From the NCBI RefSeq assembly GCF_003073045.1, contig NC_037591.1, forward strand, positions 26,507,319 to 26,571,318: DNA of 64,000 nt. The letters run 5' to 3'. The notes below the pieces were generated by a model, which was given only the letters and a program-made list of their open reading frames with translations, was not told the origin of the DNA and made no database searches. This document shows, in pieces, positions 1 through 64,000 of the stretch. The DNA comes from Pomacea canaliculata. Its lineage: Eukaryota; Mollusca; Gastropoda; Architaenioglossa; Ampullariidae. A program made the position numbers and the translations under genes. Numbering within the stretch: position 1 is the stretch's first letter; each line of letters starts with the position of its first letter.

Positions 1-1
1 A

Positions 2-547
2 ACCTGGATTTTTCGTTTAAAGCGATACTGCAAAGATGGCGGCAGCCTGTTAGATGGCAATGGCGAGACCGGTTTGCCAGCCGTCGGTCTGCCTTCGGGA
101 AGGAACACCCACAGAGACTACACTTGCTGCTCACTTCTGGCTACCTGTGGCAGCTGCCAACAGTTTATGAATTGGGCGCCAGTAGTTCTGGCTGCTCATG
201 GGAACAGAATGCAGACAGAGCAGAAAATACAGACTGTACGAAGGCGCCGCACTCCTCATCTGTGTGTCTGTCTGTATGTCTGTTGTGTGGTAACGCATTT
301 AAAAAAAAAACCTGTGATGCTTATCTGTTTGCATGAAATCGTATTTGTGTACTTTGTATGTATTAATCACATTCTCTTTCTAAATCTACCTCCGTCTCTC
401 TCTCCTGCTGTGAAACTAACCTCATACGTCGCCACTTAGAAGCCTGTCAATGACCAGTGTCTGTTCAGTTTGTGGGAAAACCTGGCTGGAGTCGTTAGCC
501 ACCCTTGTACATGCATCGATGAACCATACAAGAGATGGGCCAGTTGA
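2..547 (+). CDS. 3' end of an unrecognised protein-coding gene (partial)
   Basis: Two exons are proposed. Bases 2-235 are open from the window edge and end in ACT before a GTACGA donor. Bases 440-547 follow a pyrimidine-rich stretch ending in TTAG and run to a TGA stop. Both junctions are phase 0, giving 78 plus 35 codons. The peptide is rich in Cys and Trp, with clusters such as YTCCSLLATCGSCQQF in the first exon and HPCTCIDEPYKRWAS at the C-terminus. I do not recognise a family; the Cys pairs could bind metal or form disulfides, but this is a guess. The donor is not a perfect consensus, and another frame of the first exon is also open from base 1, so the model is tentative. The 5' part lies outside the window. 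Confidence 0.45.
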
Positions 548-1560
548 TTCTTGAGATATGTTCGATGAAGGGGAGGACGACCACAGCTCGCTTCTTCTCC
601 AATGAGCAGTTACAAACCATTGACGTCATCGACCTTTGACAAAGTGTGCACTTTCAATAGCTTTTATCCGGGGATGTACCCGTGTCATGTCCAACAGTCT
701 TAGCAGGTACTGTAGTCCAAATGCTGCACCTCTGCCGTACCCAAGGTATGTTTCAGCGGGTGTTACAATCAAATACCCAGGAGTTTGGGACATCAAACAA
801 GCGCAGCAAATTGTATTGTCCGCACGTAGCGTGCTTGCCAGTGTGACGTCACTTCGGTGCCTTTCATGTGGCTGCATCCAGCAGGTGTCGTGAAGTACAA
901 ATGTCCACATATAAGCCTGCACACCTGGGCCTCCCTCCTCCCGCCAGATGTAGACTTTGTGCACACACAATCTCCCTCCTGCGTAGCTCTCTCTCTCACA
1001 CAAACACAAAGATCCGGCATTTTTTTTTTTTTTAATTTCATGAACACAGTCTTAAGTCCACCTTGCCAGGTATTTTAATTGGAAGTCATCATTAGGCACA
1101 AGAAAGTCACCTGCAACGAGTTCCTCGCCTGTGTACATCAACCCATATAAACGATCATGTCTCATCATGTATATTATTAAATTAAATAATAATTATTCAT
1201 GTACAAACAAATATTGTTCACTCCTAATAAGCTACTTTATAATGCATAAACCGTTGCTCAAGAAAAAAAACTGTTGTTGTTTGATAACGCATCACGACGA
1301 ATTAAGAAACCGTTTAATTGTCGCAGTCTACATTGTATTATCATTGTCCAAGTGGACGCATTTGAGTAAAATTTTCCATGTCTATTATTGTTAATGAAAT
1401 ATAAACGGATTTTAATGTGCGCTTGTCTAAGATAAACTCATGTCATCTTTTTCGTTCCATGGTTAATTTCCATTATTGCAATTTTATAATTACAACTGAC
1501 TCGTTAATAATGACTCTTTACCAATAAAAATATAAAATTTTATACATATTAATTAATGTA
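548..1560 (+). other. probable 3'UTR of the left-edge gene
   Basis: No open frame with coding character is seen here. The stretch becomes AT-rich after about 1130 and holds AATAAA at 1523-1528, a plausible polyadenylation signal for the gene ending at 547. Two copies of the palindrome TGACGTCA lie at 621-628 and 844-851. The extent of the UTR is inferred only from the signal. Confidence 0.35.
1523..1528 (+). promoter_or_regulatory. candidate polyadenylation signal AATAAA
   Basis: Canonical AATAAA hexamer, the first clear one downstream of the stop codon at 545-547 on the same strand. Assignment to that gene is by position only. Confidence 0.35.
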
Positions 1561-4500
1561 AAAACTTCTTTCTTCCTCATTTAGCTGCATGGAAAATTTA
1601 CTTGCACATGATCCCGTTTCAGCTCTCGATCATACGTTTGTCGCCCTCAATTTTTTTTTTTTAGTTTTTCCGAGCACGCATATCAATGGTGTCCTCACAC
1701 TGTACAGTCGTTTTTGGTGTTGTGTTGGATAAGAATACGACTGATGATGTGTTTGTGACTATGTCACGATGTTACTTGTAGACCAGACGGTGTAGAAAGC
1801 ATCGATGTTGCATAACTGATACTTGATCTTTAAGTGTTTTACCAGCAGTTGTAGTTGGTTTTAGCATCTTGTGCTTTTATATAGTTGGCACTGCTGTAGA
1901 AAGATCTCTTCTTTTTACTTCTTTTGCTTGTGCTGTATAAGCGACTGGAAAACGATTTTGAAATGTTTTGAGAAATTCTTGATTATAGCGTGGGGACGAA
2001 GTTTGCTCGGCATTTTTAAAGAACTCTGGACAAAGTCATTTCACTGGGTTTTGTAGTCCTTATCTTTATGATTTATCTTCATCTGAACGGGGGAACATTC
2101 AGCAACAACACATTGTGTCCTGGTCTCTTTTCTTTTCCCGAGGATTGCATCTTTCCTCTTCGAATTCAGCTCATGAAGAAGCTATTTTTAGAAATACTAC
2201 CCTTTCGTCACTTCCTGGTTTCTCGATAAATCCAGGTGTGATTAAGAGAAAAACCATTAATGTAATATTTCTTCGTCATAAAATACCCCGGAATGTGTTT
2301 TTGTGATAGTTTATGCCCTATTTCCCCCGATTTTCGCCGAGCGCTCGTGATGCCCTTTAAAGCCTCCTCATGTGGGTGTGAATGTAGATGGCGTTACCTG
2401 CATGGACGCGCGCGCGAGGGAAGGAGGGAAAGAACCCGTAACGAGACTTCACTCAACTCCTTAACAACACACCTAGCAACGCAAGCAAGGGAGGACAGGG
2501 AATGCTAACTGGATTTCAGAAAGAAAAAAAAAAGGCACTACCTTTTGAGGATGCTATGAACGCCACATCTCCCTCCCCACCCCCATTTTTGCACCACTCG
2601 CCCCCCCTCCACTCCGACTCGAGCGCCACCTTTCATTAGCCGCGCGGGCTGTCAGGGCCGCCTTTTCCATCTTCTTCCCCAGCATCCAGGCGGCGATGTT
2701 ATAGTAACACACTGGGCTCTTTGCTCTTTTAGCGAAATTCTCACGCCAGAATCGCGGTCTGCTTTCTCTGGATTACTGTAATAAAACCCCGAAATGTTTT
2801 TTTCTAAAATCGTGAGCCACAATCAGTTGAGGTTTTGAGAGGGAATTTGGCGTGTAAAGTGCAGTTAATGCCTTTTTGGTGGCGGTGGGAGGGTGGAATT
2901 AAAGTGCATTTAGCGTTTTTGCCGTGTGAAGTGTATTTAGCGTTAGTGGTGTGTAAAGTGCCTTTAGCGGCAAGGCATGTAAAGCGCAGTTAACATTTAG
3001 TAGGAACTGAAAATTCCTCGCATGTTCATCTGAGGGGTTAAAACAATGCACGACACCCAGTTTGATACAAAACCAACACTTGGAGACAGTTAAATTAACG
3101 TTGATGCTGCCAGCATTTCCAACTGCGCCATGATCATCACTGCATGACCGACCACAGGCCACCGTGTGCAATGCAAAAACATTCCTACACGTGACAATGT
3201 TTATGTGGTTGTCTTAATGTAGGTGTGGGAACCAAGGTGTGCAGCTTTATGACATTAGTGGATTAACTTCATTTAGAGTTCTATATAATTCTACAGATCT
3301 CTTTGTTCAAACATAGTCTTGCAAACTTCGTCCCCACATCGTAGACAAGAATTTGCTCAAAACCGATTTTTATCCAGTTATACAGCACAAGCATGCCTGG
3401 GACTTTCAGCAAAAAGACATCTTCCTACAACCGTTTCATTTTTTGGGCAAAAAATGTTCTGAACACAACCTGAGCGACTTTCTTCATTTGACTCCAGACA
3501 TGCGTAGGTTTGCTGAGCTGAGCCACACTCACTCTTACAACTACTACTTGCGCGCAACGAAACTCTGAAGTATAAGAGAGCAATTTTCTTCTCTTTTTCT
3601 AGTGGCAGGTGAGAATGCCAATGTGTGAAGGCTTATATCTTGAAAATTAAGCAATATTATGTACTCAAATTTGGGGGATTATTATTAACTTGAATTTAAT
3701 CCGACGATAAAGAAAAATGTTGTGCACTTAGTATTGTCCTTTAACGACAGGACACGATACCATCAAGCATGTCTGTGACCACTGATGGTTCCAGGTGACT
3801 GAACAGCAGTCCATTCCTGGGAACCCCTACTCCTGGATTGGAGGTAAGACAATCACTGCTATGTAATCCGGTCACCTCTCTTCCCCTGCCCCCCCCCCCA
3901 AAAAAAAAAAGAAACAAAAAAAAAAAAAAAAAAAAACAACCGAGGTCAGGTTTGGGGCATGTGCTGGAGGGCTCCACTTCTGGTGAACATGTCGCTCAGA
4001 GATTTTGCTGCCCCAGTCTACTTCAGATGACATGACAGGGTAGACCTCTTATTAATACAGGTCGGTGGGTGGGCTGTCCACACTCATTTACAGAGTGTGG
4101 CAAAGACTATCCTGTCACCATTTGCTCAACTACCCATCATCCATTTCAATATAATACATCCCAACACTGCACGCAGAATAATCCCCACGATTACTGTCCG
4201 CCACCTCACTCCACCTGAGGTATAACCTCTCACAGGTAACCCATTCTTGCCACAGGTGGAACTCAACTCTTCAGTGAGGTGGGCCCTCTCGTGAGAGAGC
4301 GTTCGTGCCAGCACTTAGTTGTGCTTGCTTTGCCCAGCAATATTTCTGCCACACGAAGTAAGCACTAGCGGTGCACACTCGTCTCAGTAACGTAGTGACA
4401 ACGTTTCGCGGAATGCTCATTAAATTAAGCGCTCTCAGTTACCTCACCACGTGCCAAGCCCAAAGACAGTTACTTCCCACTCAGCCAGGTGATGCTGCAG

Positions 4501-5050
4501 GGTAAAAAAAAGAAAGAAAAAAAAAAAAATAAAAAAAAGGACTTTCCCTTTGGAGTGCGCAGAACGCTGTTCGGAAAGTCTGGTTTCATATTTAGGTTGT
4601 CATAGAAAGTAAGACATAACCATCCCCCCCCCCCCCAAAAAAAAGGAAGACGAAATTAAGACAAGAAAACAAAAGAAAACAAAGTTCCCAATAAAACAGT
4701 TTAGTTTGCGTTAAGCATCAAACAAGCGTTTATCGACACGCTATGCACCCAGCCCCAGCTTCCCGCAAAGAATGTCGCCAGGAGGCTCCCCGCCCGCCCC
4801 AAAAATCGTTTCCTTCATGCAAGAATCGAATAGGAGAAGACACTTATTACCGCCCTAACTTCCATGTCAAGCTCTTTATGGCAAACCTCTACGCTGGTTT
4901 GAAGCAGGAATTCCTAGAATAGCAGTCATTTCACACGCAAATGAAGCCGTGCGACGCAGCCACAACATGCTAACGATGCCGGCGACTGCTGCTGCGTCCA
5001 GCCTGACGATGGGGTCAACATGGCCGCCACTGGAACGTACAACACCACTC
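1561..5050. other. intergenic spacer rich in simple sequence
   Basis: No coding exon could be supported on either strand. The stretch holds a degenerate tandem repeat at 2851-3000 and several C-tract/A-tract junctions (3889-3936, 4624-4644). The segment at about 3740-4400 has a more complex, less AT-rich composition and might be an old dispersed repeat, but I could not identify one. Confidence 0.4.
2851..3000 (+). repeat. degenerate tandem repeat, about 26-30 bp unit
   Basis: Five imperfect units share a core resembling GTGTAAAGTGCATTTAGCG. They begin near 2851, 2902, 2924, 2950 and 2977. Spacing and sequence vary, so this is an old, decayed minisatellite. Confidence 0.45.
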
Positions 5051-5809
5051 CTGAGTCACGTTAAGATTGAATGTTTATTTTCAATACGATAATGACTACT
5101 TCCGCTCCATGCGATTAACATGCCCTCCACCATGGAAAAAAAAAAGAGCTTAAAAAATATAAATACGCATGGGAATGAGAGGGGTAGAGGGATGAGCAAA
5201 AACTAAAGACAGGTCCATTTTGAAAACTATTTTACTTACACAGCCTCTCCCCCCCACCAAAAAAATAAAAACCACACACACAACACAAAAACACGCGCAC
5301 AAACAAAACCTGAACACAGTTGACACAGCAGGCGTGCGTTAACACGAACTTTGACAATATCAATACAGGTAATGACCCGAAGATAGCTAAGGTATGGCAA
5401 TCACTGGAAAGACTATTACAGTAACCAACTGTGTGGGATTCTCCTTAATTCGAAATAGGCGTACGCAAGAGGTGGTGACTGGTTCCACGAACTGTGCATG
5501 TTTCGGCTCAACACTCTTCTGGTATACATGTCTCACAATTCACTGCTTCCACTCTGCCTAGCTGGAAGACAATTAGTAGACCAAAAATGGTTCTTTTGAA
5601 GGCCCGATATCCCAGTTTAGGAGGGAGCAATGTCTCCTTTTGGTACACTTCAAAAAACAGAAATTAATGCATTTCCCTTCTTGCATACAGTCACAGATGA
5701 TCACGGAAAGGGAGACAAGCGTGAGACATTTAAGAAATCTCTAGCTAAGCATGGCATGGAAAAAAAAAAAAAAAACAAACCCCGAAACACCCCCCCCCAA
5801 AAAAAAAAA
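3889..5809 (+). repeat. cluster of C-tract to A-tract junctions
   Basis: Runs of 7 to 13 C followed directly or within a few bases by runs of A occur at 3889-3936, 4624-4644, 5249-5265 and 5790-5809. They are simple-sequence tracts. The last two lie in the presumed 3'UTR of the minus-strand LMAN1 gene, where the transcript would carry U-tract then G-tract. Confidence 0.7.
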
Positions 5810-8766
5810 CAACAAACAAACCTACTAGTTACTACTACATAGTTGTATTCGACCACAATTTTACACAGCTGAACAATAATTCCATGTGTCCTACATTGCT
5901 GTTTACAGGTAGGGACAAATTAAAAAAAAAAGTAAAATAAATGAACTTCTAAATTATCAGGCATGTATCAAAGAGTATTTTTGAAACACAAGAACTCTAG
6001 TTATGTAATATACTGTAAAAGACATGCTCTACAATATGGTCACATAAAGCAACTTCAAAACATGACCAGTGTCAATGTACCAAAAATACTACATCTAAGC
6101 TTAACAGGACAGAGAAAACAATGCCAGTGAAGACAGCAATGGCAAAATGTCTTAGCAATAATAGAGAGAAACACATGAAAGGATTCGAGAGGAACAACCC
6201 CAGCTCTCTAAAGACTGGAAGCTATGTAACCACATAATCCCAGTCACACAATAAAGGGGAGATGGGAATTCAAAATCTGTTGAAATGGAGCAGACCTGAC
6301 TGGTAGTATCCAGAAGATGCAATCACCTAAGCAAGCAATAAGTTTATAGCAGTAAAGCCTGAAGATAATAACCCTCTTGCACTTAAGAGATGAAAAAAAA
6401 AAAAAAAAAATTTGGCTTGACACCAAGAATTTTTGGTACAAAGAACAGTACTAGAAGTCTGAGACAAATCTTTAACACAAAGTCTGATCACACTGCACTA
6501 AGATGAAGTTTACTGCATAAGTAGCAGTTGCTGGTAAGGTCCAGACTACCATGTTCCTGTAGTCTGTGGTTCTGAGCATAATCTATATGATCAACACTAG
6601 ACTTCCACTCTTTCCTGCCAAATGATGGAAAAAAGCTGGGCCTTTAATACATAAGATATCATTTTGTATTCCAAACACACTAATACCATCTAGATTAATA
6701 TGCAACCTTTCAGGTCAAACCATTCTTTCCTGCTAGATGGAATTTGGGCCTTTAACATATAAAACATCATCTAAAACAATATACCTCAATCTGTTCACAG
6801 AAAAACATCTGCAGCAATTAGTGACTCACCATACATCCCATCAGTCTGTATCTTTAAAAGAATCACCTATCACATATGGACTCCTATCCTCTTCCATGCA
6901 AAAATCATGAACACTACATCTTGACACAATCTTGAGTGATGCTTTCCAGCAAATCTTGTGCAAATGCATGATAATGTGTGAGCGAGCACCTGACAGTGCT
7001 CTTGTGCAAAATGACCCCCCATCTACCCCACAATCTCAATGAAGCATTAGTGGTGCTTTTGTTTGCACCACCTAAGCTCTCATAGTGGCAACAACATATT
7101 TCAACAATTTTTATATGCACAATCTCACGATCCAAATATATTCTTCATGAAAAAAAAAAAGTCTCAAGACATCAATTCTGCATGCAGGGTTGCCTGCCAT
7201 ATTCCTCATCCCACAAGCATAGCCCAACACATGACACAAAAACTACATAATTAAATACCAAGCTCACAGCAACATACTGTAGCACTAATTTCTGACACAA
7301 CGCACAAACCTGAACAATGTTATAATGTGAATTTGCACACATACGGCCTTAAACATGACATAAGGTTAGAAGTGAACACACAATTTAACTTATAGCAACA
7401 TTTTCATGGAAGAACTCCAGAGGCATGATTTGCCGCCACAACAGCCAATGTGTAGTTCGTATTATCACGAATAGAATCATGTTATCTAAATACAACCAAC
7501 AGCCGAATTAAAAAACCAAAAAAAACGGACCCTGCCAACAAGACACAATGTCCATTTCCTGAGGCAGGTCAACACAAGGAATGTATGTGGGTCAGAGATG
7601 GTACCTTGTAAATATTAAGGCAACATCACCAGAATGCAATAAATGTGTTTACTCTGCACAACTTGTTGAGTAACAATGCCCACAATTCATTCCTTGCATG
7701 TACATCAATTTAAAATATGAAGGGAAAAAGTTGTAGATTTTAACAAATTTGGATGTTGGCTCCATAACAAATCCATAAAAACAATGTCTCTACCCACCCT
7801 GTGACCCTACATCTGATTTTTATTACTGTGCTTATAATCAGGCAATCGGTGATAATTCTATTAATATGTATTGCAATTTATTATCCAGTCATTTACTCAA
7901 AACACAATCCCAATGTGTCTAGCACAGTATCCTTCAATTACTTGCACCCACACACAAAATCCTGTTAATAATGTCCCCTTAAAAAAGCCACAGCTCTTGA
8001 CAAAAATGTGACCAGTAAAATAGCTGGGGCTGATGCCACCACTTGACAGGGTGTAAACAAATCTGCTTGTCTAATGAATGACTAATAACTGCACATTTAC
8101 TGGGGAGCAAATCTTCATGAAAAGAGGAAAAACTTGCACAGCCACCTAAAGGCTCACAAAATCTGAGCTGCCCTTTCCTCTTGCCAAAAGGGTGAATCTG
8201 AGGAAAATAGCAGGAATTTTTCCAAAACAACCCTCTTTCAACTTAAGTAATTAGTAATATGGAACAGTTTTATTTTGCAGTAATTTGTCAATGTGCCAAA
8301 TGTTAGAGACCTACAGCTTGCCTTAACTAGATGGCTGGAAATAAATAGGAATAAGCAGTACTGCATTATAGTCAAGATGATGGTGAACAGTTTGTTGAGC
8401 ATGCAAAGCAATCTCATTGCAGTCCCAATGACATAAAACATTCCTTATCAACAGAGATGTGTTCTGAAATTAAAACATGCATAAACACAAGCTACATGAG
8501 ATGTCACTGATTTAAAATAAAAAGTGTGTGCAGTGCTTAACACATCCTGGAAAGGCCTGTTACTTAGACAGTACCTTGAATGAACTTGTATAATGGAATG
8601 CTTTCAACATGTAAGGCACAAGCTTTCAGCTGTTTATCATTCAGAACATTCCTATCTCGGTGTACATAACGTGTCACTGTACATGTTCTCACTCACCCCC
8701 CACCCCCAAAAAACTCTCACACTCGCACATACACAATCAGATCCCTGAAGCTATGCTCCCATCTCT
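5055..8766 (-). other. probable long 3'UTR of LMAN1
   Basis: There is no coding exon between the LMAN1 stop codon and a minus-strand AATAAA at 5074-5079. The stretch is AT-rich and has further minus-strand AATAAA hexamers (plus-strand TTTATT) near 7818, 7870 and 8266, so shorter alternative 3' ends are possible. Several A/T runs and the C/A tract at 5790-5809 lie inside. Confidence 0.45.
5074..5079 (-). promoter_or_regulatory. candidate distal polyadenylation signal of LMAN1
   Basis: The plus strand reads TTTATT, which is AATAAA on the minus strand. It is the most distal clear signal before the repeat-rich spacer. Assignment is positional. Confidence 0.35.
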
Positions 8767-11700
8767 TTAGTAGAACTTTTTGGCTGTTGCTTCTTTGTTT
8801 TGTCTGCAACATCAAACATGCCCAAATCTGTTAGTCTTACAACAAAGAATATAAACAGGCCCAAAGCAATCAAGAAACTGGGTCAAGAAAATAGATAATA
8901 TATAAATATATATCAAATATATCAATAATCCTTTTATGCTACGTCTACAAGAACCAAACTGCAAAACAAACAAGCTGTCTTCCAAACTTGTCCTCCATCT
9001 CTGTACACTCATTTCCAGCATGCGTGAAAAATCCATGGAACAACTGACCAAACATGCCAATGACATATTTATCAGTCATGTGATGTCATATGTGCATTAC
9101 ATAGAAAAGCTGTGCTTACCTGTAAACCATGTAACCAATCAAAAGAGTCATCTGGATTGCCATGGATACAAAGAAAACAACTTGGGTGACACAGGACCCA
9201 GCTGTGGGAGGGGGACACTCTGCTGCATTCTGAAATGGTGGAACATGTGACCTGCATGACTCACCGTTGATGCAACAAGACTGGCTGATAAATATATATG
9301 GATAAATGAATATGCAAACAAAGCAGCAAACTTTCTTTCATCCATAATAATCTACAATATCATTTTAAGAGTAAGAACCAGATTTGGAGTGTACTCTATA
9401 AAATATCAATTTTATCAAACCATATAACAAACAGCTTCATGCCTCATGATTTTAATTGTCATCAAAAACGAAACAACTTGGTAACCCTTACTATTATGTA
9501 ACTGGAACTGTGCATAGTGCTTTCTGTGAATGAGCATTATGGAAGATATAATGTGATATATTATTTATTTTCTTGTTCATGAAACATAATAACATTCTCA
9601 ACCCTTTCCTCTTTATTGCAGATTGGGACTTCTTTTCAACTAGACTCATTAAAACTTACCGCTGGTGGTTGTGGACGCTTGGTGAGTAAGGAAACATCAT
9701 TACTGACTGCATTTAGTCGGTCCTTGATCTCATGCAATGCCATTTGTTGGTTGACATTAGCACCCTGACCTCCACCCCCTGAAGTTTGTAGAGCCGATGT
9801 CCGTGCCTGAACATCATTGACAATGGCACTGCCAAAAGTGAAAACAAAATCATACCTCAGGAGATGCCTCAGAAACTAGGCAGACAAGAAATGCCAATCT
9901 TATCAGTGTCAGTTTTCGAAGCAACCAGCAAGCAGCAAGAAGTAAAAAGCAAAAATGAACAGAAATCTAGCAACACTAGTTCACTTTTGATAAGTCTATG
10001 CACAGGACACACTCACCGAAGATCTCGCAGATTCTGCAACACTTCTGTCTGTGAATTCAGGACACGGTCCACCTCATGCCGCTTGATTGTGTCTACATAC
10101 AGCTGCTGCTGTTGTTGTGGTACACTTCCCTAGGTCAAAAAGTTGTGCCACAATTTCATTAATAAACGCATCACAAACAGTACAAATGGTGCTTTATGTG
10201 GATCATGGTATCTAGAATCAGAACTTGCAATGACCAGTCTGACTGAAATTAAGACTGACACACTGTAAAGCATATCCAAATCCACAAGCAGTTTGCTATT
10301 AACATCAAGCAGGTTAAAAAACAAAATTCTTTTCTAAAATATAGTAACAAAAAAAAGCATCAATAAAATGAATGATAATTCTTAAATTTACTTCTGTTTT
10401 TAATATAAATTGACAAGAACTGCTGAACATTAATTTTTGGGTGGAGACAATTTTGCAAGGCTGAAATCCATTAACTTTTTCCTGAAAATCTCCAAATCAC
10501 TGAAAATTCTAATGCCTGTAATATGACATGTAAATGCAGGAAAATGTGAGAAAGCAATGGTGTATAACATACCTGCTGTGCAGCAGGAATCTGTCCTACA
10601 GGAATGCTGGAGACCTTGGCTAGAACTAGCTCCTGTCGTCCAAGAAGCTCATCCAGTTTGCGACTGAGTTCTCTAACAGTGTCATGGATGGACATTTGGC
10701 CGTCAAAAATCTGTTTCAATTCTCGCTGACTCTCACTTTCAAACTGCCCACAAAAGCATCTGCTGCATTCACTTGTACATGATCTAAATAGTGGGCAATA
10801 CACCTTCATTAAGGCAAATTCTACAAACCAGCAACTTCAATCTATTAAAGGGAAGATAATATATAAAGTGTTACAGCATTAAAATAAAAAAATTGACATT
10901 AATTTGTCATTATTTTTTTCTGAAGAAATTTTACTGCTTTTTCTAAATTTTTCAAAAACAAATGAGTAACTGGTGAAAATTTCAGACATCTAGGACAATG
11001 GGAAGTGGGTGAAAAATTGATTACCAAATTCCAACTAGACTCACAGACAGGCACAGTGAGTTACATAAAAGTGTGTAAAAATTTCTTAAGTTCACTCACA
11101 TATTTGTCCTGAGGCAAATCATAGGGATCAAAAGCTTTGTCGGGATTCTCCTTTTGGTAACTAGTGTCATAAAAAACAACAACAACAAAACAACAGTTTA
11201 CTGACATGTGCAGACCACTTCCTATGCAACATTAGACCCTAACCCACATCCCTAATTACACACCCACTTCCTACAAAAATCACTGAAAACTAGGATCAAC
11301 AAAGTTAAAATTAAGTCAGGCTGACATCGATGAAGATGCAAAAAATAAGTAATCAAGTGACAAGAAGTTAATTAAAACATGAACATGAAGAGCAAGAAGA
11401 AAATGAAGATGATGAGGAATAAAAACACAGCAAGGAGCAGGATGAGGAACAATAGATGAACATGAAACTGAAAAAAAGCAGAGAAAAAAAAGAGAGGGAA
11501 AATAAACTGGTAAAAAGGTACTTTGACAGGTCAGCAGCACCACAGATATAATAAACACTCACTCTTCCTTTGCACGCTCCAGGTCTTTATAGTACTGATT
11601 AAATTCGGCTTCAAATTTTCTGCGCTCCTCCTCAGAAACCTGGAACATGGAGTTAATTCTCATAAAAATCTTGTGTGTACAAACCAGTTTTTGAAGTGAA

Positions 11701-14700
11701 AAGTCAACCGCACTCCAAAACCATTCAAGATTAAAATTGGTCCTAAACAGAAGGTAAGAAAGGCATTTACTGTTATTAAAATATTGAACAAAAAGCATAT
11801 TTCTTCGAGATAATTTAGTGTTATAAAGAAAATCAGTTGCACCAAAGTAAATTTGTGCCACAATCATAAGTGAAAAACTTACTATACTTGATAATGTCAT
11901 ATCTGGCATGTGAACCAATTACAGCAACAGACAGAGAGAGAAAGAGAGCAAAATCAAAGGATGAGAAATATTCATGCTAATACAGACTATTGCCTTAAAA
12001 CAGAACGATCACTCTTACGGCAAACATGACAAGACGACAGGCTATAGGATGTGAAGGGATATTTTTACCTTTGCTGTCTCAGCCCCAGGTTCATGTAAGG
12101 TGTGTGTTATAAAGTACAGCACATCATGGTCATCTGACACAAAAGAACACTTTGTAAGACACAGAAGGTACCCATGCTGCTAAAGATGGGATTGATCAAT
12201 TTACATCAAAGTATAACAACTAAATTCAGTGCTATTTTCAAAGTGTTGTTTGTAAAATTTCATTATTTAAAACGTCATTCAGATCTGTCAAAATTACCAA
12301 AACTGTATGAATTATTACTTTTACAGACAGAACACTTTAATTCATGCAGTCTTTCTAGCCTTTCAACTAACCTGCAAGACCACCTGTGGCAGCAGATACT
12401 CCCAGATAGCCACTGGGTGGCAAAATAACGTTGACGGCTCGCATGCATAACTCAAAGTCATCTGGTTTGTTGCTTAGGCCATTGTTCACCATCACCTGTC
12501 ACCATCATGTAGACTATATGCAAACTATTCTGCATAATCACAGCTGCCAAAACAATAATTTACCCCAATCAGAGGTGTCACGCTTGTCACTCCCTGTAGT
12601 GCTAGCACAATTAAGAAATCCTCACTTTTAGTACCTTGTTTACTGCTTCAGTTTGACCTACTTTTACTCTCATGCGTGGTTAAGGCTTTTTTAAACTCAG
12701 AATAAAGGAAAATAAAAGATGCAAAAAGTATCGATTTCCATTGTATTTCATTAAAATGTACTTAATTATAAAAGAGTGTGTAAAGGGCAACTTTGACGCA
12801 TGGTCAAAGCACTGACTATAATATGGTTGCAAACATGAACCACCATGAGGCTTACCGTCAGGGCTTGCTTGTAATACTCAATACGGACACGAACTGGAAA
12901 AGGTTTGTTACGGAAATCACGAAGGCACCCACCTAGCTGCTGACTGCTCCCATCACTGTGACAAAAGAAAATTTATATACATCTGACAGGTAAAGAATAT
13001 CAGCACATTCCAGACCAAGAAACTTCTGCTACTGTTATATGTCACTAACATCAACAAAACTCTATCAAAAGCAACATCTGCATCATTTCATCCATTACAT
13101 GACAAGAAGGAGAACCTTAAAGTCCTCCTAGTGGACCATAAAAATGAAAATCTAAAATCTTTGCCTCCTCTCATTATAGTTTCTCTTATTTCATGTAATC
13201 CTTAGCAATGAGTAAATGAGTGATATGGGTTTTCATGTCAAGAAAAACCCATATTATGAAATCCCAATGCATAAATAAAACTCATAACAGATGAACCAGG
13301 AAAAATCAATTCAAACGTTAGTACCTGGAAGCAATTAACAGCTGAGATCAATGATCATATTATAGTCAGTCCTTACATAGCAGTTTCAGCCTATTATGAC
13401 TGCACAGGTGTGCACGCATACACACACTCAACACACAGACCATCAACATGTGCATACAAGATATAAAAAATTTGATCAGCATCAAAGCCACGCCAGTTCA
13501 TCATGAGCAACCACTCTGGTATAGTCTACAGCTGGCTTACTATATATATACTATCGTATATATAGTATACAGATCTAGTTTACTGCACAACGCACTGCAG
13601 TATGGTTCAAGTTTACAAGAGGAATGAAAATGCATGCATTAAAATACGAGATTAAAAACACTACAGAATGTGGTTTTAACCCATGACCATCAAGATATCT
13701 TTATCATGTATGGACTGTCATCAAATTACTCTCACAGATTATTAAATTTACCCAGTTGTTTACAAGAAGATTCATTCAAAATCACAAAACCAAGGCCATT
13801 GATCAGTGACAAAAAAACATAAAGGTAATATAAAAGTATACAAAAAGCCAGTTTCACAAATTTAAGCTTGTTTACAGGGCACCACAGACATAATTATTTC
13901 CAGTTTTGACTATAGCTGAAAAACCATATTTATGCAGTGATTAATGATAAAACTCTGAACTGTGATGAGTTAAGCATGAAGGTGTTTCAGGGAGAGTTAC
14001 GTTATTTAAAAAAAATAAAATTAAAAATCTCGCACAAAAGCCTACAGATGTTTCCATACTCAACAGTTGTGCATAAAAAATATTTTTAAAATTAAAAATG
14101 ACAGTAATGAAGACTGGACCATAAAATATGGATCAGAAAGTTGTGAAAATCTTCAGAAAGATGTTGCTAGCTTGAAAGTATCATGATCTTCAATAATCAC
14201 CGTCTGTTCTTTCTCCTATCCTAGATCTTAGTTGATATATGATTTTGAAGATAGAAATTATTTCTAATTTACTAGCTTCACATTCCAAGGGTACAGCTAT
14301 CTGATTTTTGAAGCAAAAGAGTACTATGCTGAACTTGGCAGAAATGTTCATGACTACGTTAACGTGTTAGGATGGATCTTTAGAGTGGTAATTATCCTGT
14401 GGTCACAACGTAAATACTTCAAACCAATTCAGAACTGTTTACCCATTTACATCATTAATTGAACAATTTTCTGTATTATGCATAAAAGTCTTTTATTTTT
14501 CTGTATGTCAAACCAAACTTTATGAAGTGATATTAAAAATCATATATTTTTATTCGTTTAAAACAAATATGGGAAAATAATGAAGTAGAAAACTGCTTAA
14601 ATTAATACAACGTCTCTGTGTGTTTAACCTTCAACTATCTTTGAGAATACTAGATCTTCCTACATAGTTGACCTGTAAATCCACAATGGAATTTCCGTGC

Positions 14701-17700
14701 ATATCAGAGTTCGGACACATTTGCATCACTGAAAAGGTCCTAAAAATAAAAGAGCCATTCCACACAAAAATTATACTAACCTTTGATTTCCATAACAATG
14801 TGGAAAACTCATCTATGTAAGCAGCTCTGATCATTTAGAAGCAGATATATTTTAAGAATGAAATACAATAATCTCTATCTGTATGTCTTACCTCATTTTC
14901 ATAAAAACCCAATGTATTCATAAAAAAATTCTGTAAACTGCCAATTACAATTATCTTTCTCCCAAATCTAGCTATCTAAAACAATCCAACCTGCCTTTTT
15001 AACACATCAAGCCCTTTCTACAAACTAGCTGCTAACAAAGCCAAGACCTAAGCTCTTTGCAGCACAAGAGTTAACATGGCCACCTGAGACTCCCCGATTA
15101 CAGATTAATGTCAGTGAACAAAACCTGTAAAGCCACAATCCTACTTGTTCCTATCTTTAATATCTACACAGTACATGTCTCTAAAAAGGAATAATAAAAA
15201 AAAAGCAGCAGAAGTTAACAAAAACAAGCTGACACCAATAGATAAGTGTGATTCCTGAAAATTTGTATCAAAATGTCAGGAAAGAAAGCATTTTCAACAA
15301 TTAGCGACAACAGATTCTTATCTTAAACAATCATGCAAAACAGCTGTGGCATTAAAGCAATGAAATAATGATGCACACCACAATGTATGACAGAGGGGGG
15401 AGGGGACGATATCCAAGTGAATGTTAGTGGTTAGAAATATAGTTAGGATTACACATAATCTCCATAGCATAACTGTAACAATTACTAGCTAGGTAAATAT
15501 TTACCTGAACACTGTAACAACAAATATTCTTTGATAGCTAATAATTTAAAACAACTGCAGCCAAAGCATAAGAAAAGCCTCATATTTACCTCCCAAAACT
15601 CTCCAAGCTTCAAAATACAACAGGGGAATAATCAGTTGCCGCCTAATTTCAAAGTCTTTCTCCTTTCTTTGTTGCCACTTTCATCTCTCTCTAGGGGCAT
15701 GTACACACACACACACGCGCACTCAAATGTGGACTTGCACACAGCCAACCTCTGGCAGGAAAGCAGTTTGCTGAAGACAAAACCACAGACAAGCAAGCTG
15801 TGTTGCTGGGTGCGTTCTCACTGCCCTGTGATGCATCAACCTGCATGCCCATAATGCCACGTACTATTGCACCTACAGGCCTGTATACAAAGTATTTTCA
15901 AAAACACAGCCCACTGCACTGGTGCATTCCCCCCCCCTCTTCCACTGCCATTCCACCCTAAATGCAAGCAGAATCATCCAGTGCATGTGTCTACATGTTT
16001 ATTTCTGGGTTCTCGTGTCACTGTTAAGAGGGCTCTGCATCACAACAAAGCTGTAACATGTCACATCATGCTTTACTATGTCATGCTGTTTATCACATTC
16101 CCAGAGTTCCCTGTATAAGGGACATCAACTGATCAAAAATGTAATATCTTTAACTCACCTGTTGTGATCAAAGGACATTGTGCCATCATTTACAACTGCC
16201 ATAATGTAGGGATTGTTATGCTGCACACAGGTACAAGATTCAATATAATGAAAAAAAAAAAAAAAAAACCCCAAAAATCCCAACAGTGTGACAACCTAGG
16301 CTCTAAAGGTAATATGAAAATAACACAAAAATAATATATAAACAAATCTTCTAGGTTACAAATTATCTACAATACAAGATGGTGTCAACAGTGTGCAGGT
16401 GTAATTTGTCTGGGTCCTAGTAACACTTGATGGGTTTATTATTATGACAGGCTTAGAGATAGTAAGAGGTAGCGGTGCATTTTACCGCAAGGGACATAAC
16501 TGCTGCTGGTTATCCGTAAAAAATGGCATCAAAGAAAGTGCAGCAACTGCTACTTTAAATAACGATGAAATGTTTTGTTGAAATGTGAGGTACCTGAAAT
16601 TCCACTCTCTCCCCCTTCATCGCCACCGAATCCTCTCACCAATTTCAACTTAATTATTTAAGTATTTTGATATACAAAATGGGGGTCCTTAAACTGGTAT
16701 TGTAAATAATAAAACAAGACTCAAGTGAACTGACCTGATTGTCATTATCAAATGAATCCAGGAAAACACCGAGACCATTCCACTGGTCACTGCTGCCAAA
16801 CACACTGCCTTCAGTTCCCTTTTGACTTGTGAACCATATCGCCTGCAACCACACATTACCACACATGACTACATGCATATTGGTTTGCACAAAGTACATG
16901 ATACAATGAGTCATGAAACATTAAGCAGATAAGTATATTCACATCACTTCACCTTCAATTACAAAAGTAAGTTTATGCTTACAAGAGAGTAAATTGCCCT
17001 CTGATTATATCACTGAAGCTGACTTCAGCTAAGACATATATACACACACATACATATAAAAGTACATACAGGTAATTGTTCATATCAGAAAAGATGCAAA
17101 TGAGTGGAGATGTGCTCTGCTAGATCAAGACATTAAACAATGTAGGATACATGTAAAATCATTCTTTCATGAAGATAGTTTTTCCTCATTTTTCCTTCAG
17201 CAAAATGGAATCTATACTGACTAACCACCCCCCCATCCCTTCCTTGCCCCTTCTGCCCCTGATCCCAGATGTGCATGAATTAAAGGCAAGCTGTGCAGAG
17301 AGGCTATAAAAAAAATGAAACTATTATAGCAAACTGTCCATTAATTTCAAACATTTTTACAACTACATCAATCAAATGTTAACATTGGTTTATGCAACCA
17401 AAATAAACACAATTTAACAATGTGGTTCTTGGAAAATAATCCTGTACTTATTTTACTAAGAAATGTTAACAATAAAGCAGACAGCCACTGAGCAACATCT
17501 GTGACTGATGAAAATATCATAATCTGCTTTTCCTGTTTATAGATCAATATGCTGAAGACAATTTGAGTGGATTTTATAAGGACAATAGTTAAGTAAAAAT
17601 TATGCCAACACACCCCCTATCCAGACTTTTGGGATTAGGTAAGCAAATTGCATAACTATAGCAATGGAATGTACTTTATCCTACAATGTCATGTGTTTCA

Positions 17701-19321
17701 AAACCTCAACAAACTAGATACGCAAGAACTCATATAATAGGAATGTATGACAACACACAATCTTGCTCACTCACCATGCCATCAGCACCTATTCTGCCCC
17801 GCCCAGTCACTCGGACTGCCACTTCCAGCAGCCAGTTCTGTGATACAAGTGGGTTCTTTGACCACACAGACCCTAGTGTCGTGCACAAAAAGATCAAATA
17901 AATAAAATATTATCTATACTATTGAATCTTTATAAAGGTCTCTATCCCCTACTACCTGTTCCTTAAAGGTATGCGAACAGTTCTTATGCAAACCTGTTGC
18001 TAATTAAAAAAAAAAAAAATATATAACTCATGACATACTATTACTATATTAAAATTTTCTAAGTTATAATCAAATACAAAACCTTCATTAACCATCTCCA
18101 AATTATTTTTTAGTACATGTTGATAAATATTTCTCCCTATGGAATTTCAACAACAGCATTTTGTCAACAGTTTCCAATCAAAGTACAAAACAGTTTGCAA
18201 ATTATGAAAAGTTTCCGTTAATGATTGATTGTGTTTTATGACAGTGTCATACTGACAAGATGTGGGACTGTAATAAGCTACAGTGCCTTCGTGGCAGAAA
18301 ACTATTATTAGTAAAATATTATTATGAGCATGTGCACACTAAAATACTTGTGGTCTCTGATTCAATATGCAATTAGTACGGCTGATTTTAACTATTTAAA
18401 GGTAAGATGCAATGTTTAGTCTGCTCACCTTTCTTGCTTCGTAAGGATGGTGTGATACGTATACCTTCATCTCCAGCAAGGGCATCTTTAGTTTGAACAA
18501 AAATACCATGTTAATAAATGACTTCTGACATCTTGCTCTGTTTTCTAACAGTTTGAATGAAACAACTCAGCCTCGGTCTAATTAAAAAAAGGTAAGAAGG
18601 CAGAATTCTTAAAGCATTTACTGCGTTACATCAACAAAATATATATTCCTGAGTGAACAAGTGATGTAAGCACGGTGTAACAATACGATGTCTATCAATC
18701 TTGTCTGAGAGCGATGTCATGGCTAAACATGTCGGTAACGGTCTCTTAAATCTGTCGATGTAACGCATTGCCACACCCCTCTCCCTTGACAATTGTCCAA
18801 TTTGAAAAAAAGCAAATAAATGTTAAATTTCTAACGCTTGTTTAGTGCACTAAATTATATTTTCATTCGCTGATGGATGGACGAGGACATACAAATACAA
18901 ATTTGACATCTGAGAGCATCTTCTTGACATTGTCATTCGATCTTGGTTTCGCGGGGGTTTACGTGACCAAAATCCAACTGACAAGCGAACATGTAGCTGT
19001 TATTGCTTTAAAGTATATATTGGCACTATCTGCAATGAGTTCTATTCATAACGAAAGGCCTGCTTGCATATGGTCAAAACTTGCAGAAACCACATGCGCA
19101 TCTTTCAGTACATGACCAAGACATATGGATACAGGCATGACAACTTTTATGTTGCACTTACCTCCACTGTACTCCCAAAAAGGAATAGAATTATCACGTT
19201 GTACAAGATGCGGACCCTTGAAGCTTAGCTTATATTCAAATCTAGCTTTTGGAAGCTCCGCTAATGCACCATACATGCACAAGATGCACAAGACACGCGC
19301 AAGAACAGCCGTAGCAGACAT
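8767..19321 (-). CDS. LMAN1: LMAN1/ERGIC-53, L-type lectin cargo receptor
   Basis: Mannose-binding lectin that carries selected glycoproteins from ER to Golgi in COPII vesicles. Fifteen exons (5' to 3'): 19321-19162, 18485-18429, 17872-17775, 16842-16735, 16220-16159, 12955-12856, 12495-12372, 12133-12069, 11639-11563, 11160-11100, 10743-10573, 10129-10017, 9828-9660, 9229-9120, 8803-8767. They sum to 1512 nt, 503 codons plus stop, in phase at every junction; human LMAN1 has 510 residues. Visible are a signal peptide, the lectin start FEYKLSFKGPHLVQ, GRGRIGADGM, FDSFDNDNQ and FRNKPFPVR, a coiled-coil stalk (about 260-455), two luminal cysteines eight residues apart beside one membrane span (about 469-489), and a cytosolic tail ending KKFY. 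The KK is the COPI retrieval signal; human ends KKFF. The start ATG at 19319-19321 has A at -3 and precedes the signal peptide directly. Confidence 0.97.
12956..16158 (-). other. largest LMAN1 intron
   Basis: A 3.2 kb intron between the exons ending at 16159 and starting at 12955. It is AT-rich with no coding exon on either strand. An AT palindrome around 13540-13572 (alternating TA blocks either side of CTATCG) is the only structured element noted. Confidence 0.6.
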
Positions 19322-22300
19322 CTTGGGCACGGGAAAAAGGAGGATTGTTTCTTTGATCTCGAACCCGTTTCTCCAAACCGCTTTCAGTTGATTGGACAAA
19401 AAGAAAGCAGCGCATGCGCATTGATTTTCCGAGTGCGGCCCGAGTAGACCGGATCCAGTTTTTCGAAGCCGAACGTGGCTTCGCGGCGTGTTGCCACCTA
19501 TCGGTGAACTTCCCGTTGCTGACGCTTAGCAGGAGGAGATAAATCAAGCTCGTGCTGCGACAGTGATTAATAACAACGCCGCAGGCGCACACCGCGCTGT
19601 AACACGTTCTGCATTTCTATTGGCGGACTTTCCTGGGGTCAAAGGTCAGTAGAAGCCACGGCTTCTCATAAACTAAACTCGCTCGTTAACAGATTGATAT
19701 TAAACGCTTGTCTATCGTTTAATTGGTTTTGAATGATGGAGAGCGAGTATAATCCTTCTCTTGAATGTCTGCAGGCTTCTATATTTAATAGCTGCTGCTC
19801 GCCGATTAAAGCGCTGCTGTACATTGAGCTGTGTAGAGCAGAAAAGTTTAGAAGCTGTGGTAGATATGTTTACAAAAAATCATGAAGTTGCATTTGTTGC
19901 CTATACTTTTAAAATATACCGTGTGCCTGTATGTAAAGCCCTTTGGGCCCGCCTGATAATGGAGAAAGGCTGTAAGAATAGTATTAGAGTAAACGTAAAT
20001 TTGACGACCTAAGGAAAGTTATATTTTGAAAGGAAACATTTATCCCAGGTGGTTATATAGGAGCAGGTGAAGGTGGCCTTTTTAGCAGGGCTCTTAAGAG
20101 CAGCGCACCGGTTCTAAATGCATGATCTTACACAAATAATAGCAATTTTAAATTATAGAAACATTGTCAAAATAATGTCCGCGAGTAATACTAGATCTTT
20201 GCGAATGCCGAGCCAAGAAGAAAAGAACAATTAATATCGGTATAGAATTTATCGTTTGAAATATTTCATACACAGAAGGGAATCGTGGTAAGACGGCTTA
20301 AAATGAATAGAATTTCAAAGTTTATTAATGCTTTTCGATAGCTTTCGGTTACAAACAGTCTGTGAGCGTGTTAAATTATCAGTGATGACCTGATCTTAAG
20401 GGTCAACTCATTCGAGCAGCTGAAAATGTCACAGCTATGTAAAATTAAGCCTGAAACAGAAAAAAGTTAGTTTTGCACTAACACGATGCCCCCTAAAGAT
20501 ATTCTCAGAAGGCAGGTATACAATATGTAGTTAGTGAGTGACAAATTCAGTTTTAACCCCTTAATTTACTAGTTTTAGTAGTTATTTATGATTATATCGG
20601 AAACGTTGGTATCGATCATTTTGACTCAAAGTAATCATTTTCGAAGGATTACTACTCGAATTACTGGGATAAAACGAACAGCAAGTGTGATCTTAATTAA
20701 CAGTCTCAACTTTTTATCTCGTCATCATCTAACACAGACGAGGTTAGGCGAGGGAGATATGTAAGGAGGGAATATGATTCATGGCTAAGGGTAACTTTGG
20801 GGAAAATCCGTTTTGTCACACAGTTCGAAGAGAGGAATAGGGGTTGAGAAGAAGCAGGGTTAGCAAGACAAGAGGTTTGTATATATATATACTAGGATGA
20901 ATTTTTTTTTGGTGAAAGTGACCCGGTGCCTTGTGTGTATGTAGTTTGTTTTGTCTGTTTTGTTTTCACTCATGTGATGTACTCCTATTGTATTTTTTCA
21001 TGTGTATTATCTATGTACATTATGAAATAAAAAATTAACAAATAACGAGTGGAGACTATACAATATAGTTTCTGTAAAATTGTAACTAGAGAACGAGGGC
21101 AATTTTTGTCTGATACATATTGCCATTATAAACAAAATCATCCCCTCCTTACCCAAATACCACGAGCAGTATATAATACCCAGGCTATTTATTGCTGTCG
21201 CAGAATACCGTATCTACACCCGAGCCCAGCGCTGCGGGCTTTTGACGTGGGCGTCATTACAAGAACATGTACGGTACAGGTGACAGGTATACCGGGTCGA
21301 GCACTTGACAGCTACACGAAAGCTGCGCTACTCCACCCGGAACACCAAACATGGCGGTGTTGCCGGGCTAAGGTACACAGATGTGAGACCGACGGTTCAC
21401 GGTTGGAACTGAAAGTCGGCAGCAGGCCTCCCAACGGTAGGTCATACCTGTACATTTCTGACTTTTTTTGTTGGAGTATGGGCGCCAGAAGCTTACGATT
21501 GGAGAGTTGTCGGTAAACTGCAGTAGCATACTAAGTGAGACTGATATAGCCATGCACATAGCAGATCCACCCGTGCAGACATGTCGGGTAGCGCGTTTCT
21601 GTGGGTGCTTTGCCAAATATGCTGGCAGCCTCGGGCGCTGTGTGATTAACCTAATTACTACTCGTTACTTCTAATAAATAAGTTAGATAATTCGATACGT
21701 GTAATGGGATTGGCAGATTTATTGGTGGTGACGACCATTTTAAGAGGTAAATTACTCTTAGGAAATGTCTTCAGGCTAAGTGTTGCAGTTTGAATATTAC
21801 GGTGTTGTGTTTGTTATTGTTGAAATTTTATGTAATCTCACGATGTCTTGTACTGTATCTTTATAATAATTGTTTTGTAATTTGTATACTTCAAAGATTT
21901 TTTTACGTTTTGTATTGTGTAATTTGGAGCCCGGTGTAATATCACAATATTTTCTACCATGTATTTAGAAAGTTTTTAGCAAAGTGTAATCTCACAATAT
22001 GTTTGCGCTTTATCGATGGATCCAGTATCGTAAGCACACGTTGGCCAGAGAATATTGTTGTCTTCATGCGTTGTCGCTGTTTTCTTACTGTGGTGTTTTT
22101 TTCCATAATATTCTGAAGCACGCTTATTATCACATTTGTGTTCTAAACAGCAGCCTATTTTAGGCAATCTTTGATGCACAATGTTCTTTATGTGTCAGAA
22201 CTGTGTTGTAATCAAATGAGTCATGAAATCCCTACACAATGTTAATTGAGATGTGTGTCCGAACTGTGATGCCAAAAAATGTGATCTGTAATTTAGCATG

Positions 22301-22479
22301 CGTAACATACATTCCTGTAAACTGCTTTTTAAAACTGATACTGTTATAATTAATTAATTCTTTTACTACTATCATTTATAATTTGTAATTATTTATCTAC
22401 GATAATTGTTAAATAAGTCAAAGTGGACAAGAGGTGTGCCTGTGCTGTTCTCAGATGTTAGCGAGGTGGCGCCGGTAAT
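19322..22479. other. divergent intergenic region between LMAN1 and the 812-codon gene
   Basis: The two genes are head to head with 3.16 kb between their start codons. CpG-containing sequence at 19390-19640 (LMAN1 side) and 21180-21640 suggests two separate promoters, the second possibly including a 5' non-coding exon of the rightward gene. A 155-codon open frame at 21049-21516 has no coding character that I can defend. The rest is AT-rich. Confidence 0.5.
19391..19419. promoter_or_regulatory. LMAN1 promoter elements: CCAAT box and NRF1-type palindrome
   Basis: ATTGG at 19391-19395 is an inverted CCAAT box, in sense orientation for the minus-strand LMAN1 gene and 70 bp upstream of its ATG. 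GCGCATGCGC at 19410-19419 is a perfect palindrome matching the known NRF1 binding motif. Both are common in TATA-less housekeeping promoters. A full ERSE (CCAAT-N9-CCACG) is not present at this CCAAT. Confidence 0.5.
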
Positions 22480-25400
22480 ATGGCAGACGATGTTGTCCTG
22501 GAGCACGAGATTGACCACATTGAGGACATTTTGGTAGACGATGACCCAGAGGCACTGCTCGGTAAGGCATGCTATTCTTTTCTTCATTCTATTTACGTGT
22601 TTGAGTATGCTCGGGGATGATGTGGAGGAGTGATGGTGGCGCACTTGTGTGTGTGTGTGTTGCCAATCCTACCTCTATTCTAATTTCGCTTTTTCAGATT
22701 TGTGGGTGCTGCAGTCCCGGCACAAACATTGTGATATTACTACTGACGTGACGTCACCTGCCTTGAGGGAGGAGGAGCTCGAGGCACTAGAGCGCCATTT
22801 TCTTATCGACGATGTTGCCTCCTGCTTTGCAACCAGTTTGGCAACAGACGCCGAGACCTCCCTGGATGACCCGTCGTCCGAGGTCAGTTTTTTTTTTTTT
22901 TTAAAAGTTCAGAAGCTCAGCTTGCTGAGAGGTACAATATGTTACCTGTAACGGCCAGCTATAAGATGACGTTACAACAGTTGTGGGCTGTGTGTGTGTG
23001 CATATATAAGTCGTAAATATAGGAACTGGCTGGAAAATGACGTCACAGTGCTGTTCATTTCAGAATGGCAGGAGGGCACCTCACAACTCCGTTGATGATG
23101 ATATCGATGAGGTGGAGATGACCCATGGTCAGCAAGTCGAGACGTCACGGTCAGCGGTCCAAAAGGCAAACAAGCGTGATGGATGTTCCTTGTTTGCTCG
23201 AAAGAAGCTGTCTGCAAGCCAAACCTCTCTCCTCCAAAATGGCGCCGAGGTGACATCAGGGAAAAGCACAACATCAGAGAAGCTGTCGCTTTCTAAAGAT
23301 ATTCTCCTTGATGAAGAGAACGAGGGCCTTATCAGCTTTGACCTACCATTTCTGCCGTTGCCAGGACGATGCTATGACGTCACAGAGCGAGACAGCAAGT
23401 TTACGACAACAGAAAGACAAGCGGCAATACCGCCCCCTTCGGTCTCAGTTTTTCAGCGTGCAGAACCAGCGAGTAAAACAACCGAACCATCGCGAACGTC
23501 ACGTGGCGTAACACCCTTAACTCAAGATGAAAATACGCTGCATGATGTGACGCCCTTAGTTGACCACAGCGGTACGTCACACACACATGACATTGAGCAG
23601 TCAGATTTGCGCAGTGCGTCACCACGAACAAGACCGTTTTTGTCGCGTGCACAAGATCAGATAGCGCGTCACCGAAATCCAGTTACGACGTCACTCACAG
23701 TTTCCTATGGAAGAGGAAGTGAGGTCATGAAAGAGATAGGACGTTCTGAGGTAAGTGTCCTATCCTGGCTCAGGAATAGTTTCACGTCTGCTCGGTCGTA
23801 CAATTATTGTTTCAACAGTTTGGTCAACCAGAGGCAATAAAGTCGGGTGGAGTAGAGAGGGGGAAGGGTAGTCAGAACAACTGAAAATGTTTGTGCTGTG
23901 TTTTTGGAGTGGTGAGGGAAAGGAGCTGGGGTAGAGGTAAGACCAAAAAGTAAAATCGTAAAATGTCTAGAGACAGATCAATCATTGACAGACGCCCTCT
24001 TCTTCACCCAATGTTTTCCTTTTTTTGTTTTTCTCTTGTCAAAGCGAGGGTTTGTAACCGAAGCGTACAGGGGCCGGTCGTGAGCGTGCAAAGTGCAAAT
24101 TTGTCGGCGCCGTCTCTGACGTTCTGCCTTGTAGCCGTCTGGTCGCTCCTGTTGTCGTGTTACAACCTCGCGTGTCGTCGGCGCGATCGGAGCGATAGGC
24201 ACTCATCAGGAAAAAATCACTGGGCACTTCAAGTAGCTGCCGCCTACGTCCATCACGGACAGGAACTGACCTTTGAACTCTACTCTTCATTCTTTTTCCC
24301 TTCCTACTGTAGGTGTCTCCAGGCGCGTCTCACACGAGTAAGGTTTCTTGACGCGGCATTCGTTAGTAAGCGATCGAGAGAGAAAGAGAAAAAGAGAAAA
24401 AGGGCTGTAACAGTACAGTAGCGACAGACTTTTGTCAGGCAGAGAGTGATGTCGAGGGGTAGGGTGTGTGTGTGAAGGGGCAGCAGCGGCAGACAATGGA
24501 GGACATCTTGTTGCCCTTTTTGCTGATTGAAGTAACAAAGTTTCGGATCTGCAATCGTCTGGCCTTTAGAAGATTATTTTTGTCGATGTTGTCATCTGTC
24601 ACACAAGAACGGGTGGGAAGTCGGGTGTGGATACAAAGAGTCATCTTCATGCTCTTACAGTTTTCTCGGTCATCGAGTGTCTCCTACCCACAGTCACAGA
24701 TTTCTTCTCTCCGCGCTCTGGTCATTAGACTTGTTGCGTGCGTGAAGACATGAAGTGATAAAGTGAACAAGCGAGTGTTCTTTATGCATAGAAGATCTTA
24801 AACTTGGGAGTGAAAGAAGGATAAACTGATTAATAATGCTGATATGCATGTGTGGAAACCTTTCTACCTGATGATTAAGTTTTGGCTCTTGAGGTGAATA
24901 AATGAGATTATGAAAACCACCGATTCTGTCATAGTCCGCGCTGTCTGGATTTTTTTTCATTTTTTTCCCCATTTCTCACTAGCTGTTTTTGTTTGTTATC
25001 CTGTATCCGACATCTCGATCTCATTTTCTGTATGTCCTTGACTTGTTCTGCTTACCTCAATCTGTCTTCCGCGCTCTAGATTTTCCTCTCACTACATTTT
25101 CATATCCAAGCAAAGTAATTGCTTTGCGAATACATTTTGATAAATTGTTTACTACATATGTCTAGTCTTGTCAAGATGCAGATGTCATGGGTAGCATATA
25201 GTTTATTACGGGAAAACATTTTTCATTTCCAAAATAGTTTCTCACCTCTCTTGCGACGCATTTACCACCGCAGCCATTTTGTAATTTCCAACAGTCTACT
25301 TGAGACCCTAACACCGGTAGTTTTCTTGAACAAGTTTTGTTGTTGTTTATTATTTGCGAGTTCAGACAAAAAAATGTTGCACTATCGTATTATTTCCTAT

Positions 25401-28400
25401 TTCCACGCAGCAGCAGCAACAGCAGCTAAGGAAGATTCAAGAATACCTGGAAACAGTAGACGTCTTCTTGAACTCAGCCTTGAATCCCAGGTCATCCGGG
25501 CAAGTTGTTCGCAGGTGAGATGACGAGTTCATCAATGTCAGCAGGTCTTGTGTTTTGCCCACGCCCTTCATTCTTTTTACTCATTTTTGTTTTTCTCGTT
25601 ACAGCTGTGTCGCCGACGCCCGAGAAAATGTGAGGAAAGCGTTACAAGAGCTTGGTGCATTACAGTCCTGTGACGTCACCATTGACGTTGCATCTCGTGC
25701 TAGGCCACTCAACGACAAAAGCATTACTAGGGTCACGCAGTACGGACACGAAGCGCAGAGAAAAGACAGTCTCGAAGGCATGCGTGTGATGAAACCGGCT
25801 GACCACCTCGGATCACCCCATAGTATCAACGTCATCGCTCCCAAGCCGCCAGGTGCTGACGGTTTTGGCGAGGAAACGACTGCAGCGCCCATAGTTGACT
25901 TGTCGCCATGCCCGTCTGGTGAGCAGCAGGTCGATGAAAGTGACAGCAGCGATGGCACAACGACGTCAAAGACAACGGTGAGGGCGAAACCACCTTTCGA
26001 AGCCCCCGCAACTCCCCAGTCAGTCCCGCTACCCTCCTCCGAGATTGCCCCTCTGAACCCGACTGACGCAGCGGAAGTGACGTTGGAAAGAATCTCAGGG
26101 GAAGATTCCTTGCCTCTGTTGGACCAGAATGCCTTGACGGACATCACGAGCGTTGCCACGGTGTCAGACCAACGTTGGACGTTGGAGGGTAGCTGCGTTT
26201 CAGCTGATATGAGCACTTCTGCGGATGAATCCAGCTATTACTCGGACGACGACGACGACGATGACGAAGACTTGACGGAAAACGGTCTTCTTTGCCCTGG
26301 CGACCGCCACGGCTTCTTTCGCCGCCCTTTACTTGAATTTGGTGCAGGCGACCCGGACGACGAGGTGCTGAGAGAAGAGCGTATTCTTCGGCATCTTGCA
26401 GCTGTCAGGCAGCAGGCAGTGCCCTCTGCCGTCAGAGTGGAGACGGTCGTCACGGCAACGGGGGAGCGCCTAGGCAACCACTTGCTTGCGTTGGATCAGT
26501 CACGTGGTAAAGAGCATGTCAACGTAGGCCACTTGTACCCCTTCACCTCCAAGTCTTCCCATGTTCCCACCCCCTCTTCACTTCAGATGTCGGAATGTGA
26601 CCAGGTGACCAAAGGCGAGGTCAAGGTAGTCGAACGTAGGTCACGTGGGAACATGTCTGATTCGAGTAGTAAGTATATAATAGTATGTCGCATTAGGATT
26701 TATTAGTAACAGATAAATGGATATTAGAAGACTGATGTAACAATAGCGTTAATGTTGAAGGTTTGAGCAGTGCGTCTCAGATTGTAAGCGGCTAGTTGTT
26801 TGTTTGTTTGTTGTTTTTTTTTTGTATGGGTGTGTGCGTGCAAAGGGGCAATGGTAGATTTTAGATGGAGAGATGGTATGTTTAGTTAGAAAGACGATGT
26901 TATGTCAACGATAAATGTAAGGTTGAGTGACACAATTTTCTTTGTGGGAAAAGGACATGTGTTTTAAACAATGGACTTTACCTTAAGTAACCGAAATTTT
27001 TTTTGTGCGATTTACTAATCATGCGACGAAACAACATTAAAAAGTCTGCTTTTGCGCCTGCATTGTACGCACGTGCATATGAGAGAAAAGAAAGCAGACC
27101 ACATTTCTCACCCATATCAATGATGGTGGCCCTTGTTCAGATGCTCGTCCTCGAGGTGGCAGGGCGACCTTCGCTACGTTTGCGCGATTCTTCAGACCGC
27201 TTCAGTCGGTGGCGCTGTTCTCAGCACGACAGATGACATCAGAGGAATTTCAGGACAGTTACGACAAACAGTATGACGCCATTAAGGTCAAGAGGTGTGA
27301 ACTGGACAACGATATACCTTGGGACCAGCTTCAGTTCTCAGTAAGTCGGTAATGTGTAGCTATTCTGTTCTCAGTTTAAAAACAAAAACTTTTATCTTCT
27401 GCCTGTGGCTTTGTGTTCGAATCTTGGTATCTCTGCATCGTGTCTTCCTTCCTGTGAGTGTTTCGCATGTTGAAGAAGATCATCTCGGTACCCACACATA
27501 TCTGTGTCTAAAAGACAATGGCATGAGCACATCTTCCAGAAATGCTTCCTTGAGGGCAGAGATGCGACATGGCCAACGGACAGTCCATTCCAAAGCAAAC
27601 TTTAAGGGAGACTTGAAAAAAAAATTTCGTTACTTGTCGTGAAGGCTGGTCTAAAAATATAGCTTAGTGGTCGCAAAGAAAAAGATAAAGAAGTTCCTGT
27701 GTGCATGTGTCTCCTCTAAGTGTTTTTATTTTCGTTGGCAAAGTGTCTGAAAACGGTGTGATTCTCTCTGGTACTGGCAATATCGCTTTTCTTTGTCAGT
27801 TCGCGTGTTTCCCAATTAAACGAGTTTTTATTTCTCTTATCCCGTGTCTGTCTGTCATTCTAGTAATGTGTCTCTCGGGCTTTTCTGTTGGAGTTTTTAT
27901 GTTTATATCATTGTCCTTCTGTGTGTTTTTGCCTGTCAATACCTTCTCTGTATTTCCATGTTTGCCATTTTCCATGGTTAATAAAACATCTCAATTATAA
28001 TTCCAGGACACTGAAGATGACACAAAGAGCGAGAAAACATGGTGAGTAACCTACCAGTCTACCAATTTAGTAACCTACCAGCTTACCTGTTTACCAACAA
28101 ACTGGACAACTCAATTTTGTAGCACGTGGTCAAACAAACGCTTTTACTTATTATACCTACACATACATGCACATGCATTTTAATTTTTCTGTTCATAGTG
28201 TATATGCACGTGTGTGTAGGTATAAGTCGGAGCGTTTATTTGAGTTGTTCAGTATGTAAGTCCATAGATTTGTTGATAGACAACTCATTTTTAACACTTT
28301 TTTTTTGTTGTAAAACCCACACACAGGCACACCATAGAAAACAAACGATGTTGCAATTAGTTCCTTTAAAAACTGCTTTTACTTTGATTTGAAGGCGTGA

Positions 28401-28476
28401 GCAGTCATCAGGAGACGACAGCTTCACTCAAGCAGATCGGACAGACTCAGACTCATACGTGTCTGCGAGCGACTAG
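22480..28476 (+). CDS. unrecognised acidic, mostly disordered 812-residue protein
   Basis: Eight exons: 22480-22561, 22698-22882, 23064-23750, 25411-25514, 25605-26668, 27141-27340, 28007-28041, 28395-28476. They sum to 2439 nt and keep phase at all seven junctions, ending in TAG. The N-terminus is acidic (MADDVVLEHEIDHIEDILVD) and continues into a helical stretch with LREEELEALERHF. Exon 3 is low-complexity, Ser/Thr/Arg-rich. Exon 4 starts with five Gln and continues LRKIQEYLETVDVFLNSAL, a probable amphipathic or coiled-coil helix that runs into exon 5 (VADARENVRKALQELGALQ). Exon 5 has an Asp tract (eight acidic residues coded by GAY/GAA repeats). The C-terminal exons contain SEEFQDSYDKQYDAIKVKR and end in a Ser/Asp-rich tail. 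There is no signal peptide or membrane span. I do not recognise the family; the conserved-looking islands at both ends suggest an adaptor or cytoskeletal/ciliary role, but that is only a guess. Confidence 0.8.
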
Positions 28477-29058
28477 GCATTGTACATCCATGAGTCTTGG
28501 CACTGAGGCCGTGAGTCTGTGTACGTCACGTGCCGGGCAACTGCTCGCCACAGCCGAGATCCCTGCTTACAACAGCAGCACAGACCACATCTCCGTGGAA
28601 AAAACAGATTGTGTGGAACATCAGCGATTCTTCTCAAAGTAAAAACTGCTGCATCACGTTTTGTTTCTTTTCTTTTGAAAAGTCAGCATCCTTCTGGCCT
28701 TTGTGAGTCTTCTGGCACATTCGAAGAACAAAAGAACTGATTGTATTTGCCCTCAAAGAACGGAAAAGACAACGCCTGTGAGAAATGGACAGACAAAAAT
28801 ATTCAAGTCGGTAGCAAAGTGTGAGAAAGAGAATATATGATGAAAACGTCCGTGGACGATGAATAACTGTACCATTTTTTTGCCTTTCTGTAAAATGAAA
28901 AAAATGAGGCGGTATTTCTGAAATTCTGTGTGTATGTTCTTAGTGTGTGTGTGCGCGCCTAGACAAGACAGCAGTCTTCGAGGGCAGAGCATTGAAAAAA
29001 AAAATGTTAATGTTGTTACAGAGTTGTTATGAAAGTGTTATGTCTTGTTGTGACGTGA

Positions 29059-29064
29059 AATAAA
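29059..29064 (+). promoter_or_regulatory. polyadenylation signal of the 812-residue gene
   Basis: AATAAA about 580 bp after the TAG at 28474-28476, the first canonical hexamer on that strand. 28477-29080 is therefore the likely 3'UTR. Confidence 0.5.
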
Positions 29065-31099
29065 ATCACATGCACGGCTGAAGTTTTTGAGAATTTTGGT
29101 AAAATGTGGACTAATTCTAGTTTGTAAATTTATTATTCAGCTCATGATCTTTTTTCTTTTGCTCATGAAGAGGGAAGTCTTAGCGATGGGCATGTGCACA
29201 ACCATCTCCGCTACAAGGTTTCCCCCTCCCAAGCTAAGAGGTGGTGGCAGTTGTCGAGGGGTGGTCTTAATCAAAGGGAAGCTACCACCCGCAATAAACT
29301 GATTTCGGTGCTTATTCCCCCTGATTCATTCACGCTTCAGAGTATGAAGTCTTTTACTGCTTTAAAAAAAAAAAAGACTTGATATACATGTGGTAGGTCG
29401 TGTGTGCTTTTGCGTGTGTGTGTGTGAGTGAGTGAGTGAGAGAGAGAGAATCTTCTGGAACTTCTCGTAATAACCAGCACTGCGCCCTAGCCATATACTG
29501 CTCTATGCAAATTTAGCTACTTTTGATTGACACATTTTAACATGATTTTCAACATGTTTATTTCGCTACACACTAAGCAACCATTTTGTCACCTTTTACA
29601 ATATCGTGCTTACACACTACACACTCCGAGACTGTTAATATTATTGAACATCCTTCTCTTCGTCTTTTTGATACGAGAGTTCAGCTCATCAGCTTCAAGG
29701 CTCAACTAGAAAACGAAAATTTCCACAACATTTCTTGGCTAACGAGGAAACCTAGATCGACGATGATCTCTGATCCTTCTGACTAGGAAAGACTAAGATT
29801 ATTCAGAAATTAAGATACCGCTTCTTGAGCTGAGCTTGGCGACTCGTGCACCTGGGCCCAGAGAACTTCTCGTCACACATCGCGGATGCAGCACACGCAG
29901 CACGTGAACCGTGAACAGCGACTAGTGAGCAGTTGATAGACAGCGTAGACAGCATTGATTCGCCGATAATGGCGACTAGAGGCCAGCTCTCCAGGCTGGT
30001 GTTGGTAATGCTCCACTCCCTGTTTACATGGCTTTACAGCTCTCGGTGGAAGATCTTTATCTGTGGTAACCGAGCCGACAGATACCTAACACTTCCAGAG
30101 TGAGAGAGAATGTATGAACTAATCCACTGCAGACAGAACACACAAACAGGAATCATGATCCTTATCAGATATACTTCGACATGTTATTTGACTCGGATCT
30201 TCATCCGTGTATTGTTTTTTTTTTTTCTTCAAAAAAGCTCTGACATCCTCCAGTGAAAAGGGCAGCTGTAATTATGGCGTGGTTGGACTACAGTGAAGAG
30301 TCTAACAGGCGCCCTGCGGACTTGAATTTCAGCTGTTTTTTTGTTTTAAATTGTCTTCAGTTAGCTCGTTTATCTCCCTTATTTATTAAAAAATGCTTTC
30401 TGGTTTCGTATTTATTTCTTCGCTAGGAAGAAGGATTTTCAATGTTACGCCCACGGTATTAACCTCGCCTTCATGAGCAGTCTTAGCTCATCCTTTCTCG
30501 CTCATAAAAATTCCTAGAGGGATTTTACACCCCGAGAGAATTACGGGCATTTGGTTTATGTGGAGAAATAGTATGTAGGGAGAAATGTATGGTCATTTGT
30601 ATGTGCGGACATTTTTATGTATGTAGAAATTTATGTTTGTAGTAATGTGTTGATTTTTTCCATACAGTTCTGCTACCTCAGTGTGTGGCTTGCAGGATGA
30701 AGAAGAAGATTTTAAGTTAAATGGACAGTGTTTCTGTTCTTTGATACCAGTGTTCTCATTCAATTATTTCTCTCTGACCATAGGGCATTCCTCTGCCGTA
30801 TCGCATCATACTCAAGGCACTCGTGAGCAGGCACGGTACAGGGGAATCATGAAAATCGTGATGACACTCTGGAATAAGAGGGAAAGGGGAATGTCCTTTG
30901 AGTCCCGCTCTTTCCAACTTTCTTGGCATAACATCTTTAGGCAGATCGCTCTTGATACAAACAATTTTTTTTCTTTTTTCTTTCTTTCTCTCTCTCTCTA
31001 GAGCTCAGCAGCACACTTTCCTTCATCGTCTGCGCGCGCGCACACACGCACCCACACAGTCGCGCGCGCGTTCACAGCGTGGGCGGTTGCTCGTGACGT

Positions 31100-31306
31100 A
31101 TGGGTGACGTCAAGACTATCGATTGGAGACCGGGCTTCTGGAACCGAATGCCACCTCAGACTGCGCCAAAAGACGCCGACATCGCCACCACCACCGACAA
31201 CGCGGCCGCCACAGCCATCTTCACACGTAGCACAGCGGCGAGGGGGGGACACACACACAGAGAACACCAGCAACCACAGACGAAGCCAAAGAACAAAACT
31301 CGGTAA
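31100..31306 (+). other. possible upstream ORF in the 5' leader
   Basis: A 68-codon ATG-initiated open frame ends 176 bp before the start codon of the secreted-protein gene. Its product is Thr/Ala/Pro/Lys-rich with no recognisable motif. It matters only if the transcript begins upstream of 31100, which cannot be told from sequence. Confidence 0.25.
31105..31112. promoter_or_regulatory. CRE palindrome TGACGTCA
   Basis: Perfect cAMP-response element in the CpG-rich region upstream of the secreted-protein gene. CREB-type regulation is known for many neuroendocrine prohormone genes. The same octamer is over-represented across the window, so this single site is weak evidence. Confidence 0.35.
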
Positions 31307-31482
31307 AGAACACGTTATTTCCAGCAACCTCGCCAAGTCTGCGCAAGGTATCGGCAAGAATCTTTGCAGGGAAGCGACACCATCTGGAATCCGAGGCCCC
31401 GCATAAAACCGCAGTCCCGTCACCACTGTCACCTTCCCCCCAACTCTCCTCCCGGTCACAACATTAACTACAGTCTACCACC

Positions 31483-34400
31483 ATGCTGTCGTCCTGTTGT
31501 TGGTGCTTGATCCTGGTGGCGATGGTCGCTGGAGCCCCCGTACAAGAAGAAAAAGGTGAGTCGTGAGTCGCGATGACAAAGATAAGATCGAGCGACGTCG
31601 ATGTCTTTCTTACAGCTGTCGTTAAACAGATGTCAGCAAATGTGATGATAGACATAGCTAGTAAGTACAATATGTCCAGCCTTGTATGAAAGAAACAAGA
31701 AACGAAGGAAGAAAAATGTCAAAATGAGGAAGACAACTGGCAAGTTGGTAAAGTCACTAACGGACATAGTCTGGAAAACGTTGACAAGGACACAGTCTTG
31801 AGCAATCATTGAGTATGACAACTTTGATTAACTACTGACAGTCGCTCAACAGATGGTCTTGTATAGAATACTGGCCAGTGTAGAATGAAGATTTGTTAAC
31901 ACTAAGTTAAAAGAAGACATCTTGTCTCATACATCTTGGAAATGTTGTCTGCAATCTCATGCATAAATCCGACACATCTTTCTGTTACGATCAGCTTGTC
32001 ACCCGTATCGTTAAATTCTCTGGCCACATATGGAGAACGAGCGATCTTGAGCATTAGTTTAAAAAAAAAATTTCTTGTTCTTTGTGGTCTACAAAAAGGC
32101 GTTAAAAGCACACACCATAGCTCAAGGCCTTCACACGCGCACAGGTCAACGGACGCATAAACAGATAATGTAGGGGGCTACAATAGGGGATACAATAGGG
32201 GCTACAATGGCAGAACAGGTGGTTGATGTCTACGAGGTGACTTGTTAGCCACCCCGGCTGCATTATTCATACTGCATTACATCTCATAGAATTCCTAAAA
32301 AAAAAACCCCTTCGATGTCGGTTTTCCAACTGATGGCCTCCAGATAACCTCGTCGCCACGAAAAAAATCCCTGGAAGATAAAACTGAAAATAAGAGCGCT
32401 CTTTGAAGATAAATTGTTTTTAAATCTAGTTTTTCCACGCATAAAACCCTTTCGAGTTCACACTAACCCTCACATACGCGGACAGCTCACAGACAGTTCT
32501 CTCCAGCAGCAGCGCTCACGTGACCTGGAGACCATCTGGAATGACAGCAACATTTTTCTACTGTTCAAAATCAGGACAATGCGCTCCTTGGTCATCTATC
32601 TTGCATGTGAGACTGGGCTTTGGACAGCGGACTTGCAAAAAGATGGAAATGAGGCACTTCTGGGAGATCTCTGGCCACGACTACACCACCAGTGAGTAAG
32701 TGCTGGTCACATCAGGAGAAAAACTGGGCCTACAAAGACCCGCTGTTTGCTGTACACTAAATTGGCATGGACACATCTCAAGAAAATCAGAACTTGCGAA
32801 GAGGATTCTGCAGGAAACCCTACAGGGAGGTAGAAACAGAAGAAAGGGCAGATAGCCTCAAAAAGTGGACCGATGTCATGTAGAGATCTCCTAGAAGGCA
32901 AGAAGAGCAAGAAGGATGGCAAGAAGGATGGCAGAACTAGCAGTAATATCGTTAGATGTCCCATCAGCGAAGCAATGATGGTGATGATGATCATTATTAT
33001 TATTCATCGAGACACAACAGACGTCGATCTATATACGCTTCTTCTTAGTTTACGAAAAAGGAGTTTGCGGTATGTTGCCTGCCAGTATCATGATTAATGG
33101 TGGTATGATTAAACAGACATTTTAGACTAATCATTTGCATATGTGCACCTCTTCGTGTTCTGTGAAATGATTTCTTTGTGCTGTCCTCTACTGCACGTGC
33201 GACTGTGAGTGCGCTGGCTACCAGACGAAGGTGTCCGTGTGGACAGGAACATTTTATTCTGCAAGTTTTTTGTAGGTTTCAAATAAAATCAGTGTAAGAC
33301 AAATTTTCCATCTTGTTTACACAAATTTGCCACTAACGTCAAAGGGAAATAAAGTGTTTGTTCCCGATTCCCTCCGTTTCCCTGTTAAATTAGTTACACA
33401 AAAAATGGAGAGAAATCCCTCACAATTTAGCATATGGTTGCTTTTTTTACTGTCCTTTTCTGACCTTTCTTCCTCCCTTCAAGATCTTCCTAAACCAAAG
33501 GAACAAAATTGGATTCAACAGGTGTTTCACACGCAAGAACTTTTTAGTGTCTTTAAAGAAAGCTTAAAGATTACTTTCGATTATCAGATAAAGCCTTCAT
33601 CACAATTGTTCCAGACACACGACACTTCCGTTTAAAAAATTCTCGACTCCTCTGTGACATAAACTGGCTTTTCAATTTTCGGTTACCTTAAAAGTTTTTG
33701 CTCTGCCGGTGTTATTAGAATGACAGCTTGCTGCTGCAAAAACATTGAATTGCCCCTGAGAATCAATTGTATTGTGTTGTTAAAATGTTAAAAAACAAAT
33801 TACTGGCATAAATTTTTCGTCTTTTTTTCTTAAAGTTCCGAAGTCATAAATAATAAATAATGAATAAAAAATATATACAGTTTGTAGTCTTTAAATATAC
33901 CACCAAACAAAATTGAAGGGCACATCGATTTCTAATCATTTTTTTCTGAACAGCTAAAGTGATGAACTTCCTTTGTAGTGACAAGATCAACAGACAGAGT
34001 TCTGGCACCACAAGGTCACAAGACTCGTTTGGTCCCAGAATAGTACTCGAGACAGGAAGTAATGACAAAAATATTTAGAAAGCGGAAGTGATTTATCTTC
34101 ATAAATGTCGAGGGCAGCTGCGAGCATCTTCGTCTGACGTCAGATGAAGATCAATATTGGCTTCAGCTGTAAATAACATTCACTGCCGTTGATGCCGTGC
34201 TGTCTGTACCCTAGGACTTCTGTCAGACCTTCTAGGGGAAGGAAGAACATCCTCGTCTCACATTCTCTGTGTACAGACAGCTGCTAGGAGGTTGTTTTTT
34301 TTTTAAATCGCAAATAGATTTTCTCTTCGCTGTAAACAACAGCTTTTTGCATATCAGCTGCTAGGAGACTTGGCTAAACATATTTGTCTCTACACTGTAA

Positions 34401-37400
34401 ACAACATATATTGTCACAATACTGAAAAACAAACAACGAGAATCATCAAATGATGTCCCTGTATGTGAAGAAACAAGCGTGTTTATGATATTCTTGTTGT
34501 ATTTGTAACACAGCAATGCTTGTAGCTGTACTTGGATTGGAAACAAATGTTGTCGCCATCTTTACTTGTTATTGATGCTATTAACTTGTAATACAAATGC
34601 AGAGACCTTTTTAGCATTTAAAACAGAGCTATAATATCCAAGTGTGTTCACTTGTCAGGCAGCGATAAAAGACAACAAAGCCTCGCCTGGCAGACGACCA
34701 AGACGAGCATCAACTGTGTACAGACCTGCGGGACTTGAAAGAAGAGATTTATGGACGCACAGAGAAGACGGTTAAAGGCCACATCATCACAGTGGAAGAG
34801 CTCCATGGAGGGAGCAGTAAATGATGTAGGGGGACAGCAGTAAATCAGAAGCAGCCTCACATTAAAGGTTGACACGGGAGGATCGATGAGACAATAAACA
34901 CCAGACAACGAAGTAACTCGCTGGAAAATGATGCGGGCGCAGCGGCAGGTGGATCGTCAAGAGGAACAAAGAAGTGACTGTGACAAACAAGCTCGAGGGG
35001 GTTGATGATAGCAGCACGACTTCCATTAAAAGAAAAACAGAAGCAGAAAAAAAACCCCAAAAAAGGAAAAATAAACGAATAAAAGAATTTTTAAGTTAGC
35101 AACAAAAACTTGAATTAAAAAATAAAAAGGAGAAGAAAACCCAGACCTGTATATAATCATAATCATCTTTATTGGCACATAGTTCTAGTTCAAACTGAGG
35201 GGAAACAACAACAAAAACAAATAAAAATAAATAACAGAAAAAATCACCGGAAAATTTGCAAAAGGTATTGCCAAAAAATAGTCCTGATTCTCCAATCCGT
35301 TGCTAGGACACGAGGAGTTAGAGTAGCTTAGTTATGTCGGTCCGACTAGGACAATGGCTATAAACATTTCGGGAAAACAAACTGGAAGAAGCATTAGTAG
35401 ACACATGGACTTGATTAGACCTGGATATTCAAAGTTGTCATCTTAGACATTTGACTTTAAAATGTCAGGCTGCATGTCAGAAAACACATTTGTCCTGCAT
35501 GTCAGACATGTCGACGTGGATGTCAAGAAGCCGTTGCACGAGCTGGTTGTTAGTGATGTTTTTGTTTAGACCTTTAAGCAGGATGCTCGTTTGATTAAGC
35601 GTAAATGTTTATGTTAGCATTTTAAGTTGATTGCTAGATATCTAGTGGTTGTAAGATAAAGGTTAAATATCTCGTCTTCAAATGAAAAGATCAAGTTAGA
35701 AATGTGACATTAAAAAATGCAGTGTCTGAACTTTCACATCTTTGTTTTGTTTCACAGTGAGAGACGCAAAAACTGCTGAGGTGAGTCGCTCTTATTTCTC
35801 GGTTTATGATTGTGTGTGTGTGAGACTCAGAAAGACATTTATACACTCGTGTACCAAAAAAAAAAAAAAAAAGACAGAAAAAAAATCGTATGCAGGTTTA
35901 TTTGAGGAGAGGGGAGACAGCTGGATGAACATGTTTAATTAGATTGTTTGTACAACACCTGTTAATGTAGTTTACATTCAAGTTTCAGATGTTCGCATTG
36001 TGTTCGAGTCATTCTTTACACTGAGGCTATGTATGGGTTTCATATGTTAGTGTTAGGCTGGCTCTAGTTCCATATGTTAATGAAAGCTGGTCTTGATAAA
36101 CTTTCATCCGATTAGGAGAGGTGTGTGAATCTGAGAGAATGATGTCCTCAGGTAGCCTCTGCATTGAAAGTTGCATTTCTGTGCGCTGTGTGTGGCACGG
36201 TTGGCGAAACTGTTGCCGTTGTTGTCGTTGAAGCTTAAACGGAGTTTGAAAATCTCTGTGCAGGTGCAAAATCAGGAGAAAGAACTGAAGTCCCTGCTGC
36301 ACCTAGCAGGTAAGTTGAGCATTTCTGTTTCGAGTGTACCACAAAACACGAACGGGTATCATGACACTACTTCTTATTAAAAGAAAGTCACATGATCGAA
36401 TTCCCTCAGTCTGATGAGTACTACAAAATAATAAAAAATGTCTGTGTTCATCCCTGGCATAACCGGTATTCTCTGTGTGACATCTCGGAACCTTGAAACA
36501 CAAAGACTGCAGACGATGCTGGCATTTCTCTGTCAAAACACATGGGAAAGCAGCATGTGGAGCTCTTCAAATCGTTTTAGTGTCTTTACGGGAAAGACAG
36601 AAAGAATGGAAGACACAGGAGGTCTTATAAAAACTCATGACACATGTGCCATGTTCCTAACAAACTCCTGACTGACAAAAGAACGCGAGACACAGGTAGT
36701 CTTAAAAGATGCAAGTTCCAGACTGCAAAATTGTCAGGAAAAGAGGGAAAGTGGCAGACTTCAGAAAAACTGTGTCAGCCACGTCCTCGGAGCCATCGAG
36801 TTAAGCGCTAATTAGAGCTAAGAGCTAATGCTGGAGATCACAAGCTCACGTGAGGGCTGGGTAGGGGTGCTGGATAATTAGCGGTGGATTGGAGGAGCGA
36901 ACTTTTGAGGTGGCAAGGTGGCAAAAAGATATCTCACCCCGAGCAACTTCCGTGGCAAATTTCTACCCTGAGGCAAAACGCGCGAGAAACTTGAAACTCG
37001 AAGATTTGCTGTGAAGGTGGACATTGTGATGAAGGGCTTGCTGCACTGAATATTTTTGTTTATATTTGTACTAGAATGGGATGGTCATACTTAAGCCCTT
37101 TGCCTGCTGTTGTCTTTTCTTGTTGTCTTTCCTTTCGTCTAGTCTTTCTTCTGGACATACGTTTGTATGACTGAGTTTTAACTTATACGTATGGGCGGAT
37201 GAGATACCATAATAAATAAATTATAATGCCGCAGTGTCTCTGTACTGTGTTCGTTTAAAAGTATATTTTATTGTTTTTAATTAGCAGTTTAGGAAGTAGG
37301 TGAGTTGCATTTGTCTTTTCCTAGCTTCTCCGATTACTGTATCTCACACAATCTGAATGTAACATGTATTGAAGATCAACGCGATGAAATGGATACGAAA

Positions 37401-40400
37401 AATAAAACTGAAAAGTGAAATCCGTTTAATTACCGCACGTTTCCAGATGAGCAGGAAAAACACAAAGATGTTTCGGTGCACGAAGAACACGTGCAGCATT
37501 TGCATGACGTCAACGGCCTGGTGACAAAAGAAGAGGAGACACGGAAGACAGGTACGTTTGTGAGACTGCACGCGCGCGCGTGTGAAAGGGATCGTGGCTT
37601 CAATGAGTGATGGAGGAAAAGTGTGCTGCGCATCTGTGGGTTAACCTGGCATGATGTACATGCAAAAATGTGTGGAAAGTTCTGGCTAAATAAAATAGAG
37701 ATGTGAGGTTTTTATTTTCTTAATCACGATATACACTCGCTAGGCTTTCATTGATGTCCTGTGCACCTTCAACATCAATTCTCCGGTCTGTGCTTTCCTT
37801 CTCCTCTCGAGCTGCAACACCTCAGCATGAACTATTCTCCTTTCTCTCTTTCCCCCACATTACAGTGACAGATGTGAAGACCGGCAAGCTGCTGTCTGAC
37901 GTTAAACAGGAAGTGAAGTCAGAGGAAGTCGCTGCGGCTGGAGCGTCGCCCAAGGTGGAGGTCAAGACGGAGGTGGACGTGCCGGCAGAGGGCGTTCATG
38001 AAACGCTCGTCCAGTTGGAGGACGGGGTGAGACGCAAAATAGAATTGAGCCAGTTAAACTGTTCATTTGTTATTCGTTCGTAAATTTATTTTTATCACAA
38101 AACTGGGAGTTTCCATATATGGCGACTTGCTTCTGTTTTGCCGACAACGACAACGCTACGACGGCAACGACCTTGTAACCCTTTGTTGCAAAGCCGTTTG
38201 TGGGTTATTGCAGCAGCTCCTCCACAGCTGCATGAACGTGTTATTGCAGAAGGTTTATATATATCACTAGCTCGTACAGAAATGGCTGTTAGTTTATAGA
38301 GAAACTGTGCTCACGGCACACAACCATCGGCTAGATGGCGCTGGAAGCTGTAACCTGACTTTGGCGTGACCCAGTGCGTTGTAACGCCTGGCTTAATGGT
38401 GTTTTGTACAATTCAGTTACCAGCAATTTCCTGCCGCCCTTAGAGGCGGCGAGCCGAGAGCACAAAGGAGAGTTGACTTTACTTTTTTGCGTGATGACAA
38501 TCTCTAGAAGTTCTAACATGCACGACACATGCGTGGCACGAAACAAATCGATTTTAAAGATCCAGTGGGGGCAAATTGTTTTTCTCATGACTTGATAGAG
38601 ACCTTCATGTACGATATCCATGTAATGTGTATTTTGAAATTATGTTTTGTGCATGGCGATGTTTGTACGCGTTTATCTTTAGAACGGAAGGTGGATAATT
38701 CACATTTTAGGTAATAGTATCTTGACTGAGCTTTATCCCGTCATTAGAAAAAAAATGGTTTACTCCACTAGACCTTTAAAGAAAGAAAAGAAAGAGAGAA
38801 AGAAAGACGAGGCAAGTGATCGAAGAGCTCTGCTGACTGACAGATGACTGGTTGGACAAGACACCAGCCGGCACCATCAGGTTGTGGAGGAAGAAGAGAA
38901 AAACATTTTCATGCAGTCCCCAGTTTCTTCATAGAAGTTTTTCCTCTCAGTTCTGCCTTGCTGATGATAGCCTGGAGCAGACAGGCAGTTAATTTCTGTG
39001 GAAATGCATGAAGAAGTTTACAACAGCCACCGGCAGTCTGGCTTCTTGACACGCCTGCTCTCCTCAAACCTTTACGCGCCGATGATCGACTTTTCTCACG
39101 TCCTCTCGTCCTCTCACAACATCCCCATCCTGCTCCACCTCCTGCTCCACCTCCTGCTCCACCTCCTGCTCCCGTTTTCTTGTAACCCTACCTTCCTCCC
39201 TCACTCCCCTTCTTCCAGCACTTCCTTCTGCTTTCTCACACCAGATAATTAAGGTCCGCGAATGTTTATTTGTGAGATTTCCCTTTTTGTTTGTCGACGT
39301 ACTCTTCCTAATTTTGGAAGTCTTTATCGCTTTGAAAACATCTTCCGCTTCGTTTGCTTTCATAACCGTCAGCTGTGGTTTTTTGAAATTTCCAAACCAT
39401 CTCATTTTAAGGGTCGTTTGGTCTGTAGAAATATCGGTCCATCAGAAGCCGTGTCATTGAAAACAGTCAAGATTGAAAAAAAAAATCCTTATTTTCTCAG
39501 TCAACACTTTAAATCGCCACGATTTTTAAAACGAGGTTGTTTATTTTTAACCTTTTCATTTTCGATGTTTTTATTTTTCTCCACAATAAGTTTTTGCATA
39601 TATAGCCTACGATGCTTGCGTTTCTCACTAAATCTTAGTTAATTTAATTTTTACGCCCTCTGAGAATAGATACTTTATTTCAAAATCAGTCTCAACTAAT
39701 ACTTTTCAGTCTTCTGCTATCATTTGAAGACCTTCATCTTCCGCGGTTATCTTTATACTTCCAGTTGCTCGTTTCATCGCGCGATAACTACAAATTTTCT
39801 TGGCAGTTCCTTTAGATGGCTCGTACAAACAGAGATGAAAGCTGCCCTGAAGACTGGAGAAGGAAGAGGGGACAGGGCTGAAGACGGAGGGAGGGATGGA
39901 GTAGTAAGAACGGGGGGCGATGAATGAGTTGGAAGGTTTGACGATCAGAGCGCGCGCGCGGATCGATATATCGGTGGAGGGAATTTATCGAACCCGCTAT
40001 TCCTGGCGTGATATGAACCAGGCATAACTTTCCTCGGCTTTTAAGGATGCCAAATGAATAGAAGGAAATTCGATCTCCATCCTGATAGCTTTCTTTGAGG
40101 CCATGGTCACCTTCTCCCTCTTTCCACCATCGCCGGCACCATCACACTAGCACCACCTCCTTCACACCAGCACCATCAGCAGCCCTGGCACCAGTGCTCG
40201 ATATTTTCCGCTTCATTATGAGCTGAGCCCACTGATGGCTTAACTCCACGGTGTTCACTGAAGCGCGCCGTCATGGCAGATCGATGCCGAGCTATTTGGA
40301 GGGAACCTCCTTTAGTCATAGCCGCACGCGCCAGCTCCAGCGTGACGTCACTGGGGGAGCAGAGGGCGGTTGGAGTTTGCGGGGGGAACAAAGGCTGCCT

Positions 40401-43400
40401 GCAAGTGTCGAGGGATCCTTTTCCATCTGGTGTTTAATATTACCGGAGTGAGTCACACCTGAAAGTTAATTGGGTTTTTTTTTTTGTCAATATGAAAGAG
40501 TGGGGACAGAGGGAAGCTGGTCAGAGTGTCTACAGACTGGCAGATAATATAACAATAAAAATGTATTACATGAATATATTTCATGTATGGATAAAAAGTT
40601 TACGCATGCCACAATTTTTATGATTCAATCATATCGGGGTCTTCCGGTGTTAGCGTGAGACGCGACCTGGCTTTGGTTATAAAATCCGTTGTCGTTAATG
40701 TCGAATGTTGCGGACGCACCAGACACCAGGGAGTCTGTGACTGGAAGACCCACAGGGTAGTTGTCTTCGGGTGTCAAAGATTATCATCTAGATAAGTGTT
40801 GTGTGAGGTGAAGTGGCAATGCGAGGTGGATGGAAGTCGAGGAAGGGGGAGTTTCGCTGTCTAGGTGGCGCTACGGTTTGCGTGGTAGATGTTGCAGTCT
40901 GGTAGCTCTCGGCGCCGGTGTCCAGACTTGCAGACGGAAAGACAGGGGGGTGGGAGTCGGGAGGTAGGCAAACTGTGATAGAGGGAAGAAGAGAGAAAGT
41001 CGGTGGAAAACGGAGAGGGAGTAAGGGAGGTAGCAATGAGGCTTGACACACAGGGGCCGTGCACCAAGTCAGAGGATGAGAAAGATAGATAGACGTAGCG
41101 CGTCCAGAAACGCAGGACGAAGTTTATCTTTATCTCTTAATCGAAGTCCTGAATGGAGTGGGTGAGGAGCCTGTTGTAACTGGAAATGAGATAAAGCAAC
41201 GAGGTTCGAACTGAAACCTGAACTCGAGCTTATATCAAAGAAATAATCAACTCTCATCAACCATTTACAGACTCAATCAATGGCGGTATCAGCCACGCCA
41301 GGGCGATGGTCCGATCAAAAGAAGAAGAAAACTTTAATCACATAAGCCATGCATATCCGGACATTGATCGCGAACACTCACAAACATTGAGACACTGAAT
41401 TATGCCTACAAATTATATTGATTTTGTCTGTCATGTCAATAAATAGGATATAATGGCAATAATACAATCAGGCCACTGACTACGCAAGTAATTATACATG
41501 CGTGCATGTATGTGCGTGCGTGCGCGCGCAAGAAAAAAGTCCAATTCCAGACAAACGAAGGAACGAGGGAATAAGCAAACTTAAAAAAAAAAAAAAAAAT
41601 AAGGCGGACGGTTGCAGAGCAGACAGAGAGATGTCAAAAAACAACCCCGAAGGTGTTGTTGCCAAAGAATATATAAAAAATTCTATTTCGCGGATTGAGC
41701 CAGAAATCAGATAAGAAGGGAAAACTAATATAAACAAGCCAAACTGGAAAAAATCCTCCGAGGTTGTCTATGCTGAAGCAAGCATCTTTAATGCTGATTT
41801 CTCCATGGCAACATCCACGGCTCTGCGTGGGCGAGTGGCCATAGTAACAAAGAGAAAGAGAGTGGAGCGGTGGCAAGACTGGCAGCAAATCGATAGCGAG
41901 GCCGTGTTTGAGTTTGGCGTCCGGCTCCAAAAATAGCTCCTCGCCATTCATTTCGCACCAACTGCACGCGCCATCGATCCCACCATCCTTAGCGCGGAAG
42001 AAATCCAGTTTACGAGAGAGAGAAGCTAGTAAAGAAGCGGCCCTGGAGGGTTGGGGATGGGAGAGGAGGCGGAGGGGTCTGGGTGGAAAAGAAACGGCGA
42101 AGGAAATCAAGGAAATTTGATGTCAGGTCTTGTTAGTTAATGGCAGTGTCTGACGTCAGCGAAACCCTAATGTCCTTCATCAGCCTGCACTTGATCGCGT
42201 GGCCGCGGAGCTGGGCAAGGAGGGGAGGCCACTCTTGAGGCAGGAGACGAAAATGCTAGGCTCCGGAAATGACGACTGCGACAGTACGCGACATTTATAC
42301 TCGATGTTTATACTTCGCTTTCCTCCCACTTCAGGTCCAAACGCTTGCGTCTGGTCTGGACGTCCAGTTGGGTTTCATTCCTTTATTTAAAATTATTCAT
42401 GACAGTCTGTAGACTTCTCTGGATATTAGTAGTCATATCCGTTTCGTATGGAATCCTATAAAGACATCTGCTTTCAATGCGACGAACACAAAATACTTCT
42501 TATATTTATACGATTGTGGAAACCAACAAAATTAAAAGGAAATTGAAAACGGGGTTGGACCACGTGACTGTGGAAAAAAGGGAATTGGCTCTCAGTGGGG
42601 ATGGGAGTCGGGGCGAAAGGAAAGAAGCGGAATCAGAGAGCGATATGAGAGGCAGAATATTAGTTTTAAATACCGTGTGACATCTGATTCATCACGTGAA
42701 GATCACGTAACAGGGACGTCATTCTATGTCCACGCAGGCTGGCGTTGCAGACAAGGAGGACGAGGCAGAAGAATTCAGCCCCGAGGTTGTGGCCGAGTAC
42801 CTGTACCAGACTGGAGACTTTGACAGGTTCTACACCACCCTGGCTCAACTTGTCAACAACTCTGTGGTGAGCACCGTTCATCTTCCGCCGCCGACCGTTG
42901 TCTATAATCGACCCTCGACCATGCTGAGTTTTCCATCTAGGGTCTTTTTCTCCTGTTTAATCGCTCTTTTTGTTTCCTTATTGTTAACATAAATTTCATA
43001 TATGTATGTACCCTTTAACATTCCTGTAAATGTAACGATATTGTGATATAGACATTGGTAAAGGAAGTGATACTATCCTACGGATCTTACACAGTGAATG
43101 ATATTATCACACTGATCTCAAATGGTAAGCGGTGGGAGACGGTTATACAACTTGTCATTTTGAATGTCCAATTACTCATGTTGCAGATGACGGAAGCTGA
43201 GGCAGTCAACTTCGCTGAACTCGTCGCACAGTACTACAGGCAACGAGTGGAAGAATATGAAAACAATATCCTGGTGGGTCTCCATGGTAGCAGTGGTTAA
43301 CACTTTAGAGATTTCAACCCTGGCACTAATGCGAGACCAGACTGAAGACGGACCGGCATGCGCAGTTTTCTGATTTACCCTCTCTCACACACACACACAT

Positions 43401-45262
43401 GAGATTTAAATAACTTCTCAAACTTAAGCAACATTTTAAAGTTCAATACCTCTGCTGTGTGTTACATCACAGGTTCAGAGGCGTGCCCAGAGTCAGCCTT
43501 TGCCTGACCTCTACCCCATGACCTTAGATGCACGCGAACCTTACCCTCTTGGCCTCGAGAACGACGACCGTTACCTTCTGTCCCTGGACAACTCCGACTC
43601 CTACGGCGTGGCACCGCAGGACCTGCCCACCGACACCGAGGTCGATGCCAACGCATACGACATCCTGGGAGAGCTTTTGCGGGAGGCTTTTGTTGGTGGT
43701 GAGTGGCTAACCGAAGTGAAAGACAGCAAAAATGTCTGGAGAGCGGCTGGAAGAGTGGATTAAAAACAGGACAGTGTTTAGAGACGGCCGCTTGTGTACT
43801 TAGAGAACCGAGGTAGAAAGACTTCGTCTTTGTTTGACTGGCAAAGTATCGACCTGAAGGTAAAGACGGTTGGAGAGTCTTGTGAGTAGCTAGGACCCAG
43901 ACCCCAGTAGACACTTTGTATGTTTGTTAAGTGGCTGGCGAAAAGTCGAAGGACAACAGTCAGAGACCTGAATAGGATGTCGACCTTTGTCTGTGGACGT
44001 CCTTCTATTCAGTACTTTTCTTTATGGAAGAGCAGCTAGCTAAAAGATATTAGTACACGTGATGTAAGTTTTCAAAACTTTAGAAATCTCACGAAACAAC
44101 ACCACTAAGATGATTGAGGAAGAGATCGCCGAGTGATATCATGATGAATGGCACGAAATCATTAATCTGTAAATCCGATTATAATCCTAGAAGCCTTGTC
44201 AGTAAATCACCGGTGCTTTCATCTGTGTATGTAAACACAGGGGATGTGTGCTCACGCGGAACGAGTTTGGGTAGGTAAACAATGAGTTGCTTGAATCAGA
44301 CAAACATAGATGTATGTCTTGTTGCTAGGTGACGAACGTGCCCAGGCCATCGTGCAGGAGCTGTACAACCAGGCCGAGAATCGACGACGACGCAGGCTCA
44401 GAGCTGCGCTCCATGCTGGGTAAGTAGTTCAGCACCTATATGGCACGTCACACGTGACGTCACGCAAAATTCGGCAGATAGGGAAACGATGGTGGTTTAT
44501 TGTACTTCTGCAATGCGCAACACAGCTTATACACATCTTTGCATTTAAGATGGTCTTAATTAATTTAATAAGCTTCATGTTAGAATTTTACCTATCGTGC
44601 TTAGGATTCTACTGGCACGCTATATATAGTCTCTGATTATATTTTAAGTCTCAGATCATTGCCTGATGATTGATCACTGCTCTTTTTTGTCACAGTTGAG
44701 CTGGCAGCAAGTGGACTCCAGAACCCCGGCGACTGGGAGCCTTACAGCAACATCATGGGACCCGCCGCACAGTCCGATGCAGACAAGAATGTGGCAGCCA
44801 ACAATCAACTGCCGGTGAAGGAGGGCGACAAGTCTCAAGAGCAGGGAGAAGCTCACGCTGAAGCCAAGCCATCCACAGGCCAAGCATCACCCAGCGAAGC
44901 TGCTGCCGCACCCGGTGACAGCCACCCGGCAGCGAACGCGGAGCCAAAGAGCGAAGCAGGAGCGAAAGACGGAGCCAAGGATGACAAGACTGTGCAGAAA
45001 CGTGAGTGACTTGGCGACATTCTAACCCTTGACCCCCATCAGTTCTTTCAGCGAGCTTCAGATGTCTCGTGTGTAGATATGTATAGATTTTCAGAGAACA
45101 ACAAAAAAGTAAAGTAGTATATCAATCGCACACTTGATCCAGGGAGCAAGCAAGAGCGAGAACGAAAGAGAGTTAATGTTTGTTTGTTTGTTAGTTGTTG
45201 TGAGGCATAGCTTTACCGACTAACCTTTCTTCTCTATTCCAGGAGCCCCTGAAACCGTGTAA
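31483..45262 (+). CDS. secreted charged protein, possible granin/prohormone-like precursor
   Basis: Exons: 31483-31555, 35758-35780, 36264-36309, 37447-37551, 37866-38026, 42738-42866, 43187-43273, 43473-43698, 44329-44419, 44696-45001, 45243-45262. All junctions keep phase except within exon 9, where one extra base near 44379 appears to shift the frame; with that discounted the product is about 421 residues. Residues 1-18 are a signal peptide (LILVAMVAGA core). Residues 25-136 are Lys/Glu-rich. A helical, conserved-looking region follows (residues 137-208, exons 6-7; e.g. YLYQTGDFDRFYTTLAQLV). Exon 8 starts with a dibasic RR, exon 10 is Ala/Glu/Lys-rich, and the end is KR-APETV. Signal peptide, acidity and dibasic sites suggest a regulated-secretory precursor, but no bioactive peptide (no Gly-Lys-Arg amidation site) is evident and I do not recognise the family. 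Confidence 0.75.
31556..35757 (+). other. first intron of the secreted-protein gene
   Basis: A 4.2 kb intron. It contains the LINE relic at 32521-33005. Other stretches are AT-rich, and no further exon could be supported. Confidence 0.55.
32521..33005 (+). mobile_element. decayed LINE 3' end (reverse transcriptase C-terminal relic)
   Basis: Translated pieces in shifting frames match the C-terminal part of common animal non-LTR retrotransposon ORFs: first a segment with LETIWNDSN and RTMRSLVIYL, then NWHGHISRKSELAKRIL and ETLQGGRNRRKGR. The pattern of WYGHV-type, then GGRRRGRQ-type, then WxDN-type blocks is a familiar signature of these elements. Stops and frameshifts break it. It ends in GAT/ATT trinucleotide repeats, typical of such 3' tails. 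Confidence 0.7.
38027..42737 (+). other. longest intron of the secreted-protein gene
   Basis: A 4.7 kb intron between exons 5 and 6. It holds a 12-bp tandem repeat (39131-39172), an A-tract near 41583-41600, and two perfect TGACGTCA octamers (40343-40350, 42151-42158). A 158-codon minus-strand open frame at 41634-42110 looks fortuitous. No exon supported. Confidence 0.5.
39131..39172 (+). repeat. 12-bp tandem repeat, 3.5 copies
   Basis: Perfect repetition of TGCTCCACCTCC three times plus a half unit. Confidence 0.9.
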
Positions 45263-47660
45263 ATAAACTCCGGAAGCCGACGAAGCCGGGACAGTTATTC
45301 ATACGCCGAGTATCTTTTTCGGGGGGGCTTATGTTTCTACCTTACCATCAGTGAAACTGTCTTGTGTCATAACCACACTTTCACCTTCATGACGTCATAC
45401 TCAACGTAGGAAGTTAGGGGAGAAGATGGCCACGTGACACCTTTCGTGACGTAAGAAGGGGGCTGGGGGCTCTGGCACACACGAAGACCTCCCTGGAGAG
45501 AGACAGAGACAGTTGGAGCGAGCCGTGTGCAGCAACATGGACAATGGGCAATAACATTGAGAGAGATTTCGGTGCGTTCAGTTATGTGTGCGTGCATGGG
45601 TGAGTGCGTGGGATGTTTATATTTGTTCATGTTTTGCTGTGCGTGCACACTCTAGTGCGTTCCACACGGCTGGCGGTGGGGGAAGGGAGGAAGGGAGGAA
45701 GGGAGGAAGGGACGGCACTGATTATATTTTCTGGGAAACAACATGATAATAAGACTAGCCCAACCCAACCCTCACTTCCATCAAATACGCACATATTTCA
45801 GCACGCGCACTCGCGTGCAGTCAGCGTGCACAAAACACATCCTTATCTGTTTCTAAAAATAGAAGCAACCGGAACCTTCTCCGTTACCTGTTAATCAGTG
45901 ATGAAACTCGTTTGTGGTCGTAATTAGCGGATCAATATGCATACATGTTGGCTTCACACCCGGCATGGGGAAAGCTTGTCAAGCGATATCGAGCGGAAGA
46001 TGTCGGGGATACAAAAGCGAAATGCGTCCTTTGCTGTGTTTTTTGTCAAAGAAACTATAATCCAACTTTTTACAACAACACCGGCGACTGCAATCACCTG
46101 CCAGACCCTGAAGTAGGACGTCAGCTTCCTGATTTTTTGAAAACATTCAAGCGGAACTAGATGGTCGACCTCGTGCCAGAGCCCCAAAAGGTGTTTCTGG
46201 GACAGTAGTGACTTCTGACGCCAAGCAAGCGGAAGTTGCCACGCATGACGTCAGCAAGAAGCGGTTTGCTAGGACTGTTTGTTTACTAGATAGTTGAACT
46301 TCGATGAATATGTTTTCATGTACAGGGAGCGCTTGTATCACGCAAAGCTCAACTAACGCTCTAAGTGTAAGTGTGAGAGTACAATGGTTATAGGAATACG
46401 GCAAAAACAAACAAAAATAACCACATTATGTTCAAATCTTTGCTGATATGAAAAATATTATTAGGTGGCATGATGCATTTCTATGGAGACATGTCCTCAG
46501 CAGAATTTTTTATGGCCAGGACTGCGAGGCAATAAGAAAGATTTGATTTCATTAATTAAATTCAGGAACTGCTACTTCAGTGTCTCGAAGAGCTAAAACG
46601 TAGGTCACAAGGTCAAGATAAGCTTTTAATATATCACAACGGAACGGATCACGTACGTCAGCATATGTAAATAGCTTTTAGTACGAAATGCAGATAATGT
46701 GTCTTGCCAGCGAGCCAGTCTTTGTCTCGATCTTTAAACTTTCTACATCAGACTTCTGAACTCAAGGACTTCGTGTATGTGCAACAAGCAACAACAGTAC
46801 AGTTAAGCCGAAAACTAAAAGCTTTACTCGCATCTACCTGCATATGTTCAAAAGACTTTGCCGATGGATTTGAAAACTGATCCCAAAAGTTTTAGCTTCA
46901 AGTCTTGTTGCCTTCAGTCAGAGAATCAAAGAAGAGGTGGAAAGGTGTTCTTCTCAGTCTGGTCCACACCAGAACCTTTCTGATCAACAATAATCGCGCT
47001 TGTCCGGCGTTTCTTGTCAATGTGTATTCAGATACAATAAAAGCCAGCGAACTCCAAGCTGTCGACCTACTGAATATTAATACTTAATGAAGCGATGACA
47101 AAGACCGACGTTTTCGGCGATGACCAACTGTTGCTGGATACAATAAGGCCGCTGTGTGGAAGAGTGACTGGTTGACTTCCAGAAGGAGGACATCCCCGGT
47201 GTCGATTCTGCGGGACGGCGTGACGTTCATTGTTTCATGTAACATCACATTCCGATCTCTGTTACTTCTCCACGTCCTGTCGCTTGTTATATATCTATAT
47301 ATACTCCGCCGGTGTCGCTGTTTGTTCGGACCCCTCCCATCATCACCTCCCCCCGCCTTTTAAGTGAACGTACTTTACGGGTTCTGTGTTGGCTGCTTAT
47401 TCTGTCCTGTTGAGGTGCCGTTCCGTTTGTCAACGTTTACTCCCAACCCTTTGTCCAGCTGTCGTCGACAACTTTGTTAAGCTTTAGCTTGAGAACCATG
47501 TCACAATGTTATGTTGCAGAACCAGAGATCTATTTTTACTTTGTGGAGTATATACATACATATTTATATATATACATATTGTACAGATGTTGGCATACAA
47601 AATGGTCTGTATTTGTTTTAGAATCGCACCAGTTCTATTTTATTAAACCTGTTGCCGGTT
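45263..47660 (+). other. probable 3'UTR of the secreted-protein gene
   Basis: No coding exon follows the TAA at 45260-45262. A possible early signal AATAAA lies near 47034, and the variant ATTAAA at 47642-47647 could give a longer end. Contains an 8-bp tandem repeat at 45681-45712 and TGACGTCA at 45390-45397 and 46246-46253. Confidence 0.4.
45681..45712 (+). repeat. 8-bp tandem repeat, 4 copies
   Basis: Four perfect copies of GGAAGGGA, a purine-only tract. Confidence 0.9.
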
Positions 47661-50089
47661 GAAGCGCTGGCTTATTCTCTGATAGTTCTGGAAACAAAAG
47701 TGCTTTCTCCTCCCTAGACTCACTATATGACATTAGAGAACTGAAACAAGATTAATTAGGCCGGTGATGCTCAAAAGATCAAGGTTAGGTTCAGGAGAGC
47801 TGGCAATATTAACCTCATTTCCAACCACTCTGGGTTGGTAGCCAGCAGCAGGGAACACGAGGTTAATCTGTTCATTATTACACTCCAGTATAGGAGTCTG
47901 TGTCCAGTCTGTAGGCTGGTGACTACTGCTCACTGCCACAACTGAGACAACTGGCACTGCTTACCACTCATGCTTAAGTCTCGGTATCCTCTGAGATCCG
48001 GTTACACTAAAACCTGTTAACATTTCCAGTTTATTTTTCTCTTTTAAAATTCAATACTATAACCGACTTTTATCACACACGTGGCTGTACAACCATTGCT
48101 TACATTTTCCTGTCTGCAGCTTGTGTGTGATAAGTCTCTTCTTAAAGTTTTATCGGCAGCTTGTAAGTGATGAAGATGTTCTTACAGGTTATGTTGATGC
48201 CTTGTAAGATTCTTCATTCCCTCTGCTTATAGGGTTAATTAGATATGACACTGAAGATACTTGTAGGTAATCTTTGTCTGAAGATTACACTCACAGTGGT
48301 AGGCAGTGCTTGCTGTCCTCAGCTAGAGCAGTCAAAATATTAAGAAGACAATGCTAAGATGTTTCCACAAAGCTTAGTGATACCGGTTAAATGTAGAATT
48401 TAAGATCAGTCATTCCAGTAACTTCAGATGTCTGCCAGAAAGACTTGTCCATACGTGTACCGGCGCACAGTGTTTGTACAGATAATGCTGCTAACTGGTT
48501 GTTTCTCTCTCGTTTTGTTGATTGACAAAAAATTATTATTAATGTTACACAATATTGGGAAATGAAAATGCCCGTACTAACAACCACAAGTTTGTGCTGG
48601 ACACATGTCAGTATGTTTATTTACCACAGATTCTTTCAGTCAGTGTTTACAAACTCTGATGGTTACCATCTGACAAGATGACATTAGTGATTCGTTGACA
48701 TAAACCAATGCTCAAATGCGAACAACCACATAAAGCTCACAGCAACATGCACACACACACACAAACAAACAACGCATACACATAATACAGATCCACGCAC
48801 TCACATATATAAGAATACAAAGCCTAAGTCTAGTTCCAAAAGGTATTGTAATTTACTGGCATCTCGAAAGATTACACCCCTCACCTTCTCTCTTGTCTTT
48901 TAAACCAATAAAAATGGCAAATTTTTGAAAAGAGTGAAAACAGGAGATATTAGGCGAGTTCTCCATGTTTGCTTTGTAAATCACGTGTTCGATTTGATTT
49001 CCTAAAATCCAGACATTTACCTTTCTTTTCTGCAACTCTTGACTATGTCACTCAGAGCACGCAGCACGACCAAAAGAAGTAAAATCTGATTATGGAAGCC
49101 CTTCTCTGGAATTATTTGTGTAGTGTTCTCACAAGCTGATCTCCCGAAGCACCAACTGCATCCTAATGAAAACGAATTTTTCTAACAGTCTAATGCAGAT
49201 GCGGGCACTGTCTCTGTGTTGAAGCATGGTGACAATATTTTTCCATCCAGATGGTTCGGAGCCTCAAACAAAAATACTGCAGTTCCACCAGTAGTGCTGG
49301 GTCGCTTGTAGTCAGCATATGATTTTGTGATGGATATAATCATAAAATAATAAACTCGTCTCCTTAACGAAATAGACTGTGCTTTATATGTCTGGTGTTT
49401 ACAGTGAAAATAAAGTGGCAAGACCCGTTCTTGTGTATGTGTGTGTGATCTCGTTTGTTGAGCCAGAAAATTATTTATCAGACCTAACGTGAATGTAAAG
49501 CCATCTTAAACCATAGACAAAGTAACACGAAAATTATTTAGGTACCAAAATCTGAAACCAGAACCCTTCAGGTCCCTAAACTTAGGTCCAGTGTCCTTTA
49601 TATTTGTAAATCCGGTTTTCCACCTCTCTTTCAATCTTTCCCTTCTTCTTTAGTCTGTCACTCACTTCATGTCTACCTGTCGCTACAGGTGTTTTTTTCC
49701 CGCTGAGCTATCTCGGAATATCATAATATGATGGTACAAACGTATGAGTATATGACCTCTTCCTTCCCCCTAAAAAAAAAATCTTTAAAAAGGGTGTGCG
49801 GGATTCCAGCAAACGCGTGAATAATATTCTATTTATTTATGAAGGCCCGCTCACAGCTGGTCCCTTTACGCTGTGTCCCTCCGCGTCACGTGTCCCACAA
49901 GACGTAGTTACCAGTATTGATCCAGGCCGCCGGGAAAAGTGAGCTCGCAAAGCAAAGTTTAATTAGAGGCAGGCTACATTGTTATCACCACGATAGCGTG
50001 GTCGTGAATGTCAGTCCCACTAACAACATAGAAATTAATTGTATCAACAAGACAACATCGCCGCTGTGTGAACTTAACATCCAATATTT
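47661..50089. other. intergenic, no supported gene
   Basis: A minus-strand open frame at 47733-47957 was examined and not accepted. The remainder is AT-rich single-copy-looking sequence with no splice-bounded coding segment. Confidence 0.4.
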
Positions 50090-50790
50090 GGCTGACATCA
50101 CACTGCGGCTTCTGAAATTCTACACTCAATGCGCAATTAATTCCAGCATTGCAGGTCAGCGAAATATGGGAAAAAAAAAAAAGATCAAGAACTAGACTTG
50201 TTGCTCTGAAATTTATTTTTCTAGTACACTGGCACTGTATTAAGTGTATTTTTAAAGTACACACGCTTTCATATCAACTTCCTTATTTTAAATAAACTTT
50301 TATCATTGATGCTCAAGGAAGATGTATGAATTTAATGCACACGCACTTTAAACTAAACTCTCATATGAAGGCCTGTGGTCATCCAACATTTCAAAGATAT
50401 CAAAGTGCGGCTTCTAACATTCTACATTCAGTTCGCAATTAAGTTTAGCATTGCAGATCAACAAAATATAAGAAGGATTACAGACAGACTTTCAACTTTG
50501 CATACTCTTCTTCCAGTTTCACCAGTTTTCGTATTTTTGTTCAGCAAAATATGCATTTTAATTACAGTGTGTAACGGTTACTTTAGGAAAATAAAACAAT
50601 TCGTAGTTTGACGCTTTAAATGTTTGTGTTTAGTATATATAAACCACACAAACACACTTAAACCTATTTGAATTTAAAATTTAGTACCTAACAGTACTAT
50701 TTGCCTTTTGAAATTATACAGTCAAATACATTATTCAAGTTTGCATTGCAAGTCAACAAAAATGTAGGAAGATGTGCCTCAAGGCAGATG
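50090..50790 (+). repeat. diverged tandem repeat with about 300-bp period
   Basis: A block of about 85 bp recurs near 50098, 50400 and 50695. Shared landmarks are GCGGCTTCT followed by ATTCTAC, GCAATTAA, AGCATTGCAG and AAAATATAAGAAG-like text. Copies 1 and 2 are clearly alike; copy 3 is more diverged. Between blocks similarity is weak. Confidence 0.6.
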
Positions 50791-51384
50791 CAGGCGATAG
50801 AAATTTAGCTGATCACACGTTATTTGTGGTATACCATCGTTTGACACACAAAAAGTGTGACTTTAGATTAACCATCGTTTAATGGCTAAGAAGTATGCAC
50901 ACTTTAGAAAAAAAAACTTCTTTTTGACGCCTAGGAACTGTAATGTATTGAATACACAACATCGAAGTTTAAGAAACAATACATCAAATAAAAAAACGAC
51001 AGCATTGCATTTCATCAAACTATTTTTTTTTTTGGCACCGAAGCACAGCCATTGCCTGAAGACATAAAGGTGGGCTGGCATGTAGAAAAGCAATGTGGCA
51101 GAAAAACTAGACAGCAGAAGGAAATCCCAACAATTATGAAAATAGACATGCATGGACACACACAGACAGAAAAATATACGTTCGTACCGACACAAATAAA
51201 GATACATGGATAATAAAACCAGACAACCAAGGAAACAGTATATCAGGCACACAGACAAACAGACGCTAGGACAGACCAATACAACGAACAGACCAGCTGG
51301 CAGTGGGGTAGCGATTTTCACGTCAGACCCACTAACAAGGGCGGCCCCTGGTGCAAACACATTTACATCTGCTGTGCAGCAGAA

Positions 51385-53816
51385 CTAAAAACAAAAGGTC
51401 GGAGGGAAGCTGTCGGGAGATCGATAGTCGTACACCTCCTTGTCCACCTCGGCCAGCTTCATTGCCTCCCCCAGCACCGCCGCTAGCGCGTCTCCGCCCA
51501 CGTCCTCATCCTGGTGAATACACAGCATCGATACACCACGGCCCCAAGACGCCCGGATGTCCGCCGTTCGACATTTTGAGGCGGTGTAGGTTGCTAGCTT
51601 CCCTGAACCCTTGACATTTCATGGCCGTGCATACACGAGGAGACAGCAAGAGGATAAATCCTTAAAACGATTCTTGTGAACAACAAATGTGGCTAGATTG
51701 ATAGCAATTTTAGTACCCATCCATGAACACTGACATGGATAAACACGCGAAGAAAGAACAATGATTACGATATTCGTAAAGTTTATCTTTCTGAAGTTTT
51801 TCTGCTACATAAACGTTTGCCAGTTTCATTTCACCTAGTTGGTAAAGAAGACTATGAAGAAATGAAGACAATGAGTTATTTGTTATTAACACAATATCCT
51901 TTGTAAATAAATGATGGCTTGCTTTTGAAATATTATGCCGAGCCACAGATGCATGCTTATCGCTGAGAGCTAGTTCGCGATTTATGGTCCTCAATGTAAT
52001 GGTAACAACCATTGCACTTCTGCGCTATGGAACGCATCTTCATCCTCCCTCTCCCATCTCAGAAAATTAACAAAGCTCCAGAAGTCCTAGTAATTGTTAA
52101 AGGGAGACCACCCATGTTTGCTATGTCAGCCAAGAACCCAACTTCGTGTGCGTAGTCTCCCTTACATGGTGAGTCCTACCATCTGAGAGCCACTTATATG
52201 CAGTGCATATATTTATGCTTTGCAATAGAACTACGCACTTTAAGCATATAAATATTATCAAACACCAGTTGTAAAAGAATAAAATAGCTTATACCGAATC
52301 TTTAATCCTGCTATATCATTCGTAATGGCATTTATCAAGATTGATAATTGGCATTTACCTCACATTTTTCTGAAAGTGCAATGCCCACCCACACAAAACT
52401 CCGTCCGTACATCTCTCTCTTTCTCTCTCTTTTTAACATATATTTATAAATTTGCAATGTGAGATAAACTGAAAGGAAATAGTGTTTACTGTCGTATTTG
52501 TGGTAATCCAGTCTGACGATGATGCATCGCCCAAAGACTTAAAGAAAATCAATATTGCAAAGATTGTAAGTTCAAATAGTTCCAGGATTTTTACCTTTTG
52601 ATAGGTAAAGCAATTTTCATCATTGTTATCCCATTGTCAGTTTGTGAACATGTTTCTGTCGAACTTGTAGGTTGTAATCGTTCATAGACGAATGACTAAA
52701 ATAAATCACAATTTTTTGAGAAAACAGTATCACTGTAAATGTAAGATAGTGTATAAATTATTCATTTTACAATATATAATTATATAAATATTGGAAAGAA
52801 TAATTCTACCTCTAAGGAAATATACATGTATACAGATAGGAGTCGACTTACGACTGCATTTGGTGACGACAAACCGGTCGTGTCGGCTATATTAAATTAC
52901 CGTAAGTATGATGGGTAATCATATTGTAATCATCTTTAAGCCAGCTGGTATTTTAGAAACATTTTTTGGTGTTCGTTTTTTCATTTTATTGCCTCATTAT
53001 TTTTATTATGAGATTTGTTCTATTTCACTTTTATCCTTTGCCAGTCATGGCCAGACATACACTGTACCAGTCATAGTTGTGGTAAAGTCGAACAGGTCGT
53101 AAGTCGACGACCACCTGTATATACTTGAAAATGAAGGGGAAAAAACATAAACCAATGCATTTACTACATTTTCTTCTGAAAGTTGTAAGGACTATAGTGT
53201 CACAGACACTCGCTTAAAAGGTGGACGGCTGGACATTTGCGCGTTTATTTCTTCACAAACAACTCTCTTTTGTAGGCCAGTATATAAATATATATTTAAT
53301 TATATGAACTAAATTTAACTCATAAAAGTACACAATAAATGTTAACAAAAATAAAAACATACATCAGTCAATCCTTATTACTATCTAAGATCTCTGCTTG
53401 TAAGTACAGTCCTAAAGGAAAGTTCCTTCTCTTGATCAAACATAAGAACACTACTTTCACTGATGACTTATCGGATGGTACTCTTAATTTCAGTGACTGG
53501 GTATTGTTGTTCCACTGTACCAGCAGTAACTGGGGACTAATGCTCCAGAATCTAAGAATCTAAATGTATATATATCTTCCACACACACACACACACACGA
53601 GAATTATCTTAAATCATAGAAAACAAATCAAACAAACAAAACATCATTGACGCCTCCACTCGGGGATAGACGTTCTACACAAAATGGCGCTGTCTCCAGG
53701 GACAAGCGACCAACATACTCCTAGACAAAATGAACTCCAACTCACGAAACAACAACGGCAGCAACAACAATAACAACAAAACTCACCAAACACTCCATGG
53801 CATCTACCAGTCCCAT
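51385..53816 (-). CDS. candidate two-exon gene for a 51-residue protein
   Basis: Exon 1 coding part is 53816-53787, ending in TTG before a perfect GTGAGT donor. Exon 2 is 51510-51385, following a CACCAG acceptor and ending in TAG. The junction is phase 0. The second exon is strikingly GC-rich and coding-like amid AT-rich sequence, reading DEDVGGDALAAVLGEAMKLA then EVDKEVYDYRSPDSFPPTFCF, an acidic amphipathic helix with a short Pro/Phe tail. In exon 1 the frame is closed by TAA 12 bases before the ATG and no upstream acceptor is visible, so the ATG at 53814-53816 is the likely start. I know no family. It could instead be the 3' end of a longer gene spliced differently. The 2.3 kb intron contains a MITE. 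Confidence 0.4.
52833..53117. mobile_element. pogo/Tigger-type MITE, 285 bp
   Basis: Imperfect terminal inverted repeats (18 of the first 22 bases match), with the core GTCGACTTACGAC present at both ends in opposite orientation. The element is flanked by TA on each side (52831-52832 and 53118-53119), the target duplication of Tc1/mariner/pogo elements. There is no coding capacity. Confidence 0.75.
53581..53598 (+). repeat. (AC)9 microsatellite
   Basis: Eighteen bases of perfect AC dinucleotide repeat. Confidence 0.95.
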
Positions 53817-55308
53817 TAGTCCGTGGCATTAGCGAGGCCCAAACACTTACAGGCCATCTCCCCGCCCCGTAGACTGCGCCTATTGGCAGTTATGACAAAA
53901 ACAAATTACTAATACTTATCTATATCTTTATAAATATGCGAAAAATTCATCAAACAAAATAATCCGAAATAAACAGATAAACATTGCATAAAAAAACAAA
54001 CAAAAAACAACACTTTGTTAGTTATGCGATAGGTGCGGCTGGGTCACCTTCGCTGTGCTGGCTGTTTAGTCTCATGTCACCTAACTGTGACATACAAATA
54101 ACAGCATGACATGAGAATTTAAAGAAAATATATATTCAGGGTTTTTTTCTTTTTAAAATTGAGAGAACTAGAATGCAAAAATTGGAAAAACACGGAATCT
54201 ATATCATCTATATCATTCTTTCACTTCCATTTATCGTTCTTTAATTCTCTGTCCTCCCCCCCCCCCCAACACACACACACTCACGCACAAATTCCCCTTT
54301 CTGACTTGCCGCTTTGTGTGTGTTTACGGGTGTAATAAAAAATTTTATTGTCCGTTATTTGGGAAAAATAATACGAGCAATTTTGTCCTGAATCACTAAA
54401 GCAGTAATTGAAAACATCTCTGTGTTGAATCTTTTTGTACAAGACATAATTAAAGAGAAGGTCATCACAGCTGACGCATTTCAGACACGATTGCCTCCCT
54501 TAGACCACAAAGGAAGCGTCTACAGGTTTCTATCACCAGCCCTCTCCTTTCTCTGCTAAGAGATCAATAACAAAGAATGTGCAAAATATTTAAAGGCGGT
54601 TCCTTATCAGGTAGTGCCAAAGAGTCAAATGTCATAAGTGCTTTAAAACTCCATGTCATGGCATTATATTAACAATAGCGAAATACACAAGAAAAATTAC
54701 CTGCAAGAGTTATTGGAAATACTGCAAACTTTTCTTATTCCCACCTATTTTCTTGAAATTTGGTGGAATTTATGGAATGTGAATTTATAGATATGTCATA
54801 CTTTTACATCATTCAAAGTACAATCATTGTTACATGTGTTTTTACACAATGCAAAATTCATTTTACACAATTCATCACACATCATTCATCAATACTCTAA
54901 ATGATTTATAATTCTTAACAGACATTATGATATCGATAATTATGCTATGCAACCTTTGTACCCCATCTTTTTTTGCCATAGATCTCACAAAAACTGAAAT
55001 TAGCTATTTTACAAAAAGTTACTGATGCATTATGTCAAAGTAAACTATAGGACTGTGTGCTAAACACAAATCAAATCAAGGTGCTGAATATGTTGGAACA
55101 TGTACTTCAAACTATGCAAATCCCTGAACAGTTGATAAGTATCGACGAGGCCTTGTGTCCATCAAGGAGACGACCACTTCAAGAAGACTCTGGTGCGGCA
55201 GTCACAACCATCACCACACCTACTTTAGTAGTCTGATTCCTGATCTCCAAATACATTATAATCTGACAAACAGTTGTATTCAAAATATCATTCCTAATAA
55301 AGTTGTTT
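53817..55308 (-). other. spacer and probable 3'UTR of the NTPase-ZU5 gene
   Basis: AT-rich with no supported exon. A minus-strand AATAAA (TTTATT on plus) near 54341 lies about 970 bp beyond the stop at 55309-55311 and could end that gene. A C-tract followed by CA repeats is at 54255-54280. Confidence 0.35.
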
Positions 55309-58300
55309 TCAGCTGCAAGTGTGTTCCTCACTGTCTTTATTTTCTGTGGAAATAAGATTCATAGTTCCATTTGCTTGATCAGACTGCTGTATCTCAGACT
55401 GTTCAGCGATGTGTATGCTTCCCACTTTCCTAATAAACTGGTTGATGGTCACATTTTTCTGCACACACTTTTTGCCATCATAAGGTTCCTAAAACATGAA
55501 AACATTTTGATCACTTCAGATACTGTACGGTGTAAAATTTATGCATAAAGAGGCAACTTCGACATTTTTGTCCTTCGGTTAAGAGATCTTTTATGCTCCT
55601 TCTAGGTCATCATGTCATCTATGTCATGTTGCTACTGTCTGTTCAGTCATTCACTTTGTTCTTGTTTAGATACATTCTCAGTCACACAGAGGTCGTGTTA
55701 CACTGGACTGATTACCTGTACATCGATGTGGTACTGTGCGCTGGTCCACAGAGGTACACTACTCCCCTCCTTTAAGTGCGACACAAGTAGATAAGCATCT
55801 AGAGTTGACGGCATCATCTCATTTTGATTTTGTGTACTTTTCAATTTCCAGCCAGGACAGAAAGGACCAAGACATGTGTATTTTACCGCCTGATGTTCCG
55901 TGGAGTTTTCACATGTCACTTGGCTCCAATTAAGGCAAAACGACTGAAAAAGAAACCATCTTGAGGTCAAATTTCTCGTTTCTCGATGAAACAGAAACAG
56001 TTTTCGGTGCATCTTTTCAAGTCTACAAAAACTTGGCTACACTGGGAAATTTACTGTTCTCATACGCTTGAGTCTGTTATTAACGTAAAAATAATCTGTT
56101 TCGTCTATTCAACAGAACTTTTCAGTTTCTGAGATAAACAAAAGTATAAATGCCAGCAACTCAGAACTCAACGTTTTAAATGTCTGCTTCTTACTCCTTT
56201 TTTAAATTTAAACATAACTCTGTCCCTAATGCAGAACCTATTCCAAAAACCTTCAACTTGGTAAAATTCAGAAGACCCCAAAAGTAACAGCTGACGTTTA
56301 TGATTGCTATGACCTCTAGAGAGGTGGTCCAGAGAAATTTTTCTTGTGTAATTGTAAAACTGTACAATACGGGATGCTAAAAGTACATAATTTTGGTGTT
56401 AAAAATTCACTTGCTTGTTTATTTAAGAGCCAGAAGTGTGATAGTCAGAGTATAGCGATCACATAATTTAATTTTTACATTTTATTTATAATTTTATAAA
56501 TAATAATTTATGTGTATAGTTATTAACTTATAACTTATATGTATTTCCTTAGAAATAAATAATAATAATATTTACTTTGGATGCCGTGTGCAGTATTCTA
56601 AAAGCAAAAAAGAAATTTTATAATTCGAATCATCATGCCACGACATACTCTTGGTGATAATTTGGTCACAAAAAATATTCCTCACAAAATCTATCACTGT
56701 CTTTTCAGTATCTTGTGGTTTGTTATAATGTTTCACAAAGTTTTACCGTTGTGGGTACAAGAGTTTCTATGAACTGCCACAGATTTGTTTGTTCATCGTC
56801 GATGATCAGGTCCACTTGCAGTTCAGCTGGTGTCAGGACCTTCCTGAGTTGAAAGGTAGAACTCAAGACTCTTGTATATGAATTGAGCTCCGGTTTTGTC
56901 TGCGTGTCACAGAAAATAGTCTTTAGAATTTTTCAAGATAGTATTTATGACCGTATCTTACCATATCCCTTTTCACATTGGCTAACATGACACAAAATCA
57001 TGAATACTTATAAAGGTGTGCACAAGCAGGAGCAGCAAAATATCACAAAAACATCATGCGAGGCACGAAGAAGTTGCTCGAATTATATATGAGTTATATG
57101 ACACTTTCTCATTGTATCATTCATAAATATTTAACTACATTTTAGATTTTTCTTCTTTACCTTAATGTTTACATATTATTTATTCCTGTCCTCATCACGA
57201 CACCCATCCGTTTAGCTAACCAAAAATTCAAACCGTTGAAAAATACAGCTTAAATGCTACTTTCTGAATTATTCCATATTTAACTTTGGGGTGCTTTACC
57301 TCTCTGAAGTCTTTAAGATGCAACTTGTCCCAGAAGTGCGTTACAATGGAGACGTTAAGTGAGCCGTTTTCTCGCTTGTGAGACTCGTACACCTCCAGGC
57401 CGATGTTCAGACACAGGCCACAGTACGTGCACACGTACCCACTGAAATGCGACGTCATCACTTCTACCCGTCCTCCTTCATTTACAGCAAAATAGGCTTC
57501 TGTACTCTTATTGCCCGGAGTCTCCGAAAGCTGATCCAACCTTTTCAATTTGCTAAAATCCACTTGCCCTTCAGGATTTTGAGATATGCAGTAGACGTGG
57601 AGAAGATTGATGTCATATTCAGAAGGTAGGCAGGTAGGCAAGGTGAGCTGAACGTGTTTATGGAAGTGAAAGTCCGGACCTGCCCAGAACTCAGCCAATG
57701 GGCTGACGATGGTTTCTGTGGCAGGCAGCTGTAGTTTGTACTTGATGTAGTCGTCATCAGTGCAAATGGCAGAGTAAACTGTGACGTTTTTGTTGTCCTC
57801 TATAGCACCTGCTGGGACCTGAAGAACAACATCAGATCCTTGTCTCTGTAGTCTGCCTCCTTCAGTTGTGAAGCGGACACCGTCTTGCCAATGATCTCTG
57901 AATATAGGTGACTGAGCGAGGTTCTCGAATTTCTCAGCAGCGTTTTCGTTTCTGTGCCTTGCATTATTATCATTGTTTTCTAAAGAGTCCACGATGTGTT
58001 GTGAACTTGGTGTTACACTTAGGTCAGCTGTGAATTTATACGGAACTGAGTAGCACGAGCAATCGGCGTCGAAGAAAGTGCTTTGTGATTTCACATCGTC
58101 TTCCTCTTTCTTAAGGCATTTATCCAAGGCATCATGTTCCTCTCTGTTTTTCTGTTGGATCTCTTTAGTATCTTTCTTTTCGTAATGTAGTTGCTTTTCG
58201 GCTGAATCAAAGGAATTTTCATGAATACAACGTGATACAATATGTCAGCGACGAACTGTTTCACCAATACTGAAATAACCTAGCAAGTAATAAAGCCAAA

Positions 58301-61300
58301 CACTTTTATTTTACTTCTACCAAGCTAGGCACTAAGACATATAAAATATATAAATATAAGCCATGAAAACTACGCTGTCGTTTTTTCAACAAGCCCGATA
58401 ACAACATAAAGTATTGTATTTTCTAATTCATGTGTTCTTTTGGGCTGTCTACGACAGATGCATGCTGTATTTTGATCTACAATGTTCTGTTGTTATGCTG
58501 TCGACTTTGGTCAACGAAAAATAATAAACCCTTAACATATTGCAGAATGATGTAAAAAAAAATCAGGAAACATACTAAAAAGTTTCCAGTGCCAAGATCC
58601 CTGGAACTTGCAAAGCCGCGTGTTAGGAAGAGTGACTGTATATAATAAAATAAGTTCTGTGTCATGATAACTAAGAATAGGGCTTTAGTGTTGGTTCCGC
58701 ACTTCTGCTCCCTCCACACGATGAGCGGACGCGCTGGTAAACGGGCTGTCATAAGGTGGGTAACTGTGGGGATGAGTTAGCAGTTGAGATGACGTAACGT
58801 TAGTGACAGTAGTCGGCCTTTGGCGGAACTGGACCGTCGGATGGACAAAAGGCCAAGAAGTCTCGCCACTGTTTATCTCCCTTGAATCAGAGGCCTGTGA
58901 ATCACGGACCGCTTACGTCACCACGGACATAGCGCAGGGTGGGGCCAGAGTGGAGATCTCCAGTAGCGACAACTGCCGTCCCGCATTCTGGCCCCGTAAG
59001 GCCGCGGTACACCTAGAGCAGGACAACAGCGCTGCTTGTTATTGCCACCGACTGGACACAGGTAGTGAATAGGAAGTCAGGATGGCGCCACAGTCGCAGA
59101 TCGCGTTACTGGTGAGGAGGGGAGAGAAGGGAGTGTACTGTGGTCAGGGGTCAGTAAAAGTGACCATCTGTCCATCATGTGTTAGATACGTAGTGATTGG
59201 ATGAATCAGAATGGCTGAAAGTGTGTAGCATGCTTGACCAATCAGAGAGGGTGATCCTCGCAGATGAGGATTTACCATCGTGACTGGCTAGGAATCGTTG
59301 TCTTCGCACTGGGCTCTCGAGGAGTAAAGTTGTAACAGAGGTCTGTTCAAGGCTGTTCAGATTCTCTGCTTTGAGTCTGTCTTGAAATCGTGACTACTAC
59401 AGCACAACTGACTCAAGAGGTGCGTAAGACCCACTCTACCACTGAGTGCACAACACTTTGGTAGCAAACAGTAGAGGATTAGGCTGGTAGATAACCGTTC
59501 GTCCCTGTTAGGCGCTGTTAATATCGAGACAGCAGTCCGGCCTACAGGACGAGAGAGACACGTGGTGACACTCGGCAGTGCCAGAGTCTCAGCGCTCGTG
59601 AAGGAGGCCGCAACGATCGACGGAGTGACATCAACGGATTCTCGGACGTCAGCAACATCGGATGGCCCTCCACGTGGCAAGAGACTTTGTGTGACGAAAT
59701 AAGAGGCGAGTGTGTGTTACACGAGTGTAGTCTACTGTGTGTAGTAGTTAAGGTGGCAAACAATACCTGGACCAGGCATAGGGAAGTTAACGGGACACCT
59801 AGAGTACAGCCATCTTTGGAATTGTATCATTTATAAACTCATTAATAATTTTTTATTACACATTTGCAAGCCTTGCGTCTGTTATTGGGGACGCGCGCTG
59901 GGGGCTCAGAGTCAAGTAAAGTATAATTAGCAATTTAGAGTAAGTGTGCGCGTGCAGTATGTGTCGGCGAGAGTGGGTAGAGGTAGGACTACTCAAAACT
60001 ATTTGTTGTGACCAAATCATGCGATACAAACTCTTCGTATCTTTTTGTAACATTACAATGTTTTCTCATTGTCAATGGTTGTACATTTTCATTACACTGA
60101 TTTTCGCATTTTATTGACTTGTCGTGTTGCAAAATTCTGCATCAACGAAAAGTATACGTCGGCAAAATTATTAAAATTTATAATAATAGGTTGTGACAAT
60201 TTTGTATTGAGAAAGTAAGGTGACAATTCTGCAACATCTTGTCAATAAGTGTCGAGATTTATTTCTGATTGTGTTATTGCCTTTTCTTATTTTATTTTTG
60301 AGTATTTTTCTTTGTTTGCAAGAAGTAGAATTTTACGCCCGTTCATGTCATGAGTAAATTCTGGTCAACATTGCATTTCATTGTTGTCTTCTGCATTATA
60401 AAGGTATTAAGAATAACGAGAATGTTATTGTCCTCCTTTTTCAGAAAAGAACAGGGTCTATATAGATATGAAATACATGAAAATCCTAGAGAAAAAACCC
60501 AATGAAAACAGATTATTTACAGCAAAGGCTAATTCACAATATTTCTATCTCTAATTTCCATTTTTCGGAGTTTGACATCTGTTGGTACTTAATACCAAAA
60601 TGTCACATACTTAAATATATCTAATGTATTTTAAACTGGTATGTTGTTCGAAGTTTTACTGTTATCATTGTACAAATAAACAAATATCTTGGTTTGGGAC
60701 ACATAACTGAACAACCGTTTGTTATTGCTTAAATAGAAATTTCTCTACAATCATGACATGGCTCTATCTCAGTTTACATCCCTTTAAACCTCTTTCTTTT
60801 CAAAACTTTTCACCCCTCAAAAAAGACAAACCTCTGAAGGTGATGTACACCAGCTGCGACGTGCACCGGGATATGGCAAGAACTCCAGCATCTTCAAGCT
60901 CATCAACGATGACGACTACTACTTTTCTTTCAAGACCGCGAACATCTTCTTCATCTGCAACTACCACCTCGTCTTCACGTGCCGTGATGATGTCCTCGCA
61001 GTTATCACTGGTCATGTACCGGACAGGGATACCCGCCTTTCTCAGTCCTGTCTCCAGGTCCATGAAGTACCTGACATGAATACTGGGCAGTACTAGCACG
61101 TCTCTGTACTGCAGGCGCACAGATGTTGTGTCGCTTGTGGTGTGAGCGATAGCAGTAGATGTGGTAATATTTCCTGCAAATATTCAGTTTCTTGCATTAA
61201 ATACCCCGATAAAAAAAAAAAAAAAAACAAACAAAAACCAATCAGTAGTGTTAGCAATGAAATAGACTGGCACCACTCAATTAGGGCAATAAAACCATTT

Positions 61301-63615
61301 GACAGTTTAACGCACTTCTTTTAAATAAGATATTGTTAAATGTGATATACAGTGATACCTCGGTTCTCGAACATAATTCGTTCCGGGAGGACGGTCGAGA
61401 ACCAAATTGTTCGAGAACCGAAGCAATGAAACCCAAAGGAAATAATGGAAACTGGATTAATTCGTTCCAAGCCCCAGAAAATGCCTATTTACTGGCCTAA
61501 TTTGTATATAATATGTAAAAAAAAAAAAACATGAGTCTCAACAAGAAATAAGAAATAAAAGTGTATTTATTAAACAAAAAAAAAAAAAAAAACACACAAA
61601 AATAAATAAAATGTACTGTACAGTACAGTAAACTGTGTTTCATTTACTGTACCTGTACCAAACTTTATGGCAGGAGGAATGAATGTGGAGGAGGAGGGAA
61701 GGGATGGTTATTGTTTTGAAGGGGAGTCCTCTTCAATAAAAACAGAGGGTAACTGCTCTTCGGTGTTTCTGTTCTCTGTATCTTTTGCTGAGGAGAATCA
61801 GAATCTTGCTCTGCAGTTGCTTGTCTGATTTCTTTACGGAAGAATTTGTCAATTGTTTGCTGTTTTTTTCTCCTTTGCAAAATTTTGCTGAAAGTGGACA
61901 TAACATTGTCATTAAAAATGTTAACTGCTCTATTTGCTACCACTTTATCAGGGTGATGTTGTTCAACAAAATTTGCGATTTCTGCCCATTTTGCACACAT
62001 TTCATGACTCTCTCCACAAAAACGTCACTCCCTCTCTCTCTCTCTGCACTCACACTGATGACGCAAGCAAGGCGCGCTGGGCCCAATGAACGCCATTCGG
62101 CTCAACTCGGCTCATCTCGGACGTTCGGATGTTCGAGTTCCAAATATTTGTTCGGATTCCAAGAAAAAATTTTCTCGAATTTCCTGGTCGAATACCGATT
62201 TGGTCGAAAGTCAAGGCGTTCGAGAACCGAGGTATCACTGTATATATATATCACAATTTTTCTATTCAGACATACACTTTTTTGAAAAGCACTTAAAGCT
62301 GCCAAACCTTACAGAATGCTTTAGCATGCAAGTGGCGTATGGACTGTGGTGGAAGAAAACTACTTCAAAGAACGAGTTGAAATTAGTCTTTTTTTCATCT
62401 TGATTAAATGAACACTGGAAATAATATTACAAGAAACGTACACTGACCTGGAACACCAGCAAGAACGTGCAATAGGATCTTTGCCACGTGCTCACCGCAC
62501 GTGACACAACGGTTGATACATCGCGTGCTCCTGTGACTGCCTTTGTGTTTTGGGAGAGGGAATCGCTGGACTGGTGGACCACGCGGACTCTTATATTCCC
62601 CACGAAGGCTGTAAGTCTTTGAATTATGGTCTGCGACAGTCGATATACGTTCAAGTTCCATCTTCACAGTCTCCGGAAAGCGGATGGGTCTGGTTAAATT
62701 TTGAACCTGCCAGCTCGACTGTACAGACTCGGGATAATAGCTTGCCGCCCAGAAATGAAGATGTGGAACTTGTGTCAGTAACTCTTTGTGGAACGCTTGT
62801 AAGTAGGAACTGTTAAAAGATTTAAAGAGATATAAATATATTTATACTTACTAAATAGACGTATGAATTTTTGTGTGTCTATGTGTGTATTTTTTAATTT
62901 GTAAGTCTAATTATTGTGATGTTGGTTTAAAATTATAATAAATGAAGTTTAAAATGCTGCATATAATAAAGTCTCAGAGAACTGAGCAATTATTTTTGTC
63001 CTAATCATGCATGCAAACGATCGCTGCTTTTACTACCTTCAGAAATTTTTCACTTCTGAACATTCCATAGTAGTGATGGGACAACTCTGACTTTTACATT
63101 TTAATTTTTTATCAGCCGTCTCTCATTGCACTCATTACCTGAATGAGTCCATTTGATCGGCGATGACGTGCAGCACTCCTCCAGTTGCCGCTTGCGATAA
63201 GTCCCTCACAGCATTCTCGACATCACTATTTGTTCCAAACCTATACTCCAGAAGGTGAAGCTGTCCAGATGTCCCAGTGGGCGCCAGTTGTGTCTCTATA
63301 GTCTGCTGCAGCAGGTAGTACATCCTGTAGCACGCTGCACACCTGTCCGAGGTGCAGACCAAGAAGACATCGCTTCCACATCTCAGCCATTCTGTGGCCT
63401 TTAGCTGCAACACTAAGGTTTTACCTGTACCAGGAGGTCCAGCCAACATGACCCTTGGAGATGTCATGGTCAGCAGGTGAACTTGCTCCGGAAACAATGT
63501 AATAACAGCATAAGAACACTGTGTCGTGGAGGGCGAAGGTTGATTCAAGATTTTAAGGCACAGGCGTGGAGGCGATATGCATGGAATGGTCACCGTAACC
63601 GCGGTACCATAGAAC
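55309..63615 (-). CDS. P-loop NTPase (SF1-like) fused to ZU5 and UPA-like domains, 3' part
   Basis: Seven exons (5' to 3'): 63615-63139, 62809-62448, 61173-60832, 58201-57234, 56899-56747, 55943-55716, 55488-55309. All six junctions keep phase, giving 902 residues to the TGA; the 5' end lies past the right edge. Numbering from the first whole codon: LFPEQVHLL (40-48) resembles a Q motif; GPPGTGKT (59-66) is Walker A; VLHVIADQMD lies where motif II should be but lacks the usual DE; VRGLERKVVVVI and AISRCTSQLVYI resemble SF1 motifs V and VI. A Cys/His cluster lies in exon 2. A charged linker (about 394-430) leads to a ZU5 domain (about 500-618; VVLQVPAGAI), then HFS (645-647), then a beta-rich UPA-like tail. 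No death domain is seen. The layout suggests an intracellular sensor or signalling protein. The ZU5 and P-loop are clear; the SF1 and UPA assignments are inference. Confidence 0.85.
57235..57245 (-). other. alternative in-exon donor considered at the ZU5 exon end
   Basis: The chosen donor is ACG before GTTTGA (exon ends at 57234). An alternative donor AGAG before GTAAAG near 57300 would leave phase 1 and run into a stop in the next exon. The chosen one keeps phase 0 and retains the VAFKLYFST strand, which fits the downstream fold. Confidence 0.5.
57441..57449 (-). other. His-Phe-Ser tripeptide, candidate autoproteolysis site
   Basis: Codons CAT TTC AGT in the frame of the ZU5 exon, within MTSHFSGYVCTYC, directly after the ZU5 core. 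PIDD1 is known to cut itself at HF-S sites, and NLRP1 and CARD8 at a related F-S site in their ZU5-UPA (FIIND) modules. Cleavage here is inferred from motif and position only. Confidence 0.55.
58202..60831 (-). other. 2.6 kb intron between NTPase and ZU5 halves
   Basis: This phase-1 intron separates the NTPase module from the linker and ZU5 exon. It holds a GC-richer block at about 58690-59800 that includes a possible plus-strand exon (58891-59061). Beyond 59800 it is AT-rich with nothing recognised. Confidence 0.6.
58891..59061 (+). other. possible plus-strand internal exon or relic
   Basis: Bounded by a good acceptor (pyrimidine-rich then AATCAG) and a GTAGTG donor, this segment is open in one frame and reads like protein: RTAYVTTDIAQGGARVEIS, then DNCRPAFWPRKAAVHLEQ, then SAACYCHRLDTG. 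It has four cysteines and GC-rich codons. No partner exons were found on that strand, so it may be a transposed or pseudogene fragment, or chance. Confidence 0.25.
61350..62240 (-). mobile_element. Tigger/pogo-type DNA transposon, internally deleted, 891 bp
   Basis: The two ends are perfect 23-bp inverted repeats, each with CAGTGATACCTCGGTTCTCG at its outer end, and are flanked by TA target duplications (61348-61349 and 62241-62242). The inside carries only the C-terminal remnant of a Tigger-type transposase. It sits in the intron between exons 2 and 3 of the NTPase-ZU5 gene. The identical ends suggest fairly recent insertion. Confidence 0.9.
61665..62000 (-). pseudogene. Tigger-type transposase C-terminal remnant
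   Basis: About 110 codons, with WAEIANFVEQHHPDKVVANR followed by AVNIFNDNVMSTF and a Lys/Gln-rich tail ending in a DKFF motif. These match the end of Tigger/Jerky-type transposases as remembered. The DNA-binding and DDE catalytic parts are missing, so it is inactive. Confidence 0.75.
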
Positions 63616-64000
63616 CTACAACATTTAACATAATAGTGTACGTGTGAGATGCTCATATCAAAACGGACATAAAAGCAAAAGCTACGTGATAATTAGCTAG
63701 CACTGATGTTTTCTAATAGGAACGATACCTGTGGGACATATCATGACTTGGAAACATCAGATGGTCTGACTTTGAGGACCAGCAACAGACAAAAGACGCA
63801 GATTCTAGCACAGGGGTGGGCAATTAATTTTCCCAAGGGGCCGCATGAGAAATTGGGATGGTTTTAGAGGGCCGGACTAATATAGTTAACTCAGTTTTAC
63901 TCAATACTGTAAATATATATACTGGCGGGCGGGCCAGCGGGCCGGCCTTTGCCCAGGTCTGTTCTAGCACAATGGAGAAGACACTAAACGAGAGCTTCAT
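63616..64000 (-). other. intron or upstream region of the NTPase-ZU5 gene
   Basis: No further exon is seen before the window edge. The acceptor at 63616-63617 requires an upstream exon ending in phase 2. A hAT MITE occupies 63811-63961. Confidence 0.5.
63811..63961. mobile_element. hAT-type MITE, 151 bp
   Basis: Begins CAGGGGTGGGCAA and ends with the imperfect inverse TTGCCCAGGTCTG. A perfect 8-bp target duplication TTCTAGCA flanks it (63803-63810 and 63962-63969), the length diagnostic of hAT transposition. The left end resembles hAT elements widespread in animals. Confidence 0.88.

Follow-up and report, generated by a model that had tools for sequence, protein, structure and literature searches.

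The question raised by this locus is whether one snail gene joins an SF1-type NTPase to a ZU5 domain and, if it does, what kind of protein it encodes. The window, a stretch of 64,000 nucleotides of the Pomacea canaliculata assembly (C2:26507319-26571318), carries on its minus strand, from 63615 to 55309, seven exons with AG/GT at all borders and one joint frame whose sole stop is terminal (Table 1); the joined exons have 54 and 42 stops in the two other frames. The earlier note's seven phase-consistent exons are thereby borne out. Its length of 902 residues is not: the product has 880. The gene has at least one further exon ahead of the one numbered 1 here.

Table 1. Features of the NTPase-ZU5 gene, in window positions
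Feature	Position	Strand	Basis
Exon 1 of the visible part, N-terminal half of SF1-type NTPase core	63139..63615	-	open frame, AG/GT; same exon in LOC112555545
Walker A, GPPGTGKT	63417..63440	-	G, P, P, G, G, K columns invariant in 15-row alignment
Walker B pair, Asp-Gln	63153..63158	-	Asp-Glu in most relatives
Exon 2, NTPase, Cys-x2-Cys and preceding His residues	62448..62809	-	open frame, AG/GT
Exon 3, NTPase C-terminal half with presumed motifs V and VI	60832..61173	-	open frame, AG/GT
Presumed motif V, GLERKVVV	60914-60937	-	conserved in 15-row alignment
Presumed motif VI, SRCTSQL	60851-60871	-	conserved in 15-row alignment
Joining intron 3	58202..60831	-	AG/GT; 92.8% identity, 20 indels against sister unit A6
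Exon 4: acidic linker, ZU5 domain, HFS motif, start of post-cleavage part	57300..58201	-	ZU5 36.6 bits
ZU5 domain (PF00791)	57624..57872	-	36.6 bits, cut-off 21; residues 111-193 of exons 4-7
His-Phe-Ser of VEVMTSHFSGYVCTYCG, predicted self-cleavage site, cut between Phe and Ser	57441..57449	-	sequence
Exon 5, part of putative UPA-like segment	56747..56899	-	homologous exons in four other units
Exon 6, C-terminal segment	55716..55943	-	P0004 61%, P0008 59% identity
Exon 7 and stop codon	55309..55488	-	

A protein search returned LOC112555545 of Pomacea canaliculata (P0001, 998 aa), 100% identical over the common stretch. This NCBI model shares exons 1-5, including the doubted join 60832/58201, and then runs through exon 5 into the intron. 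Its first 177 residues come from 2,951-3,481 bases past the right edge of the window (C2 26574269-26574799), between the NERD and NTPase exons of the window unit, and look transposon-derived, although they are possibly a real fusion start. Because of this transposon-like start and the read-through end, the model alone proves little. Exons 6 and 7 are backed by the paralogues P0004 and P0008, which match over exon 6, and by four sister units.

Extension past the right edge, which the earlier note had proposed, brought out an upstream NERD (nuclease-like) domain and showed the unit to be a member of a tandem array. A ZU5 profile search of the genome found 20 places; nine are on the C2 minus strand at 26.56-26.94 Mb, an array of ZU5 exons on the same strand that spans 0.37 Mb and reaches beyond the window. 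Six of these nine units were read, in the 200 kb beyond the window's right edge and in 8 kb around a further unit (A6), and in all six NTPase exons 1-3 lie upstream of ZU5 on the same strand. There are two NTPase kinds, A (window-like) and B (P0003-like), and the usual unit order is NERD-NTPase B, NERD-NTPase A, ZU5, tail; in unit B5 the B-type NTPase stands alone before its ZU5. In B1-B4, B-type exon 3 (donor ACAG/GTCAGA, border at the slash) and an intron of 200-208 bp are followed by a linker exon without Met (L010, L015, L019, L024), which suggests a single chain with two NERD-NTPase heads, B and A.

NERD domains in the array were recognised by likeness to P0003, which alone exceeds the Pfam cut-off for NERD (28.5 bits) among 14 family proteins scanned; five score below it and in eight the domain was not seen. 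The D...ExK residues of the PD-(D/E)xK type are present in A6 (GDFDLLIIH..YGLVVCEVK), A1, A3, A4 and B1-B4, and disturbed in A2 and B5. In the NERD exon of the window unit (A1) these residues are kept and the frame is then lost; errors of assembly may account for the NERD indels of A1 and A2.

The closest sister unit is A6, which can be aligned with the window copy from the first NTPase exon to exon 4 and has its splice sites kept. The 2,083 bases of exon show no indel; in introns 1-4, of which the fourth is covered in part, there are 31 indels, 28 of which are not multiples of three. A6 itself has an open NERD exon with GDFD...CEVK, a Walker A of GPPGTGKS and a Walker B of D-E. Intron 2 of the window contains at 61360-62240 an insertion of about 0.9 kb with matching inverted ends (CAGTGATACCTCGGTTCTCGAAC) and a frame that in our judgement resembles a transposase tail; against the window, A6 has a gap of 893 bases in this intron.

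We consider it quite probable that NTPase and ZU5 belong to one gene. The alternative is that a NERD-NTPase gene and a ZU5-UPA gene alternate along the array and are joined by annotation programs alone. The donor of intron 3 is the weakest of six (5.29 bits versus 5.46 to 8.47), and another in-phase donor stands at 60813 (4.13 bits). We think two genes improbable. The linker before ZU5 is constrained yet lacks Met in both the window and A6, so its start must lie upstream; the borders are in phase; the 704-716 bp spacing offers no good first exon in three units, and a candidate start exon bears no sign of constraint. The stop met on reading through the exon 3 border also shifts among A1-A4, from 5 to 19 codons past it. 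Together with the A6 exons free of indels and the pairing in six of six units, this makes the single gene of the earlier note likelier than two.

The first half is an NTPase. The HMM search that the earlier note had named as a check placed Pfam AAA_19 in it at 25.2 bits (cut-off 25.1) and recovered ZU5 in the second half (Table 1). An SF1 core fold is predicted, and Schlafen helicases are among the nearest solved structures, in keeping with the earlier description of an SF1-type NTPase reminiscent of Schlafens. We take GLERKVVV and SRCTSQL to be motifs V and VI. The Cys-x2-Cys of exon 2 with its preceding His residues is a possible zinc knuckle; the corresponding Cys578 and Cys581 of P0024 are invariant in two family alignments. 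Of the features expected of the SF1 superfamily, the window copy thus has Walker A and the predicted fold and lacks the catalytic Asp-Glu of Walker B, which a pattern search found as D-E in 84 of 90 C-complete family proteins and which is also present in A6. With this E to Q change the window copy, if expressed at all, would probably bind ATP without hydrolysing it.

The two halves differ in tempo. When the window copy is compared with A6, the NTPase exons have a dN/dS of 0.74 (p 0.19 against equality) and the ZU5 exon one of 0.21 (p 1.1e-5); the contrast has p 0.01-0.02, depending on the rounding of fractions. A fast head on a constrained switch is what one would expect of a sensor, though relaxed constraint on the head would look alike. 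It is a serious if tentative possibility that the array is a sensor family in which the window copy is decaying, with nuclease and ATP hydrolysis lost and function perhaps gone, a reading compatible with the one we prefer. The frame change in its NERD exon, the Walker B substitution, the transposon-like reading frame between NERD and NTPase exons and an NTPase dN/dS not different from 1 all fit decay, but the NTPase and ZU5 exons are fully open without a single indel against A6, the NERD indels are possibly errors of assembly, and the ZU5 exon pair is clearly constrained, though change is counted on both branches.

The head and the switch also appear to have different histories within the array. 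For the pair A1-A2, NTPase exons 1 and 3 give dS values of 0.07-0.10 and the ZU5 exon gives 0.75; between A1 and A3 the values are 0.09-0.11 and 0.67, while A1 and A6 are even across both halves (0.09 and 0.10). This pattern suggests that units have homogenised or swapped their NTPase parts. A tree of 38 rows places the nine A and B copies that entered it in a single clade (100/100), next to other Pomacea members, which fits a single origin of the pairing.

The NTPase is a member of a gastropod family that has expanded. A profile of ten relatives found at least 112 proteins among the best 7,999 candidates scored, and those with named species among the matches listed are all gastropod (Pomacea, Littorina, Babylonia, Nucella, Batillaria). 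The NERD-NTPase profile is matched by 133 of 139 proteins collected. Ninety members are C-complete, extending at least to position 650 of the 688 in the model; tails longer than 100 aa occur in six of them, and HFSG is absent from 89, P0001 being the sole carrier. P0002, on another chromosome, is also a double NERD-NTPase. Other N-terminal parts occur in the family, such as an Ig V-set in P0018 (37.7 bits) and KH in P0023 (42.9 bits); P0015 and P0020 are NERD-NTPase members with Ig-type or KH-type N-terminal parts, the Ig matches of P0015 being below cut-off.

The second half has the ZU5 domain that the earlier note claimed, with another segment behind it. To this we add the HFS self-cleavage motif at the ZU5 end, which that note did not contain. 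HFS is identical in 6/6 array copies read (of nine ZU5 units), and HFSGY is invariant in 10/10 rows of the ZU5-exon alignment; a ZU5 domain and a Phe-Ser cut site at its end are two features that the snail module has in common with the autoproteolytic ZU5-UPA (FIIND-like) class. After the cut site no Pfam UPA match was found, and the structure model of the post-HFS part has pLDDT < 50. A Pfam scan of exons 4-7 and of the P0004 tail gave no match to a death-fold family by sequence, in agreement with the earlier note.

Sequence searches of solved structures pair this domain best with ZO-1 ZU5 (36 bits with a profile) and UNC5B (15 bits) and do not have FIIND proteins among their matches, as would be expected if the ZU5-UPA part were a scaffold or guidance-type module of the UNC5, ankyrin or ZO-1 kind, with no self-cutting or immune role. 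This scaffold reading is unlikely in our view: HFS is invariant amid a variable remainder, and UNC5b has Leu at the position of the CARD8 cut-site Phe (PMC3210808). The cut-site motif is given there as HFS in PIDD and SFS in CARD8. CARD8 splits itself in two, an N-terminal piece with the ZU5 and a C-terminal UPA-CARD piece, and its activation is tied to degradation of the N-terminal one (PMC9213247).

We lean towards reading the locus as a unit of a tandem array that encodes a NERD-SF1 NTPase-ZU5-(UPA-like) protein, a Schlafen-like sensor with a FIIND-like autoproteolytic switch. The protein would be translated as one chain. Its fast-evolving NERD-SF1 half, with a Schlafen-like fold, would recognise either a pathogen activity or nucleic acid that is foreign or out of place. 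ZU5 would cut itself between Phe and Ser of HFS, leaving the C-terminal part bound but no longer covalently. The C-terminal UPA-like tail would then be freed by sensing, by a change that ATP drives or by loss of the N-terminal part to destruction, and would signal by self-assembly or recruitment, by analogy with NLRP1 and CARD8.

Several known systems share parts of this plan. On the predicted model the NTPase resembles the SF1 helicase domain of Schlafens (SLFN11, SLFN14), but their core AlbA-type RNase domain is absent among Pfam matches of 14 NERD-NTPase proteins (E 0.1, E 0.05; a sequence test). NLRP1 and CARD8, with their FIIND, and PIDD1 likewise have, behind a sensor, a ZU5 that bears an F/S self-cleavage motif, the cleavage being predicted here; their sensors are NACHT-LRR, LRR or a disordered region in place of NERD-SF1, and at the snail C-terminus no death-fold domain is recognised. 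Bacterial NERD-helicase defence proteins also place NERD before an SF1-type NTPase. PADLOC matches are P0013 to NERD+UvrD (E 0.055) and P0026 to RTasNERD-Hel (0.00089), Nhi (0.0018) and GajB (0.0086), but they are weak, mostly local to the P-loop and without ZU5, and the snail genes are animal genes with introns. Batillaria P0030 and Elysia P0032 have the ZU5-HFSGY module in common with the array but lack the NTPase. P0030 has weak SH2 and STAT-type matches, below cut-off, before ZU5-HFS, and is a possible STAT-ZU5 protein.

The best-known bearers of self-cleaving ZU5-UPA switches are the inflammasome sensors of mammals. An intact motif in a mollusc, beside a module like those of Schlafens and bacterial NERD-helicases, suggests that the switch was coupled to different sensors more than once. 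Expanded families of invertebrate proteins in which FIIND or UPA-ZU5 is fused to other immune domains are already in print: invertebrate TRADD-N proteins show lineage-specific expansions with FIIND or UPA-ZU5 attached to immune domains, but are joined through TRADD-N, and the main text of their description has neither 'nerd' nor 'sf1' (PMC8195603). In the open-access library searched we found no description of the present combination; for ZU5 in gastropods it gave one paper, on a shell proteome.

To judge from its sequence, the array looks like an unusual snail immune alarm. A wider and rather doubtful proposal is a class of intracellular animal sensors in which a NERD and Schlafen-like SF1 chain (two heads in most units) controls a self-cleaving ZU5-UPA, the output passes through a C-terminal strand-turn-strand, PVINIENVHGDVTFAQQ-like and RHIM-like assembly motif that replaces the death fold, and tandem recombination swaps heads and switches; the RHIM-like role of the C-terminal segment is a guess. 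The array offers natural replicates in which sensors change and the switch is constant, and this is directly testable. Elsewhere in the window, 23010-26706 of the plus strand, opposite to that of the gene, holds two long open frames of 276 and 395 aa.
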